Assembly: GCA_025998875.1 (NCBI GenBank)
Contig: AP024675.1
Span: 1,009,589-1,073,588 of the forward strand
Reading direction: 5' to 3'
Length of the DNA: 64,000 nt
Origin: Bacteroidota bacterium
GTDB lineage: Bacteria > Bacteroidota > Rhodothermia > JANXDC01
The position numbers were made by a program, and so were the translations under genes. Numbering within the stretch: position 1 is the first letter of the stretch; each line of letters starts with the position of its first letter. Positions 1 through 64,000 of the stretch are shown one piece after another. The notes under the pieces were generated by a model. The model worked only from the letters and a program-made list of their open reading frames with translations, was not told where the DNA came from and searched no databases.

Positions 1-422
1 GGGGCGAGCAGGCGGCAGTGGAGATATTCCGAGCCCTCAATGAGCGCTATCGGGATTTGCGATACGACCCGCGTTCGCGCGCCTTTGTGGCCATTCGGGA
101 AGACGGACTGGCCATATCCGAGTTTCAGCTTTCCGACGGGGCCAGAAAGCAGCTCCTCCTCGCCCTTCGGATAGCGTTTCTGGAGCAGCTCCTGCGCGGA
201 GAGGCCGCCTTTCTTGTGCTCGATGATCCGTTTATCACCTACGACGACGAGGGGCGCAAAGAGCGAGCGGTGCGCTGGCTCGGAACCATGGTCGACCGGG
301 GCTGGCAGGTGCTGTATCTGACCACCGATCGCACCACGCGCGAGCTCTTCGAGGCGCATCTGGGTGTGCGCCCCCTTCGTATCCAGGAGCTGCTCCGCAG
401 TCACCCGTCCGGTGCGGGATGA
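1..422 (+). CDS. C-terminal end of an SbcC/YhaN-like ABC-type ATPase (5' partial)
   Basis: The reading frame is open to the left edge, so only the C-terminal ~139 residues of a larger protein are visible; the GTG at 18 is an internal valine, not a convincing start. The fragment has an ABC signature-like segment (LSDGARKQLLLAL) followed by a Walker B and D-loop (FLVLDDPFITYDDEGR), the layout of the C-terminal half of SMC/Rad50/SbcC/YhaN ATPases that bracket a long coiled coil. DDPF..-DDE is closer to YhaN than to classical SbcC. Such proteins act in DNA end processing or repair, often with a nuclease partner, which would lie outside the window. Confidence 0.75.
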   Translation, partial: GEQAAVEIFRALNERYRDLRYDPRSRAFVAIREDGLAISEFQLSDGARKQLLLALRIAFLEQLLRGEAAFLVLDDPFITYDDEGRKERAVRWLGTMVDRGWQVLYLTTDRTTRELFEAHLGVRPLRIQELLRSHPSGAG

Positions 423-477
423 CATTCGGAACCGACGAGCTCATCTAAAATAACACAACACAGTCGAGGAGGCGGCC

Positions 478-675
478 ATGACGTGCAACGTGGGCAAGGT
501 GGACCGGGTTATCCGCATCGTGCTGGGGTTGGTGTTGCTGAGCCTGTTCTTCGTGGGCCCCAAAACCCCGTGGGGGCTTCTGGGGCTGGTCCTGCTCGGG
601 ACGGCTTTTGTGCGCTTCTGTCCGATATATCGCCTGCTCGGACTCTCTACGTGCCAGCCCACCGGGGCCCGCTAA
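478..675 (+). CDS. DUF2892 small inner-membrane protein
   Basis: This 65-residue protein has two hydrophobic segments (about residues 10-27 and 33-47) and the family pattern MTCNVGKVDR...CPIYRLLG with cysteines at both ends. It matches the DUF2892 (YgaP-like transmembrane) family, whose members are sometimes fused to rhodanese domains; the function of the stand-alone form is not established. A GAGGAGG ribosome-binding site sits just before the ATG. Its TAA stop overlaps by four bases the stop of the convergent nucleoside phosphorylase gene. Confidence 0.8.
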   Translation: MTCNVGKVDRVIRIVLGLVLLSLFFVGPKTPWGLLGLVLLGTAFVRFCPIYRLLGLSTCQPTGAR

Positions 676-1499
676 GCCGGGGGGTCGGAGACGGAACGCA
701 GAAAGCGACGCAGCAGTCGGGATAGCTTTTCCCGCACAGCGCGACCCTGGGCGACGACTTCCTCGTGCTTGAGGGGATGGGGGCTCAAGCCGGCGGCTAG
801 GTTGGTGATCGTCGAAAGGCCCACGACGCGTAGCCCGTAGTGGTGCGCCTGAACGGCCTCCGGCACGGTGGACATCCCCACCGCGTCGGCGCCCATGCGG
901 CGAAACATCCGGATCTCGGCCGGGGTCTCGTAAGAAGGGCCCTGTGTCCATAGATACGTTCCTTCGCGCAGGGGAATGCCCTCCCGCAGAGCGGCCGAAA
1001 AGAGCGCTTCGCTCCACGCCGTATCGTAGGGAGAGCCTGCGGCCCGTCTGTAAGGACGCGATTCGATTCCCCGCAGGGGATTGGCGAACCCGAAGGCGAT
1101 GTGGTCCCGGATGAGCATCAGATCCCCGGGGTGGAAGAGCGGGTTGATGCCTCCCGCGGCGTTGGTCAGGATCAGGTTCCGCACCCCGAGCGCATGGAGC
1201 AGGTGGACGGGGTAGACGACTTCCTGGATCGAGTATCCCTCATAGAAGTGCACACGTCCCTGTACGAAGAGCACAGGTATACCCTCCAGATGCCCCCAGC
1301 TCAGCAGCCCCGCATGCCCTTCCACAGTGGAGGCGGGGTAGCCCGGGAGCATATGGGTGGGGATGCGCCACTGCGGATGGGCCGCTTCGACAAGTTCTCC
1401 AAGTCCGGATCCCAGCACGATGGCCGTCTCCGGCTGCAGGGGTATGCGGGTGCGCAGCCAGTCGGCAGCGCGCCGGGCCTGTGCGTATACCGGGTTCAT
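672..1499 (-). CDS. punA: Purine nucleoside phosphorylase (trimeric type, PunA-like)
   Basis: A 275-residue enzyme of the PNP/MTAP phosphorylase family that splits purine (deoxy)nucleosides with phosphate to base and (deoxy)ribose-1-phosphate in purine salvage. Visible family marks are the phosphate loop GSGLGEL near residue 30, the segment PGYPASTVEGHAG, TNAAGGIN near residue 115, the block QGPSYETPAEIRMFRR, and GADAVGMSTVPE with the catalytic-region Asn in ITNLAAG. The length is normal for trimeric PNPs. MTA phosphorylase is the main alternative, but the GMSTVPE and TNLAAG segments favour PNP. Adenosine deaminase at 19.2 kb and PurL at 3.7 kb are other purine enzymes here, though not in the same operon. 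Confidence 0.88.
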   Translation of the reverse strand: MNPVYAQARRAADWLRTRIPLQPETAIVLGSGLGELVEAAHPQWRIPTHMLPGYPASTVEGHAGLLSWGHLEGIPVLFVQGRVHFYEGYSIQEVVYPVHLLHALGVRNLILTNAAGGINPLFHPGDLMLIRDHIAFGFANPLRGIESRPYRRAAGSPYDTAWSEALFSAALREGIPLREGTYLWTQGPSYETPAEIRMFRRMGADAVGMSTVPEAVQAHHYGLRVVGLSTITNLAAGLSPHPLKHEEVVAQGRAVREKLSRLLRRFLRSVSDPPA

Positions 1500-1525
1500 G
1501 GCCGAGAGGCTCTGCGGAAAGTCCG

Positions 1526-1555
1526 TTGCATGGCTTGGAGGACGAACCCTATTAT
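1526..1555 (+). promoter_or_regulatory. Putative sigma70-type promoter for ptsH-ptsI
   Basis: TTGCAT (1526-1531) and TATTAT (1550-1555) are separated by 18 bp. The predicted start of transcription lies about 18 bp before the ptsH ATG. The layout matches the promoter seen before the tRNA gene at 24.9 kb (TTGACT-18-TATATT). The assignment rests only on sequence resemblance. Confidence 0.45.
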
Positions 1556-1579
1556 GGAATCGGTCAAAGCGGTCCGAAG

Positions 1580-1846
1580 ATGAAGATTCTAGAGGTGGAA
1601 GTCAAAAACCGGGCGGGCCTGCATACTCGGCCGGCGGCGCTTCTGGTGAAAACCGCCTCGAAGTTTAAATCCGACATCACCCTGCTCAAAGACGGGTTTG
1701 CGGTAAACGCCAAAAGCATCATTGGGGTTATGACCCTTGCCGCCGAACCGGGATGCCGGCTCACCCTGCAGATCGAAGGGCCGGACGAGGAGGAGGCAGC
1801 CCAGACGCTGGGGGCGCTCTTTGCAAGTGGTTTCGGGGAAGAATGA
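1580..1846 (+). CDS. ptsH: Phosphocarrier protein HPr
   Basis: An 88-residue HPr, the cytoplasmic phosphocarrier that takes phosphate from enzyme I. The active-site His15 lies in NRAGLHTRPA, and Ser46, the regulatory site of HPr kinase in many bacteria, lies in AKSIIGVM. The ATG at 1580 gives exactly the standard numbering of both residues, which supports this start over in-frame upstream codons. The TGA stop overlaps the ptsI ATG (ATGA), so the two are translationally coupled. No PTS enzyme II gene is visible in the window, so the role may be regulatory or serve a transporter elsewhere. Confidence 0.95.
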   Translation: MKILEVEVKNRAGLHTRPAALLVKTASKFKSDITLLKDGFAVNAKSIIGVMTLAAEPGCRLTLQIEGPDEEEAAQTLGALFASGFGEE

Positions 1847-3636
1847 GCATGCGCAAGGGCGGTGAAATACGGTTGCGCGGTATTCCCGGCTCGCCCGGTA
1901 TCGCCATCGGTCGGGCTTTTCTGTTCGAGCGCACCCGACCGCGCATTCCGCATCGACACCTGGCTCCGGAGGAGGTCGAGGGGGAGATCGTCCGCTTCCG
2001 GGAGGCCCTGGAGCGCTCCGAGCGGGAGTTGCACAAGATCATCGAGATCGCCCGTCAGAAGGTCGATCCCGACGCGGCGGCCATTTTCGAGGCCCAGCTG
2101 CTCATGCTGCGCGACGAGCACATCTACGAGCGCATCGAACAGCGCATCCGCTCCGAGCGCCTCAACGCCGAGGCCATCGTGCATGAGGAATTCGAGGCCT
2201 ACCTGGAGCGGATTCAAGCCCCGGAGGACCCGTACTGGGATGAGCGCGCCTCCGATGTGCGCGATGTGCTGGAGCGGCTGCTGCGCAATCTACAAAAGGG
2301 GCGCCTGCTGTCCAATGTAGAGGAGTCGAGCATCGTCGTGGCCGATGAGTTGACTCCGGCCGATCTGGTCCTCTTCAGCCGACGCAATATCCTCGGGGTG
2401 GCGCTCGATTACGGGGGGCCGACCTCCCATACGGTTATTATCGCGCGCAGTCTGCGCGTTCCGGCTGTTCTGGGTCTGCACAACATCACGGACCTGGCCG
2501 CACCGGGGGACATGCTCATTGTGGATGGCTATACGGGAAGGGTGATCGTACGCCCCAGCAGAGCCACCCGAAACCTGTACCATCGCCATCTGCGCTGGCT
2601 GGAGAATCATATACGCACTTTCGAGAGGGAGCTGGCCAGCCTGCCCGCGCAGACCCGTTGCGGACGGCGTATCTGGCTGCGGGTCAATCTCGAATTCCGC
2701 GAAGAGCTCCCCTCTGTAGCCACTCTGGGGGCCGATGGCATCGGGTTGTATCGATCCGAGCCCCTCTTCCTGGGTCGGGGCAAGTTTGTGTCCGAGGAAG
2801 AGCAATACGCCTACTACCGGCAGATCGTCGAAGCCGTACGACCCGAGGTGGCCACGATCCGGCTCTTCGACCTGGGGGCAGATAAGGTGCTCTTAAGCAC
2901 CTACCGGGAACCCAATCCCTTTCTGGGTTGGCGCGGGGTGCGTATTCTGCTCGACAGGCCCGAAGAGTTTCTGCGCCCCCAGCTGCGCGCCATTCTGCGC
3001 GCCAGCGCCCATGGTTCCGTGCGCATCCTCATCCCCATGGTGACGAGCCTGGAGGAGATCGAGCGCTTCTATGTGTACTACCGGGCCATCTATGAGGAAC
3101 TGCGGGCCGAAGGCGTAGCTGTGGCCGAGCGCGTGCCCGTCGGGGCGATGATCGAGGTCCCCTCGGCGGCCGTCCTCATCGAGCGACTGGCCGAGCGGCT
3201 GGATTTCGTTTCCATTGGCACCAATGACCTGATTCAGTATCTGCTGGCCGTCGATCGGGGCAACGATCTTGTGGCCGACCTGTATCAGGAGTTTCATCCC
3301 GCCGTGCTGCACACGCTCAAGCACATCATCGACGGGGCGCACCGCAAGGGAATTTCTGTCAGCCTCTGCGGGGAGATGGCCTCCAACCCGCTGGCCACCG
3401 TGCTTCTGGTGGGGATGGGGCTCGACGAGTTCAGCGTCAACCCCGTGATGCTGCCGGAGATCAAGTACACCATTCGGCAGGTTGACTGCGAACAGGCTCG
3501 GCTCCTGACGGAGGAGCTGCTGGCGCTCTCCCGTACGGAGGAAATCGAAAAGCGCCTGCAGGCCTGGCATCGAACCTGCTGTCCGGAGCTGTACAGAATG
3601 AAAATGGAGGAAATGGAGGATTGGCCAGGGGCCTGA
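1843..3636 (+). CDS. ptsI: PTS enzyme I (phosphoenolpyruvate-protein phosphotransferase)
   Basis: A 597-residue enzyme I that autophosphorylates with PEP and passes the phosphate to HPr. The N-terminal domain opens with RGIPGSPGIAIGRAF; the phosphohistidine is His196 in GGPTSHTVII; the C-terminal PEP-binding barrel carries the signature SIGTNDLIQY and the conserved cysteine in SLCGEMASNP. The start is the ATG overlapping the HPr stop; a second ATG two codons later is possible. The length is slightly above the usual ~575 residues because of a short C-terminal tail. It forms a two-gene operon with ptsH. Confidence 0.96.
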   Translation: MSMRKGGEIRLRGIPGSPGIAIGRAFLFERTRPRIPHRHLAPEEVEGEIVRFREALERSERELHKIIEIARQKVDPDAAAIFEAQLLMLRDEHIYERIEQRIRSERLNAEAIVHEEFEAYLERIQAPEDPYWDERASDVRDVLERLLRNLQKGRLLSNVEESSIVVADELTPADLVLFSRRNILGVALDYGGPTSHTVIIARSLRVPAVLGLHNITDLAAPGDMLIVDGYTGRVIVRPSRATRNLYHRHLRWLENHIRTFERELASLPAQTRCGRRIWLRVNLEFREELPSVATLGADGIGLYRSEPLFLGRGKFVSEEEQYAYYRQIVEAVRPEVATIRLFDLGADKVLLSTYREPNPFLGWRGVRILLDRPEEFLRPQLRAILRASAHGSVRILIPMVTSLEEIERFYVYYRAIYEELRAEGVAVAERVPVGAMIEVPSAAVLIERLAERLDFVSIGTNDLIQYLLAVDRGNDLVADLYQEFHPAVLHTLKHIIDGAHRKGISVSLCGEMASNPLATVLLVGMGLDEFSVNPVMLPEIKYTIRQVDCEQARLLTEELLALSRTEEIEKRLQAWHRTCCPELYRMKMEEMEDWPGA

Positions 3637-3672
3637 ACGATCGGCCGTGGCACGGGTGTTCTGTGGGCGGAG

Positions 3673-5919
3673 CTATCCGGCGCTGTCGTGAGCCTGCATC
3701 CGGCGTGGGATAGCGAACTCGTAGACGCGCCGGATTGCCTCCAGCGGCAGGTCGATCCAGTCGTTGATTTTAAGTCGATCCCCGCCCACGGTTCCCAGCA
3801 CCTGCACGGGCACCTGGAAATCCCGCGCGCGGGATACGATGGCAGACAGATCATCCGGCCGGGCGCTGATGAGCACCCGCGATTGCCCCTCACCGAAGAG
3901 CAGGGCATCGGGCCGGATGGGGTCTTCGAGCCGCACGCGCGCCCCCAGGTTGCCGAAAAGACAGGATTCGGCCAGAGCCACGGCCAGTCCCCCGTCGGAT
4001 ACATCATGGGCCGAGCGCACCAGGCCGGAGGCGATCAGCTCCAGCAGGAGCTCATGGAGGCGTTTTTCCTCTTCCAGATCCAGATACGGGGCGTCACCGG
4101 CCACAAGGCCATGAACCCAGGCCAGGTACTCCGATCCCCCTATATCCTCTCGATTCTGCCCGAGCAGGAGCACCAGATCGCCTTCGGATTTGAAATCGGC
4201 CGTCATCAGCCGTTCTGGAAACGGCTCAATGAGGCCCACCATGCCGATGGTGGGGGTGGGATAGATCCTCCCCTGGGGGTTTTCGTTGTAGAAGCTCACA
4301 TTGCCCCCTGTGACCGGTGTATCAAAAACCCGACAGGCCTCTCCCATGCCCGCCACGGCTTCGCGAAACGTCCAGTACACTTCGGGATTGTACGGGTCGC
4401 CGAAGTTCAGGCAGTTCGTAATGGCCAGGGGGCGGGCGCCCGCGCAGACCACGTTGCGCGCCGCCTCGGCGACGGCGATCTGGGCACCCCGTCTGGGGTT
4501 GAGGTAGACGTAGCGGCCGTTTCCGTCCACCTTCAGGGCCAGGGCTTTGCGGGTGCCCTTGAGGCGGATCACCGCCGCGTCGGAGGGGCCGGGTCCGACG
4601 ACGGTGTTCGTGCGCACCATGGTGTCGTATTGTTCATAGACCCACCGTTTGGAGGCGATCGTGGGGCTGTCGAGGAGCTGGAGGAAGGTGGCCTGCAGGT
4701 CCTCCGGTACCGGGAGCGCATTGGCCTGGAAGGCGCGCGTCTGCTTCAGATAGGCCGGCATCCGGGCCTGACGTACATAAACGGGCGCCCCGCCTCCGAG
4801 CACAAGGGATCGGGCCGGCACGGCGGCCTTGAGCTCTCCATGGTAGTAGACCTCCACCAGACCCGTGTCCGTTACCTCTCCGATTACCACCGCCGGTAGA
4901 TCCCATTTGTGGAAGACCTGCTGCACCTCTTCGATCCGGTCGCGATCTACGACCAGCAGCATGCGTTCCTGGGATTCAGAGAGCAGGATCTCGTAGGCCG
5001 ACATATCCGCTTCGCGCAGGGGCACGCGCTCCAGATACAGGCGCATGCCTGTTCCCGCGCGCGCGCTCATCTCACAGCTGGAGCAGGTAATGCCCGCTGC
5101 GCCCATATCCTGCAGGCCCACGACGGCCCCTGTGCGCAGAGCCTCCAGGGTGGCCTCCAGCAGGAGCTTTTCCGTAAACGGATCCCCGACCTGCACGTTC
5201 GGCCGCCTGGACTCCTGGTCATCCTGCAAGGTCTCGGAGGCGAAGGTGGCCCCGTGAATGCCATCCCGGCCCGTGGCCGAACCCACCAGGACGACGAGGT
5301 TGCCTGGCCCCCGCGCGGCGGCCCGGGCCGTTTCACCAATGCGGACCAGCCCCACGCTCATGACGTTTACCAGGGGGTTGCCCTCGTAAACCGGATCGAA
5401 GTAGATCTCTCCGCCCACGGTGGGCACGCCGAAGGCGTTGCCGTAATCGGCGATTCCGCGCACAACCCCTTCGAAAAGATATCGTACGCGGGCCTTGTCC
5501 AGCGATCCAAAGCGTAGCGAATCGAGCGCGGCGATGGGGCGGGCGCCCATGGCGAAGACGTCCCGGTGAATGCCCCCCACGCCCGTGGCCGCTCCTTGGT
5601 ACGGCTCCACTGCGGAGGGATGGTTGTGGGATTCGATTTTGAAGGCCACCGCCAGGCCGTCGCCGATATCCACCAGCCCCGCGTTTTCCTCTCCGGCAGC
5701 GACCAGCAGCCGGCCCCCGGAGCGAGGCAGCGTCTTCAGCACAGCGATGGAGTTTTTATAGGAGCAGTGTTCGCTCCACATAACCGCATACATGCCCAGT
5801 TCGGCGTACGTGGGCTTGCGGCCCAGGATCTCCAGGAGCCGGTCGTATTCCTCGTCGCTGAGTCCGTGTGCGCGCGCAAGCTCACGGCTGACTTCGGGTT
5901 CGAGTGCTACAGGGGCCAT
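3673..5919 (-). CDS. purL: Phosphoribosylformylglycinamidine synthase subunit PurL
   Basis: A 748-residue PurL of the small (PurSQL-type) class, which makes FGAM from FGAR with ATP and ammonia in de novo purine synthesis. The catalytic-region His51 lies in MWSEHCSYKN; ESHNHPSAVEPYQGAATGVG is the conserved substrate and ATP block; the internal duplicated AIRS-like halves are recognisable. The start at 5919 has an AAGGA site about 7 bases upstream and removes a 22-residue extension unlike the family. PurS and PurQ partners are expected but are not nearby. It converges on ptsI with a 36-bp gap that holds no clear terminator. Confidence 0.95.
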   Translation of the reverse strand: MAPVALEPEVSRELARAHGLSDEEYDRLLEILGRKPTYAELGMYAVMWSEHCSYKNSIAVLKTLPRSGGRLLVAAGEENAGLVDIGDGLAVAFKIESHNHPSAVEPYQGAATGVGGIHRDVFAMGARPIAALDSLRFGSLDKARVRYLFEGVVRGIADYGNAFGVPTVGGEIYFDPVYEGNPLVNVMSVGLVRIGETARAAARGPGNLVVLVGSATGRDGIHGATFASETLQDDQESRRPNVQVGDPFTEKLLLEATLEALRTGAVVGLQDMGAAGITCSSCEMSARAGTGMRLYLERVPLREADMSAYEILLSESQERMLLVVDRDRIEEVQQVFHKWDLPAVVIGEVTDTGLVEVYYHGELKAAVPARSLVLGGGAPVYVRQARMPAYLKQTRAFQANALPVPEDLQATFLQLLDSPTIASKRWVYEQYDTMVRTNTVVGPGPSDAAVIRLKGTRKALALKVDGNGRYVYLNPRRGAQIAVAEAARNVVCAGARPLAITNCLNFGDPYNPEVYWTFREAVAGMGEACRVFDTPVTGGNVSFYNENPQGRIYPTPTIGMVGLIEPFPERLMTADFKSEGDLVLLLGQNREDIGGSEYLAWVHGLVAGDAPYLDLEEEKRLHELLLELIASGLVRSAHDVSDGGLAVALAESCLFGNLGARVRLEDPIRPDALLFGEGQSRVLISARPDDLSAIVSRARDFQVPVQVLGTVGGDRLKINDWIDLPLEAIRRVYEFAIPRRMQAHDSAG

Positions 5920-5972
5920 GGCATCATTCCTTGGTGTGCCCACAAAGATACGGAAATTGGCAGGGCCACCCC

Positions 5973-8090
5973 TCAGGAGGGCCATTTAAGCCCGAACACA
6001 CGCAAGAGAAAAGCGAACCGATCGCTCCACTCCTCGATCTGCTTTCCGGTGGGCTTGCCGGCCCCATGTCCGGCCCGGGTTTCGATCCGGATCAGGACGG
6101 GATTATCGCAGCCCTGAGCGGCCTGCAGGGCGGCGGCGAATTTGAAGGAGTGGGCGGGCACGACGCGATCGTCGTGATCGGCCGTGGTGATCAGGGTGGG
6201 CGGATAGCACGTGCCCGGGCGTACGTTGTGATAGGGCGAGTATCGCAGCAGATAGCGGAATTGCTCCGGATCGTCGGAGGAACCGTACTCCGGGATCCAG
6301 GCCCATCCGATGGTGAAGCGGTGGTAGCGCAGCATATCCAGTACCCCCACCGCCGGAAGCGCGGCACCAAAGAGCTCGGGCCGCTGCGTCATGACGGCGC
6401 CCACGAGCAACCCCCCATTGGAAGCCCCCGCGATGGCGATCTGTCCGGGTCGGGTGTAGCCTTCTCGGATCAGGTATTCTGCGGCCGCGATGAAATCGTC
6501 GAAGACGTTCTGCTTTTGCTCCCGCATCCCGGCCCGATGCCAGGCCTCGCCGTATTCTCCTCCGCCGCGCAGGTTGGGCATGGCGTAGATACCCCCGAGC
6601 TCCAGCCAGAGCAAGGTGGCCGGGGAAAAGCTCGGGGTGAGGCTGATGTTAAAGCCCCCATAGCCATACAGGTATACGGGATGAGAGCCGTTGCGCTCCA
6701 GCCCGCGCCGGTGCACGAGAAACATGGGCACCCGGGTGCCGTCTTTGCTTGTGTAGAAAACCTGACGGGTTTCGTAGCCGGACAGATCAATCGGCAGTCT
6801 GGGGGCTCGGAAGAGCTCCAGCTGCCGAGTCTGGTAATCGTATCGGTAGATCGTCGGCGGATATAAGAAGCTCGTGAAGGCGAAGAAGAGCTCGGTTCCG
6901 TCCGCCCGGGCGCTCAGCCCGGTTACGCTGCCCAGGGTCGGAAGGGGGATTTCCCGTTCTCTGCGGCCTTCGATGTTGTAGAGGACCAGACGGCTTGTGG
7001 CGTGCACGAGCTCATGGGCCACGAAATGGTAGTTCATCAGCACCACGTCTTGCAGAACGGCTTCCCCTTCCGGGATGATCGTCTCCCAGTGTTCGGGCTC
7101 GGGTCGGGCCAGATGCACGGCGATGAGCCGGCCGCGCGGGGCGTCTCGATCGGTGAGAAAGTAGAACGTGCTTCCCGTGTTGCCCACGAACTGGTATGAG
7201 GCATCAAAGGCGTCCAGCAGGGGCACGACCCTCCAGGCCGAATCCTGCAGGTCGATATAGTAGACCCGGTTGCGCCGGTCTGTACCCTTCCAGACGGTGA
7301 TGATCAGGTAACGGCCGTCCTCGGAGAGTTCGGGACTGAAGCCCAGTTCGGGGTCATCGGGACGTTCGTAGATGAGGCGGTCGGCCTCCTGCGGGGTGCC
7401 CAGCCGGTGGTAGTAGAGCTTCATGTGCCGGTTCGGTTCCCGCAAGGCGGCGCCGGTGGGTTCCGGGTAGCGAGCGTAGAAAAACCCCTGACCATCCGGC
7501 GTCCAGGCCGGGGCGTTGAACTTAATCCAGCGCAGCTCATCGGGCAGATCCCGGCCCGTCTTTAGATCGCGCACGCGTATGAGTTGCCAGTCCGATCCTC
7601 CGGAGCTCAGCCCGTAGGCGAGCAATTGTCCATCGGGGCTCGGCACCCAACTGGAAAGGGATACGGTGCCATCCGCAGAGAAGGTGTTGGGATCCAGGGC
7701 GAGCTGGCCCCGACTGGAGTCTTGCATGTTTTCGAGCCAGTAGAGGGCTGACTGGTTCTGCAGGCCGTCGTTGAAGAGGTAGAAGTAGCGATTTCCGTAG
7801 CGGCGCGGGACCCCGTATCGGGGGTAATTCCACAGCTGGCGCAGACGCTCCTGGATACGGGCGCGTTCCGGGACCTGGGCCAGCCAGCTGAAGGTGAGCT
7901 GGTTCTGCGCCGCAATCCATGCCCGCGTTTCGGGGCTGTCGGGATCCTCCAGCCATCGATACGGATCCGCAACGGGCACGCCGTGATAGATATCCACCAC
8001 CGTATCCCGTCGTGCCGGCGGATACTGCAGGGGTTGGGCGTGCAAGAGCACGGGAAGGAGCAGGATCAGGAAAGCGCACCGGCCTCGCAT
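5973..8090 (-). CDS. Secreted prolyl oligopeptidase (S9A family)
   Basis: A 705-residue serine peptidase that would cut short peptides after proline. An N-terminal signal peptide (about residues 1-19, ending LLHAQ) points to export to the periplasm. The N-terminal block HGVPVADPYRWLED is typical of the family, followed by a seven-bladed propeller region and the alpha/beta-hydrolase domain with catalytic Ser557 (GASNGGLL), Asp about 640 (DHDDRVVP) and His675 (AGHGAG), spacing close to that of porcine prolyl oligopeptidase. The ATG at 8090 follows GAGGAG. It is transcribed divergently from the class II aldolase gene. Confidence 0.93.
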   Translation of the reverse strand: MRGRCAFLILLLPVLLHAQPLQYPPARRDTVVDIYHGVPVADPYRWLEDPDSPETRAWIAAQNQLTFSWLAQVPERARIQERLRQLWNYPRYGVPRRYGNRYFYLFNDGLQNQSALYWLENMQDSSRGQLALDPNTFSADGTVSLSSWVPSPDGQLLAYGLSSGGSDWQLIRVRDLKTGRDLPDELRWIKFNAPAWTPDGQGFFYARYPEPTGAALREPNRHMKLYYHRLGTPQEADRLIYERPDDPELGFSPELSEDGRYLIITVWKGTDRRNRVYYIDLQDSAWRVVPLLDAFDASYQFVGNTGSTFYFLTDRDAPRGRLIAVHLARPEPEHWETIIPEGEAVLQDVVLMNYHFVAHELVHATSRLVLYNIEGRREREIPLPTLGSVTGLSARADGTELFFAFTSFLYPPTIYRYDYQTRQLELFRAPRLPIDLSGYETRQVFYTSKDGTRVPMFLVHRRGLERNGSHPVYLYGYGGFNISLTPSFSPATLLWLELGGIYAMPNLRGGGEYGEAWHRAGMREQKQNVFDDFIAAAEYLIREGYTRPGQIAIAGASNGGLLVGAVMTQRPELFGAALPAVGVLDMLRYHRFTIGWAWIPEYGSSDDPEQFRYLLRYSPYHNVRPGTCYPPTLITTADHDDRVVPAHSFKFAAALQAAQGCDNPVLIRIETRAGHGAGKPTGKQIEEWSDRFAFLLRVFGLKWPS

Positions 8091-8186
8091 AGGGCTCCTC
8101 CATGGTTTTGCCGGGAAAATTCGCAGGGGACAAGGCAAAAAGGCCAGTCTCTGGCGCCGGATCCGGGAGAGACGTATTTTTTTCCT

Positions 8187-8822
8187 ATGTCGGATGTGCG
8201 CCTACGGCTTCTGCGCGTAGCCCATCGCCTGTACCGGCGTGGTCTGGCGGTGGCCTGGGACGGAAACGTGAGCGTGCGTGCTTCCGAGGAGACGATCTGG
8301 ATCACGCCTGCCGGACGCAACAAGGGAGAGCTCCGGATCGAGGACCTCGTGCTTGTGGATCTGGAGGGGCGGGTCCTGGAGGGGCGATGGAGGCCTTCTT
8401 CGGAGCTCGGGATGCATATGGTCTGTTACCGCACGCGTCCGGAGGTCGGGGCGGTGGTGCACGCCCATCCGCCCTATGCCACGGCTTTTGCTGTGGCTCG
8501 CCAGGAAATCCCGACCAACGTGTTGCCCGAGATGGTGGTGCGACTGGGCTCTGTACCTCTGGTACCGTACGCCACGCCGGGCACTTGGGAGGTGGCCGAG
8601 GCCCTGCGTCCCTGGCTCGGTCGAGGGTCGCGGGTCTTTTTGCTGGCCAATCACGGGGTGACTACGCTGGGGTCCACCGTGGAAGAAGCCTATTACCTGC
8701 TGGAGAAGCTCGAGCACGCCGCGCGCGTGCTGTGGTTGGCCCGCGCGCTGGGCGGGGCCGTTCCGCTCCGGCAAGCGGAGGAACTGCGGTTGCTTCAGCT
8801 CTATGGCCGAGGCGATGCGTAA
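8187..8822 (+). CDS. Class II aldolase/adducin family protein
   Basis: A 211-residue zinc-dependent aldolase-fold protein. It shows the phosphate-binding region WDGNVSVR, then TPAGRNKGEL, the metal-binding HAHPPYATAF, and a third histidine in NHGVTTLG. This is the L-fuculose-1-phosphate aldolase / L-ribulose-5-phosphate 4-epimerase / methylthioribulose-1-phosphate dehydratase superfamily. The substrate cannot be fixed from sequence, and the neighbours (plsC, gatC) give no pathway clue. The ATG at 8187 sits just after a T-rich run; upstream in-frame codons give non-family sequence. The stop overlaps the next gene. Confidence 0.85.
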   Translation: MSDVRLRLLRVAHRLYRRGLAVAWDGNVSVRASEETIWITPAGRNKGELRIEDLVLVDLEGRVLEGRWRPSSELGMHMVCYRTRPEVGAVVHAHPPYATAFAVARQEIPTNVLPEMVVRLGSVPLVPYATPGTWEVAEALRPWLGRGSRVFLLANHGVTTLGSTVEEAYYLLEKLEHAARVLWLARALGGAVPLRQAEELRLLQLYGRGDA

Positions 8823-9549
8823 ACGTCCCCGTTGGCGGCGGTGGGGTCGACTGGCCTGGCTGGCCTTCTGGGCCGGCGTGAGCTATCCATTTATCGCCGC
8901 CGCGGCCTCGCTTTCCTTCCGCACGTGGGATCGTTCCGGCCGGGCTTTTTACCGATGGCAACGCTGCTGGGGGCGCATTGTGCTCTGGAGCGCCGGGGTG
9001 CGGCTGCGCGTGCAGGGGACGGAGGCCATCGGGGAGGGCCCTTTTGTTTTCGTGGCCAATCACACCAGCGCGCTCGATATCCCGGTTCTGATGGTGGCCA
9101 TTCCCCATCCGTTCGCCTTTATCTTCAAAAAAGAACTCCTCCGTGTTCCGGTTTTCGGCTTTTTTCTTCGCCATTCGCCTCACATCATGATTGATCGATC
9201 CGGACGCAAGGAGACCCTGCAGAGCCTCCGCCTGGCCGCAGAGCGTATCCGACAGGGGCTTTCAGCGGTGGTTTTCCCGGAGGGTACGCGCAGTCCGGAT
9301 GGGCGCCTGCTCCCCTTCAAGCGCGGCGCGTTTGCCATCGCCACAGAGGCCGGAGTACCTTTGGTGCCGACCGCCATCCGGGGCGCACATGCCGTATGGC
9401 CGGCCCGGAGCTGGTCTATCACCCCTGGCCTGATCGAGGTTCGTTTCGGATCCCCCGTACCCCTACAGGGATCCGACCAAATGCCGGGGGAGGCGCTCCT
9501 AGAGCACATTCGAAACTTGCTGCAGGCAGAGCTTGATCGACCCGGCTGA
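8803..9549 (+). CDS. plsC: 1-acyl-sn-glycerol-3-phosphate acyltransferase (PlsC family)
   Basis: A 248-residue membrane-associated acyltransferase expected to convert lysophosphatidic acid to phosphatidic acid. A hydrophobic N-terminal anchor spans about residues 15-40, followed by the catalytic NHTSALD (NHx4D) motif and the substrate-binding block FPEGTRSPDG. The start at 8803 overlaps the aldolase stop by 20 bp; an ATG at 8815 is an equally possible start. The overlap suggests co-transcription with the aldolase gene and with gatC 15 bp downstream. Confidence 0.9.
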   Translation: MAEAMRKRPRWRRWGRLAWLAFWAGVSYPFIAAAASLSFRTWDRSGRAFYRWQRCWGRIVLWSAGVRLRVQGTEAIGEGPFVFVANHTSALDIPVLMVAIPHPFAFIFKKELLRVPVFGFFLRHSPHIMIDRSGRKETLQSLRLAAERIRQGLSAVVFPEGTRSPDGRLLPFKRGAFAIATEAGVPLVPTAIRGAHAVWPARSWSITPGLIEVRFGSPVPLQGSDQMPGEALLEHIRNLLQAELDRPG

Positions 9550-9564
9550 GGGGGGATATCACCG

Positions 9565-9852
9565 ATGGCCGTTACGATGCGGGACGTGGAGTATATCGCC
9601 GATCTGGCGCGGCTCCTATTTACGGAGGAGGAAAAGCGCCGCCTGGAGCGGGAGCTCAACCGGATTCTGGAGTATGTAGAAAAGCTCAACGAGCTGGATA
9701 CGACTTCGGTCGAGCCACTGCGGCACGTCTGGGAGCTGGAGAACAGGATGCGTCCGGATCAGGTGCGGCGCTGGATTTCCCGTGAAGAGGCGCTCCGCAA
9801 CGCGCCGGCGGCGGATTCGGACTACTTTCGTGTCCCCAAGGTGATTGAATAG
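9565..9852 (+). CDS. gatC: Aspartyl/glutamyl-tRNA amidotransferase subunit C
   Basis: This 95-residue protein matches GatC: it begins with DVEYIADLARL, has the central helix LNRILEYVEKLNELDT, continues with VEPLRHV, and ends in the GatC-typical tail ADSDYFRVPKVIE. GatC stabilises the GatA/GatB complex that amidates misacylated Glu-tRNA(Gln) or Asp-tRNA(Asn). GatA and GatB are not in the window. It sits between plsC (15 bp upstream) and the YfhO-like gene (9 bp downstream), so all may share a transcript. Confidence 0.92.
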   Translation: MAVTMRDVEYIADLARLLFTEEEKRRLERELNRILEYVEKLNELDTTSVEPLRHVWELENRMRPDQVRRWISREEALRNAPAADSDYFRVPKVIE

Positions 9853-9861
9853 GGCTCCTCT

Positions 9862-12339
9862 GTGTCTGGCCCCGCTGCTCGACGCTCCCGAAAACCCCCG
9901 CATGTCTGGGGAGAGTGGTCCCCCGAGCAACAGACGTTGCTGGCTTGGGGGATTCTGCTCGTCGTGGTCCTTTTCTTCTATGCGCCTGTCCTCTTCCAGG
10001 GCCGCATGCCTCTGGGGAGCGATACAATCCAGTGGCGCGCCTCCGCGCAGGCCATGATCGCCTATCGAAACCAGACGGGCGAGGAGCCCCTCTGGAATCC
10101 GAACCTCTTTGCCGGCATGCCCGGATATCTGATCAACTATCCGCCTGTGGTTCCCCAGCTGGATACGCTCCTGGGCTGGATTCGGCGCTGGATGTGGCCG
10201 GTGGAGCATGTGCTGGTGCTCCTGATCGGCATGTATGTGCTGCTGCGCGGTCTGCGCCTGCCTCCCCTGCCCGCGGCGCTGGGGGCGCTGGCCTACGGAT
10301 TTACCACGTATTTCCCCATCATCCAGATCGTCGGGCACAATTCGAAGTTCATCGCCTTTGCCTTGCTACCCTGGGTGCTGTGGGCTTTCCGGCGGGTGCT
10401 GGAGCGCCGTGATTTGTTCTCTGCCCTGCTCTGGGCGGTGGTGCTGGCCCTCGAATTCCGGGCCGGGCATCCCCAGGTGACCTACTATGGGGCGGTGTTG
10501 CTGGCCATCTGGTGGGCTTTTGAAGCCGCCGGCGCCCTGCGGGAAAAGCGTCTCGCTGTTTTCGCCGGGGCGACGGGATGGCTGCTGTTCGGGTTGCTGC
10601 TGGCCGGGCTCATGGTTTTGCAGCCGTACTGGGCCATTTTCGAGTACAACCCGTATTCCGTTCGCGGCGCGGCCGAGGCCACGGGGACCGGGGGGCTGGA
10701 CAAAGACTACGCCATGGCCTGGTCGCAGAGCTGGGGCGAACTGCTCACCTTGCTTGTTCCGGCTGCTTTTGGGGAAGGTGGCCTCACGTACTGGGGCGAT
10801 AAGCCCTTCACCGAGGGGCCCCACTATATCGGGGGGATCGTCCTGGCGCTCGCGATCGGCGTCCTGCTGCTCGGAGGCCGGATTCCAGACCCTGCTCGAC
10901 GGCGGGTAATTTATGCGACCGCGGTGGCCGGCCTGCTGGCCATGGGGTTTTCTCTGGGCAGGCACTTTCCATTGCTCAACGACCTGGCCTTCGCTTACCT
11001 GCCGTTTTTCAACAAATGGCGCACACCCGAAATGTGGCTTGTGCTGACCGCCCTATGTACAGCCCTGCTGGCCGGGTTTGCGGGATGGTGGATGCTCGAG
11101 CACCGGGGTTCTTTGCGCCCGTTCTTCTATACGGGGATCGCCTTCTTCCTTTTGGGCCTGGGACTCTGGGCGTTTCGAGACAGCCTGTTCCCCTTTGAGC
11201 GCCCCAACGAGATGCGCGAGCTGCTCCGGGAGATCGCTCGTCAGGCCGGGCGACCGGAGAACGATCCCCAGCTGATGGCTTTTGTGGAAGGGGAGCATGC
11301 GCGCAAGATTGAAGAACGGCGCCAGAAGTACACGGCCGATGTGAAGCGGCTTCTGCTGTTTCTGGGCGTGGGCCTGCTGCTGCTCTGGGCAGCGGATCGG
11401 CGCCTGGTGGGCATGCCGGCCGCATGGGCCGGGTTGTGCCTGCTTGTGGGGCTCGATCTGGGAGGGGTCGGAAGGCGCCATTTTACCGAGGACCGGCTTG
11501 TGAGCCGGGGGCGGGACCCTGCCGAGGCCATCCCGGTGAGCGAGACGGATCGCTTCATCGCCCGGGATCCGGAGCTGGTGCGGGGCTTTCCCCTGGGGCA
11601 GAACCCCTTTAACAACGCCATACCTTCCTACAGCTACCAGTCCCTGGGGGGGTATCATGGGGCGAAGCTGCGGCTATATCAGGACCTGATCGACAGCGTC
11701 TTTTTTGCCCCCAATCCGTATCCGAATATCCCGCTCAATGTATCCGTGCTCCGCATGCTCAATACGCGCTACATCGTGCTGGCCGGTCGGGCCAATGTGC
11801 CGGGGTGGCAGGAGGTTTTCCAGGAGGGACCCTGGGTGACGTACCGGGATACGCTGGCCATGCCCCGGGCCTGGCTGGTCGGTGAGGTGGAGGTTCTCCC
11901 CAGCCCCGAAGCGGTGCGCAGGCGGTTGCGGGATTCGACCTGGCGTCCGGAGCGTACGGCCCTGTTGCTTCGTCCTCCTCCCGGTCCGGTGGTCCCGATA
12001 GGCCCCGAGGGGAAGGCCGCCGTGCAGCTGCTGCAGTGGGGTCCGAGGCGCATGCGATTGCGCGTGCAGACCAGCGAGCCGCGCTTTCTCATCATCAGCG
12101 AAATCTGGTATCCGGTCGGCTGGCGGGCCTGGCTCGATGGGCAGCCTGTGGAGCTGTATCGAACCAATTACGCGTTGCGTGGCCTCTATGTGCCGGCCGG
12201 ATCCCATGAGGTGCGGCTGGAGTTCGATCCCGCAAGCCATCGATGGGGCAGCCGTATTGCGGCCCTGGCCACACTGTTCGGCTACGGTGGACTGCTCGTG
12301 CTTGGACTGCGGCGCCTGTGGCCTCGTCGGCGCTCCTGA
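9862..12339 (+). CDS. YfhO-family polytopic membrane protein (GT-C-like)
   Basis: An 825-residue protein with about 13-14 hydrophobic segments: one near residue 30, a cluster from about 110 to 540, and a last one near 800. A soluble domain of about 230 residues lies before that last helix. The N-terminal loop LGSDTIQW after TM1 and the C-terminal ILSEIWYP-like segment (IISEIWYPVGW) fit the YfhO family, thought to use lipid-linked sugars to glycosylate lipids or polymers at the membrane. The start is a GTG at 9862, nine bases after gatC. The downstream GT4 glycosyltransferase and wecB strengthen a surface-polysaccharide role; the exact acceptor is unknown. Confidence 0.8.
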   Translation: MSGPAARRSRKPPHVWGEWSPEQQTLLAWGILLVVVLFFYAPVLFQGRMPLGSDTIQWRASAQAMIAYRNQTGEEPLWNPNLFAGMPGYLINYPPVVPQLDTLLGWIRRWMWPVEHVLVLLIGMYVLLRGLRLPPLPAALGALAYGFTTYFPIIQIVGHNSKFIAFALLPWVLWAFRRVLERRDLFSALLWAVVLALEFRAGHPQVTYYGAVLLAIWWAFEAAGALREKRLAVFAGATGWLLFGLLLAGLMVLQPYWAIFEYNPYSVRGAAEATGTGGLDKDYAMAWSQSWGELLTLLVPAAFGEGGLTYWGDKPFTEGPHYIGGIVLALAIGVLLLGGRIPDPARRRVIYATAVAGLLAMGFSLGRHFPLLNDLAFAYLPFFNKWRTPEMWLVLTALCTALLAGFAGWWMLEHRGSLRPFFYTGIAFFLLGLGLWAFRDSLFPFERPNEMRELLREIARQAGRPENDPQLMAFVEGEHARKIEERRQKYTADVKRLLLFLGVGLLLLWAADRRLVGMPAAWAGLCLLVGLDLGGVGRRHFTEDRLVSRGRDPAEAIPVSETDRFIARDPELVRGFPLGQNPFNNAIPSYSYQSLGGYHGAKLRLYQDLIDSVFFAPNPYPNIPLNVSVLRMLNTRYIVLAGRANVPGWQEVFQEGPWVTYRDTLAMPRAWLVGEVEVLPSPEAVRRRLRDSTWRPERTALLLRPPPGPVVPIGPEGKAAVQLLQWGPRRMRLRVQTSEPRFLIISEIWYPVGWRAWLDGQPVELYRTNYALRGLYVPAGSHEVRLEFDPASHRWGSRIAALATLFGYGGLLVLGLRRLWPRRRS

Positions 12340-12359
12340 TTCGGGTGATCGCTGGGGAT

Positions 12360-13666
12360 ATGGCCGCTCGTCCGCTTGCCCTCTTTATCACGTATTACTT
12401 TCCTCCCTCCGGCGGTCCGGGTGTGCAGCGGGTGCTCAAGTTCGTCAAGTACCTGCCGGAATTTGGCTGGGAGCCGGTGGTGCTCACCGTGCGTCAGGGC
12501 GCCTATCCGAGCCGTGATCCCTCGCTGGAAGGCGAACTCGGGGCCGGATTGCGCATCTATCGTACGCCTTCATGGGATCCATTTGCCCTCTATGCGCGCT
12601 GGACGGGTAAACGCCCCGATGAGGCGGCCACGGTGGGCTTTGCCAGCACCAAGCCTCCGGACTGGCGGGAGCGGTGGGCCCGCTGGATACGGGCCAACTG
12701 TTTTCTTCCGGATGCTCGCCTGGGGTGGGTTCCCTTCGCCATACGGGCCGGCAGGCAAATTCTCCGGCAGCTGCCCGTGCGCGTACTGGTCACCTCCGGC
12801 CCCCCGCACTCCACACACCTGATCGGTCGAGCCCTGCATCGGCGCTTTCATCTCCCCTGGGTGGCCGACTTTCGGGATCCCTGGACGGGGATCGATTACT
12901 ATGCGGAGCTGCCCATGAGTCGGTGGGCGCGCAGGCTGGATGCGGCCCTGGAGCGAGCCGTGCTCCGGGAGGCCTCGGCCGTAGTAACGGTCGGCCCCTC
13001 TATGGCCCGACATCTCCAGGAGCGTTACAGCCGGTTCTATCATGTGATTCCCAACGGGTTTGACGAGTCCGATTTCCCTTCCCCTGCCGCCGACCCGGAG
13101 CCGGGTTCCGCCTTTCGGCTCCTGTACGTGGGCACGTTGAATCCGGCCCGCAATCCGGAAATCCTCTGGGAGGCTCTGCGCCGGCTGCGGGCCGAAGGGA
13201 TCCGCCTCGAGCTCGAGCTGGTGGGGCTGATCGATGGGCTTGTGCGGGAGCGTCTGGCGCAATTGGGTCTGCTTGGGGACCTGGTTCGGGTACGCGCGTA
13301 TGTGCCCCACGAAGAGGCCGTGCGCCTGATGTGCGGCGCCGATGGGTTGCTGCTCCTCATCAACCGATCGCCGGGGGCCGAGGGCATCCTGACCGGCAAG
13401 ATCTACGAGTACCTGGCCTCGGGCCGACCCGTGCTGGGGATCGGCCCCCCGGAGGGAGATGCCGCTCTGGTGCTTCGCCAAAGCGGCGCCGGGGTGATGG
13501 TGCACTGGGATGATCTTGAGGGGCTCATCGACCACCTCCGCGCCTTCTATGAGGCCTGGAGATCGGGCAGACCGATACGGGGAGCGTCCCGGGAAGCGGC
13601 CCTGCGTTACAGTCGTCGGATGCTTACCGGAGAACTCGTCTTGTTGCTGGATTCCGTACTGCAGCG

Positions 13667-13679
<13 letters not shown>
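12360..13679 (+). CDS. GT4-like glycosyltransferase
   Basis: A 439-residue GT-B fold glycosyltransferase. It opens with ALFITYYFPPSGGPGVQR, the glycine-rich acceptor loop of family 4 enzymes, and has ADFRDPW mid-domain, VIPNGFDESDF at the domain hinge, and the nucleotide-sugar region around GKIYEYLASGRPVLGI, where the E-x7-E-like motif lies. It probably adds a sugar to a cell-surface polysaccharide or glycolipid. The ATG at 12360 was chosen; a GTG five codons upstream is possible. It overlaps wecB by 13 bp, so the pair is co-transcribed. Confidence 0.85.
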
Positions 13680-16734
<3,055 letters not shown>

Positions 16735-16754
16735 GCGCGGAACGTTCAAGGGTT

Positions 16755-19232
16755 ATGCAGCAACGCGAACGCATCATACCCATTGCCATCGAAGAGGAGA
16801 TGAAGACGGCCTACATCGATTATGCGATGTCCGTCATCGTCTCCCGCGCCCTGCCCGACGTCCGCGACGGGCTCAAGCCCGTGCAGCGTCGGATTCTGTA
16901 CGCCATGTCCGAGCTTGGTCTCGGACACAATCGTCCGTACAAGAAAAGCGCCCGCGTGGTCGGTGAGGTGCTCGGTAAATACCACCCTCACGGCGATGCG
17001 GCGGTCTATGATACCATGGTGCGGATGGCCCAGGACTTTACCATGCGCTATCCGCTCCTGGATGGGCAAGGTAATTTTGGTTCCGTCGACGGGGATGCGC
17101 CCGCAGCCATGCGGTATACGGAAGTGCGTCTGACCCGCATGGCCGAGGAGATGTTGCGCGACATCACGAAGGACACGGTTGATTTTGTACCCAATTTCGA
17201 CGACTCGCTGCGGGAACCGGCCGTTTTGCCGGCGTTGCCGCCCAACCTGCTCCTCAACGGGGCCAGCGGCATCGCCGTGGGGATGGCCACGAATATCCCC
17301 CCGCACAACCTGCGGGAAGTCGTAGACGGGATCATCGCCTACATCGACCATCGGGATATCACCAACGAGGAGCTGCTGCGCTATATCAAGGCCCCCGATT
17401 TCCCCACCGGCGGGATCATCTATGGATACGATGGGGTTCGGGAGGCCTACACGACGGGCAAAGGCAGAATCACCGTGCGGGCGCGCGCTACCATAGAAAC
17501 CCAGCGCGGCGGACGCGCGGCGATCGTGGTAACCGAGATCCCCTACCAGGTCAACAAAGCCCAGCTGATAGAAAAAGTCGCACAGCTGGTGCGGGACAAA
17601 AAGCTCGATGGGATCTCGGACATCCGGGATGAGTCCGACCGCGAGGGGTTGCGCGTGGTCTTCGAGCTCAAGCGCGATGCCGATCCGGCGGTTGTGCTCA
17701 ATAACCTCTATAAGCACACCCCGCTGCAGTCGACCTTCGGGGTCATTCTGCTGGCCCTCGTCGGAGGGCGGCCCCGGGTGCTCACCCTGAGGGACCTTAT
17801 CGCCCATTACGTGGAACACCGGCACGAAGTCGTTCTGCGCCGGACCCGTTTCGAGCTGGTCGAGGCCGAGGAGCGCGCCCATATCCTCGAGGGTCTTAAG
17901 ATCGCACTCGATCACTTGGATGCGGTTATTCAGACCATTCGCAGTTCCTCCGATGTGCCCACCGCCCAGGAGCGGCTCATGCAGCGCTTCCGGCTCTCGG
18001 AGCGGCAGGCCAAGGCGATTCTGGATATGCGCCTGCAGCGGTTGACCAGTCTGGAGCGCAAAAAGATCGACCAGGAATACAAAGAAACCCTGCAGCTCAT
18101 CGAGCGCCTGCGCGCCATCTTAGAGCATGAGCCCCTGCGCATGGAGCTCATCAAAGCCGAGCTCCGGGAGCTGCGCGACCGCTATGGAGATGCCCGGCGC
18201 ACGGAGATCGTCTATACGGCCGAGGATTTCCGCGTCGAGGACATGATCGCCGATGAGGACGTGGTGGTCACGATCACCCATCAGGGCTTCATCAAGCGCA
18301 CCGCCCTTTCCGGATACCGACGTCAGGGGCGCGGCGGAAAGGGGGTTCGCGGGACGGGCATGCGGGAAGATGACTACGTGGAGCATCTGCTGATTACCAG
18401 CACCCATCAGTATCTGCTCTTTTTCACCAACAAGGGGCGCTGCTACTGGCTCAAGGTCTTTGAAATCCCCGAGGGCGGGCGCTCTTCGCGGGGACGTTCC
18501 ATTCGCAACCTCATTCAGATCGGACAGGAGGAAAAGATCCGCGCTTTCGTGGCCGTCAGGACTCTGGAGGACGCCGAGTACGTCAATCGCCACTACATTC
18601 TGATGGCCACCCGGCGGGGGATGGTCAAGAAGACCCCTCTGGAGCAGTATAGCCGTCCCCGCCGCGACGGGATCATCGCCATCGACATCCGGCCCGATGA
18701 CGAGCTCATCGAAGCCCGGCTTACCGATGGGAGCCATGAGATCGTGCTGGCCACGCGCTACGGGCGGGCTATTCGGTTTTCCGAGCAGGAGGTGCGTCCC
18801 ATGGGCCGGGTGGCCATGGGGGTGAAGGGCATTGAGCTGCAAGATGACCAGGATGCCGTCGTGGGTATGGTGGCGGTGCGTCGCCCGGGCGCTTCGTTGC
18901 TCACAGTAAGCGAGCGGGGGTATGGCAAGCGCAGCCCCCTAGAAGAGTATCGCGTCCAGTCCCGCGGGGGCAAGGGCGTGATCACCATGCGGATCACGGA
19001 GAGGACCGGGCACCTTATCGCGCTCAAAGAGGTCGTCGATTCCGATGAGCTCATGATTATCACCGTCCAGGGCACCGTGATCCGCATGCCCGTACACGAC
19101 ATCCGGGAAATGGGTCGCGATACCCAGGGCGTGCGCCTGATCCGGCTCGCCGATGGGGATCAGATCGCCGATGTGACCCGCTTTGTACCCGAGGAAGAAG
19201 AAGAGCCCCAGACGACCTCCCTGGAGGGATAA
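16755..19232 (+). CDS. gyrA: DNA gyrase subunit A
   Basis: An 825-residue GyrA, the DNA-cleaving subunit. The catalytic tyrosine is Tyr121 (AAMRYTEVR). The CTD has six-bladed pinwheel repeats, and the GyrA-box-like QGRGGKG in its first blade marks gyrase rather than ParC. In the quinolone-binding region the residue equivalent to E. coli Ser83 is alanine (Ala82, [10 protein letters not shown]), while the Asp87 equivalent (Asp86) is kept. It is probably co-transcribed with gyrB; the add gene follows after 7 bp. Confidence 0.97.
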
Positions 19233-19239
19233 GTCCGCC

Positions 19240-20304
19240 ATGCTGACCCGAGAGGAAATCCGGAGCTGGCCCAAAGCGGAGCTGCATGTGCACCTGGATG
19301 GCTCGTTGCGGCCGGAAACGCTGCTGGAATTGGCCCAACAGGAGCGTCTGGCGCACAGGCTGCCGGGCCGTACCCCGGAGGAGATCTGGCAGGCGCTGGA
19401 GGCCGTAGATCGCTCCCGCTCCCTGGAGGAGTACCTGTCCTGGTTCCGGTATACGATCATGGTCCTGCAGCGCAAGGAGGCGCTCTACCGGGCGGCTTAT
19501 GAGCTGGTGCAGGACGCGGCCCGGGAAAACGTGCGCTATATCGAGGTCCGATACTCCCCCATCCTGCATACGGAGCGGGGGCTTTCCCTTGAGGCGGTCA
19601 ACGACGCCGTACTGGCCGGGCTACAAGACGCCGAACGGGATACCGGTACCCGGGCTCGGCTCATTATCTGCGGCCTGCGCGATCGGTATGAGTCGTATTC
19701 CTTCCGGCTTGCCGAATTGGCCGTCGCTTACAAGGGACGGGGTGTGGTGGGCTTCGACCTGGCGGGAGGGGAGGCGGGCAACCCGGCTAAGCTGCATGTG
19801 CACGCCTTTCAGTACGCCCGGGAGCACAACCTGAACCTGACCTGCCATGCCGGCGAGGCCTGGGGGCCGGCCAGCATCAAGCAGGCCCTTCATGACTGTG
19901 GGGTGCATCGGATCGGACACGGGGTGAGCCTGCAAGAAGACGAGGATCTCCTGCAATACGTCATCGATCATCGGATCCCGTTGGAGGTCTGCCCCACCTC
20001 GAACGTGCAGACTCGGGTTGTTCCTACCCTGGCGGAACATCCGGTGCGTTATTACGTCCAACGGCGGGTGCGGGTGACGATCAATACGGACAATCGGCTC
20101 TTTTCGCGCACCACGCTCACCGATGAGCTCTGGCGCTGCCACAAAGAACTGGGGTTTGACGAGCCCACGCTCAAGTGGATCGTGCTCAACGGCTTTAAGA
20201 GCGCCTTTCTTCCCTATGAAGAGCGAAAGGCGCTTCTGGACGAGGTGTTGCCCCTGCTCGGGGCCAGCCGTCCTGCTGTGCGTCCTACGCTGGGCGACGG
20301 CTGA
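19240..20304 (+). CDS. add: Adenosine deaminase
   Basis: A 354-residue metallo-deaminase expected to convert (deoxy)adenosine to (deoxy)inosine. Metal ligands are visible: His16 and His18 (ELHVHLDGSL), His203 in CHAGE with the catalytic Glu206, His227 in RIGHG, and Asp284 in NTDNRLFS. The usual second aspartate of the TDD motif is asparagine here, as in several bacterial members. PTSNVQT is a classic Add block. An aminodeoxyfutalosine or other deaminase of the same family is the alternative. The ATG at 19240 follows a GGAGG within the gyrA end; the two genes probably share a transcript. Confidence 0.88.
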   Translation: MLTREEIRSWPKAELHVHLDGSLRPETLLELAQQERLAHRLPGRTPEEIWQALEAVDRSRSLEEYLSWFRYTIMVLQRKEALYRAAYELVQDAARENVRYIEVRYSPILHTERGLSLEAVNDAVLAGLQDAERDTGTRARLIICGLRDRYESYSFRLAELAVAYKGRGVVGFDLAGGEAGNPAKLHVHAFQYAREHNLNLTCHAGEAWGPASIKQALHDCGVHRIGHGVSLQEDEDLLQYVIDHRIPLEVCPTSNVQTRVVPTLAEHPVRYYVQRRVRVTINTDNRLFSRTTLTDELWRCHKELGFDEPTLKWIVLNGFKSAFLPYEERKALLDEVLPLLGASRPAVRPTLGDG

Positions 20305-20308
20305 TTCC

Positions 20309-20337
20309 TTGACAAAGCCCGGGGGGTCGGATAGCTT
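20309..20337 (+). promoter_or_regulatory. Putative promoter upstream of uppS
   Basis: A perfect TTGACA (20309-20314) lies 17 bp before TAGCTT (20332-20337). It begins five bases after the add stop and ends ten bases before a terminator-like hairpin. It could drive uppS-bamA with the hairpin in the leader, or a very short RNA. Confidence 0.35.
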
Positions 20338-20346
20338 TGTACGCTT

Positions 20347-20373
20347 GGCGCCCTGAATAGAAGGCGCCTTTTT
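20347..20373 (+). terminator. Intrinsic terminator after add
   Basis: A GGCGCC stem (20347-20352) pairs with GGCGCC (20363-20368) across a 10-base loop and is followed by TTTTT. It would end the gyrB-gyrA-add transcript. The stem is short but GC-only. Confidence 0.7.
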
Positions 20374-20397
20374 CTGCATGCGGTGAGGCCATAGGCG

Positions 20398-21213
20398 ATG
20401 AAGCGTTCGCGTTCCAGGGTAGAACAGACCCCAGAGGACCGTGCCGAGCAAGAGCTGTTGCGGCAGCGCGGCCCGCTCCCCCGACATATTGCCATCATTA
20501 TGGACGGCAACGGCCGATGGGCGCAACAGCGGGGCCTGCCGCGCGTAGCCGGTCATCGTGCCGCCGTTGCCGCCGTGCGGGATGTCACCGAGGCCTGCGC
20601 GCAGCTGGGGATTCCGTATCTGACCTTGTACGCCTTCTCCACGGAGAACTGGTATCGGCCTTCCTCCGAGGTCAACGCGCTCATGGAGCTCCTGGTGCGT
20701 ACGATCCGACGCGAAAGCCGAACGCTCATGGAAAACCAGATCCGGCTCAACGCGATCGGAGATCTGCAGCGCTTGCCTGAGCTCTGCCGCCGGGAACTGG
20801 GGGAGGCCATGGAGCGGACGCGCGCCAACGAGCGCATGGTGCTGACCCTGGCCTTGAGCTACGGGGGGCGCTGGGAGATCACCGAGGCTGTACGTCGGAT
20901 CGCCCGCGAAGTGGCCTCCGGAAAACTGGATCCAGAAGAGATCACAGAAGCGCTCCTGGCCCGGTATCTGAGCACGGCGGATATGCCCGATCCGGATCTG
21001 GTCATCCGTACGAGTCAGGAATTTCGGGTTTCCAATTTCCTGCTGTGGCAGATCGCCTATGCGGAATTTTATGTTACTCCCTGCCTGTGGCCCGACTTTC
21101 GGCGCGGACATCTTTATGAGGCGATTCGCAACTTCCAGCAGCGGGAACGTCGCTACGGGCGCATAAGCGAGCAGCCCCTGCTTTCGGCTCCGGGACAAGC
21201 GGTGGTGCGATAA
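20398..21213 (+). CDS. uppS: Isoprenyl transferase (undecaprenyl diphosphate synthase)
   Basis: A 271-residue cis-prenyltransferase that extends farnesyl-PP to the C55 lipid carrier for peptidoglycan and polysaccharides. The catalytic Asp36 lies in IIMDGNGRWA, STENW follows the second conserved block, and the C-terminal signature DPDLVIRTSQEFRVSNFLLW and TPCLWPDF are present. An N-terminal charged extension of about 28 residues precedes the catalytic core. bamA follows after 12 bp, an arrangement common in Bacteroidota. Confidence 0.95.
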   Translation: MKRSRSRVEQTPEDRAEQELLRQRGPLPRHIAIIMDGNGRWAQQRGLPRVAGHRAAVAAVRDVTEACAQLGIPYLTLYAFSTENWYRPSSEVNALMELLVRTIRRESRTLMENQIRLNAIGDLQRLPELCRRELGEAMERTRANERMVLTLALSYGGRWEITEAVRRIAREVASGKLDPEEITEALLARYLSTADMPDPDLVIRTSQEFRVSNFLLWQIAYAEFYVTPCLWPDFRRGHLYEAIRNFQQRERRYGRISEQPLLSAPGQAVVR

Positions 21214-21225
21214 GGTGGTCGGGTA

Positions 21226-23736
21226 ATGCGACACGGTATCGGAATCGGCATATGGGCTCTGTTGCTTATCCTAAGCGGGCCTGTGCGAGCGCAGCAAAGC
21301 GGTGCGCCTGAACAACATCCCTTTCTCGAGGGCCCCAAGACGTATACCCTTCTGGATATCCTCGTGGAAGGCGCCCAGAGCCCGGCAACGCGCGAGCTGG
21401 TGCTGAGCGCAAGCGGCCTCTACAAGGGCATGACGATCCGCATCCCCGGCGATGCCATTCCGAATGCCATCCGCCAGCTCTACCGGTTGGGCCTTTTCTC
21501 CGATGTGCAGATCCGCCAGGAACGGGTCGTGGGGGATGGGGTTTTCCTGGTGATCGCCGTACGCGAAGAGCCACGCCTGGAGGACTATGAGATCCGGGGG
21601 GTGAAGCGGGGGGAGCGAGAGGATTTGCGCAAACGGCTGCTGCTTGCCCGCGGCACCTCGGTTTCGCGCAGTACGCTTGAGCGCGCTCGTCGGCTCATAG
21701 CCGAATATTTCCAGAAAAAAGGCCATCTGCAGGTGCAGGTGCGCACCCATCGAGATTCCCTACCCGACCGGCCGGGATATGTGCGCCTGATCTTCGAGGT
21801 GGATAAAGGGCCCGTAGTAGAGGTCAAAGACATCCTCGTTGAGGGCAATCAGGCCATGTCGGACGGTTGGGTCCGTCGGCGCCTCAAGAAAACCAAGCGG
21901 GACGCCTGGTGGCGCTTCTGGGGGCGGGCCCGGTTTGATCCCGTCGAGTGGCGAGAGGACCTCAAAAACCTGGTCGAGGCCTATAACGAGCAGGGTTTCC
22001 GCGACGCGCGCGTGCTGCGCGATACCGTGTACTACGACTCCACGCGGGCCGGGCTGGTCGTGGCGCTCTCCCTGTACGAGGGTCCCCGGTATTACGTGCG
22101 TCGGATCGAGTGGCGGGGCAATACGGTCTATAGTGACGAGCAGTTGACCGAGGTGCTGGGCTTTAAGCCCGGAGAGCGCTATAACGCCAAAAAGCTCCAG
22201 CGCAACCTGCAGTTCAACCCCAACGGGCTTGATGTATACGGGCTGTATCAGAACAACGGGTATCTGTTCTTTCAGGCCCAGCTGGAGGAGCGCGTTGTGG
22301 CGCCGGATTCGGTAGATCTGCTCTTTGATCTCTACGAGGGCGAGATCGCCACCATCCGGCGCGTGCAGATTGTGGGCAACACGAAGACCAAGGAGCATGT
22401 CATCCGGCGCGAGCTGCGCACCTTGCCGGGGGATAAGTTCAGCCGGGAGGCGATTCAGCGCAGCGTTCGAGAGCTGGCCGTGCTGGGGTTTTTTGAGCCT
22501 GAACAGATCCGGCCCGATTACCAGGTCGACCCCGAAAAGCGCACGGTGGATCTGACCTACTCCGTGGTCGAGAAAGGGGGCGATCAGTTGGAGCTTTCGG
22601 GATCCTACGGGGGGCGCTACATTGGCCTTATTCTGGGTCTGCGTCTGGCCTTCAATAATTTTTCCCTACAGGACATCACCAAAAAGAGCGCCTGGCGGCC
22701 GCTGCCTTCGGGGGATGGGCAGAAGCTCAGCCTGGGGGTGCAGGTGGCCGGCCGGAGCTATCAGTCCTACTCCATCAGCTTCACGGAGCCCTGGTTCGGC
22801 GGCCGCCCCATGCCCGCCAGCGTGAGCCTGTACCACAATCGGCGCTCCTTTGGGCTTTATGATTACTACTATTACGACCTCTACGGGCTTCCCCTTCCCC
22901 CCGATAGCCTGCTCAATCAACGGCGGGAGCATTTCAACACCAGCGGCTTGTCCGTGAGCCTGGGTCGGCGACTGTCCTGGCCGGATGATTTCTTTCAGCT
23001 CAGCCACGGGTTGAGTTATCAGATCTACGACGTTCGGCTCCAGAGCGCAGGCTCTTACTATGGGCTGCCCAATGGCGTACATCAGACGCTGAGCCTGCGG
23101 CAGACCCTGAGCCGGAGCTCGATCGATAATCCGTTCTTCCCCCGGACGGGATCGGAGGCCACGCTCACGCTCGATGTAGCCCTGCCCTTGCCGAGATTTA
23201 TCCAGTATCACAAGTGGCGCCTGAATCTGCGCTGGAACGTGCCCGTGATCGGGGACCTGGTCCTGGGCGCTTCGCTCGATTACGGCTATCTGGGCTCTTT
23301 CCGCCGCGGAGAACGCAGCCCGTTTGAGCGCTTCTACATCGGGGGAACGATCCTGGAGGCCCAGCAGTTCTTTGGCCAGGATATCGTCTTCATGCGCGGA
23401 TATCGGGGGGGCAGTCAGCTCATCTCCCCGCGCACCCCTCAGGGGCCGGTAGGGGGTACGATTTTGAACAAGTACTCCTTTGAGCTGCGCTATCCCCTGG
23501 TGCAGAACCAGCAGTTCAACCTGTTTCCGTATCTGTTCGTGGACGCGGGAAATACATGGCTGGATTTTGCCTCCTACCTGCCCACCCAGTTGTATCGATC
23601 CGCCGGCGTGGGCGTGCGCCTGTTTCTTCCCATTCTGGGCCTGCTGGATCTGAACTACGGGTATGCCTTTGACAGCATACCGGGGATAAGCCGGCCGGGA
23701 TGGGTGTTTCAGTTCAGTATAGGACCTCAGTTCTGA
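21226..23736 (+). CDS. bamA: Outer membrane assembly factor BamA
   Basis: An 836-residue outer-membrane insertase. A signal peptide (about residues 1-22, ending VRAQQ) is followed by a tandem of POTRA domains (about residues 38-450, with repeats such as ILVEGNQAMSD and VQIVGNTKTKEHVIRREL) and a 16-strand barrel of the bacterial surface antigen family. The protein ends in phenylalanine (SIGPQF), the usual outer-membrane C-terminal signal. The segment FMRGYRGG near residue 725 corresponds to the conserved loop-6 VRGY/F motif. It is followed by two Skp-like chaperone genes and is probably co-transcribed with uppS. Confidence 0.95.
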   Translation: MRHGIGIGIWALLLILSGPVRAQQSGAPEQHPFLEGPKTYTLLDILVEGAQSPATRELVLSASGLYKGMTIRIPGDAIPNAIRQLYRLGLFSDVQIRQERVVGDGVFLVIAVREEPRLEDYEIRGVKRGEREDLRKRLLLARGTSVSRSTLERARRLIAEYFQKKGHLQVQVRTHRDSLPDRPGYVRLIFEVDKGPVVEVKDILVEGNQAMSDGWVRRRLKKTKRDAWWRFWGRARFDPVEWREDLKNLVEAYNEQGFRDARVLRDTVYYDSTRAGLVVALSLYEGPRYYVRRIEWRGNTVYSDEQLTEVLGFKPGERYNAKKLQRNLQFNPNGLDVYGLYQNNGYLFFQAQLEERVVAPDSVDLLFDLYEGEIATIRRVQIVGNTKTKEHVIRRELRTLPGDKFSREAIQRSVRELAVLGFFEPEQIRPDYQVDPEKRTVDLTYSVVEKGGDQLELSGSYGGRYIGLILGLRLAFNNFSLQDITKKSAWRPLPSGDGQKLSLGVQVAGRSYQSYSISFTEPWFGGRPMPASVSLYHNRRSFGLYDYYYYDLYGLPLPPDSLLNQRREHFNTSGLSVSLGRRLSWPDDFFQLSHGLSYQIYDVRLQSAGSYYGLPNGVHQTLSLRQTLSRSSIDNPFFPRTGSEATLTLDVALPLPRFIQYHKWRLNLRWNVPVIGDLVLGASLDYGYLGSFRRGERSPFERFYIGGTILEAQQFFGQDIVFMRGYRGGSQLISPRTPQGPVGGTILNKYSFELRYPLVQNQQFNLFPYLFVDAGNTWLDFASYLPTQLYRSAGVGVRLFLPILGLLDLNYGYAFDSIPGISRPGWVFQFSIGPQF

Positions 23737-23749
23737 GCACGGGATAGCC

Positions 23750-24289
23750 ATGCGGTGCGTCGGGCTGCTTGCCATCCTGGGGCTGTGGGCCCTTTCGGCC
23801 AACGCCCAGCAGAAAATCGGCTACATCGACTCGGAGCAGATTCTGAACAGGTTGCCCGAATATCAGGACGCCCAGCAGCGCCTAGAACGCCTGGCCCAGC
23901 AGTGGCAACAACAGTTGGAGGCGATGCAGCGGGAAATCGACCAGCTGTTTCGCGACTATCAGGCCCGGGAGGTGCTGTATACAGAGGAGATGCGGCGCCA
24001 GAAGCAGCAGGAGATCCTCAACAAGGAGCGCGCGCTGGAGCAGTTTCGTGAGCAGAAGTTCGGCCCCCAGGGCGAGCTGTTCCAGCAGCAGACCCAGCTG
24101 ATCCGGCCCATTCAGGAACGGGTCTTGCAGGCGCTGCGCCAGGTGGCCGAGGAACAGGGTTATGATTTTGTTTTTGATAGATCGGGCTCGCTGCTGTTTC
24201 TCTATGCGCGCCCGCAGTACGATCTAACCGATCGGGTGCTGGAGAAGCTCGGCATCAGCGCCACACCCGCACCGACACGAAGACAGTAA
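23750..24289 (+). CDS. OmpH/Skp-family periplasmic chaperone, copy 1
   Basis: A 179-residue exported protein with a signal peptide (about 1-20, ending SANAQ), the OmpH opening KIGYIDSEQILNRLPEYQDAQ-type block, a long Gln/Glu-rich coiled coil (about 40-130), and a C-terminal segment ending in DLTDRVLEKLGI. Skp-like proteins hold unfolded outer-membrane proteins in the periplasm for BamA. It starts 13 bp after bamA, and a paralogue follows directly, as in many Bacteroidota. Confidence 0.9.
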   Translation: MRCVGLLAILGLWALSANAQQKIGYIDSEQILNRLPEYQDAQQRLERLAQQWQQQLEAMQREIDQLFRDYQAREVLYTEEMRRQKQQEILNKERALEQFREQKFGPQGELFQQQTQLIRPIQERVLQALRQVAEEQGYDFVFDRSGSLLFLYARPQYDLTDRVLEKLGISATPAPTRRQ

Positions 24290-24318
24290 CTTGGCAAACC
24301 AACAAAGGAGCGCTATAC

Positions 24319-24867
24319 ATGATGCGGTATTGCCTTTTTGTCCTTTTTCTCCTCGGGCATTCGGCGTGGGCTCAACAGCCGCAGTCAGCCGCTTCCACCC
24401 AGTCGGCCGCTGTTGCCGTGCCGATAGGCTATACGCGGGTGGACTTCATCCTCTCTAAGCTGCCCGAAGTGGCCGCCGTGCAGAAGCAGCTGGAAAACCT
24501 GGCGCAGCGCCACCAGGCTGAATATCAGCAGAAGCTGCAGGATTTCGATAAGCAACTGCAGGACTACCAGCGCCGGGTAGCCCTCATGTCCCCTGATGCC
24601 CGACAGCGTCGTGAGCAGGAGCTAGCCACCCTGCAGAGCCAGCTGCAGCAGTTCGCCATGGAGAAAAACCGGGAACTGGAGCAAAAGGAAGCCGAGCTCA
24701 TGCAGCCCATTCTGGACCGCATCCAGAAGGCTATCGAGGAGGTAGCCCGGGAGCGGCGTCTGGCCCTGGTCCTTAACACCGGCATAGGAGCGAGCCCGAT
24801 TTTGCTCTACGCCGATGACCGATACGACATCACAGAGGCGGTGCTCAAAAAACTGGGGATCAATTGA
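24319..24867 (+). CDS. OmpH/Skp-family periplasmic chaperone, copy 2
   Basis: A 182-residue paralogue of the preceding gene. It has a signal peptide (about 1-18, ending SAWAQ), a Ser/Ala/Gln-rich linker, the OmpH block IGYTRVDFILSKLPEV, a coiled coil (about 55-140) and the C-terminal DITEAVLKKLGI that mirrors copy 1. AAAGGAG lies upstream of the ATG. The two copies probably form homo- or hetero-trimers that serve BamA; this is inference from the family. Confidence 0.9.
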   Translation: MMRYCLFVLFLLGHSAWAQQPQSAASTQSAAVAVPIGYTRVDFILSKLPEVAAVQKQLENLAQRHQAEYQQKLQDFDKQLQDYQRRVALMSPDARQRREQELATLQSQLQQFAMEKNRELEQKEAELMQPILDRIQKAIEEVARERRLALVLNTGIGASPILLYADDRYDITEAVLKKLGIN

Positions 24868-24895
24868 TCCTGACTCGGCAGGTGCGGACTGTGTC

Positions 24896-24925
24896 TTGAC
24901 TGGCCTCCGGTCATGCGCGTATATT
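24896..24925 (+). promoter_or_regulatory. Promoter of the tRNA-Gly gene
   Basis: TTGACT (24896-24901) and TATATT (24920-24925) are separated by 18 bp, and the predicted start of transcription is about 8 bp before the mature tRNA 5' end. This is the best sigma70-like site in the window. Confidence 0.65.
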
Positions 24926-24939
24926 AGCACCTGCTACAG

Positions 24940-25013
24940 GCGGGACTAGCTCAGTTGGTTAGAGCGCAACCTTGCCAAGGTTGAGGTCGCGGGTTCGAAT
25001 CCCGTGTCCCGCT
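24940..25013 (+). tRNA. tRNA-Gly (anticodon GCC)
   Basis: A full cloverleaf can be drawn: acceptor GCGGGAC pairs with GTCCCGC, the D arm contains GCTCAGTTGGTTAGAGC, the anticodon stem CAACC/GGTTG encloses TTGCCAA with anticodon GCC, and the T arm is GCGGG-TTCGAAT-CCCGT. The discriminator base is T. CCA is not encoded, so the CCA-adding enzyme is needed. The gene is monocistronic, with its own promoter and terminator. Confidence 0.97.
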
Positions 25014-25021
25014 CTCCGGTC

Positions 25022-25046
25022 CCCGGGCAAAAGCCCGGGTTTTTTT
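25022..25046 (+). terminator. Intrinsic terminator of tRNA-Gly
   Basis: A 7-bp stem CCCGGGC (25022-25028) and GCCCGGG (25033-25039) with an AAAA loop is followed by seven T. It starts nine bases after the tRNA and ends 21 bp before the dedA start codon. Confidence 0.92.
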
Positions 25047-25067
25047 GTTTTCTCCGCAGAGGACGCC

Positions 25068-25700
25068 ATGGATAGTGCCGAGTGGGTGGCTTTCCTGCGC
25101 GGGTTGCCGCCTGTAGGGTTGTATCTGGCCATCTGGGCGGTGGCCTACCTGGAGAACGTGCTTCCCCCCATCCCGGGCGACGTGGTTGTGGTCTTTGGAG
25201 GGTATCTGGCCGGTCTGGGTATGCTCAACCCCTGGGGGCTATGGTTCGGAGCGGTCGTAGCCAGTACACTCGGGTTTATGACCATGTACCGGATCGGCTA
25301 TCGGCTGGGGCCGGCCCTCTTCAGTCGGAGGCGATTTTTGTTTCTCTCCAACCGTCATCTGCGGGCAGCCCGTCGCTGGCTGATTCGTTATGGCCTTATC
25401 GCCGTGGTAGTGAATCGCTTTCTGAGCGGTACGCGTTCGGTGATTTCCCTGGTGGCTGGCCTGGCCCATATGCCCTTGGGCCCCGTAACGATCGCCGCCG
25501 CCCTGAGCACCTCCCTGTGGACGGGCCTGCTCATCGCGCTGGGATACTGGCTGGGCGATCGATGGCAAGAGGTGAGCCAGTATTTGTCCCGCTACAGCCA
25601 GCTTCTGCTCCTTGTCCTCGTTGCGGGCGCCTCGCTCTATGTGGCCCTGCGCCTTCTGCGCCGGCGCAGGGAAAAGACGGGGCCGGCCGAATCCGGATAG
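25068..25700 (+). CDS. DedA-family membrane protein
   Basis: A 210-residue inner-membrane protein with about five hydrophobic segments. Conserved features are AYLENVLPPIPGDVVVVFGGYLA (acidic residue and P-x-P in the first re-entrant region) and NRFLSGTRSVISLVAGLAHM (the family R-F-x-P/S-G-x-R block). DedA proteins are linked to membrane homeostasis and, for some members, recycling of undecaprenyl phosphate or phospholipid flipping. The ATG at 25068 follows AGAGGA. It lies just after the tRNA terminator, so its promoter is unclear. Downstream genes are also envelope-related. Confidence 0.9.
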   Translation: MDSAEWVAFLRGLPPVGLYLAIWAVAYLENVLPPIPGDVVVVFGGYLAGLGMLNPWGLWFGAVVASTLGFMTMYRIGYRLGPALFSRRRFLFLSNRHLRAARRWLIRYGLIAVVVNRFLSGTRSVISLVAGLAHMPLGPVTIAAALSTSLWTGLLIALGYWLGDRWQEVSQYLSRYSQLLLLVLVAGASLYVALRLLRRRREKTGPAESG

Positions 25701-25764
25701 GGTTGGCATTTGAGGCGTTGTTCTGCTACTTTGATGCTGTGCTTCGGGAAGCTTCGGGGGCTTG

Positions 25765-26877
25765 GTGCGCATCGCCTACGGGATCAGCGGTGAGGGCAGA
25801 GGGCATACCTCACGGGCCCTGGCCATTGCGGAGGCACTGGAAGCCCAGGGACATGAGGTGCTCTACGTTGCCGGAGGAACGGCCTACGAGATCCTGACCC
25901 AGCTCCGCAAACCCGTGTTGCGGGTCCCGGCCCTGGAGCATGTGCTCTGCGACAACCGGATCCTGCTGTGGCGTACCGCCCGGCATAATCTTCCCCATCT
26001 GCTCCGGGCCCGCCGCTGGATCGAGGCGGTGGCGCGGGCGCTGGAGGAGTTCGGGGCCGAATGGCTGATCAACGATTTTGAATACTACAGCGCCCGTGCT
26101 GCCCGCCTGACGGGGGTGCCTGTGGTGAATCTGAACCACCAGCAGATTCTCACGGAGACCCGCTACCCGATTCCCTGGCGCTACTTGTCCGATGCCTGGC
26201 TGGTGCGCCTGATCGTGCGCTGGATCACGGCCCCGCCGAGCCGTCTGACCATCATCCCGAGCTTCCTCTCCCTGCCCCTCCGACGTCCGGACCGGGTCCG
26301 ACTCGTTCCGCCCGTGCTCCGCTCCGCCGTGCTGGAACAGGATCCGGGGGAAGGGGAGCATGTGCTCGTGTATCTAAACCGGAGCCATGGAGCCGAGGGC
26401 CTGCTTGGGATGTTGAGCCGGTTTGCACCCGTGCCCTTTCGCGTGTATGGCTTCCCTACCCTTATCCCCGTGGGGCGAAATATCGTGTTGCGGCCTTTGG
26501 GGCTGGGGCATTTTCTGCGGGATCTGGCCTCGGCACGTGCGGTGATCGCCACGGCGGGTTTTACGCTCATATCCGAGGCCCTATATCTGGGCAAACCCCT
26601 TCTGGTGTTGCCCAATCGGGGGATTTTCGAGCAGACCTTCAACGCCTGGTGCCTGCAGAAGAGCGGTCAGGGCATGGCCGTCATTGGACGGGCCCCGCGG
26701 ATGGAAGATATCGCCTCGTTTCTGGAGTGCCTTCCCCTCTACCGGCGGGCCATTGGCTCCGGGTTCGAGCCGGGCAATGGGACGGTGCTTCAGCTGCTTG
26801 AGGCGCTATGGCGTCAGGGGAGGGGAACGACACGCGGCCGTGTTTTGTTCGCGGAAAGCGGCTCTGTATATTCGTAA
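25765..26877 (+). CDS. MJ1255/VC2487-type glycosyltransferase
   Basis: A 370-residue GT-B fold protein, related in layout to UDP-GlcNAc:lipid transferases such as MurG. It opens with IAYGISGEGRGHTSRALAIAEAL (acceptor loop with GxGH), and has the donor-side block ATAGFTLISEALYLGKPLLVLP with EQTFNAWCLQ, as in the TIGR00661-like family. The probable start is the GTG at 25765 after GGGGG; a TTG one codon upstream is possible. The donor and acceptor are unknown. Its position before a serine palmitoyltransferase-like gene suggests a glycolipid role, but this is inference. Confidence 0.72.
   Translation: MRIAYGISGEGRGHTSRALAIAEALEAQGHEVLYVAGGTAYEILTQLRKPVLRVPALEHVLCDNRILLWRTARHNLPHLLRARRWIEAVARALEEFGAEWLINDFEYYSARAARLTGVPVVNLNHQQILTETRYPIPWRYLSDAWLVRLIVRWITAPPSRLTIIPSFLSLPLRRPDRVRLVPPVLRSAVLEQDPGEGEHVLVYLNRSHGAEGLLGMLSRFAPVPFRVYGFPTLIPVGRNIVLRPLGLGHFLRDLASARAVIATAGFTLISEALYLGKPLLVLPNRGIFEQTFNAWCLQKSGQGMAVIGRAPRMEDIASFLECLPLYRRAIGSGFEPGNGTVLQLLEALWRQGRGTTRGRVLFAESGSVYS
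26845..26872 (+). promoter_or_regulatory. Possible promoter for the alpha-oxoamine synthase gene
   Basis: TTGTTC (26845-26850) and TATATT (26867-26872) are 16 bp apart and lie at the 3' end of the glycosyltransferase gene, about 38 bp before the next ATG. The match is moderate and partly coding. Confidence 0.3.
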
Positions 26878-26909
26878 ACGTTTTGGGCTTCAAACAAAGG
26901 GCGAGCGTT

Positions 26910-28139
26910 ATGTCCCAGACACCCATGACCCGGGCTGCCGACCTGTTCGAGAAGTGCCGTCAATTCACCCGGCCACAGGAAGTGGCCGCCATGGGCTTGC
27001 ACCCCTATTTCAAGCCCGTCTCGGAGAATTACGGCACCCGCGTCGTCATCGAAGGCCGTACGGTCGTCATGGCCGGGTCCAACAACTATCTGGGATTGAC
27101 CACCGATCCACGGGTCATTGAGGCGGCCAAGAAAGCCATCGAGAAATACGGTACGGGATGTACGGGTTCGCGCTACCTCAACGGTACGCTGGACATCCAC
27201 CTCGAACTGGAGGAACGCCTGGCCGCCTTCATGGGCAAGGAGGCCTGTGTGCTCTTTAGCACGGGCTATCAGACCAATCAGGGGGTAATTCAGGCGCTGG
27301 CCGGCAAGGGGGACCTGATATTTTCCGACAAGGACAACCATGCCAGTATCGTCGTGGGCACGATGGTCTCCCTGGCCGAGACGATTCGCTACCGACATAA
27401 CGACATCGAACATCTGCGCCGGCTTCTGGAACGCGCCGACCCCGCGGCGGCCAAGTTGATCGTCACCGACGGGGTCTTTTCCATGAGCGGCGCCCTGGTC
27501 CGCTTGCCTGAGCTGGTCCAGCTGGCCAAGGAGTTTGGCGCCAAGCTCATGGTCGACGACGCGCACGCGGTAGGCGTCATAGGACCGGGCGGTCGGGGTA
27601 CAGCGGCGTATTTCGGGCTTACCGATGCAGTCGATCTCATCACGGGCACCTTCAGCAAGAGCTTTGCCTCCCTGGGCGGCTTTGTGGTCGGCGAGGCGCC
27701 CGTAATCCAATGGATCCGATACAAGTCTCCGGCGCATATCTTCAGCGCCTCCATGCCCCCGGCCAACGTGGCCACGGTTATGAAGTGTCTGGAGATCCTG
27801 CAGGAAGAGCCCTGGCGCCTGGAGCGGTTGCATGAGATCTCCGAGTACATGCGCCGTAACTTCCGCCAGATGGGCTTTAACATCTGGGAAAGCCAGACGC
27901 CCATTATCCCCGTCGTGATCGGGGACGATATGCAGTGCTTCCGCTTCTGGCGCGATCTTTTCGATGAGGGCGTCTACGTCAACGCCGTCATCAGCCCGGC
28001 TGTGCCGCCCGGTCAGGCCCTGCTGCGCACCAGCTATATGGCTACCCACACCCAGGAAGAGCTCGACTTTATTCTGGAAGCGTTCTACAAGGTGGGGGTC
28101 AAACATGGGATTATCGACCGAAACGGCCGACGGGACTAA
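26910..28139 (+). CDS. Alpha-oxoamine synthase, probable serine palmitoyltransferase
   Basis: A 409-residue PLP enzyme of the AONS/KBL/SPT family, which condenses an amino acid with an acyl-CoA. Key residues are visible: the PLP lysine Lys250 (TFSKSFASLGG), His144 (DKDNHASIV) that stacks on PLP, and Asp217/His219 (VDDAHAVGV). AGSNNYLGLT at the N-terminus and the motif CTGSRYLNGT are family-wide. The N-terminal FEKCRQFT...AMGLHPYF block resembles Bacteroidota serine palmitoyltransferases more than BioF or KBL. No biotin genes or threonine dehydrogenase lie nearby. The next gene overlaps by 35 bp and encodes an N-acyltransferase, which would fit ceramide synthesis. KBL remains the alternative. 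Confidence 0.72.
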   Translation: MSQTPMTRAADLFEKCRQFTRPQEVAAMGLHPYFKPVSENYGTRVVIEGRTVVMAGSNNYLGLTTDPRVIEAAKKAIEKYGTGCTGSRYLNGTLDIHLELEERLAAFMGKEACVLFSTGYQTNQGVIQALAGKGDLIFSDKDNHASIVVGTMVSLAETIRYRHNDIEHLRRLLERADPAAAKLIVTDGVFSMSGALVRLPELVQLAKEFGAKLMVDDAHAVGVIGPGGRGTAAYFGLTDAVDLITGTFSKSFASLGGFVVGEAPVIQWIRYKSPAHIFSASMPPANVATVMKCLEILQEEPWRLERLHEISEYMRRNFRQMGFNIWESQTPIIPVVIGDDMQCFRFWRDLFDEGVYVNAVISPAVPPGQALLRTSYMATHTQEELDFILEAFYKVGVKHGIIDRNGRRD

Positions 28140-29280
28140 AACGCACACCGCTGCCCCGTTTCGGCTCTTCGCGGTGCAGGAACGCCGGGATTGGCTTCGA
28201 TTCCTGGACTTCCCCTATCGGTTGTATCAACGGGATCCGAACTGGGTCCCCCCGCTTCGCCTGGAGCAGAAGACCCTGCTGGACCCGGCGCGCAACCCGT
28301 TTTTCGAGCATTCCCGGATGGCTCTTTTTCTGGCTGAGCGGGAGGGTCGGGTGATCGGGCGCATTGCCGCCATCGAAAACGGCAACCATCTGGCCACACA
28401 CCAGGACGGGGTGGGGTTTTTCGGCTTCTTCGAGGTCGTGCCGGAATATCCCGTGGCGGCTGCGCTCCTGGAGCAGGCGGCCCAATGGCTGCGAGAGCGC
28501 GGGCTTCTTTTCATGCGCGGACCGGCCAATCCCTCCCTCAACGATACGGCCGGGCTGCTTGTAGAGGGCTTCGAGCGCCCACCGGTTTTGCTCATGCCCT
28601 ACAACCCGCCCTACTACGTGGAGTTCATAGAGCGTTTCGGGTTGCGCAAGGTCATGGGCATGTATGCCTACTATGTGGATGTGGAGACCGTCCAGATGGA
28701 GAAGCTGGAGCGGGGGGTAAAGATCGTCCACCACCGCTTGCCCGGCCTTTCGGTGCGCAAAGTCGACCTGCGTCACTTTGCCCGCGAGGCCCGCATCGTA
28801 CACCACATCTACAACGAGGCCTGGCGGGACAACTGGGGCTTTGTGCCCATGACCGAGCGGGAGTTCGAGCATCTGGCCGGCGCGCTGCGTGCCATCGTCG
28901 ACCCCCACATCGTCTTTATCGCCGAGCTCAATGGCCAGCCCGTTGGATTTTCCGTCTCCCTACCCAACCTGAACGAAGCCCTGATTCATATCCGCGACGG
29001 CCGATTGCTACCCTTCGGTATCTTTCGGCTTCTCTGGCAGACCCGCGTGCGCCGGATCCAGGGTATCCGGACCATCATCATGGGCGTGCTTCCGGCCTAT
29101 CGGGGTCGGGGTATCGATGCCGTTATGCATTATCATACCATCCAGGAGGGTATACGGCGTGGCTACCGATATGCGGAGCTCAGCTGGGTGCTGGAGAACA
29201 ACGAGATGATGAACCGGGCGGCGCGCTCCATCGGCGCCGTGCCGTATAAGCGATACGCCATCTACGAGATGCCCCTCTGA
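28105..29280 (+). CDS. GNAT-like N-acyltransferase (possible bacterial ceramide synthase type)
   Basis: A 391-residue protein with an N-terminal region (FRLFAVQ..DFPYRLYQRDPNWVPPL) and a C-terminal GNAT-like core with the acetyl-CoA loop VLPAYRGRGID around residue 330. Proteins of this layout are common in Bacteroidota and are annotated as uncharacterised N-acetyltransferases. The ATG at 28105 lies inside the preceding gene, a strong sign of translational coupling with the serine palmitoyltransferase-like enzyme. Caulobacter ceramide synthase was reported as a GNAT-type acyltransferase next to SPT, so N-acylation of the sphingoid base is a reasonable hypothesis; the identity is not proven by sequence here. 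Confidence 0.65.
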   Translation: MGLSTETADGTKTHTAAPFRLFAVQERRDWLRFLDFPYRLYQRDPNWVPPLRLEQKTLLDPARNPFFEHSRMALFLAEREGRVIGRIAAIENGNHLATHQDGVGFFGFFEVVPEYPVAAALLEQAAQWLRERGLLFMRGPANPSLNDTAGLLVEGFERPPVLLMPYNPPYYVEFIERFGLRKVMGMYAYYVDVETVQMEKLERGVKIVHHRLPGLSVRKVDLRHFAREARIVHHIYNEAWRDNWGFVPMTEREFEHLAGALRAIVDPHIVFIAELNGQPVGFSVSLPNLNEALIHIRDGRLLPFGIFRLLWQTRVRRIQGIRTIIMGVLPAYRGRGIDAVMHYHTIQEGIRRGYRYAELSWVLENNEMMNRAARSIGAVPYKRYAIYEMPL

Positions 29281-29281
29281 G

Positions 29282-29980
29282 ATGTGGGACCGGATTCGCT
29301 TCGTATACTGCGATCTGGATGATACCCTCCTAGACCACTCCGGTGCAGAGCGCCGGGCGCTCCGGGAGGTTCAGCAGGCCTATCCGGAGCTTGCCCGTCT
29401 CCGAGGGGGATATCGACTCTACCGCCGCATCAATCAGATGCTCTGGGACGCCTACGGACGTGGGGAGATCGGGCGCGAAGCGCTGCGCAAGCTCCGCTTT
29501 GCCCTCTGGTTGCGCCTGCTCGGAGGGGATCCGGGTCGGTGGGCGGAGGTGGAGGCCGCCTACTTAAACCGGTATGCGGCCCACTGGCGCTGGCTTCCCG
29601 GGGCGCGGAGGGCCTGGTTATCTCTGGGTCGGCGCTGGCCGCTGGGGTTGCTTTCCAACGGGTTGCTGGAAATTCAGCGCGCCAAACTGGCCCGTTTTCC
29701 CGAGTTGCAGCAGGCCCGGGTTGCTATTCTGGCCGAAGAGGTGGGGTTGCGCAAGCCCGATCCGGCTATTTTCGAGCTGGCCCTGGAGCGAGCAGGCCTC
29801 CGAGCCGAAGAGGTGCTCGTTATCGGGGACAGCTACGAGACGGATATCGCCCCCGCCCGGGCGCTCGGTATGCGCACGCTCTGGATCCATCCCGATCACC
29901 CGGTGAGCCTGCCGGCCGACGCGATCGCGCCCTCCCTGTTTGCCTGGACACGTACGCTGCAGAAGGAGCATGTCCTGTGA
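29282..29980 (+). CDS. HAD-superfamily hydrolase (YjjG/PGP-like)
   Basis: A 232-residue phosphatase-like protein with HAD motif I YCDLDDTLLD (nucleophile Asp10, acid Asp12), motif II LLSNG near residue 124, and motifs III/IV in GLRKPDPAIF and IGDSYETDIAPA. The helical cap lies between motifs I and II. It starts one base after the GNAT-like gene and its stop overlaps the next start, so it belongs to the same operon. The substrate is unknown; nucleotides, sugar phosphates or a lipid phosphate are all possible. Confidence 0.85.
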   Translation: MWDRIRFVYCDLDDTLLDHSGAERRALREVQQAYPELARLRGGYRLYRRINQMLWDAYGRGEIGREALRKLRFALWLRLLGGDPGRWAEVEAAYLNRYAAHWRWLPGARRAWLSLGRRWPLGLLSNGLLEIQRAKLARFPELQQARVAILAEEVGLRKPDPAIFELALERAGLRAEEVLVIGDSYETDIAPARALGMRTLWIHPDHPVSLPADAIAPSLFAWTRTLQKEHVL

Positions 29981-30453
29981 ACATCCTGCGGATCTGGGTT
30001 TTTTGCCTGACCCTCTGGGGTCTGATCGGAGAGCTCCGAGGCCAGCCCGTCGTCGGAGGCCCCCTCGGGGTGGGGGTGCAATTGGGGCCTGTGACCGGCC
30101 TGACGGCCAAACAGTTTCTCGACAGGCGTCATGCGCTTGAGGGGCTTGTGGCCTGGCGACTGGATAAATACTTTTTTGCCGAGGTACACCTGAGCCGACA
30201 CTGGCTCGCACAGCGCCTTCAGGAGGTGCCCGGCCGCATCGTCTACTACGCCGGTCCCGGCCTGTATGGGCGTTTTGAGTCCGATCGGGAACGGGGCCAT
30301 CGGGATCGGTGGGGGATAAGTGGCCTCGGAGGTATGGCGCTCTTCCTGGGCCGGATCGAGTTTTACATGCAGTTCAGCCCCAAATTCACGCTGTGGCCCG
30401 CCACCACGCTGGATATGACCGGGGGGCTGGGCGGGCGATTGTATCTGTTCTGA
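29977..30453 (+). CDS. Small exported, probably outer-membrane beta-barrel, protein
   Basis: A 158-residue hypothetical protein. It starts with GTG at 29977, overlapping the HAD stop (GTGA), with an AGAAGGAG site 8 bases upstream that decides the start. A signal peptide (about 1-23, ending LRGQP) is followed by alternating glycine/aromatic and charged segments, and the last residue is phenylalanine (GGRLYLF), as in many small outer-membrane barrels. I do not recognise a family. Its place within the putative lipid operon suggests a role at the outer membrane, but no function can be assigned. Confidence 0.65.
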   Translation: MNILRIWVFCLTLWGLIGELRGQPVVGGPLGVGVQLGPVTGLTAKQFLDRRHALEGLVAWRLDKYFFAEVHLSRHWLAQRLQEVPGRIVYYAGPGLYGRFESDRERGHRDRWGISGLGGMALFLGRIEFYMQFSPKFTLWPATTLDMTGGLGGRLYLF

Positions 30454-30457
30454 AGAG

Positions 30458-31225
30458 ATGCCTGTTCGCCTCTTTGTGACGGACATCGACGGGTGTCTGG
30501 CCGAGCCCTTCCGGCCCTTTGACTGGGCGGCCTTCCAGCGACTTCGTGCCTGGCAGCGACGCGCCCGATCCGATCCCCGATATCCGCCCATTACGTTGCT
30601 GACTGGACGCCCCCTGCCCTATGCGGAGGCCGTAGCGCAGGCACTCGATCTTGAGGGGCCGTTCGTCTTCGAGAGCGGGGGTGGGCTTTTTTCCCTGCAT
30701 ACCTACCAACTCGAGTGGGCCCGGTCTATCTCCCCAGAACAGTGGCGCCAGCTCGAGGAAGCCCGAGCCTGGGTGCTGGAGACGTACGTGGTCCGGGAGT
30801 CGGCCCTCTTTTACGAATACAGCAAGCGCACGCAGATCGGCCTGGTCAGTCCGGATACAGCGCTCATCGAGCGGCTTGAAAGCCAGATGCGGCCCGTGGT
30901 GGCCGAACGGTTCCCGGATCTCCTGTTGCATCGCACCCCTATTTCCCTGGACCTGGTCGCCCGGGGCACGGATAAAGGCACCGGACTGGAGCTGTTATGT
31001 CAGGCTTGGGGGGTGAAACCCAAAGAGGTAGCCTACATAGGAGACTCCTCCGGGGATCTGCCCGCGCTCAAACGAGTCGGATTTGCTTTCGCGCCGGAGA
31101 ACGCTTCCGAAAGCGTGCGCACCGCCGGCGGAATCCGGCTCCTTTCGGCCCCTTCTGTGGAAGCCGTTGAGATGGCCTATCGGTGGTGTGTGATCCACAA
31201 CGGGGCGTTTGTAAAAAGCACGTAA
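30458..31225 (+). CDS. HAD-IIB family phosphatase
   Basis: A 255-residue HAD protein with motif I FVTDIDGCLAEP, motif II LLTGRPLPY, a cap domain (about residues 80-165), the lysine GTDKGTGLELL near 175, and motif IV YIGDSSGDLPAL. This matches the Cof/sucrose-phosphatase/mannosyl-phosphoglycerate phosphatase group. It starts four bases after the small exported protein gene. Its substrate is unknown; a sugar phosphate or a phosphorylated lipid headgroup would suit the neighbourhood. It is distinct from the mpgP gene at 49.6 kb. Confidence 0.82.
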   Translation: MPVRLFVTDIDGCLAEPFRPFDWAAFQRLRAWQRRARSDPRYPPITLLTGRPLPYAEAVAQALDLEGPFVFESGGGLFSLHTYQLEWARSISPEQWRQLEEARAWVLETYVVRESALFYEYSKRTQIGLVSPDTALIERLESQMRPVVAERFPDLLLHRTPISLDLVARGTDKGTGLELLCQAWGVKPKEVAYIGDSSGDLPALKRVGFAFAPENASESVRTAGGIRLLSAPSVEAVEMAYRWCVIHNGAFVKST

Positions 31226-31318
31226 CGGGGATCCCGGCAGTGGCTCAGCCCCTCGGGGATTCGTAATATACCCCGTCCTCAGCTTCAAGGATAAGCCTAT
31301 AGAAAAAGGAGGACGTCT

Positions 31319-33079
31319 ATGGGGCGTTGGGGCACTATACTGGCCGGGCTGTGGGGGGCGATGTTGCTTGTTGCCTCGGCTACGGCCCAGAATCCGGGGC
31401 CGGGCACGCGCACGGTGGCCATTGTGAACGCGCGCATCGTGCCTGTATCCGGACCGGAGATCGAACGGGGCACGATCGTCATCCGCGATGGGCTGATCGT
31501 CGCTGTGGGGCCGAACGTAGCCGTTCCGGCCGATGCGGATACGATCAATGCCGCGGGGCTTACGGTTTATCCCGGCTTTATCGACGCGCGTTCTTTTGTG
31601 GGCATACCCCGACCCCAGCAGGCCGGTCCGGGGCAGGGGCCTGGTCTCCGTCCTGCCGCCGGACAACAGCAGGTTTTTTCCGGAGATCCCACGCCGGAGC
31701 AGATGGGGCTACAGCCCACCCGATCGGCCATGGAGCTTTTCCAGCCCGGGGATGCTTCCGTGCGCACCTGGCGGGAGGTCGGATTTACGGCGGCCGTGGT
31801 GACCCCGCGTGATGGATTTATGGCGGGCAGGGCGAGCCTGCTTCTGCTGGGCAGCGTGCCGGATCGAGATCGCCCCTTTGTGTCTATGCCGCCGTGGGGA
31901 TATGAGGCCGAGGCGCTTGCGCTCAAACCCGACGTGGGGTTGTTTGTGCAGTTTCAGTCCGCCCGCGGTGTTTATCCCTCCACCACCATGGCGGTGATGG
32001 CCATGATCCGCCAGCTGGGGCATGATGCTCGATACCTAGACGCTGTGCTTGCCGCCTACGAGCGGGATCCGCGCAACCTGCCCCGACCGACACGCGATCC
32101 CATCCGGGAGGCCCTGATCCCCTTCTACAAGGGGCAAAAGCCCGTACTCTTCGAGACTCCCGATGCCCGCTCCGTCTGGCGCGCGCTCAGCCTGAGCCAG
32201 GAGGTGGGCTGGAAGCCGATACTGACCGGCATTGAGGAGCCGGATCAGGTCTTGGAACGGTTGCAGAACGCCGGTCTGCCCATCGTGCTTTCCCTGCGCT
32301 TGCCCCGCGAAGCGGATACCTCGCGCGCGGCCCGGGAACGGCGCAACCGGGCTACAGAGGAGATGCGTCGACTCATGGACCGCCAGGAGCAGGCTCGCAA
32401 AGCGCGCCTAGAGGCCTATGCCCGGTTACTCAATGGGAATCCGGCCGTGGCGCTGGCTACGGCCAACGTGGAGCCGGCGCAGATCCGAACCAACCTCCGT
32501 CGCCTGGTGGAGGCGGGGGCTTCGAAAGAGGCCGTGCTTCGGGCGCTGACGCTCAATGCGGCTCGCATCTACGGGGTAGATCGGCAGCTGGGCTCCATTG
32601 AGCCGGGCAAGATCGCCAACCTCGTGATTACCCAGGGGGATTACTTCGACCGCAACGGGCAGGTGCGCTATGTGTTCGTGGCCGGTGAGCGTTTCCCCGT
32701 TGAGGGGCGCCCGGCTCCCTCCGGTCCCGCCGGACGTCAGCCTGCCGGCAGGCCCGCTGGGGGGGCGGGGATCAGCTTACAGGGCGCCTGGGCGCTGGCC
32801 ATCGAAAGCCCGCAGGGAACCCTGCAGGGACGTCTGGAGCTGGAGCAGAACGGGGAGGCCCTCTCGGGACGGATTTCCGTCAACGCGCCCATCGAAATCA
32901 GCCTCATCGGCGGTCGAGTTTCCGGATCCGAGGTCATACTGGAGATGTCCGTCTCCTTTCAGGGGCAGAGCTTCTCCTTCCCCATGCGCGGCACGGTTTC
33001 CGGGGACACCATGGTCGGCACGTTCCCGGTACCCGGGGGTGGGAACGGACAGTGGTCCGCCCGGCGGATCCCGAATTGA
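31319..33079 (+). CDS. Exported amidohydrolase-family protein lacking the HxH motif, with a C-terminal beta-rich domain
   Basis: A 586-residue protein with a signal peptide (about 1-23, ending ASATAQ). The amidohydrolase composite domain starts NARIVPVSG and ends with GSIEPGKIANLVITQGDYF. At the usual metal site the sequence is PGFIDARSFVG where active members have DxHxH, so the first two ligands are missing. A Pro/Gly-rich linker (about 463-482) leads to a beta-rich C-terminal domain (about 483-586) of unknown family, repeated in pattern LEQNGEALSGRI...GTVSGDTMVGTF. It is the first of three tandem paralogues; AAAGGAGG precedes the ATG. Catalysis is doubtful; a binding or partner role is possible. 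Confidence 0.78.
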   Translation: MGRWGTILAGLWGAMLLVASATAQNPGPGTRTVAIVNARIVPVSGPEIERGTIVIRDGLIVAVGPNVAVPADADTINAAGLTVYPGFIDARSFVGIPRPQQAGPGQGPGLRPAAGQQQVFSGDPTPEQMGLQPTRSAMELFQPGDASVRTWREVGFTAAVVTPRDGFMAGRASLLLLGSVPDRDRPFVSMPPWGYEAEALALKPDVGLFVQFQSARGVYPSTTMAVMAMIRQLGHDARYLDAVLAAYERDPRNLPRPTRDPIREALIPFYKGQKPVLFETPDARSVWRALSLSQEVGWKPILTGIEEPDQVLERLQNAGLPIVLSLRLPREADTSRAARERRNRATEEMRRLMDRQEQARKARLEAYARLLNGNPAVALATANVEPAQIRTNLRRLVEAGASKEAVLRALTLNAARIYGVDRQLGSIEPGKIANLVITQGDYFDRNGQVRYVFVAGERFPVEGRPAPSGPAGRQPAGRPAGGAGISLQGAWALAIESPQGTLQGRLELEQNGEALSGRISVNAPIEISLIGGRVSGSEVILEMSVSFQGQSFSFPMRGTVSGDTMVGTFPVPGGGNGQWSARRIPN

Positions 33080-33093
33080 AGGAGGAAGGAGCT

Positions 33094-34551
33094 ATGAAAA
33101 GCATAGCCTTGTTTGTGTCGCTGCTGCTGACAGCCGCTGTGGGCACCGCCCAGAACGTGGTCTTGATCAAAGGCGGTACCGTGCTCACCGTAACACGGGG
33201 CACGTTGGAGAACACGGACATCCTGATCCGGGACGGTAAGATCGCCCAGATCGGCCGCGATCTGGCCGCTCCGCCCGGAGCACAGGTGATCGATGCGCGG
33301 GGCAAATACATCATGCCCGGCATCATCGATGCGCACTCCCATATGGCTATCGACAACGTTAACGAATCGACCAACCCCGTCACGGCCGAGGTGCGTATTC
33401 GGGATGTGGTCAACCCGTATGAGATCAACATCTACCGGGCGCTGGCCGGCGGGGTGACCACGATCCACTCCATGCATGGCTCGGCGAACGTGATCGGCGG
33501 TCAGCCCGTGACCATGAAGCTCCGCTATGGGGAGCCCGTGGAGCGGATGATCGTTCAGGACGCCCCTCGGACGATCAAGTTCGCGTTGGGCGAAAACCCC
33601 ACGCGTGTGCATGGACGAGCCAGTCAGGGTCAGTTCGGAGGAGGACGGGCCAGCGTCAATCCCTCAACACGCATGGGCGTCGAGCAGGTCATGCGCAAGG
33701 CCTTCGAAATGGCCCGTCAGTACATGGCCCAGTGGGATGCCTATGAAAAGGCCCGCCAGGCCTGGGAACGCAACCGGCGTCGGGGTCCGGAGCCCGTTCC
33801 GCCCCGCAAAGACGAACGCCTCGAGACGCTGGCCGCCATCCTGCGCGGAGAGGTGATCGTGCACTGCCATTCCTATCGGGCCGATGAGATCCTCATGGTC
33901 CTGCGCGTCTTCCGCGATTTCGGGATCAAGAGGCTCGTCTTTCAACACGTGCTCGAGGGCTACAAGGTGGCTCGGGAGCTGGCCGAATTCGGCGCCATGG
34001 CCTCCACCTTTTCGGACTGGTGGGCCTATAAGTTCGAGGTCTATTACGCCACCCCGTATAACGCGGCTATCATGCACAGCTACGGGGTGAACGTTTCCTT
34101 GAACTCCGACTCCGATGAGCTGGTCCGGCGCCTTTATCACGAGGCGGCCAAGGCCGTACGCTACGGAGGGGTGCCCGAAGACGCCGCGCTGGCTATGATC
34201 ACGATCAATCCGGCCAAGCAGATCGGGCTCGATCACCGGATCGGCTCCATCGAGGTGGGCAAGGATGCCGATCTGGCCATCTTCAACGCGCACCCCCTTT
34301 CCGTATACGCCGTCTGCGAGATGACCCTGGTGGACGGGGTCGTGCGTTTCGATCGCTCCCGGGATCCCGACGATATGCGCCTTGTGGTCGATCCGGATGA
34401 GTCCATCGAAGACGCCTATGTGCAATTCAATCCGGCCGACTACGACCGTTGCATGCTCGGCGCCGAAGAGCACGAGGGAGTCTGGATGGGCGGCGTAGAG
34501 CTATTCGGGCTTGTCGAGGAATTTCTAGCCCAGAAGGAGGACGGACGATGA
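33094..34551 (+). CDS. Exported amidohydrolase with intact metal motif
   Basis: A 485-residue imidazolonepropionase-like amidohydrolase with a signal peptide (about 1-19, ending GTAQ). The HxH ligands are present (GIIDAHSHMA), a second histidine pair lies in VHCHSYRADE, a further one in FQHVLEGYK, and the distal aspartate region is SLNSDSDEL. The C-terminal GSIEVGKDADLAIF is the family's closing strand. The real start at 33094 follows a GGAGGAAGGAG site. Its stop overlaps the third paralogue's ATG. It is the only one of the three that looks catalytically complete; the substrate (peptide, imide or heterocycle) is unknown. Confidence 0.85.
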   Translation: MKSIALFVSLLLTAAVGTAQNVVLIKGGTVLTVTRGTLENTDILIRDGKIAQIGRDLAAPPGAQVIDARGKYIMPGIIDAHSHMAIDNVNESTNPVTAEVRIRDVVNPYEINIYRALAGGVTTIHSMHGSANVIGGQPVTMKLRYGEPVERMIVQDAPRTIKFALGENPTRVHGRASQGQFGGGRASVNPSTRMGVEQVMRKAFEMARQYMAQWDAYEKARQAWERNRRRGPEPVPPRKDERLETLAAILRGEVIVHCHSYRADEILMVLRVFRDFGIKRLVFQHVLEGYKVARELAEFGAMASTFSDWWAYKFEVYYATPYNAAIMHSYGVNVSLNSDSDELVRRLYHEAAKAVRYGGVPEDAALAMITINPAKQIGLDHRIGSIEVGKDADLAIFNAHPLSVYAVCEMTLVDGVVRFDRSRDPDDMRLVVDPDESIEDAYVQFNPADYDRCMLGAEEHEGVWMGGVELFGLVEEFLAQKEDGR

Positions 34552-35855
34552 TCCGGCATCTGGTTTCGATCGCGTTAGCCGGCCTGCTTGCCACCGGCCT
34601 GGCCTACCGCGTTCATGCGCAGGGCATCCCGCCGTCCCGCACCGGGACGTTTGCGCTCACGAACGCCCGTATTGTGACCGTCTCCGGGGGAGTCATCGAG
34701 CGAGGTACGCTCCTGATCCAAAACGGAAAGATCGCCGCCCTGGGCCCCAACGTCACAATTCCCTCCGGCGCGGAGGTGATCGATTGTTCCGGCCTGAGCA
34801 TCTATCCGGGGCTCATCAACAGCTATACCCAGGTCGGCCTCATCGAAATCGGCCAGGTGCCGGAAACGCGGGACGAAAACGAGGTGGGCAACTACAATCC
34901 CCACATGCTCGCCCTGACGGCCATCAATCCGGCCAGCACGCATATTCCCGTGACCCGCGTCAACGGGGTGACGACCGTCATTTCGGCGCCCACGGGCGGA
35001 CTGCTCTCCGGACAGGCTACGCTGATCAATCTGCATGGCTACACGCCGGAGCAGATGGCTGTACGTCCTTCGGTGGGGGTGGTCCTGAACTTCCCCTCCA
35101 TGGGGCGCCGCTCGCTCTTTCAGCAACAGTCCCAGGAAGAGCGCCGGCGCCAGTATGAGCAGCAGCTACGCCAGCTCAATGAGCTCTGGCGCAAGGCCGT
35201 GGTCTACAATCGGGCCTGGGAGGCCTATGAGCGCAATCCGTCGGGAGAAAAACCCCTCTGGGATCAGCGTCTGGAGGCGCTCAGGCCGGTTGTGCGGGGT
35301 GAGCTGCCGTTTATCATCAACGTGAACGCCGAGCGGGACATTCTGGCCGCCATCCGGTGGGTGAAGGAAAACCAGATCAAGGCCATTTTCGCCGGCGTGG
35401 CCGAAGGGTGGCGAGTGGCCGACAGCCTGGCACAGGCCGGCATCCCCTGCATCGTGGGGCCTGTGCTGGCTATGCCCACCCGTCCCTATGACCGCTACGA
35501 TCGAGCGTATGCGAATGCGGCTCTTCTGGCCCGGGCCGGCGTCAAAATCGCCATCGGCACCTTCGATTACTACAACGCGCGCAACCTGGCTCACCACGCC
35601 GGTATGGCCGCCGCCTTCGGCCTGAGCCGCGAGGAGGCGCTCAAGGCCATTACGCTCTACCCGGCCCAGATCTGGGGAGTAGCCGACCGCATGGGCTCCC
35701 TGGAGGTCGGAAAAGACGCCACGCTCATCGTCACCGACGGCGATCCCCTGGAGATCCGCACCCAGATCCGGTATCTGTTCATCAACGGCTGGATGGTGCC
35801 CCTGGTCAGCCGGCACACCCAGCTCTGGGAGGAATACCGCAACCGGGCCTTCTAA
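34548..35855 (+). CDS. Exported amidohydrolase-family protein lacking the HxH motif
   Basis: A 435-residue paralogue with a signal peptide (about 1-24, ending RVHAQG) and the amidohydrolase frame from NARIVTVSGG to GSLEVGKDATLIVTDGDP. At the metal site it reads PGLINSYTQVG, without histidines, like the first gene of the trio. The ATG overlaps the previous TGA (ATGA) and follows AGAAGGAGG. In many Bacteroidota two amidohydrolase halves occur as one ~1000-residue protein; here the parts are separate genes, so heteromeric assembly with the intact middle protein is a reasonable idea. Confidence 0.8.
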   Translation: MIRHLVSIALAGLLATGLAYRVHAQGIPPSRTGTFALTNARIVTVSGGVIERGTLLIQNGKIAALGPNVTIPSGAEVIDCSGLSIYPGLINSYTQVGLIEIGQVPETRDENEVGNYNPHMLALTAINPASTHIPVTRVNGVTTVISAPTGGLLSGQATLINLHGYTPEQMAVRPSVGVVLNFPSMGRRSLFQQQSQEERRRQYEQQLRQLNELWRKAVVYNRAWEAYERNPSGEKPLWDQRLEALRPVVRGELPFIINVNAERDILAAIRWVKENQIKAIFAGVAEGWRVADSLAQAGIPCIVGPVLAMPTRPYDRYDRAYANAALLARAGVKIAIGTFDYYNARNLAHHAGMAAAFGLSREEALKAITLYPAQIWGVADRMGSLEVGKDATLIVTDGDPLEIRTQIRYLFINGWMVPLVSRHTQLWEEYRNRAF

Positions 35856-35877
35856 GAGGGACGATTCGCCTCTATGA

Positions 35878-35916
35878 GGAAACGGCCGGAACACGCTCCG
35901 GCCGTTTCCGCTTTTT
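35878..35916 (+). terminator. Intrinsic terminator of the amidohydrolase operon
   Basis: A perfect 13-bp stem (35878-35890 with 35897-35909, core AACGGCCGGA) with a 6-base loop is followed by GCTTTTT. The T-run reaches the stop codon of the convergent chemoreceptor gene, which may use the same hairpin from the other side, though that side lacks a T-tract. Confidence 0.9.
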
Positions 35917-37274
35917 CAGGATTTGTCCAGCAGATGACGAAGCTGCGTCAGGCGCTCCAGTACCTCTTCGCGTAGCTCATTGAGCCGGCGGGCCTTCTGG
36001 AGGGCCTCTTCATGGTTTCCTCGGTTGATCGCGTCCACGATTTCCCGTCCGGTCCGATGCACTTCCGCATGCAGGGCTTCAAATGCCCGGAATGCGGGAT
36101 GATGCCCCAGGAGCTCCATGCCCCGGCTGTAGTACCATTTCCCCAGCCGGCAGGAGCGATGATCGGTCAGTTCGGATCCCTGAATGGAGATCTTGCCCAA
36201 CAGCGCATCGTTGACCCGCTGCACCCAGATGACGTGATCGGCTTTGGCGATGGTGATGAGCAGGGCGTCGAAGTTCCACCGGGCGAAAAGCGCAACGGAA
36301 TCCCGGCTGAGCCCGGCGATCCGGTCCAGGATCTCGATCATCCGCTGGAGGGTTTCCCCGTTGGCCGACTGGCTTGCGGACAGCTCCACAGCATGCCGGC
36401 AGGCCTGCTCGATGGCCTGCTGTTGCTCCTGAACGGCGAACCGGATCTGGGCGGCTCCCATAACCACCGTCTGAGCCGCCTGCTGGGCTTCAGTCAGTGT
36501 TGTGGCCAGGTGGGCCATTTTCTTCTGGCTTTCGCCCAGCGCGTGCAGGCCCTCGTTGAGGCGGATCTCCACCTGAGCGGACTGGTTTTCCAGCTGCAGG
36601 GCCGTATCGCTGATCTCGCGCGCGGCCTGGGCGGATTTTTCAGCCAGCTTGCGCACCTCGTCGGCCACAACGGCAAACCCACGTCCGTGTTCGCCGGCCC
36701 GGGCGGCTTCGATGGCCGCGTTCAGGGCGAGCAGGTTCGTCTGCCGGGCGATGTCGTTGACCGTGCGCGTCAGCCGGGTGATGGTCTGCATGCTGTGCAT
36801 GAAATGCCGCACGGTTTCGGCCATGAGCTCGACGGATTCCCGCACCTGACCCGTGAACGAAAACACCTCCTGCATGGCGCTGAACATCTGCTCGATATCC
36901 CGGCTGGAGGCTTCTGCCTCCGCGGCCATATGCTGCACATGTTCGGCAATGCCCCGGCTTGTGGCCGACATCTGTTCGGTGGCGGAGGCCAGCGCATTAA
37001 GCTGGTCCGTGTCAGCCAGGAAACGATGCTGAAACTCGGCGGTCCCCTGTTGCAATTCCGCAATGTAGCGGATGCGCTCAACATTGTTGTCCATGGCCGC
37101 CACCAGCCATCCCGACCAGGACCCCCACCTGTCGATGAAATCCTTCCAAGCCGAGCGCCATTCCGGATACCGGGCGAAAAACCCCTCTATGAGGGCCTCG
37201 TCGCCTTCGAGGATTCCCTCTACCAGAGCCCGTATCTCTTCTGGTTTCGGGATCTGCGCTACGCTGTTGACCAT
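35916..37274 (-). CDS. Soluble chemoreceptor with C-terminal zinc-binding (CZB) domain
   Basis: A 452-residue methyl-accepting chemotaxis-type protein with no membrane segment. Residues 1-70 form an unrecognised N-terminal region; the coiled-coil signalling domain spans about 90-330, with the hairpin tip around 173-211 ([34 protein letters not shown]). The C-terminal CZB domain has His347 (KADHVIW), Cys375 ([11 protein letters not shown]) and the His402/His406 pair, the zinc-ligand pattern of CZB. Such receptors sense zinc-linked redox or chlorine stress or c-di-GMP partners in other bacteria. GGGAGG precedes the ATG. No che or flagellar gene is in the window. Confidence 0.9.
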
Positions 37275-37363
37275 ATCCAGGTACCTCCCTGTGAACAGGC
37301 GATCTGGTCGGCAAATTTCGAGCCGGCAGAGCCCGCTTCAGGCCGGGCGCTAAAGCGAGGGCG

Positions 37364-37396
37364 AGAAAAAACGCCCGACGCATCGGCCGGGCGTTT
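37364..37396 (-). terminator. Intrinsic terminator of the minus-strand M1/Mut7-C genes
   Basis: Read on the minus strand, AAACGCCCG and CGGGCGTTT (plus coordinates 37396-37388 and 37377-37369) form a 9-bp stem followed by a T-run ending near 37366. It lies 23 bp after the Mut7-C stop and just upstream of the chemoreceptor gene. Confidence 0.85.
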
Positions 37397-37419
37397 CGGG
37401 GCAGAAGAGCCGGAAAAAA

Positions 37420-37842
37420 CTACCCTTTCCGGAGAAGATCCAGCAGTCCGCGCATGCGCCGCACATGCGAACCCTCCCAGTAGCGGCGTCCGCAGGTGGG
37501 GCAGCGATACAGGGGCCCGTCGGCCTCGAGAGGTGTATTGCAGAGCAGGCAGCGCGTAAAACGGCCGTTTTGCGTGTCCAACTGCAGACCCGATACGACC
37601 TCGGCCAGCTGTTCCAGGGGCCTGCGGGCCTGCACATAACGGGCCGCTTCGGGGCCGAGCCGCTCGAAAAGAGCCCGATCCCGGGTCAAGACCACTCGCC
37701 CCTCTACCCGTGCGAGCCGAATGAGCTCCGTATCCGATATGCCGTTTTCATAGCGCACATCGTACCCCAGCACGCGCAACCAGCGTGCCAGGCCTCCGAG
37801 CATGGCATCGGCCCAGAAGCGGGGTTCTGTGAAAGCCGGCAT
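37420..37842 (-). CDS. Mut7-C RNase-domain protein with zinc ribbon
   Basis: A 140-residue protein of the Mut7-C family, a PIN-like putative RNase. The N-terminal block FWADAMLGGLARWLRVLGYDV is the family signature with the first acidic residue; DTELIRLA and VVLTRDRALFER supply further acidic residues; the C-terminus has a zinc ribbon with CLLC and CPTC pairs. The function in bacteria is not established. Its ATG follows directly on the M1 peptidase TGA with no spacer, so the two genes are coupled. Confidence 0.88.
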   Translation of the reverse strand: MPAFTEPRFWADAMLGGLARWLRVLGYDVRYENGISDTELIRLARVEGRVVLTRDRALFERLGPEAARYVQARRPLEQLAEVVSGLQLDTQNGRFTRCLLCNTPLEADGPLYRCPTCGRRYWEGSHVRRMRGLLDLLRKG

Positions 37843-39759
37843 TCAGGGCGTTCTCGGCCAGCGATCGTTTCTCCGATCCATATCGGGCAGTTTTCCCTCC
37901 GGATCGATCCGGACCTGCCGCACGGGGCGGGGATAGCGCAGCTCGTGGCGGGTATCGTAGGCCCAGATCTCTACCGGCAACCGGATGCGCTGGCGGGATC
38001 CATCCTCGAGCTCCAGCTCGACCGTGGTGGGCAACACCAACCCCTGGCGGTTGGACAGGTAGATGCGCGCACCCGTTCCCTCCAGGCGTACGGAATCAAC
38101 GGCCTGATCGAAGAGGTCCGCTGTGTAAAACCACCCCCGCCAGAACCAGGACAAATCCTCGCCCGCGACGTCTTCGATGGTGCGGAAGAAATCCCAGGGC
38201 TGAGGATGCTTGAAGGCCCAGCGCTGAATATAGGTGCGGAAGGCCCGGTCAAACCGCTCCGGATCGAGGATATACTCGCGCAAAAGCAGGAGTCCGAAGG
38301 CGGGTTTTCGATATCCCAGAAAGCCCAGGCCGCGCGGGGGGATAAGGTCCGGGGCGGTCATGATCGGATAGCGATGCCAGGGTTCCTGCATGCGTCGGGC
38401 CACGGTGTCCGGATGCAGCTGAGCCGAACGCCGGGCCTCTGAGCCGTAGTAGGCCAGGTTGGAGTAGTGGTTGATGAACGTGTTGAGCCCCTCATCCATC
38501 CACACGTAACGCCGCTCATCGGAGCCCACGATCATGGGGAACCAGGTGTGTCCGAATTCGTGGTCGGTGACCCCGAAGAGGGCCTGGCCCCGGGCGCGCA
38601 CCCCGCAGAAGACGATCATGGGGTATTCCATACCCCCTACGGGTCCGGCGACATTGATGGCCACCGGATAGGGATAGCGGTAGTAGGTTTCCGAATAAAA
38701 CCGGATCGTATGGCGCAGGTATTCGGTGGATCGCTCCCATCCGGGCTGGCCCAGGGAGTCCGGTCCGAGGCCTTCTTCTGGATAGGCGGACATGAGCAGC
38801 ACATCCTCCCAATGGGAGGCATCCCAGATAAAGGCGCGCGAGGCGGCCCAGGCGAAGTCCCGCACATCGCGAGCCTGGAACTTCCATGTAAGCGGCCCCC
38901 GGCCAGGGGGACGCGTATCCGGGCGGCCGACCTCGTTGCGGTCGATGATCATGACCGTGCGCTCGCTGCGGCGGGCCTCTTGGAGGCGTTCTCGCTGACG
39001 GGGGGTGAGCACCTCCTCCGGGTTGAGCAGCTCTCCGGTGGCCACCACGATGAGCTCGCGGGGTACGGTGAGCTCGACGTAGAAATCGCCGTAGCTCAGG
39101 TAAAATTCGCCCTGGCCCAGATACGGCAGCGCGTTCCATCCCCGCACGTCGTCGTAGACATACAGGCGGGGATACCACTGAGCGATCGTATAGAGCCATC
39201 CCCTGCGCGTCCGCATACGGCCCATGCGATCAGCCCCGTATTCGGGGATCGAGAAGGCCCATTCGAGCTCGATCACGATCGTGCCTCCCCGGGCCGGCAC
39301 GGGTTCTTCCAGCTCGATCCCCATGCGGGTATCCTCGATATAGTAGCGCGCCGGCCGACGACGGCCGTTTTGCACGAGCTCTACCCGCTGGATCGCAAAC
39401 CCTCCTGCTGCAAAGGCCCCACTCCAGCGACCGTCCGGGTTCAGGCGTGCGCCCCGACTGGTGGGACGGAAGAGGTTCTGATCCAGCTGCAGCCACAGGC
39501 GCTCGAGGGCTTCCGGGGCGTGATTGGTGTACCGGATGCGCTGCTTTCCCTCGAGCCGATGCTGGGCGGTGTCCAGCCGGGCCCAGATCCAGTAATCGGC
39601 GCGCTGCTGCCAGTAGCCGGGTCCGGGTGCGCCGGTGGCCGTGCGCACCTGGTTGGGCTCCGGCCAGGGAAGCGGGGCAAAGCGCTCCACGGATTGGGCC
39701 CGGGATAGGGGCGTGCAGAGCAGGCAGATCAGCAAAAGCAGCCAAGCTGTTTTGCTCAT
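37843..39759 (-). CDS. Secreted M1-family metallopeptidase
   Basis: A 638-residue gluzincin peptidase with a signal peptide (about 1-22, ending SRAQ). Zinc ligands are His400 and His404 in HEFGH with Glu423 in MDEGLN; the catalytic base is Glu401. The upstream GGMEYP (375-380) matches the GxMEN aminopeptidase motif with Tyr in place of Asn. The N-terminal beta domain occupies about 55-290. It probably trims peptides in the periplasm or at the surface, in line with the neighbouring S46 peptidase and the prolyl oligopeptidase at 6-8 kb, which together suggest peptide use. No clear promoter was seen in the 28-bp gap to the S46 gene. Confidence 0.92.
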   Translation of the reverse strand: MSKTAWLLLLICLLCTPLSRAQSVERFAPLPWPEPNQVRTATGAPGPGYWQQRADYWIWARLDTAQHRLEGKQRIRYTNHAPEALERLWLQLDQNLFRPTSRGARLNPDGRWSGAFAAGGFAIQRVELVQNGRRRPARYYIEDTRMGIELEEPVPARGGTIVIELEWAFSIPEYGADRMGRMRTRRGWLYTIAQWYPRLYVYDDVRGWNALPYLGQGEFYLSYGDFYVELTVPRELIVVATGELLNPEEVLTPRQRERLQEARRSERTVMIIDRNEVGRPDTRPPGRGPLTWKFQARDVRDFAWAASRAFIWDASHWEDVLLMSAYPEEGLGPDSLGQPGWERSTEYLRHTIRFYSETYYRYPYPVAINVAGPVGGMEYPMIVFCGVRARGQALFGVTDHEFGHTWFPMIVGSDERRYVWMDEGLNTFINHYSNLAYYGSEARRSAQLHPDTVARRMQEPWHRYPIMTAPDLIPPRGLGFLGYRKPAFGLLLLREYILDPERFDRAFRTYIQRWAFKHPQPWDFFRTIEDVAGEDLSWFWRGWFYTADLFDQAVDSVRLEGTGARIYLSNRQGLVLPTTVELELEDGSRQRIRLPVEIWAYDTRHELRYPRPVRQVRIDPEGKLPDMDRRNDRWPRTP

Positions 39760-39786
39760 GGGTCCTTCCCCTCTTGTGCTGTGGGT

Positions 39787-41934
39787 TTATCGGCCCGGGT
39801 TCTCTCCCAATAGTTCCCGCACCAACCGTTCGGCCTGGTATATGTGCCGGAGCGCGGCGATGATGCCGCCCGCATGTACGGAGACCGCTCGGCTGGTTTC
39901 CTCGGTATAGATGAATTCCCCCGGCAGGCTTTCGATGTTGCCGTCGAAGATCAGGCCCACCACTTCGGCCTGGCGGTTGATGACCGGGCTTCCCGAATTG
40001 CCCCCGATGATGTCGTTGGTGGAGACGAAATTGAGCGGGGTGCCCAGATCGAACTCCGGCGGCGGATGGTGCCACCGTTCGGGCAGAGACCAGGGCGCTT
40101 TCTGATCAAAGGAGCGGAAACGATCATACAGCCCGTAAAAGGTGGTCTTATGCGGGGCCAGCGTGCCGTTATACGGATAACCCCTTACGACCCCGTCGGC
40201 CAGACGCAGGGTGAAGGTGGCATCAGGGGGGATCTGGGAGCCGTATACCTCAAAGAGCGCCCGGGCCAGTTCCCCGGCGAGCACCTGTTCGCGGCTTGCA
40301 AGGCGTGCGTTGGCTTCCTGCGCGGCGCGCAGGCGGGGTTCGGCCAGGCGGCCCAGCAGGAGCGCGGGATCGGAGGCGCGTAGAATCGCTTCCGAGCCGG
40401 CCTCCAGGAGGCTATCCCGATAGGATCGATCCCAGATCCGGCTTCGGGATAGCAGCGCGCGGGCCGCTTCTTGCGGAGAGCGATCACCCAGTGCGGCCCG
40501 TACGTAGGGATCTTCCGGACCCAGGATGCGCCGGGCTTCTTCCAGATGCGCTTCGAGCCAGTTTGCCTCCAGCTCCCGGTCGCTCGGGGCAGGCCAGTTG
40601 CGGATCCGGCTGCGTCGGTTTTCTATTTCCGCCGTACTGGCGTTGGCCTGGATCTGATGGGCGTAAGCGGCCATGGCCTGGGCCAGGGCCAGCGTCTGGC
40701 TGCGCCCTATCCCCTGGGTTTGGAAGACGAACAGATCCGGATAGTAGCGCCGGAGCTCCATCCGAATACGTGCGATCTCCTCCCAGATGCCCCCGTAGCG
40801 GCTTCGGAGCGTCGGGTTGGCCTCCACCGCCCGACGGAAATCCCGCTCGAAGGCGCGCTTGCGCGCCATAAGATAGGGATCCCGCAGACCCCGGAGCTGA
40901 CCGGTAAAGGCCTTGATCGTGTTCTCGATGGAGAAGAGCTGGTTTTCCAGCTCCGGGTTCGGCTCCCCCAGGCGGCGCAGTACGCCCTGCAGGATGGCCG
41001 AACGGCGTTTGAGATACTCCAGTGTATAGGGCAGGGCCAGATCCCGGCGGAACTCCAGCTGGGCTACCGTGTTGAGCCGACTTGTGCGACCCGGATTGCC
41101 CACGACGAAAACGGGTTCTCCCTCTTCGGCTCCGCGGGGATTGAAACGGAAGAAGTGCTCCGTGCGAAGGGGTTGGCCCTGCTCATCGTAGACGCGGAAA
41201 AAGGCGCAATCGAAGGCATATCGGGGGTAGGTGAAGTTATCCGGATCGCCGCCGAAATAGCCCAATTCCAGTTCCGGAAGGAAAACCAGGCGCACGTCCC
41301 GGTAGCGCTTATATCCGTAGACGGAAAAGCGAGCTCCGTTGTAGAAAGAAACCACCTGGATTTCCAATCCGGTTCGCTGCCGATATTCCTCCTCTATGGC
41401 CCGGATTTCCGCCTCCTGCGCCCGCAGGCGCTCCTCATCCGTGCGGGCGCCCGCCATGGCGCGCTCGATGCGCCGGGTGACGTCTTCGATGAGCACAAGC
41501 TGATCGACGAAGAGGTTCGGCACGCGGCGTTCTTCTTCAAGCGTGCGTGCGTAAAACCCGTTTTGCACCAGGTTCTCGCCGGGTCGAGAGACGGCCGCGG
41601 CCGCATCCCGGGCGCAGTGGTGGTTGGTCATCACCAGCCCGTCCGGAGAGACAAAGGAAGCCGAGCAGTAGGTGGCAAAACGCAGCGCGGCCATCCGCAC
41701 ATGCCGGAGCCACTCTTCCGTGGGTCGAAACCCGTAGCGCTGAGCAAAGTACTCCACCGGCGGATCATCGAACGTCCACATTTTGCCCGTATCGAAACGC
41801 CCGGCCCGCACGGTGTCCAGGTGCGCTTCGGGGGCGGAAGGGCCGCCTGCGGGTGAGCCCTCGGGCAGGCGGCTTCCAGCACATCCGACCAGCAGACCGG
41901 CGATAAGCCAGATCGGGCCAAGAAAAGGTCGCAT
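39787..41934 (-). CDS. S46-family dipeptidyl-peptidase, lipoprotein (DPP7-like)
   Basis: A 715-residue S46 serine peptidase. The ATG at 41934 yields a lipoprotein signal with lipobox LVGC (Cys18), so it is probably membrane-anchored. The catalytic histidine is His106 or His105 in TNHHC, and the catalytic serine is Ser647 in GGNSGSPV. Eighteen residues later the specificity position is glycine (Gly665, IFDGN), as in DPP7 (hydrophobic P1), not the arginine of DPP11 (Asp/Glu P1). It releases dipeptides from peptide N-termini. The family is typical of Bacteroidota. It is divergent from the serine hydrolase gene at 42.06 kb. Confidence 0.92.
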   Translation of the reverse strand: MRPFLGPIWLIAGLLVGCAGSRLPEGSPAGGPSAPEAHLDTVRAGRFDTGKMWTFDDPPVEYFAQRYGFRPTEEWLRHVRMAALRFATYCSASFVSPDGLVMTNHHCARDAAAAVSRPGENLVQNGFYARTLEEERRVPNLFVDQLVLIEDVTRRIERAMAGARTDEERLRAQEAEIRAIEEEYRQRTGLEIQVVSFYNGARFSVYGYKRYRDVRLVFLPELELGYFGGDPDNFTYPRYAFDCAFFRVYDEQGQPLRTEHFFRFNPRGAEEGEPVFVVGNPGRTSRLNTVAQLEFRRDLALPYTLEYLKRRSAILQGVLRRLGEPNPELENQLFSIENTIKAFTGQLRGLRDPYLMARKRAFERDFRRAVEANPTLRSRYGGIWEEIARIRMELRRYYPDLFVFQTQGIGRSQTLALAQAMAAYAHQIQANASTAEIENRRSRIRNWPAPSDRELEANWLEAHLEEARRILGPEDPYVRAALGDRSPQEAARALLSRSRIWDRSYRDSLLEAGSEAILRASDPALLLGRLAEPRLRAAQEANARLASREQVLAGELARALFEVYGSQIPPDATFTLRLADGVVRGYPYNGTLAPHKTTFYGLYDRFRSFDQKAPWSLPERWHHPPPEFDLGTPLNFVSTNDIIGGNSGSPVINRQAEVVGLIFDGNIESLPGEFIYTEETSRAVSVHAGGIIAALRHIYQAERLVRELLGENPGR

Positions 41935-42059
41935 GCTACGGTCCTCCATCTGCAGGGTTAGCCGGACAAACTTACTTTCCAAATCCGCCCAAACGCCATG
42001 TGTATTCTGCCCTCGAATCTATGTACCTTGCCCCTACTCAAGTAGGAGGAAGAACGACG

Positions 42060-43235
42060 ATGCGTTTGCGCTTAGTCTGGCTGTTGGCTGTCTTATGCCC
42101 GGCTGTGGTCGCCTTCGCCCAGGATCGGCGGGCGGAAGGCGTTCTGGAGCGTTTGTTTACCGATTCCCTTCGGGCCGAATGGTTCGCCCCCGCTTTTCTG
42201 GAGCAGGTTGCCCCCCGACAACTGGAAGCGATTATCAACGGGCTTCGCGCACAATACGGAAGCTGGCTCGGGGCCCGGGGAGCGGGTACGGAGTTCGAGG
42301 TGGAGCTGGAGCGCGCCTGGGTGCCCACGCAGCTTGTGCTCGACGGCCAGGGTCGCATCGCAGGGCTCTTTTTCCGTCCCCCTCAGCCCAAGGCCACGAC
42401 CCTAGAGGGATGGCTGGAGGCGTTCCGGGCTCTTCCGGGAGAGGTGGCCCTTCTGGTCCGAGAGGGGGAGCGCGAGGTGCTGGCCCTCGAGCCAGAGAGG
42501 CCCCTGGCCGTGGGGTCTGCTTTCAAACTCGCCATACTGGCGGCGCTGAAAAGGGACGTCCAGCAGGGTCGTCGGCGGTGGGAAGAGGTGCTCACGCTGC
42601 GCGCGGCGCACAGAAGCCTACCCTCGGGTATTCTGCAGAACTGGCCCGATGGGGCCCCTCTGACCCTCTACAGCTTGGCTGCGCTCATGATCTCGCTGAG
42701 CGATAACACGGCCACCGATCATCTGCTGGCGCTTGTGGGTCGGGATGCCGTGGAGCGGATCAGCCCTCGAAACCAGCCATTTCTGAGCACCCGGGAAGCG
42801 TTTGTGCTCAAAAATCCGGAAAACAAGGCCTGGCTGGCCCGGTTTCGCTCCGCCACCCCCCAGGGGCGAACGGCTATGCTCAGGGAATTGGCCGCCCTGC
42901 CCTTGCCCGGAGAGTCTGTTTTCGCATCCGGACCCGTAGCCCCGGATGTGGAGTGGTTCTTTACCGCCCGTGAGCTGGCCGTCCTGCTCGAAGAGGTGGC
43001 CGATCTGCCGTTTTTCCAGATCAACCCCGGCCCGGTCCGAAAGGCCGACTGGGCGCGCGTCGCCTTCAAGGGGGGATCGGAGCCCGGCGTGTTGAACCTT
43101 TCCACCCATCTTGTGCGCCCCGACGGCCGCCGTTTTACGGTGATAGCCACCTGGAACGGAGATCAGGCCTTGGATGAGGTGCGTTTTGTGGGGCTTTATA
43201 GTGGGCTGGTGCGTTTTCTGGCCACCCTGCCCTGA
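42060..43235 (+). CDS. Exported class A beta-lactamase-fold serine hydrolase
   Basis: A 391-residue protein with a signal peptide (about 1-20, ending VAFAQ). An N-terminal domain of about 85 residues (25-110) resembles the small alpha+beta domain found before serine hydrolase domains, such as ORF12 of clavulanate clusters. The hydrolase domain has S153-x-x-K156 (GSAFKLA), S214-D-N (SDNTATD) and K337-G-G, the three active-site motifs of the class A fold. I could not find the class A glutamate motif (ExxLN), so an esterase or peptidase-like role is more likely than antibiotic hydrolysis. AGGAGG precedes the ATG at 42060. Confidence 0.8.
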   Translation: MRLRLVWLLAVLCPAVVAFAQDRRAEGVLERLFTDSLRAEWFAPAFLEQVAPRQLEAIINGLRAQYGSWLGARGAGTEFEVELERAWVPTQLVLDGQGRIAGLFFRPPQPKATTLEGWLEAFRALPGEVALLVREGEREVLALEPERPLAVGSAFKLAILAALKRDVQQGRRRWEEVLTLRAAHRSLPSGILQNWPDGAPLTLYSLAALMISLSDNTATDHLLALVGRDAVERISPRNQPFLSTREAFVLKNPENKAWLARFRSATPQGRTAMLRELAALPLPGESVFASGPVAPDVEWFFTARELAVLLEEVADLPFFQINPGPVRKADWARVAFKGGSEPGVLNLSTHLVRPDGRRFTVIATWNGDQALDEVRFVGLYSGLVRFLATLP

Positions 43236-43291
43236 GGGCTTGCATGTGATCGGAGGGATGCGGAAGTTTGCCCGTTCCTTAAACCCAAAAC

Positions 43292-43298
43292 AGGAGGG
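43292..43298 (+). promoter_or_regulatory. Ribosome-binding site that fixes the TTG start of pdaD
   Basis: AGGAGGG lies 8 bases before TTG at 43307. The TTG begins the family-typical sequence [11 protein letters not shown], and no ATG or GTG is better placed. Confidence 0.7.
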
Positions 43299-43306
43299 TT
43301 CCGGCG

Positions 43307-43852
43307 TTGTACGTACCGCGCAAGGTGTTCTTCACCAAAGGGGTCGGAGTGCACAAAGAGCGCCTTTCCAGCTTTGAGATGGCCCTTCGTAAGGCCGGGA
43401 TCGCGCACCTGAATCTGGTTCGCGTATCGAGCATCTTTCCTCCGGGTTGCAAGATCGTCTCCCCTCAGGTCGGACTTAAAGAGCTCAGGCCCGGTCAGAT
43501 CGTGCACGTGGTTATGAGCGAGGCGGCCACGAACGAGCCCAACCGACTGATCGCCGCGGCCATCGGACTGGCTCTGCCGGCCGATAAAAGCCACTTCGGG
43601 TATCTCTCCGAGCACCATTCCTACGGGGAGACGGCCAGGGTGGCCGGAGAGTACGCCGAGGACCTGGCCGCCGAAATGCTGGCCACGATCCAGGGCGTGG
43701 CCTTTGATCCGGACCAGAGCTGGGATGAGAAAGAGGAGATCTGGAAGATCAGCGGCAAGATCGTCACCACCCGGCACATTGTGCAGACGGCCGAAGGGGA
43801 CAAGCACGGCCGGTGGAAGACCGTCATCGCCGCAGCTGTATTTATCCCGTAA
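43307..43852 (+). CDS. pdaD: Pyruvoyl-dependent arginine decarboxylase
   Basis: A 181-residue proenzyme that cleaves itself to form a pyruvoyl cofactor and converts arginine to agmatine. The cleavage site is Ser41-Ser42 in [11 protein letters not shown]; other family blocks are PKxxF-like [11 protein letters not shown] at the start, [18 protein letters not shown] and HSYGETAR. Translation appears to begin at TTG. The agmatinase gene lies 86 bp downstream, so the two enzymes would form a putrescine route, although a terminator-like hairpin sits between them. PdaD is common in archaea and in scattered bacteria including Bacteroidota. Confidence 0.94.
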
Positions 43853-43873
43853 GCGGTGTCGTAGATATACATT

Positions 43874-43910
43874 CCCCTGTGGATCCCGCCGGACCACAGG
43901 GGTCTTTTTT
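43874..43910 (+). terminator. Terminator-like hairpin between pdaD and speB
   Basis: CCCCTGTGG (43874-43882) and CCACAGGGG (43894-43902) form a perfect 9-bp stem with an 11-base loop, followed by TCTTTTTT. It has all features of an intrinsic terminator, yet separates two genes of one pathway. No strong promoter was recognised in the 28 bp before speB, so partial read-through is likely. Confidence 0.85.
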
Positions 43911-43937
43911 ATCCTCGCCTGCATGAAGGAGTCGTCC

Positions 43938-44852
43938 ATGCCGTGGAAACCTGTCCCCCTCCCCCCGGAACGGGCTTTTCTGGCCCCTCCTCCGGAGGTA
44001 TGCGATTTCGAACGCGCACGCGTGGTTATTCTTCCCGCTCCCTATGAGCGGACCTCGAGCTTCGTGGTGGGTTCTGCCTCGGGACCAGAGGCGATCATCG
44101 AGGTTTCCGCGCAGCTGGAGTTCTACGATGCGGAGTTTGACGCCGAGATCTTCCGCTGCGCCGGTGGGATCGCCACGCTGGAGCCCCTGGATTTTGGCGC
44201 GCGTCAGGATGCGGAAGCCGTGGCGTTGATCGAGGAGGCCGTGGGGGCGTTGCTCGACAGGGGCAAGTTCGTCGTACTTCTGGGTGCAGAGCATACCGTC
44301 ACGCTGGGCGCCGTTCGAGCCCATGCCGCCCGGTTCGGACCCCTATCCGTGCTCCAGATTGATGCCCATTCAGATCTGCGCCTGGAGTATCAGGGCAATC
44401 CCTACAGCCACGCCTGCGTGATGGCCCGTGTGCTGGAAGTGCCCGCTGTGGAACGCATCGCCCAAGTGGGCATCCGGGCCCAGTGTCGGCAAGAGGCCCT
44501 GCTGGCTCGTTCTCGATCGGAGGTCCGCACCTGGTACGCGCACGAAATCAAAGCCAACCCCGCCTGGATCGAAGAGGTGCTCGAACATCTGGGAGAGCGG
44601 GTCTATGTGAGCATCGATGCCGACGGGCTGGATCCCTCTATCCTACCCACGGTGGGCACGCCCGTGCCCAACGGGCTGTCCTGGGGGGAGTTTACCGCGC
44701 TTCTGCGGGCGGTGGCCCGTAGCCGACAGATCATCGGGGTTGATTTTGTGGAGTTCATCCCCCGTCCGGAGCTGTGGTACGCCACCTATACGGCGGCCGA
44801 AATTGTGCACAAGACGCTCGGATACATCTTCGCTCCGGCCCCTGGCGTCTAG
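43938..44852 (+). CDS. speB: Agmatinase (ureohydrolase family)
   Basis: A 304-residue manganese ureohydrolase expected to split agmatine to putrescine and urea. Metal-binding blocks are GAEHTVTLG (first His), DAHSDLR (Asp-His-Asp) and [10 protein letters not shown] (Asp-Asp). The ATG at 43938 has AAGGA seven bases upstream and is preferred over one five codons earlier. Arginase or formiminoglutamase are family alternatives, but the adjacent arginine decarboxylase makes agmatinase the natural call. Confidence 0.9.
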
Positions 44853-44901
44853 TCGGACCAGCGGGCTAACTTCTTCTGGAAGAGGATGCCTGGAGGATGT
44901 C

Positions 44902-46533
44902 ATGGACGCCTTTGCGCGCTGGCAGGAGGAGACCTATCGGCCTTTTGTGGCCCGCAATCCGGAACGCAAGGACCGGTTTGCCACCGACTCCGGCATCGAG
45001 CTCCATCCCCTCTACGTGGCTCCAGAACCGTGTTACGATCCGGACCGACTGGGTTTCCCCGGGCAATTTCCCTACACCCGGGGTATTCAGCCCACTATGT
45101 ATCGCGGTCGGCTTTGGACCATGCGTCAGTATGCGGGCTACTCGACGGCCGAGGAGTCCAACGCCCGGTACCGATACCTGCTCAGCCAGGGGGTTACCGG
45201 GCTGTCTGTGGCCTTTGACCTGCCCACCCAGATCGGATACGATTCCGATCACCCCATGGCCGAAGGTGAGGTGGGCAAGGTCGGCGTGGCCATCGATTCG
45301 CTTCAGGACATGGAGGTGCTCTTCGAGGGCATTCCCCTGGGAGAGGTCTCTACGTCCATGACGATCAACGCCACAGCGGCTATTTTGCTGGCCATGTACG
45401 TGGCCGTGGCCGAAAAGCAGGGCGTCGATCGGCGTCAGCTTCGGGGCACGATCCAGAACGATATCCTCAAGGAATACGCCGCGCGGGGCACGTACATCTA
45501 TCCTCCTCGCCCTTCGATGCGGCTGGTGACGGACATATTCGAATGGGCTGCGCGGGAGGTGCCCCGCTGGAATACGATCTCGATCTCCGGATACCACATC
45601 CGGGAAGCGGGGGCCACCGCCGTACAGGAGCTGGCCTTTACGCTGGCCAACGGGATCGCCTATGTGCGCGCGGCCATTGAGCGCGGGCTGGATGTGAACG
45701 TCTTCGGCGCGCAGCTTTCGTTTTTCTTCAACGCGCACAACCACTTCTTCGAAGAGATCGCCAAATTCCGCGCCGCGCGCCGTATGTGGGCCCATATTAT
45801 GCGAGACTGGTTCGGGGCCACCAATCCGCGGGCGCAGATGCTGCGCTTTCATACCCAGACGGGGGGATCGACGCTCACCGCGCAGCAGGTTGAAAACAAC
45901 ATCGTGCGCGTGACCGTACAGGCGCTGGCCGCCATTCTGGGCGGTACGCAATCCCTGCATACGAACGCCAAAGACGAGGCGCTGGGGCTGCCCACAGAGG
46001 AGTCGGCACGCACAGCGTTGCGCACCCAGCAGATCCTGGCCTATGAGTCCGGGGTGGCGGACGTGATCGATCCGCTGGGCGGATCGTACTTCATCGAGGC
46101 GCTCACCGATGAGCTCGAGCGCCGGGCCTGGGAGCTCATCGAGCGCATCGAGGCCATGGGCGGCGCGGTTGCCGCCATAGAGCGGGGGTTCTACCAAGAG
46201 GAGATCGCCCGTAGCGCTTATGCCTATCAGCAGGCCGTCGAGCGAGGGGAGAAAATCATCGTCGGGGTCAACGCCTTTCAGGTAGAAGAGGAGGAGTCCG
46301 TGCCCATTTTCCGGGTCGATGAGGCTGTGCGGGATCGGCAGATCGCCCGGCTGCGGCGGCTCAAGGCAGAACGATCCGAGGCCTCTGTCCAAGAGGCACT
46401 CGAGCGCCTGCGTCGGGCGGCCGAGGGCACGCAGAACCTGATGCCCTACATCCTGGAGGCGGTGCGCGTTTATGCGACACTCGGGGAGATCTCCAACACC
46501 CTGCGCGCCGTATGGGGGGAATACCGAGGCTAA
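44902..46533 (+). CDS. Methylmalonyl-CoA mutase catalytic (large) subunit without B12 domain
   Basis: A 543-residue acyl-CoA mutase barrel. Tyr67 (TMYRGRLW) and Arg195 (KEYAARG) align with Tyr89 and Arg207 of the P. shermanii enzyme, which contact the methylmalonyl carboxylate, so methylmalonyl-CoA is favoured over isobutyryl-CoA. Other marks are [34 protein letters not shown] and [13 protein letters not shown]. It stops before the cobalamin-binding domain, as in the two-chain archaeal and actinobacterial-type enzymes; the small B12 subunit is not in the window. It interconverts methylmalonyl- and succinyl-CoA. GGAGGA precedes the ATG. Confidence 0.92.
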
Positions 46534-46546
46534 AGGGGGCAAGCGG

Positions 46547-47143
46547 ATGCGGAATGCGGCTTTTCTTGTACTCGTTGTGCTTCTGGCCCTGGTGGGGCTG
46601 GGGGGATGCGCGGGCTGCGCGGCCTATAACGAGCTGGTGCGGGCAGATGAAGAGGTCAAGCGCGCCTGGAGCGATCTGCAGAGCGCTTACCAGCGCCGCA
46701 TGGACTTGATCCCCAATCTGGTGGAAACTGTGCGGGGTTTTGCCACCCAGGAGCGAGAGGTGCTCCAGGGTGTTGTCGAAGCCCGCAGTCGGGCCGGACA
46801 GGTACAGCTCAGCCCGGAGGCGCTGGCCGATCCGGAGGCCGTGCGGCGTTTTCAGGAAGCCCAGGCCCAGCTTTCCAGTGCCCTGTCCCGATTGCTCGTG
46901 GTCGTAGAACAATATCCCCAGCTGCGCTCCAGCGAGCTTTTCCTTACCCTGCAGGCTCAGCTGGAAGGCACAGAAAACCGCATCAACGTAGCCCGACAGC
47001 GCTACAACGAGGCTGTGCAACGCTACAATATGCAGGTACGGCGTTTTCCGACCGTGCTCATCGCCTCTCTGCTCGGTTTTCGCCCGCGGGTGGGCTTCGA
47101 AGCGCAGGCCGGGGCCGAAACGGCGCCTCGCGTGAGGTTTTAA
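46547..47143 (+). CDS. lemA: LemA-family protein
   Basis: A 198-residue protein with an N-terminal hydrophobic segment that ends in a lipobox-like GLGGCAGC (Cys20 or Cys23), followed by the LemA core AYNELVRADEEVKRAWSDL, QRRMDLIPNLVETV and the closing ENRINVARQRYNEAVQRYN, a helical bundle. Function is not established in most bacteria. It is followed after 3 bp by a TPM-domain gene, a pairing seen in many genomes and suggesting a joint membrane role. Confidence 0.92.
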   Translation: MRNAAFLVLVVLLALVGLGGCAGCAAYNELVRADEEVKRAWSDLQSAYQRRMDLIPNLVETVRGFATQEREVLQGVVEARSRAGQVQLSPEALADPEAVRRFQEAQAQLSSALSRLLVVVEQYPQLRSSELFLTLQAQLEGTENRINVARQRYNEAVQRYNMQVRRFPTVLIASLLGFRPRVGFEAQAGAETAPRVRF

Positions 47144-47146
47144 CCC

Positions 47147-47917
47147 ATGCCGCTGCTGCGCCTGCTTCTGGTGGTGCTGTTGCTGATCCCGGTCCGCCCG
47201 TCGTGGGGGCAGGCCCGGCAGCCTCCTGTTCCGGAACCCTCGGGTCGGTGGGTGACGGACTGGGGGGAGATCCTCTCCCCGCAAGAAGAATCCCTCCTGG
47301 AAGCCAAACTGCGCACCTATGCGGATTCTACCTCTACCCAGATCGTGATCGTAACCCTGCCCACCGTGGGGGATTGGGACATCGCTCAGTTCGCCACCGA
47401 GCTGGGCCAGCGCTGGGGCGTGGGACAGCGGGGCTACGACAACGGGGTCGTCATCCTGGTCGCTGTGGACGACCGACGGGTGTTTATTGCGACCGGCAAG
47501 GGGATGGAGTCGGTAATTCCCGATGCGGTCGCCTTTCGCATCTACCGGGAGATCCTGCGGCCCGCCTTTCAGCGGGGAGCCTACTACGAGGGGCTCGATC
47601 GGGCGGTGGATGCGCTCATAGACGCCGCCCGGGGTACTTTCCAGGCCCCTCCGGCGCATCCGGAGGTGGACCCGGATCTGAACTGCATCGGTTTGCTGGT
47701 CGTGGTCATCCTCATTGTGCTGGTCTTTGTCCTCTTCTCCGACGGGGGCAAGGAGGGCAGAGCCTACCGCCGTCGGCGCGGATACTGGCACGGGGGGCCG
47801 ATCGTAATACCTGGAGGCTGGGGAGGTGGATGGGGAGGCGGGGGCGGCTTCGGAGGCGGGGGATTCCGAGGCGGAGGGGGCAGCTTCGGGGGAGGCGGTG
47901 CCGGAGGGAGCTGGTAA
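47147..47917 (+). CDS. TPM-domain membrane protein with glycine-rich tail
   Basis: A 256-residue protein with a signal peptide (about 1-22, ending SWGQ), a TPM domain (about 33-160: VTDWGEILSPQEE, TSTQIVIVTLPTV, RGYDNGVVILVA), one transmembrane helix (about 182-202), a short basic stretch and a Gly-rich C-terminus of about 40 residues (GGWGGGWGGGGG pattern). This is the YgcG-like layout. Some TPM proteins act in photosystem II repair or as phosphatases, but the bacterial role is open. It ends 2 bp before the convergent rqcH stop, with no terminator between them. Confidence 0.9.
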   Translation: MPLLRLLLVVLLLIPVRPSWGQARQPPVPEPSGRWVTDWGEILSPQEESLLEAKLRTYADSTSTQIVIVTLPTVGDWDIAQFATELGQRWGVGQRGYDNGVVILVAVDDRRVFIATGKGMESVIPDAVAFRIYREILRPAFQRGAYYEGLDRAVDALIDAARGTFQAPPAHPEVDPDLNCIGLLVVVILIVLVFVLFSDGGKEGRAYRRRRGYWHGGPIVIPGGWGGGWGGGGGFGGGGFRGGGGSFGGGGAGGSW

Positions 47918-47919
47918 AT

Positions 47920-49584
47920 TCAGCCCTCTTCCGGAAGGCCCGGCTTGACGAGCCAGGTATGCCCGCGCTGTACTTGCACCCGGCCGGCCGATGCACCCCG
48001 GGGCTTGCGGATGAAACGACGCTCTGCGACCACTACGGCAACCTGAGAGGCGGAACGGGCTCGGCTGTAGTAGGCGGCAATACGGGCCGCGGCCTCCAGG
48101 ATGGCGCGGGGAGGCTGTTCGGTTTTGTGAGGGCGGCGCAAAAGCGCATGCGCCCCCTCAACCCCCTGGGCGTGTAGCCAGAAATCATGAGGGCGCGCAT
48201 ACCGCAGCAGCAGATCGTTCTGCTCGGCGTTTTTGCCGACCCAGACCTCATAGCCTCCGGGTAGGGAGAAACGCCGAAACGGGATCGCGCCGGGCTTTTC
48301 CTTTCCCCCTTCCTGAGTGGGCAGGATCGATCGGTGCGCTTGCTCCCAGCGCCTGAGCTCCTTCACAGATCGACACGCCAGCAGGCTCGCCCGGGCCCGT
48401 TCCAGCTCCTGCAGACGCCTCTGGACTTCCTCCAGATGCGTTCTGCTCCGGGCGCGGGCCTGTCGGGCTTTGCGCGCCTTCTCGTAGTAGTGCTGGGCGT
48501 TCTCCCAGACCGAAAGAGCGGGGTCGAGCGGGATAGAGGCTCGTGCTCCCGAAGCGGGATCTTCCAGCTCGGCTTTCTCCTGCCCTTTGCGGATCTCATG
48601 GCCATAGGCGAGCAGCAGATGCCCCCACAGCTCGTAGCGCGCCGCTCGGTCGGGTTCGGCCAGTTCCCGCTCAAGCGCCTCCCGGCTGGCCTGGAGATGG
48701 GCTTCTCTGCGCTCCAGCAACCCGAGGAGCCCGCGCAGCTGGCCCTCAAAGGCCGATCGGCTCAGCCAGCGCCCCAGAAAAGCGCAGAGGGCCTCGTTTA
48801 CGCTGGGGAACGGCTCCGGACGAACGCCCCGGGCCTCCTCCAGATGCGCCATGGGCCCCAGGGCAAAGTACAGCTCTCCGCGATCCTCATAGAGCCGAGG
48901 GGCGGGCTGTTCCTCCCAGGAAATCCTGAGCTCCTGCCAGCTTGACCAGATGCGCTCCCGTATCGCCGGCTCCCGGGGAACCGGATCTTCGGGGCTCAGG
49001 CCGACCCTGTAGAGCACCTCGGTAGCTATGAGCCGATCTGCCAGGGGTACGGCCCGCAAGAAAGCCTTCAGCGCGCTTTTCGCCTCTGGGTCGAAAGCGG
49101 TCTCGAACTGCTCAAGCCTCTCCGGGTCCCAGGCCGGACGCACCTGCGGCACCGGTTGACCCTGCCAGTGCGTCGGACGCAGGAAGGCCTCCTGAATACG
49201 ACGGTCCCCCCCTTCCAGGTACGCGTTGCCCCCCTGACGGTAGAAAAAGATGTGCAAACGCCTCAAACCCTCCGGTGTGTCCAGTTCCAGCGACCAGACT
49301 CGGTCCCGGTGCGCGAGCGTGAGCGCACGGAGCCGGGCTTCCCGGATAGGGGCAAACAGCCGACCCACGTTACTGCGGGCCTGGTGCCTGCCCGGACGTA
49401 GAGAGCTGAAGAGCCGGGCCGGGTGCAGGGAGATAAACCATGTGGCCTCCGCACCATCCGGAAGCGCCCACAGCAGCCGGAGCTCTTCGGGTTCCTGCGT
49501 GTAGGCTTCTTGCAATCGAGCTCCTGCCAGCAGGGAAAGGAGCTCCTCTGTCCAGGCCCGCAGGGTAAAATAGGTGGCATGCAT
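47920..49584 (-). CDS. rqcH: NFACT-family protein, probable RqcH
   Basis: A 554-residue NFACT/FbpA-like protein. The NFACT-N domain (1-~220) includes SLHPARLF and the DR pair in AHRDRVW that corresponds to the tRNA-contacting Asp-Arg of RqcH; two helix-hairpin-helix and coiled-coil regions (~270-420) follow; the NFACT-R domain (~440-554) has VGKNAEQNDLLLRYARPHD and FWLHAQGVEGAHALLR. RqcH binds stalled 50S subunits and adds alanine tails to nascent chains. It lies 6 bp after the mpgP stop, so it is probably part of the mannosylglycerate operon. Confidence 0.88.
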   Translation of the reverse strand: MHATYFTLRAWTEELLSLLAGARLQEAYTQEPEELRLLWALPDGAEATWFISLHPARLFSSLRPGRHQARSNVGRLFAPIREARLRALTLAHRDRVWSLELDTPEGLRRLHIFFYRQGGNAYLEGGDRRIQEAFLRPTHWQGQPVPQVRPAWDPERLEQFETAFDPEAKSALKAFLRAVPLADRLIATEVLYRVGLSPEDPVPREPAIRERIWSSWQELRISWEEQPAPRLYEDRGELYFALGPMAHLEEARGVRPEPFPSVNEALCAFLGRWLSRSAFEGQLRGLLGLLERREAHLQASREALERELAEPDRAARYELWGHLLLAYGHEIRKGQEKAELEDPASGARASIPLDPALSVWENAQHYYEKARKARQARARSRTHLEEVQRRLQELERARASLLACRSVKELRRWEQAHRSILPTQEGGKEKPGAIPFRRFSLPGGYEVWVGKNAEQNDLLLRYARPHDFWLHAQGVEGAHALLRRPHKTEQPPRAILEAAARIAAYYSRARSASQVAVVVAERRFIRKPRGASAGRVQVQRGHTWLVKPGLPEEG

Positions 49585-49590
49585 GGGTGC

Positions 49591-50400
49591 CTATAACCTG
49601 GCCAGCAGGTTTTCTACGACCCGAACCCATCCCCGAGGTCCGACCTCCGGAATACGGCGAGTTGGAACGCGCACCCGTCGCCAGCGCCCCGGGGCGCTGG
49701 CGACCTGGTAGGCCTCATCGACCGCCGCCCAGAGCGGTTCATCGTTCGGGGCGTCTCCGATCCCGACGGCGCGGATCGGCCCCAGGGCGTACTCATAGAG
49801 GCGGCGGAGGCGGCGTACCGCTTCCCCCTTTTCATAAGGACCGAAGACATGCCAGAAGCGTCCCCCGCTCTGCAGGTGCAGACCTCGCTTGCGCAACCGG
49901 CCGGCAAGCAGGGCCCGACGAGCAGGGGGCTCCTCAAGCCGGATGGTCACATCCCATAGGCGTTGTTGGGCCCTCAGGGCGGATGCCGGATCCAGGCCCG
50001 TCCAGCGCGCTATCTGCCGGGTTGAGACCTCATGAAAGGCGCAGAACCGAAACCCCTCGCGACGCAGCACCTCCAGCTCGGCCCAGACGCGCTCGTAGGG
50101 TTGGTTGAATACGAGCACTTCCCAGAGGCCTTCCTGTCGGGATCCCGGAAGCAAAAAAGGAAAGTAGCCCTTCGGTAGGTACAGCGCGCCGCCGTTTTCC
50201 ACGATACAGGGGTCTTGCAGGTCCAGCTCGTCTATGAGGGGTTCCAGCTCGGCCCAGGTTTTGGCCGTGACGCACACCACGGGTATGGCATGGCCGCGCA
50301 GCAGCGCAAGCGCCTCCTCGGCCGGCCCCGCCCCGTAGGTGCGTCGGCTCAGAAGGGTACCATCCAGGTCCGTGAAGATCACGAGGCGGGCCATGTCCAT
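49591..50400 (-). CDS. mpgP: Mannosyl-3-phosphoglycerate phosphatase
   Basis: A 269-residue HAD-IIB enzyme that removes phosphate from mannosyl-3-phosphoglycerate to give mannosylglycerate, a compatible solute of thermophiles and marine bacteria. Motif I is VIFTDLDGTLL, motif II VCVTAKTW, the cap begins with IVENGGALYLP, and motif IV is GIGDAPNDEPL. The identity rests on these plus the overlapping mpgS gene. The ATG at 50400 overlaps the mpgS 3' end by 22 bp; an ATG at 50394 is also possible. Confidence 0.9.
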   Translation of the reverse strand: MDMARLVIFTDLDGTLLSRRTYGAGPAEEALALLRGHAIPVVCVTAKTWAELEPLIDELDLQDPCIVENGGALYLPKGYFPFLLPGSRQEGLWEVLVFNQPYERVWAELEVLRREGFRFCAFHEVSTRQIARWTGLDPASALRAQQRLWDVTIRLEEPPARRALLAGRLRKRGLHLQSGGRFWHVFGPYEKGEAVRRLRRLYEYALGPIRAVGIGDAPNDEPLWAAVDEAYQVASAPGRWRRVRVPTRRIPEVGPRGWVRVVENLLARL

Positions 50401-51590
50401 CGAGCCGGAAGCCAGGCCTGTTCGAGCAACAACTCCACGCGATTCCGAAAGGCCTCCGCGTAGGGGCCGAAGGGGGGCAGGATGTGCGGGACCGGGATTT
50501 CCTCATCCGGCCCCAGAAGCCCTTCCTGTATGAGTTCCTCGCGCAGCTCCATGCGAAAGGCCTCATCGGCCAGGGAGGAATGATACAGCGTGCTTAGGCT
50601 TTGCAGCGTCATGCTCTGGATGTGCGGCAGGCCCTTGTTCTCATGCAGATGGGGGTTGCGGCTCTCGATCTGTAGCACATCGATGAGGTGATCTCCCAGC
50701 TGTTTGAGCCCCTCTGAGGCCTGTGAGCTGCCGAAATGCTCCAGGAGGGCTACAATCTGATAGGGTTCGATGCCATATCCGGAGGCATAGGGGATGAGTT
50801 GGGCCAGCCGCAGGCTCAGGGCATGTTCACCGGAATTGGCCGTGCGGATGATGTCCGTAGTGAAATCCGTATGCAGGCTGAGAAGTCGATTCAGATATCG
50901 ATTCGTGCGCTCCGATACCCGTCCCCACCGATCCAGACGCAGTCCGGAAGCATACGTGAGCTTGGGCTTGTAGCGCCAGAGGATGCGCACCATGGCGTAT
51001 TCGGGGTCCGGGCTCAAAGAGAAGCCCGCAGCGAAGATGCGTACGTACTCGTAGACGGAGCCGGGAAAGTAGTTGTCCGCGTCCACGAAACCAACGAAGT
51101 CTTTGCCGATGGTGTGCGCCAGGAGCATGCCGATAAGCATGCCCTCGGCCTTCCCATCCCGGACCCGGCCCTCCGCATCCAGCAGGGCCGCGTAGCCGAT
51201 TTCCTGCAGAATGCGCGCCAGTAGAGGGGATTGCTGGTGCACGATCAGGGCGCGACGCTGGGTGTAATAACAGAATTGATCCAGCACATCCCGCTCGAGG
51301 CGAAAGCGATCTACGGGAGCGCGTTTGGAGTTGGAGACCACAATAAGCGCACAGGCATGCGGGATGGCGCTCAGCAGGCCTTCAAAGACCTTGAGGCGCT
51401 CGTCGCGGATCGGGATTACCACGGCCATGCGGGCCATGTGTTCGAGCAGGCGTTCTTCGGAGACGCGTCTGACGGCCAGGGTGGGCAACTCCGGCCCTCC
51501 ACCGGAGGAATCGAGTTCGATCACCCGCATGACCTCATGCAGGCGCACCGCGCCCACGCGTTCCGTATAGCGCGAAAACTCCAGCCGCAT
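50379..51590 (-). CDS. mpgS: Mannosyl-3-phosphoglycerate synthase (GT55)
   Basis: A 403-residue glycosyltransferase that joins GDP-mannose and 3-phosphoglycerate. It starts MRLEFSRYTERVGAVRLHEV, as expected for the family; contains VVIPIRDERLKVFEGLLSAI, HQQSPLLARIL, and GKDFVGFVDADNYFPG, where DADN is the probable metal and donor site. The ATG at 51590 follows AGAGAGGG. It is the first gene of a minus-strand operon with mpgP and rqcH. The two-step route is known from Rhodothermus and Thermus and would respond to salt or heat. Confidence 0.92.
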   Translation of the reverse strand: MRLEFSRYTERVGAVRLHEVMRVIELDSSGGGPELPTLAVRRVSEERLLEHMARMAVVIPIRDERLKVFEGLLSAIPHACALIVVSNSKRAPVDRFRLERDVLDQFCYYTQRRALIVHQQSPLLARILQEIGYAALLDAEGRVRDGKAEGMLIGMLLAHTIGKDFVGFVDADNYFPGSVYEYVRIFAAGFSLSPDPEYAMVRILWRYKPKLTYASGLRLDRWGRVSERTNRYLNRLLSLHTDFTTDIIRTANSGEHALSLRLAQLIPYASGYGIEPYQIVALLEHFGSSQASEGLKQLGDHLIDVLQIESRNPHLHENKGLPHIQSMTLQSLSTLYHSSLADEAFRMELREELIQEGLLGPDEEIPVPHILPPFGPYAEAFRNRVELLLEQAWLPARWTWPAS

Positions 51591-51626
51591 CTTTTGCCCT
51601 CTCTGTGTCGGGGAGGCGGATAAAAC

Positions 51627-51655
51627 AGCATACCACGTTCGGGGCAAAAAAGCAA
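51627..51655 (-). promoter_or_regulatory. Putative promoter of mpgS-mpgP-rqcH
   Basis: On the minus strand TTGCTT (51655-51650) and TATGCT (51632-51627) are 17 bp apart; the ATG is about 37 bases downstream. The -35 lies inside the T-tract of the upstream pdh terminator, so the two signals overlap. Confidence 0.45.
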
Positions 51656-51673
51656 AACACCCCCTTGCGGGGG
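51646..51673 (-). terminator. Intrinsic terminator of the pdh operon
   Basis: On the minus strand CCCCC-GCAA-GGGGG (51673-51660) is followed by TGTTTTGCTTTTTT. It lies 26 bp after the E2 stop. Confidence 0.85.
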
Positions 51674-51699
51674 CGTCAAAGGGCGCGTCGCGTACTGGG

Positions 51700-52962
51700 C
51701 TACAGCAACATGGCCAGCGGGTTTTCGAGCAACCCTTTCAGCGTGGCCAGAAAACGGGCGCCCATGGCGCCGTCGACGACCCGGTGGTCGCAGGACAGCG
51801 TAAGGCGCATGCGCTTGCCCGGACGGATCTGATCTCCCTCGACTACGGGCACGTCCCGGATCGCCCCGATGGCCAGAATACAGGCATTCGGCGGATTGAT
51901 GATAGCCGTGAAGGAATCGATGCCAAACATGCCCAGGTTGGAGGTGGTAAAGGTACTGCCCTCGAGTTCTTCTGGACTCAGTTTGCGGTTGCGGGCTCGT
52001 TCGGCCAGCTCCTGGGCCTCACGGGCGATCTGGGCCAGGCCCTTGCGATCGGCGTGCCGGATGACCGGTGTCACCAGGCCTTCCTCGACAGCCACCGCAA
52101 TGGCGATGTGCACCTCCCGATGACGGCGAATTTCCGTCTCCGCCCAGGAGGCGTTGATCTCCGGATGCCGCCTGAGGGCCAGGGCGCAGGCCTTGGTGAT
52201 GAAGTCGTTTACCGAGATGCGCACCTCGCTCAGGGCGTTGAGCCGCTGGCGCGCCTCCAGCAGGGGGTGGGCGTCTACTTCTATGCTCAGATAAAAGTGG
52301 GGGGCAGAAAACATGCTCTGGCTCAAACGCCGGGCGATGGTCTTGCGCATCGGGGTCAGGGGAATGGCCTCATAGGCCTCTTCCTCCAGCAGAACCGGCG
52401 TCTCTGGCCTCGGAAGTTGTGGCGGCACCAGCTCGCGGACCCGGGCCAGGGCGGCCTCCACGTCTCGTTTGATGATCCGGCCTTCCGGACCCGTGCCCAC
52501 GATGGCCTCCAGCGGGATGCCCGCCTCCCGGGCCATACGGCGGGCTAGGGGCGAGGCTTTGATCCGTTCCGTCTGGGACGTCGAGGGCCGGCCATCGGGC
52601 TCGGCCACCGGACCCGGAGCGGGATGCGGCGCGGACTCCGGAGGCGATGTCGGAGCGGGTGTGGCGGCCGGGGTGGGCTCCGAAGCGCCTTCCAGTTCGG
52701 CCAACAGGGAGGAGATGTCCTCTCCAGGCTCGCCCAGAATGGCGATCACCCCGCCGAGGGGGATGGCCTGCCCGGGCTTGGCCACCTGTTTGAGGAGCAC
52801 GCCCGAATCATAGGCCTCCAGCTCCATGGTCGCTTTGTCGGTTTCCACTTCGGCGATCACGTCGCCCGGCTCAACCCGTTCGCCCTCCTGCTTGAGCCAG
52901 GAGACCAGGACGCCCTCCTCCATTGTATCGCTCATCTTCGGCATGCGGATTACGATCGCCAT
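51700..52962 (-). CDS. pdhC: Pyruvate dehydrogenase E2 (dihydrolipoamide acetyltransferase)
   Basis: A 420-residue acyltransferase. One lipoyl domain (1-~80) carries Lys43 in ETDKATME; a Pro/Ala/Glu-rich linker (~95-130) leads to the E1/E3-binding domain (KASPLARRMAREAGI); the catalytic domain has the active-site His in CDHRVVDG. It moves acetyl groups from E1 to CoA. Its AAGGAG site overlaps the E1-beta stop region. It is third in the minus-strand operon. E3 (lipoamide dehydrogenase) is not adjacent. 2-Oxoglutarate or branched-chain E2 are alternatives, but pairing with E1 alpha/beta of this type favours pyruvate. Confidence 0.9.
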   Translation of the reverse strand: MAIVIRMPKMSDTMEEGVLVSWLKQEGERVEPGDVIAEVETDKATMELEAYDSGVLLKQVAKPGQAIPLGGVIAILGEPGEDISSLLAELEGASEPTPAATPAPTSPPESAPHPAPGPVAEPDGRPSTSQTERIKASPLARRMAREAGIPLEAIVGTGPEGRIIKRDVEAALARVRELVPPQLPRPETPVLLEEEAYEAIPLTPMRKTIARRLSQSMFSAPHFYLSIEVDAHPLLEARQRLNALSEVRISVNDFITKACALALRRHPEINASWAETEIRRHREVHIAIAVAVEEGLVTPVIRHADRKGLAQIAREAQELAERARNRKLSPEELEGSTFTTSNLGMFGIDSFTAIINPPNACILAIGAIRDVPVVEGDQIRPGKRMRLTLSCDHRVVDGAMGARFLATLKGLLENPLAMLL

Positions 52963-52973
52963 GGACGAACTCC

Positions 52974-53954
52974 TTATCGGTAGAGCACCTTTTTGATGGC
53001 TTCGATCACCTCATCCAGGCGCGGCATCCAGTACTCGTAAAGGTTTTTCGCGTACGGGGCCGGGGTGTCCTTGGTGGTCACGCGCACGATCGGGGCGTCC
53101 AGGTAATCGAAAGCGCGCAGCTGGACGTGGTAGGTGATCTCGCTGGCCACCCCCCCGAAGGGCGCACACTCATCGACGATGACGAGTCGGTTGGTCTTCT
53201 TGACCGAGGAGACGATAAGTTCGATATCCAGCGGTCGGATCGTGCGGGGATCGATGATCTCCACCTCGATGCCGTCTTTTTCCAGCTCTTGCGCGGCCAT
53301 TTCGGCCAGATGATAGCTCTTCGAGTGCGCCACCACGGTCACGTCCTTGCCCGGCCGTTTGATCTCGCCAACCCCCAGGGGGATGAGAAACTCCGGATCC
53401 TCGGGCACCTCGCCTTTCATGCCGTACATGAGCTCGCTTTCCATGACGAGCACGGGGTTGTCGTCCCGGATGGCCGATTTAAGCAGGCCCTTGGCATCGG
53501 CCGGGGTGGCGGGCGTGACCACCTTCAGCCCGGGCCAGTGCGCATAGGTGGCCTCTAGGGAGCGGGAGTGCGTGGCTCCGAGCTGCCCTGCAGCACCATT
53601 GGGGCCTCGAAAGACGATCGGGATGTTAAACTGCCCTCCGCTCATGTACAGGATGCTGGCCGCGTGGTTGACGATTTGGTCCATGGCCACGATGGAAAAA
53701 TTCCAGGTCATGAATTCGATAATGGGCCGCAGGCCCACCATGGCCGCTCCGATGCCAATACCGGCAAAGCCGGCCTCCGAGATCGGAGTATCCACCACGC
53801 GCATGGGACCGAAGCGTTCCAGCATGCCCTTGCTGACCTTGTAGGCCCCATCGTAGAGGCCTACTTCCTCGCCCATAAGGAAAACGCGCTCATCGCGCTC
53901 CATCTCCTCGATCATGGCCAGGCGGACGGCCTCGCGAAACTCCATGACCGCCAT
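52974..53954 (-). CDS. pdhB: Pyruvate dehydrogenase E1 component, beta subunit
   Basis: A 326-residue transketolase-like subunit: FREAVRLAMIEEMERDERV at the start, GEEVGLYDGAYKVSKG (with the ThDP-contact glutamate region), DTPISEAGFAGIGIGAAM, and QLGATHSRSLEA. The start at 53954 is preferred; a much longer upstream frame is antisense-like and lies over pdhA. It pairs with the alpha subunit gene 25 bp upstream to form the decarboxylating E1. Confidence 0.93.
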   Translation of the reverse strand: MAVMEFREAVRLAMIEEMERDERVFLMGEEVGLYDGAYKVSKGMLERFGPMRVVDTPISEAGFAGIGIGAAMVGLRPIIEFMTWNFSIVAMDQIVNHAASILYMSGGQFNIPIVFRGPNGAAGQLGATHSRSLEATYAHWPGLKVVTPATPADAKGLLKSAIRDDNPVLVMESELMYGMKGEVPEDPEFLIPLGVGEIKRPGKDVTVVAHSKSYHLAEMAAQELEKDGIEVEIIDPRTIRPLDIELIVSSVKKTNRLVIVDECAPFGGVASEITYHVQLRAFDYLDAPIVRVTTKDTPAPYAKNLYEYWMPRLDEVIEAIKKVLYR

Positions 53955-53979
53955 AGCAGAAACCCTTTCGCGTTCGTGT

Positions 53980-55068
53980 TCAGGCCAGGAAGGGATAATC
54001 CGGATCCGTGTAGACGTCCTCGTAGAGGGTCTTCTCCGGAGGCAGGGGACTGGATTCGGCAAAAGCCACCGCGTCCTGGATTTCGGCTCGAACGCTGCGC
54101 TCGATTTCCTCCAGATCCGCCTCCGTGACCAGCCCGACCTCGAGCATGTAGTAGCGCAGGTTGGCGATGGGATCTCGCTTACGGTAGGCTTCAACCTCTT
54201 CTTTCGTGCGATATGTGCCCGGATCGGACATGGAGTGCCCGCGATAGCGGTACGTTTTGATCTCCAGCAGAGAGGGGATATGCTCCCTACGGGCCCGATC
54301 GACAGCCTCCTTGACCCCCCGATACACCTCAAAGACGTTCATGCCGTCGATCTGCGCATTCGGCATCCCGTATGCCAGCGCGCGGCGGGCCAGGTCCGGG
54401 GTGGCGTGCGCCCGACTGACGGCCGTGCCCATGCCGTATTCGTTGTTTTCAATGATGTAGACCACCGGCAGGCGCCAGAGCATGGCCATGTTGAGGGATT
54501 CATGAAAAACCCCCTGCGCCACGGCGCCGTCCCCCATAAAGGTGAGGCAGACCTTATCCTCCCCACGGTATTTGATCGCCCAGGCCACGCCAGTGCCTAT
54601 GGGGATCTGCCCCCCTACAATCCCGTGCCCGCCCAGGAAGTTGTGTTCCCGGGAGAAGTAGTGCATGGATCCACCCTTGCCGCGGGAACATCCGGTGATC
54701 TTGCCAAAGAGCTCGGCCATGCAGGCGCGCGCGCTCACGCCGCGGGCCAGCGCGATACCGTGATCTCGATAGGCTGAGATCACGTAATCGTCCGGGCGAA
54801 TGGCGAATTCCGCCCCTGTAGAGACGGCCTCCTGACCGATGTACAGATGCAGAAAGCCGCCGATTTTGCGTTCTCCGTAGGCCTTGGCCGCCGCTTCCTC
54901 AAAGCGGCGCTGCAGGAGCATGAGCCGGTACATGGCCCGGACCTGATCATCCGATAGCCCAATGTCCCGGTGCGAATACGTAGCTCCAACCAGGGATGGG
55001 GAAACCTCCGAGGTGATCTGGGAAGCGCCAGGGGTGTCGTTCGTGCGCGCCGTGGTCTTCTGGGCCAT
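53980..55068 (-). CDS. pdhA: Pyruvate dehydrogenase E1 component, alpha subunit
   Basis: A 362-residue subunit with the thiamine diphosphate motif GDGAVAQGVFHESLNMA ending in ENNEYGMG, the entry block RRFEEAAAKAYGERKIGGF, GQEAVSTG, RDHG and the phosphorylation-loop-like YRYRGHSMSDP. The start MAQKTT at 55068 follows GAAGGAA; a slightly longer form from 55095 is possible. The N-terminal ~40 residues are Ser/Thr-rich and divergent. It heads the pdh operon and is divergent from the mercury cassette. Confidence 0.93.
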   Translation of the reverse strand: MAQKTTARTNDTPGASQITSEVSPSLVGATYSHRDIGLSDDQVRAMYRLMLLQRRFEEAAAKAYGERKIGGFLHLYIGQEAVSTGAEFAIRPDDYVISAYRDHGIALARGVSARACMAELFGKITGCSRGKGGSMHYFSREHNFLGGHGIVGGQIPIGTGVAWAIKYRGEDKVCLTFMGDGAVAQGVFHESLNMAMLWRLPVVYIIENNEYGMGTAVSRAHATPDLARRALAYGMPNAQIDGMNVFEVYRGVKEAVDRARREHIPSLLEIKTYRYRGHSMSDPGTYRTKEEVEAYRKRDPIANLRYYMLEVGLVTEADLEEIERSVRAEIQDAVAFAESSPLPPEKTLYEDVYTDPDYPFLA

Positions 55069-55202
55069 AGCCGCGTTTCCTTCGCTCGTGTGCACCGATG
55101 GATGGTCTATACAACAAAAACAAAAATACGCGGAAACCCCTCCTATAGGAAAGCCCAGCCCTTTCGGCCCGAATCCGGAAACAAAAAGCGAGGCACATTA
55201 GT

Positions 55203-55218
55203 TTAAGCAACTGCTTAA
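55203..55218 (+). promoter_or_regulatory. Probable ArsR-type operator
   Basis: A perfect inverted repeat TTAAGCA-AC-TGCTTAA lies 15 bp before the regulator's ATG, directly ahead of its AAGGAG site. Position and symmetry fit autorepression by the ArsR/SmtB protein encoded next. Confidence 0.7.
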
Positions 55219-55233
55219 TTAAGGAGTGGCTGC

Positions 55234-55638
55234 ATGACGCGAAGATCGCCCGCCTGCCTGCCTCCCGCCTCGGTGAACGTGGATCTGCCCGCTCTGCGCC
55301 TGGAGCTCCAACAACGGGCTGCGCTTTACCAGCTCGGCCGGCTTCTGACCCTGGTGGGTAGCCCGACCCGCCTGAAGCTGCTCTACGCCCTCTACCGGGC
55401 CGGCGAGCTGTGCGTCTGTCAGCTGGCCGAACTGCTCGGGGTCAGCCCTCCGGCCGTATCCCAGCACCTGAAAATCCTGCGCGAAAAGGCACTCGTCGAA
55501 GCGCGGCGGGAGGCGCAGACGATCTACTACCGGGTCTGCACGGCCAATCCGTTTGCCCGGCTGCTTGTGCGACTGTTCGACGAGCTGGAGCTGGACCGCA
55601 TTCAGTTGAACCTCGACCTGAAGGAGGAAGCGCAATGA
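55234..55638 (+). CDS. ArsR/SmtB-family metal-sensing repressor of the mer cassette
   Basis: A 134-residue winged-helix repressor. The metal-binding ELCVCQLAELL (Cys60, Cys62) in the alpha3 helix is the classic ArsR/CadC-type site, followed by the recognition helix SPPAVSQHLKILREKALV and the wing REAQTIYYRV. It would leave the operator upon binding thiophilic metal, here probably Hg(II), since it heads a mer operon; most Gram-negative mer operons use MerR instead. Its stop overlaps the next start (ATGA). Confidence 0.9.
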   Translation: MTRRSPACLPPASVNVDLPALRLELQQRAALYQLGRLLTLVGSPTRLKLLYALYRAGELCVCQLAELLGVSPPAVSQHLKILREKALVEARREAQTIYYRVCTANPFARLLVRLFDELELDRIQLNLDLKEEAQ

Positions 55639-56264
55639 GCACGAACAGGACGGAAAAGCCGGACCGAATTGCCCGTTCGAGCCTGCTGGCGGCCATAGGT
55701 GCGGGCGTGCTGGCTTCGGTCTGTTGCGTCGGACCGCTGGCGGCTGTGGCCGTCGGCGTGGGGGGCGCCTGGGTGAGCCAGCTTTCGGCGCTGGAGCCCT
55801 ACCGGCCGTTTTTCGTGGCGCTGGCCCTGGGAGCTCTGGGGCTGGCCTGGTACCGGGAGGCGCGGCGCTTGCCGGAGCCTGATTGCGACTGCGAGACCGG
55901 TCTGCGCCCGAAGACGCGCCGGTTGCTGCTGGGACTGGGCACGGTGCTGGTGCTGGGGCTGCTGGCCGCACCGTCGCTGATCGGGCGCACGCACACACCA
56001 ACTGTGGCACAGCAGGTACACAATGAGCCAATCCGTGAAGTGGTGCTGGAGGTGCGGGGGATGACGTGCGAGGCGTGCAGTCAGGCCGTGGTCTATGCGC
56101 TGCGGCGTCTGGAAGGCGTGCAGGCGGCCGAGGTAACGCTGGAGCCGCCGGAAGCCCGCGTGCGCTTCGATACTACGGAAGTGTCGGTAATGCAGCTTAT
56201 TGAGGCCATTCGTGAGACCGGCTTCGAGGCCGCGCTAAAAACCAGAACCGGAGCCACATCATGA
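55635..56264 (+). CDS. MerT-MerP fusion mercuric transport protein
   Basis: A 209-residue protein. Residues 1-118 form a three-helix MerT: a vicinal Cys30-Cys31 pair in the first helix (ASVCCVGPLAAVAVG), a second Cys84/Cys86 pair in the loop between helices 2 and 3 (DCDCETG), and a third helix at ~97-117. After a short linker, residues ~134-203 form a MerP-like HMA domain with GMTCEACS (Cys145, Cys148). It would carry Hg(II) across the inner membrane to MerA. Fusion of the two parts is known in some Bacteroidota. Overlaps with both neighbours show a tight operon. Confidence 0.9.
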   Translation: MSTNRTEKPDRIARSSLLAAIGAGVLASVCCVGPLAAVAVGVGGAWVSQLSALEPYRPFFVALALGALGLAWYREARRLPEPDCDCETGLRPKTRRLLLGLGTVLVLGLLAAPSLIGRTHTPTVAQQVHNEPIREVVLEVRGMTCEACSQAVVYALRRLEGVQAAEVTLEPPEARVRFDTTEVSVMQLIEAIRETGFEAALKTRTGATS

Positions 56265-57935
56265 AAAAGATTCTGGAATTGCGCATCGAAGGAATGACCT
56301 GTGCGCATTGCGCGCGCACGATCGAACAGGCGCTCATGCGCGTGCCCGGTGTGGAGCGCGCGCAGGTGCCCGGCTGGCAGAGCGGCCGGGCCGTGGTGAC
56401 CTGGGAAGGCGACGCTGTCGATGCCGAAGCGCTCAGGGAGGCCGTTGCGCAGGCCGGCCACGGATACCGACTGGAGGCGTGGGAGGTGGTGCGTGAGATC
56501 GGCAGCGAAGCACCGGCCAGAGGCGGTTCGGATCGGGTCGATTACGATCTGCTGATCATCGGCGGCGGCTCGGCGGCGTTTGCGGCGGCGTTGCGGGCGC
56601 GGGAGCTGGGCTTCCGGACGCCTGATCGTCAACGACGGTCTGCCGCCGGGCGGCACGTGCGTGAACGTCGGCTGCGTGCCCTCGAAGGCGCTCATCCGGG
56701 CGGCCGAAGCGCACCACCGGGCAGCGCATCATCCCTTTGCAGGGATTCATTCATCCAGTCAGGTGGAGGACTTCGGGGCCCTGATCGGCCAGGTGCAGGC
56801 GCTGACCGACGAACTGCGCCGGCACAAGTACCTGGATCTCATCGACGGACGACAGATCGTCTTTCGCGAAGGGCGGGCGCGGCTGGCCGGTCCGACCGCT
56901 ATTCAGGTGGGCGACGAAACGATCACGGGCCGGGCCGTGCTGATCGCAACGGGTGCGCGCACGGCACTGCCGCCCGTTCCGGGTCTGGCCGACGGTCCTT
57001 ATCTCACCAATGAGACACTCTACCGGCTATCTGTGCCGCCCGCGCACCTGATCGTGCTGGGCGGCGGCTACATCGGACTGGAAAACGCTCAGGCCTTTGC
57101 CCGGCTGGGCAGCCGGGTGACGGTGCTGGAGCTGCTGCCGCAGATTCTTCCGCAGGAAGATCCCGACGTGGCCGAGGCGCTGACAACGTACCTGCAGGCG
57201 GAGGGCATCGACGTTCAGACCGAGGCGCGTGTCGTGGAGGTGGCCTGGCAGGAGGGCGGCGTGGCGGTCACATATGAACGAAATGGCGCGACGCATCGGC
57301 TGGAGGGCTCGCACCTGCTGGTAGCGACCGGCCGCCGGGGCAACACGGACGATCTGGGGCTGGAAGCGCTGGGTATAGCCACCGACCGCCAGGGTTTCCT
57401 GCAGGTGGACGAAACGCTGCGGACGGCGGTGCCGACCGTGCTGGGAGCCGGCGACGTGATCGGCAATCCGCCGTTCGTGTACACGGCCGCCTACGAAGGC
57501 CAGCTGGCCGCCGAAAATGCCCTGATGAATCGGCACGAGGTGCGGGACTACAGCGCGCTACCCTGGGTGGTATTCACCGACCCCCAGGTGGCCGGGGTGG
57601 GCCTGAGCGAGCGCGAGGCGCAGGCGGCGGGCCTTGAATACGAAACGTCCGTGCTGCCGCTTTCGGAGGTGCCGCGGGCGCTGGTGGGCCGCGACACGCG
57701 CGGGTTCATCAAGCTGCTGCGCGACCCGGTGACAGACCGGCTGCTGGGTGCGCGGATCGTGGCGCCCGAAGGCGGCGAGCTGGTCATGGAGCTGTCGCTG
57801 GCGCTGCGCTACGAGATCCCGGTCCCGGAGCTGGCTCGCCGGTTTCATCCCTATCTGACCTGGTCCGAGGCCATCAAGCTGGCCGCGCTGGGCTTTACCA
57901 AGGATGTGCGCCAGCTCAGCTGCTGTGCCATCTAG
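56261..57935 (+). pseudogene. merA: Mercuric reductase merA broken by a single-base frameshift
   Basis: The frame from ATG 56261 encodes an HMA domain (GMTCAHC, Cys14/Cys17) and the FAD fold start (DYDLLIIGGGSAAFAA), then leaves the family after RARELGFRT. From 56622 the +1 frame continues with LIVNDGLPPGGTC and the redox pair (CVNVGC; Cys133 and Cys138 after repair) through to the C-terminal LSCCAI. One extra C in ACGCCTG at 56621-56622 explains the break; its removal gives a normal 557-residue MerA that reduces Hg(II) to Hg(0) with NADPH. It may be a real mutation or an assembly error. All other catalytic cysteines are intact. Confidence 0.88.
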
Positions 57936-57995
57936 GAACTTCCCCCGCGTGGAGATCGTTTCCTTGAGCGGGTTTTTCCCGGACAGAGGCGGGCT

Positions 57996-58214
57996 ATGGT
58001 GGAGCATGTGGCCAGAGCCCTGGTTGTCATGGGTCTGGTGCTTGTGGGGCTGGGGGCCCTCATCTGGCTTGGGGGGCGCTTGCCCTGGCTGGGCAACCTG
58101 CCCGGGGATATTCATATTGAGCGACCCGGCTGGCGGATATCCATTTTGCTGGGCACCTCGCTCCTGCTCAGCCTGCTTCTTACGGTGCTGATGCATATCC
58201 TGGGGCGGCGCTGA
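57996..58214 (+). CDS. DUF2905 small membrane protein
   Basis: A 72-residue protein with two hydrophobic helices (about 8-27 and 47-68) joined by the conserved loop RLPWLGNLPGDIHIERPGWRI, which defines DUF2905. The function is unknown. It stands between merA and the suf operon with no overlap to either. Confidence 0.85.
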   Translation: MVEHVARALVVMGLVLVGLGALIWLGGRLPWLGNLPGDIHIERPGWRISILLGTSLLLSLLLTVLMHILGRR

Positions 58215-58334
58215 GATTTTGCCGCTTATTCTGGACATTGTCTAAATTTGACTTTGAGGCCTTTGTGCGTGCTTCTTGCGTATCAGGGAAAAATCAGACC
58301 GGAAAGATCCGAAAAAGAAGGAGGTCCTGTGTCC

Positions 58335-59105
58335 ATGGCTGATCTGGAAATCCGCGATCTGCGCGTTGCCGTAGAGGGGAACGAGATCCTCAAGGGGGTG
58401 AATCTGGCCGTAAACAAGGGGGAAATTCATGCTCTTATGGGGCCCAATGGTTCGGGCAAAAGCACCCTGGCCTACGCCCTGATGGGGCATCCATTTTACG
58501 AGATAACGGGGGGTGAGGTCTGGTTCAAGGGGCAGAACATCCTGGAACTGGAGCCTGATGAAAGGGCTCGATTGGGGCTGTTTCTGGCCTTTCAGTATCC
58601 GCAGGAGATTCCCGGGGTGACGGTTTCGAAGTTTCTGCGCGCAGCCGTCAACGCCCGTCGGCAGGCGATGGGGCTTGAGCCCTACGGGCCCTATGAGTTT
58701 GGGCTTATCCTCAACGAGAAGATGGAGCGTCTGCGCATCGATCCCTCCTTTGCCTTTCGGGCGCTCAATGAGGGCTTTTCCGGCGGCGAGAAGAAGCGCA
58801 TGGAGATCCTGCAGATGAGCCTGTTGGAGCCCGAGATGGCCGTTTTGGATGAGACGGATTCCGGGTTGGACATCGATGCGTTGCGTATCGTAGCCGATGG
58901 GGTCAACAGCCTGGTCGGGCCCAATATGGGCGTGCTGGTGATCACGCACTATCAGCGCTTGCTCAATTACATCCAGCCCCATTTCGTGCACGTGCTCATG
59001 GATGGTCGTATTGTGCGCTCCGGCGGCCCCGAGCTGGCCCTGGAGCTGGAGGCGCGCGGATACGACTGGCTGCGGGCGGAGCTGGAGTCCACCGCAACGG
59101 CTTAA
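58335..59105 (+). CDS. sufC: Fe-S cluster assembly ATPase SufC
   Basis: A 256-residue ABC ATPase. Walker A is GPNGSGKST (Lys42), the signature is [11 protein letters not shown], and Walker B with D-loop is [12 protein letters not shown]. It powers the SufBCD scaffold. The ATG at 58335 is used; a GTG two codons upstream is closer to the AGAAGGAGG site and could be the true start. First gene of sufCBDSU. Confidence 0.95.
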
Positions 59106-59123
59106 ACAGAAGGGGTTCCGGTT

Positions 59124-60536
59124 ATGGAAGAGACGAAGGTTCTGGAGACGCTGCGAGACGATTACGCCGAGCGTTACGGCTTTCGGGATGAGGCCACCTA
59201 TCTCTATGAGACCCCGCGGGGGCTTTCCCGGCGCGTGGTCGAGGAGATCTCGGCGATCAAAAACGAGCCGGAGTGGATGCGGCAGTTCCGGCTCCGGGCC
59301 TATGAGATCTTCTTGAAGAAGCCCATGCCCACCTGGGGTGCGGATCTGTCCGGGGTGGATTTTGATCGGATCGTTTACTATGCCCGGCCCACGGATCGGC
59401 CGGCTCGTTCCTGGGATGAGGTGCCCGAGTACATCAAGCGCACCTTCGAGCGGCTGGGTATCCCGGAGGCGGAGCGCAAGTTCCTGGCCGGTGTCGAGGC
59501 CCAGTACGATTCGGAGTCCGTGTACTCGAACGTGCGCGAAGATCTGGCCCGTATGGGGGTGATCTTCTGCTCCACGGACGAGGCCGTGCAGAAGTATCCG
59601 GATCTGGTGCGCGAGTACATCGGCACCGTGGTCTCGATTGCCGATAACAAGTTCGCCGCGCTGAACTCCGCGGTCTGGTCCGGGGGTACATTCATCTATG
59701 TGCCGCCGGGCGTGCGGGTGGAGTATCCCCTGCAGGCTTATTTCCGGATTAACCGGGAGGCCATGGGGCAGTTCGAGCGCACACTCATCATCGCCGATGA
59801 GGGCGCTTTTGTGCATTACGTCGAGGGATGCACGGCGCCCATCTATACGGAGGATTCCCTGCATGCCGCCGTGGTGGAGATCATCGTCAAGCGCGGGGCG
59901 CGCGTGCGGTATACGACCATTCAGAACTGGTCGAACAACGTCTATAACCTGGTCACCAAGCGCGCCTTTGCCTACGAAGAGGCCACCATGGAGTGGGTCG
60001 ACTGCAACATTGGCTCCAAGGTCACGATGAAATATCCGGCCGTCTACCTGCTCGGCAGGGGCGCTCACGGGGAGGTGCTCTCTATGGCCTTTGCCGGAGA
60101 TGGGCAGCATCAGGATACAGGAGCCAAGATGATCCATCGGGCTCCGTATACGACCTCGCTGGTGCAGTCGAAGTCCATCTCCAAAGGCACCGGACGGGCC
60201 AGCTATCGCGGGTTGCTCAAGGTCTACCCGGGTGCCGAGCATGTCAAAGCCAATGTTTCCTGCGATGCGCTTCTGCTGCACGACGTATCCAGGACGGACA
60301 CCTACCCCACGATGGAGATTCAGGAGCAGAACGTCCACATCGGCCATGAGGCCACGGTCTCCAAGGTGGGCGATGAGCAGATCTTCTACCTCATGAGTCG
60401 CGGGCTTTCCGAAGAAGAAGCCATCACGATGATCGTAAACGGCTTCATCGAGCCCATTGTCAAGGAGCTGCCCATGGAGTATGCCGTGGAGATGAATCGC
60501 CTGATCGCCCTGGAGATGGAGGGTTCGGTCGGTTAA
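59124..60536 (+). CDS. sufB: Fe-S cluster assembly protein SufB
   Basis: A 470-residue SufB with the right-handed beta-helix core. Family blocks are [49 protein letters not shown], the segment [20 protein letters not shown], and the C-terminal [20 protein letters not shown]. It forms the scaffold with SufC and SufD on which clusters are built. It lies 18 bp after sufC. Confidence 0.96.
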
Positions 60537-60560
60537 GGGCAGGAAAACAAGGAGCGTGAT

Positions 60561-61826
60561 ATGGCAGAACTGACCTTGCAAAAACGCGCGCCCGAGGCCG
60601 AGGCGCTGCGGGCGCTTTCTGAACGCCTCGGCGATCCGGACTGGCTGCGCCGGTTGCGTCGGCAGGCTTTCGAGGCGCTTGACGGGTTGCCTTTTCCGCA
60701 ACCCCGGAGTCGGCGTCTGGATCTGGACTGGCGCGCCTTCGAGGTGCTCTTGCCTGAAGAGGCGCCCCGCATGGAGGGCCGTCGGGCCCGGCTGCAGTTG
60801 CGCAATGGGGTTCCGGTAGCGGAAGGGGGGGCGGAGCTGCCTGAGGGGGTTGTGGTGCTCGATCTGGAGACGGCCCTGGAGCGCATGCCTGATCTGCTGG
60901 AGCGCTACCTGCATCAGGCGGTCCGATTTGACACAGATCAGATGACCGCGCTGAATGCGGCCTTTCGGATGGGGGGCGTAATCATCTACGTGCCCGAGGG
61001 CGTGGAGGTGTCGGAGCCCATCGTGCTCCAGCAGGAGCTCACGGAATCGGGCGTGGCCTTCTTCCCCTACACCCTGCTGATTGCCGCCCCGGGTTCGCGG
61101 CTTACCGTCATCGATGAGCTCGGCGGGCCCACGCTCGATCGCCCCGCGCTGACTTCCGGCGTAGTCGAGCTGTATGCGGAGTCCGGCAGCGTCGTTCAGT
61201 ATGTGGCCGTACAGCGCTGGGGTTCGCATGTAGTGGATTTCACCACCCGTGCGCTACATGCCCGTCGGGACGCGGCGGTGCGCTGGGTCAACGTATCCCT
61301 GGGAGCCCGCCTGAGTCGGGCCGTTATCCGCGCCCACCTGCTCGAGCCCGGCGTGGCGGCCGATCTGCTGGGCCTCTATATCGTCGACGGGGACCGCTAC
61401 ATTGAGCATGATACGCTGCAGGATCATATAGCCCCGCACACGACGAGCGATCTGCTCTACAAGGGTGTCTTGCGCGACAGCGCCCTGTCCGTCTACAGCG
61501 GGCTGATCCGCGTCCATCACGGGGCGCAGCGGAGCAACGCCTATCAGGCTAATCGGAATCTGCTCCTGAGCCGGCAGGCCCGGGCCGATTCCATCCCCAT
61601 GCTGGAGATCGAGGCCAACGACGTGCGCTGCACGCACGGAGCCAGTCTGGGGCCGGTCGACGAGGAGCACCTGTTCTACCTCATGGCCCGAGGGTTGAGC
61701 CGCTCGGAGGCCGAACACCTCATCGTGCTGGGCTTCCTTCAGGAGGTGCTCGAACGTATTCCGGTCGAACGCGTCCGGGAAGAGATCTTGGAGGATCTGG
61801 AGGCGATCCTTTTTCCGGCCGGATGA
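60561..61826 (+). CDS. sufD: Fe-S cluster assembly protein SufD
   Basis: A 421-residue paralogue of SufB. The N-terminal ~120 residues are variable; the beta-helix includes VIIYVPEGVEVSEPI and the conserved end THGASLGPVDEEHLFYLMARG, with a histidine (GASLG preceded by CTH) implicated in cluster formation. It pairs with SufB and SufC in the scaffold. It lies 24 bp after sufB with an AAGGAG site. Confidence 0.95.
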   Translation: MAELTLQKRAPEAEALRALSERLGDPDWLRRLRRQAFEALDGLPFPQPRSRRLDLDWRAFEVLLPEEAPRMEGRRARLQLRNGVPVAEGGAELPEGVVVLDLETALERMPDLLERYLHQAVRFDTDQMTALNAAFRMGGVIIYVPEGVEVSEPIVLQQELTESGVAFFPYTLLIAAPGSRLTVIDELGGPTLDRPALTSGVVELYAESGSVVQYVAVQRWGSHVVDFTTRALHARRDAAVRWVNVSLGARLSRAVIRAHLLEPGVAADLLGLYIVDGDRYIEHDTLQDHIAPHTTSDLLYKGVLRDSALSVYSGLIRVHHGAQRSNAYQANRNLLLSRQARADSIPMLEIEANDVRCTHGASLGPVDEEHLFYLMARGLSRSEAEHLIVLGFLQEVLERIPVERVREEILEDLEAILFPAG

Positions 61827-61849
61827 GTATGTCCCGCAAGATGGCCATC

Positions 61850-61886
61850 AGGGGTGCAGGCTCAGAGGCGCTGCACCCCTTTTGTT
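61850..61886 (+). terminator. Terminator-like hairpin between sufD and sufS
   Basis: AGGGGTGCAG (61850-61859) and CTGCACCCCT (61871-61880) form a perfect 10-bp stem with an 11-base loop, followed by TTTGTTC. It looks like an intrinsic terminator with a short T-tract. It lies inside the suf run, 15 bp before sufS. Confidence 0.6.
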
Positions 61887-61901
61887 CAAGGAGGCCACGT
61901 T

Positions 61902-63155
61902 ATGTTCGATGTGGACAAGATCCGGGGGGATTTTCCCCTGCTGAGCCAGTCCCCGCAGGGAAGGCGGCTGGTCTATCTGGATAATGCGGCCACGACGCAG
62001 AAACCCGCGGTGGTGATAGAGGCTATCGGCCGCTTCTATGAAACCTGCAACGCCAACGTACATCGGGGCGCCTATGCGCTGGCCGAAGCGGCCACGGAGG
62101 CCTATGAGCGCGCACGCCGTCGGGTGGCCCGGTTTCTGCATGCCCCCGGACCAGAGGGGATCATTTTCACCCGCAACGCCACGGAGGCCATCAACCTGGT
62201 GGCCTACAGCTGGGGGCTGTCTCAGCTCAAGCCTGGCGATGAGATCCTGCTTACGGAGATGGAGCATCACTCCAATCTGGTCCCCTGGCACCTGGTGGCC
62301 GCCCGCACCGGAGCCCGTATTCGGGCCGTTCCCCTTCGGGAGGACTACGAGCTGGATCTGGAGGCCTTCTATCGGCTGCTCTCTGCCCGTACGCGCTTGG
62401 TGGCGCTCGTACACGTTTCCAACGTGCTCGGCACGATCAACCCGGTTCGTGAGTTCGTCCAAGCAGCCCATGATCTGGGGGCTCTGGTCCTGGTTGATGG
62501 GGCGCAGGCGGTGCCCCATATGCCCGTGGATGTACAGGAACTGGGGGTGGATTTCTATGCTTTTTCCGGACATAAGATCTGCGGCCCCACGGGTATCGGG
62601 GTGCTCTACGGACGTCCGGAGCTTCTAGAAGCCATGCCGCCTTTTCTGGGCGGAGGGGATATGATCAACGAGGTCTGGGTAGATCGATCCACGTATGCCG
62701 AACTGCCCCACAAGTTCGAGGCGGGCACGCCGCACCTGGCCGGCGCTGTGGGGCTGGAGGTGGCCCTGGACTACGTGGAGGGCATCGGATTGGATCGGAT
62801 CGGCGCCTGGTCTCGGAGGCTGGCCGATCGGGCCGCGCGCGAACTGAGCTCGATCCCCGGTGTCCGGGTATACCGACCCCGAGAGGGAAGCGGTGTGGTT
62901 TCCTTTACCCTGGCCGGCGTGCATGCCCATGATCTGGCTACCGTGTTGGATGCCGAGGGGGTAGCTATTCGGGCCGGTCATCACTGCGCCCAACCCCTCA
63001 TGCGCCGGCTGGGCCTGCAGGCCACCGCGCGCGCCAGCTTTTACCTGTACAACACCGAAGAGGAGGTCGAGGCGCTGCTGGAAGCCGTACGCAAGGCGGC
63101 CCGGCTTTTTGCTCCCCTGGTGGAGAGGGCGATCCGATCGCCCGTGCAGGGGTAG
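61902..63155 (+). CDS. sufS: Cysteine desulfurase SufS
   Basis: A 417-residue PLP enzyme of the group II desulfurases, which takes sulfur from cysteine as a persulfide. PLP binds Lys225 (FSGHKICGPTG); the persulfide cysteine is Cys362 (RAGHHCAQPL); EMEHHSNLVPW and NVHRGAYAL are family blocks. The ATG at 61902 follows CAAGGAGG and removes an unrelated N-terminal stretch. It hands sulfur to SufU encoded next. Confidence 0.95.
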   Translation: MFDVDKIRGDFPLLSQSPQGRRLVYLDNAATTQKPAVVIEAIGRFYETCNANVHRGAYALAEAATEAYERARRRVARFLHAPGPEGIIFTRNATEAINLVAYSWGLSQLKPGDEILLTEMEHHSNLVPWHLVAARTGARIRAVPLREDYELDLEAFYRLLSARTRLVALVHVSNVLGTINPVREFVQAAHDLGALVLVDGAQAVPHMPVDVQELGVDFYAFSGHKICGPTGIGVLYGRPELLEAMPPFLGGGDMINEVWVDRSTYAELPHKFEAGTPHLAGAVGLEVALDYVEGIGLDRIGAWSRRLADRAARELSSIPGVRVYRPREGSGVVSFTLAGVHAHDLATVLDAEGVAIRAGHHCAQPLMRRLGLQATARASFYLYNTEEEVEALLEAVRKAARLFAPLVERAIRSPVQG

Positions 63156-63203
63156 CGATCGAGCCGGAAATCACGTACCTTCTGGCAAAGATGCGTTGCG
63201 AAT

Positions 63204-63665
63204 ATGGATGCACTTGGAGAGCTGTACTCGGAGCTGATTCTGGAGCACTACACCCACCCCCGCAACTACGGAGATCTGCCCGGGGCCGATCGGGTGGAGG
63301 AGGGATACAACCAGTCCTGCGGGGATCGAGTTGTGCTTTTGCTCAAATTGCGCGACGGGCGCATTGAAGATATACGTTTCCGTGGCTATGGGTGTGCCAT
63401 CTCGATAGCCTCCGCCTCGCTGATGACCGAGCATCTCAAGGGACGTACGATACAGGAGGCCCGGGCGTTTGCGCAGGAGTTCAAGGATTTTGTCACCGGT
63501 AAGCGGGAGAAGCTCTCCCCGACCCTGGGTCCGCTTGTGCTCTTCCGAGGGGTCGGGCGCTTCCCCATGCGCGTCAAATGCGCCACGTTGCCCTGGCATA
63601 CCCTTTCCCTGGCCCTGGAGGAGAAGAACGCCTCTCAGGAGGAGGAGGAGAAGGAGATCACGTGA
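63204..63665 (+). CDS. sufU: Sulfur acceptor SufU
   Basis: A 153-residue IscU-like protein with zinc/sulfur ligands Cys39 and Asp41 (NQSCGDR), Cys64 (GYGCAIS) and Cys126 (VKCATLPW), and the insertion between the second and third cysteines that separates SufU from IscU. SufU accepts persulfide sulfur from SufS and passes it to SufBCD. The C-terminus is a run of glutamates encoded by an AGG/GAG repeat that also provides the ribosome-binding site for the next gene. Confidence 0.95.
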   Translation: MDALGELYSELILEHYTHPRNYGDLPGADRVEEGYNQSCGDRVVLLLKLRDGRIEDIRFRGYGCAISIASASLMTEHLKGRTIQEARAFAQEFKDFVTGKREKLSPTLGPLVLFRGVGRFPMRVKCATLPWHTLSLALEEKNASQEEEEKEIT

Positions 63666-63669
63666 GCCC

Positions 63670-64000
63670 GTGTGTGCCTCCTACGCCAGCCCAGCCTGCC
63701 GGGCGCTTGCCGTGCTCGGGATACTTATTGGCGCCTGTCAGGGGTCCGTTCCTCCGCCCGTTTCTTCAGAGGGACTGGCCCCGGGCCATTGTCGGGTGCT
63801 GGCAGAGGTCGAAGAGCTCCGTTCGGGGGGAACGCAGGGGGGCCTAGAGGTTATCCTGCGTCTGGAGCGTGTGCTAGGGTACGGCGTTGCCTTTCCTGCG
63901 CCGCTTCCCCGGCACGCAAGCCTGCTTCTGTTCTGGTCCGATACCCTCCCTCGCCCCCGGGTAGGGGAGCGCTGGGAGCTGGAGCTGGAGGCCGTGCAGG
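63670..64000 (+). CDS. N-terminal part of a predicted lipoprotein (3' partial)
   Basis: An open frame from GTG 63670 runs off the right edge (about 110 residues). It begins with a hydrophobic stretch and lipobox LIGAC (about residue 23), then a soluble region (HCRVLAEVEELRSGG, LEVILRLERVLGYG, RVGERWELELE). The purine-rich end of sufU lies 10-20 bases upstream and may act as ribosome-binding site. Another frame starting at 63662 is closed at 63847 and has no protein-like features. I do not recognise the family. Confidence 0.55.
   Translation, partial: MCASYASPACRALAVLGILIGACQGSVPPPVSSEGLAPGHCRVLAEVEELRSGGTQGGLEVILRLERVLGYGVAFPAPLPRHASLLLFWSDTLPRPRVGERWELELEAVQ

Follow-up and report, generated by a model that had tools for sequence, protein, structure and literature searches.

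Genes at the locus

The window is the whole stretch of DNA that was analysed, 64,000 nucleotides from a bacterium of the class Rhodothermia, and all positions are given in its numbering unless a genome position is stated. We found seven protein genes on the same strand, together with a tRNA gene and a promoter-like motif:

24940..25014, + strand, tRNA-Gly(gcc) (ARAGORN)
25068..25700, + strand, DedA/VTT membrane protein (PF09335, 56 bits)
25762..26877, + strand, Glyco_trans_1_3 / MJ1255-like glycosyltransferase, GT (PF13528, 222 bits)
26843..26873, + strand, Bacteroidota-type promoter-like motif, inside the 3′ end of the GT gene (pattern match)
26910..28139, + strand, serine palmitoyltransferase, SPT, 409 aa, PLP lysine K250 (NF047600, 518 bits; S. 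multivorum SPT, 435 bits; Ala280)
28105..29280, + strand, bCerS-family (CC_1154/YghO) tandem-GNAT N-acyltransferase, 391 aa, predicted ceramide synthase (YghO homology; AF2 model)
29282..29980, + strand, HAD1, YjjG/YfnB-like HAD-IA phosphatase (TIGR02254, 134 bits)
29977..30453, + strand, exported 158-aa protein, predicted outer-membrane barrel, GTG start (AF2; Foldseek)
30458..31225, + strand, HAD2, HAD-IIB (Cof/SPP/archaeal phosphoglycolate-phosphatase-like) phosphatase (PF08282, 58 bits)

An earlier note on this DNA had described the seven genes, a 35-bp overlap of SPT with GNAT and spacings of −4 to +4 bp further on, and all of these are real by the open reading frames and the sequence: HAD1 starts +1 bp after GNAT, the barrel gene lies at −4 bp with respect to HAD1, and the HAD-IIB gene at +4 bp after the barrel gene. 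The start that gives a protein of SPT length, ATG 26910 (409 aa), is most likely the true one; an alternative at 26808 would extend the protein only by a tail running across the GT gene. The flanks hold two tandem Skp/OmpH-like periplasmic chaperone genes after BamA (23750-24867; 34% identical to each other) and, 3′ of the locus, three tandem amidohydrolase-like genes (31319-35855).

A strong intrinsic terminator (25022-25039) follows tRNA-Gly(gcc), which is not part of the lipid operon. The DedA start lies 29 bp beyond, and this gap leaves scant room for a promoter of DedA's own. About 37 bp before SPT is the motif TTTTG-N19-TATATTCG, a consensus that we take to be a Bacteroidota promoter type; it is the sole match in 24800-31400, where 0.05 are expected from mononucleotide shuffles, and it recurs in a sister genome (L004) with identical spacing and a different spacer sequence. 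Its position suggests that SPT is transcribed independently of DedA and GT, and we infer that SPT, GNAT, HAD1, the barrel gene and HAD2 would share one transcript.

Conservation of gene order and SPT-GNAT linkage

In a congeneric genome the order of BamA, both Skp-like genes, tRNA-Gly, DedA, GT, SPT, GNAT, HAD, barrel, HAD-IIB and the first amidohydrolase gene is kept, with protein identities of 59-94% across the syntenic stretch (SPT 94%, GNAT 79%, barrel 77%, HAD2 74%, DedA 69%, GT 67%, HAD1 ~61%). The arrangement is thus not due to chance, and the conservation of gene order in relatives, a point that the earlier note had wanted checked, extends in this sister species to the whole order. In the sister genome HAD1 is matched in two reading frames with an overlap of only a few bases (L172:3255-3846); the gene is frameshifted in the assembly, through real decay or sequencing error.

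SPT and GNAT genes nearly always occur together. Among 118 Bacteroidota genomes, 85 have both, 29 neither, two SPT only and two GNAT only (Fisher 6e-23, with relatedness among genomes uncorrected); presence was called at 440 bits (SPT) and 340 bits (GNAT), thresholds chosen visually to lie between two groups of scores. One genome counted as having SPT only (G085) carries a lower-scoring GNAT directly beside it, and the GNAT is present in all 60 of the class relatives searched. Where both are present, they stand side by side in 27 of 29 genomes of the class and in 20 of 56 other Bacteroidota. Public genomes yielded 80 GNAT loci, drawn from about ten phyla and, being picked by similarity to Rhodothermia GNATs, a non-random sample; SPT lies directly upstream of GNAT at 66 of them. 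The 66 include Bacteroidota sensu lato, Zixibacteria, KSB1, Gemmatimonadota, Acidobacteria, Electryonea and Ignavibacteria; loci lacking SPT directly upstream include Neomarinimicrobiota, Thermoflexus and Anaerolineae. Sphingolipid genes of the Bacteroides type have been reported as unlinked in sphingolipid-producing Bacteroidota (PMC11334938), whereas SPT and GNAT are adjacent here and in 47 of the 85 sampled Bacteroidota genomes with both. Against that remark, the SPT gene and that of the bCerS-family GNAT show a genetic link that spans Bacteroidota and several further phyla.

Accessory genes

HAD1 lies directly downstream of bCerS at 28 of the 80 GNAT loci and often stands third, after SPT and bCerS, in Rhodothermales; its TIGR02254 score is below that model's cut-off of 160. 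GT directly precedes SPT at 12 of the 80. It reaches the PF13528 cut-off and not that of TIGR00661 (MJ1255/VC2487; 169.1 bits against 195.9), and is a candidate glycosyltransferase for ceramide or another lipid. DedA, the barrel and HAD2 were found at none of the 80. DedA is UptA-like at a score under the model cut-off (NF052604, 92 bits against 250). The AF2 model of the 158-aa protein (pLDDT 84) has a helix at residues 3-20, predicted to be a signal helix, and eight strands, and its top Foldseek match is the OprF barrel 4rlc (E 1.1e-4); the protein is predicted to be an eight-stranded outer-membrane barrel of the OmpA/OprF type. Matches of HAD2 to TAL effectors in the PDB search were set aside as repeat artefacts of a short stretch.

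The neighbours invite wider readings of the locus. GT, SPT, bCerS and HAD1 of Rhodothermales might form a dedicated glycosylated-ceramide module in which HAD1 dephosphorylates an intermediate or the headgroup. We regard this as unlikely; if true, phosphate removal by HAD1 would be a step missing from the described Caulobacter or Bacteroides routes. We give still less credit to a single operon of all seven genes for sphingolipid synthesis and export, in which the HADs would remove phosphate from headgroup intermediates and the barrel, at the outer membrane, would act on the lipid or move it. The tight spacing and overlaps across five genes, the order retained in the sister species and the recurrence of HAD1 in Rhodothermales are in its favour, but the barrel and HAD2 families are class-wide (the former in 45 of 60 class genomes, elsewhere in the genome; the latter, single-copy, in 38 of 40, with no linkage to SPT beyond the genus) and yet are missing from every other GNAT locus, as is DedA, and the only Bacteroidota-type promoter-like motif of the region divides SPT from DedA and GT.

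The earlier note's idea of one sphingolipid system that includes both phosphatases and the barrel is not supported: HAD1 recurs at the locus, but the barrel and HAD-IIB genes are found there in this genus alone and have other genomic positions in the rest of the class. Likewise, of the two genes that it placed before the core, GT recurs, less often than HAD1, but DedA does not. By gene order in the genomes compared, DedA, the barrel and HAD-IIB are genus-level neighbours only; HAD2 is probably a passenger, and the phosphatases and small barrel protein are mostly local passengers. This leaves a ceramide core of SPT and bCerS, with HAD1 and the upstream GT as the accessories that merit a test; a part for the barrel, DedA or HAD-IIB is unlikely.

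Other neighbours were seen in relatives. In many of them the locus comes after genes for ParA-ParB and a small conserved protein. In five Balneolales loci (L045, L064, L097, L103 and L110) two GT4-type glycosyltransferases lie directly before SPT-bCerS, with CerR adjoining, which suggests a glycosphingolipid.

Identity of the PLP enzyme

NF047600 (CFB-group SPT) scored best of 39 NCBIfam models, at 518 bits, ahead of TIGR00858 bioF (398 bits) and glycine C-acetyltransferase (388 and 330 bits). This falls short of the curated cut-off of 640 bits, so the claim is of an SPT by relationship and not of formal NF047600 membership. Only four of the 118 Bacteroidota genomes pass that cut-off, nearly all Bacteroidota relatives scoring below it, and the model appears to be tuned to a subclade. 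The closest solved structure in a PDB search is the Sphingobacterium multivorum SPT (435 bits; E. coli KBL 271, CFAT 230). A published marker separates SulA, with Lys281, from SPT, with Ala at that position, which lies 30 residues beyond the PLP lysine (PMC9304779). In the 409-aa numbering the PLP lysine is K250 and the position of SulA Lys281 is Ala280; Ala is found there in 64 of 65 aligned enzymes, the single Lys belonging to a CFAT-like enzyme (L165). By profile, closest solved structure and Ala marker, the PLP enzyme is an SPT, as the earlier note had read it. The match in profile and structure puts it in the same subgroup as the SPTs of Bacteroides (BT_0870) and Sphingobacterium sphingolipid synthesis, but it differs in scoring under the NF047600 cut-off.

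Two other members of the alpha-oxoamine synthase superfamily were weighed. If the enzyme were a cysteate fatty-acyl transferase (CFAT/SulA), the operon would make sulfonolipids, which Salinibacter, of the same class, contains (PMC2596770), and a paralogue of the GNAT does adjoin the SulA-type enzyme of L165; the SulA-specific lysine is however lacking here, and the structure score of SPT is well above that of CFAT. We ruled this identity out on the Lys/Ala marker and hold the sulfonolipid operon to be highly improbable. Most improbable of all is a KBL or BioF-type synthase acting on small substrates beside an unrelated acetyltransferase, an identity whose KBL form the earlier note gave as a possible refutation; it is compatible with the superfamily and the bioF score, but was rejected on profile and structure scores, in which SPT is best by a wide margin, and further opposed by a separate BioF-like alpha-oxoamine paralogue elsewhere in the genome and by the strict co-occurrence of the PLP enzyme with a bCerS-family protein.

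The N-acyltransferase

The SPT is accompanied by a GNAT that is single-copy in the genome and homologous along its entire length to YghO of E. coli BL21 (34% identity over 374 residues; E 7e-80; hhalign E 1.5e-71). Its AF2 model (pLDDT 81.7) shows a tandem GNAT fold in a fold search; a sequence search of the PDB gave no significant match. The yghO gene (ECD_02850) is listed as the counterpart of CC_1154 (PMC9386255), the Caulobacter N-acyltransferase needed for ceramide (PMC11324152), whose product has been named bCerS and is cytoplasmic (PMC11087976). In BL21 the yghO neighbourhood holds acyl-AMP ligase, epimerase/CerR, ACP and spt genes. By homology, shown against YghO, the GNAT belongs to the bCerS family (CC_1154/bCerS/YghO); the family tree leaves the attachment point of YghO within the GNAT family unsettled. 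The earlier proposal of a GNAT-type ceramide synthase gains support from family membership, from co-occurrence with SPT and from adjacency across phyla. At least one member of the GNAT family adjoins a sulfonolipid-type enzyme, so that membership of the family does not by itself determine which amine is acylated.

The idea that Caulobacter bCerS is a PF04339 (FemAB_like) protein was dropped: YghO has no Pfam match and yet is a full-length homologue of the GNAT. In profile searches PF04339 is absent from the source genome and rare in Bacteroidota.

In L165 (3888-6339) a bCerS-superfamily GNAT lies convergent with the SulA-type enzyme, which has the MFAKS lysine, in a genome lacking a high-scoring SPT; this paralogue is a candidate N-acyltransferase for capnine (sulfonolipid) synthesis. 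In two Acidobacteria MAGs (L098:5173-7098 and L112:2766-4706) the GNAT lies inside a longer open frame of ~640 aa, possibly a fusion.

CerR and the proposed route

A CerR homologue is encoded in the source genome (L128) ~78 kb upstream of the locus, at genome ~957.9-958.9 kb. It is 30% identical to E. coli CerR and 50% identical to a CerR-type gene beside SPT-bCerS in another genome (L092). CerR homologues adjoin SPT-bCerS in Balneolales, KSB1, Acidobacteria and others, and adjoin bCerS in Neomarinimicrobiota. With SPT and bCerS at the locus and a CerR homologue on the same chromosome, the known three-enzyme route is encoded.

From the enzyme families, SPT would form 3-ketosphinganine by condensing L-serine and a long-chain acyl thioester; bCerS, from its family and linkage, would add the second acyl chain to the amine; and the CerR-type NAD-dependent reductase would yield (dihydro)ceramide by reducing the 3-keto group. 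A sugar headgroup may then be added by the MJ1255-like GT, a weak step in this scheme, and HAD1 recurs in Rhodothermales as a possible partner. The locus is very likely a ceramide biosynthesis locus, with CerR at a distance and the sugar step weak, and the organism is probably able to make sphingolipids by a route already described.

The same three enzymes are found among the ceramide genes of Caulobacter crescentus and E. coli BL21 (spt, CC_1154/yghO bCerS, CC_1164 CerR, AcpR, AasR). Unlike those, the present locus has no dedicated ACP or acyl-ACP synthetase beside SPT, its CerR is unlinked, HAD1, the barrel and HAD-IIB adjoin instead, and its SPT is of the CFB subgroup. Sulfonolipid synthesis shares the enzyme superfamily and, in L165, a related GNAT beside the CFAT-type enzyme, and is set apart by the lysine marker.

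A literature search, which covered few subscription papers, found no report of ceramides in Rhodothermus and no description of the present gene combination. The earlier note's statement that the combination is not described thus stands for the genes but not for the ceramide route. As judged from sequence, this would be an ordinary but well supported ceramide operon, its mechanism following from families and linkage, and, within the literature searched, apparently a first for the class; it would extend the known bacterial route to ceramide, in full, to the deep-branching Rhodothermia. In two other Bacteroidota (L166 and L167), whose SPT passes the NF047600 cut-off, SPT, a bCerS-like GNAT and CerR are contiguous.
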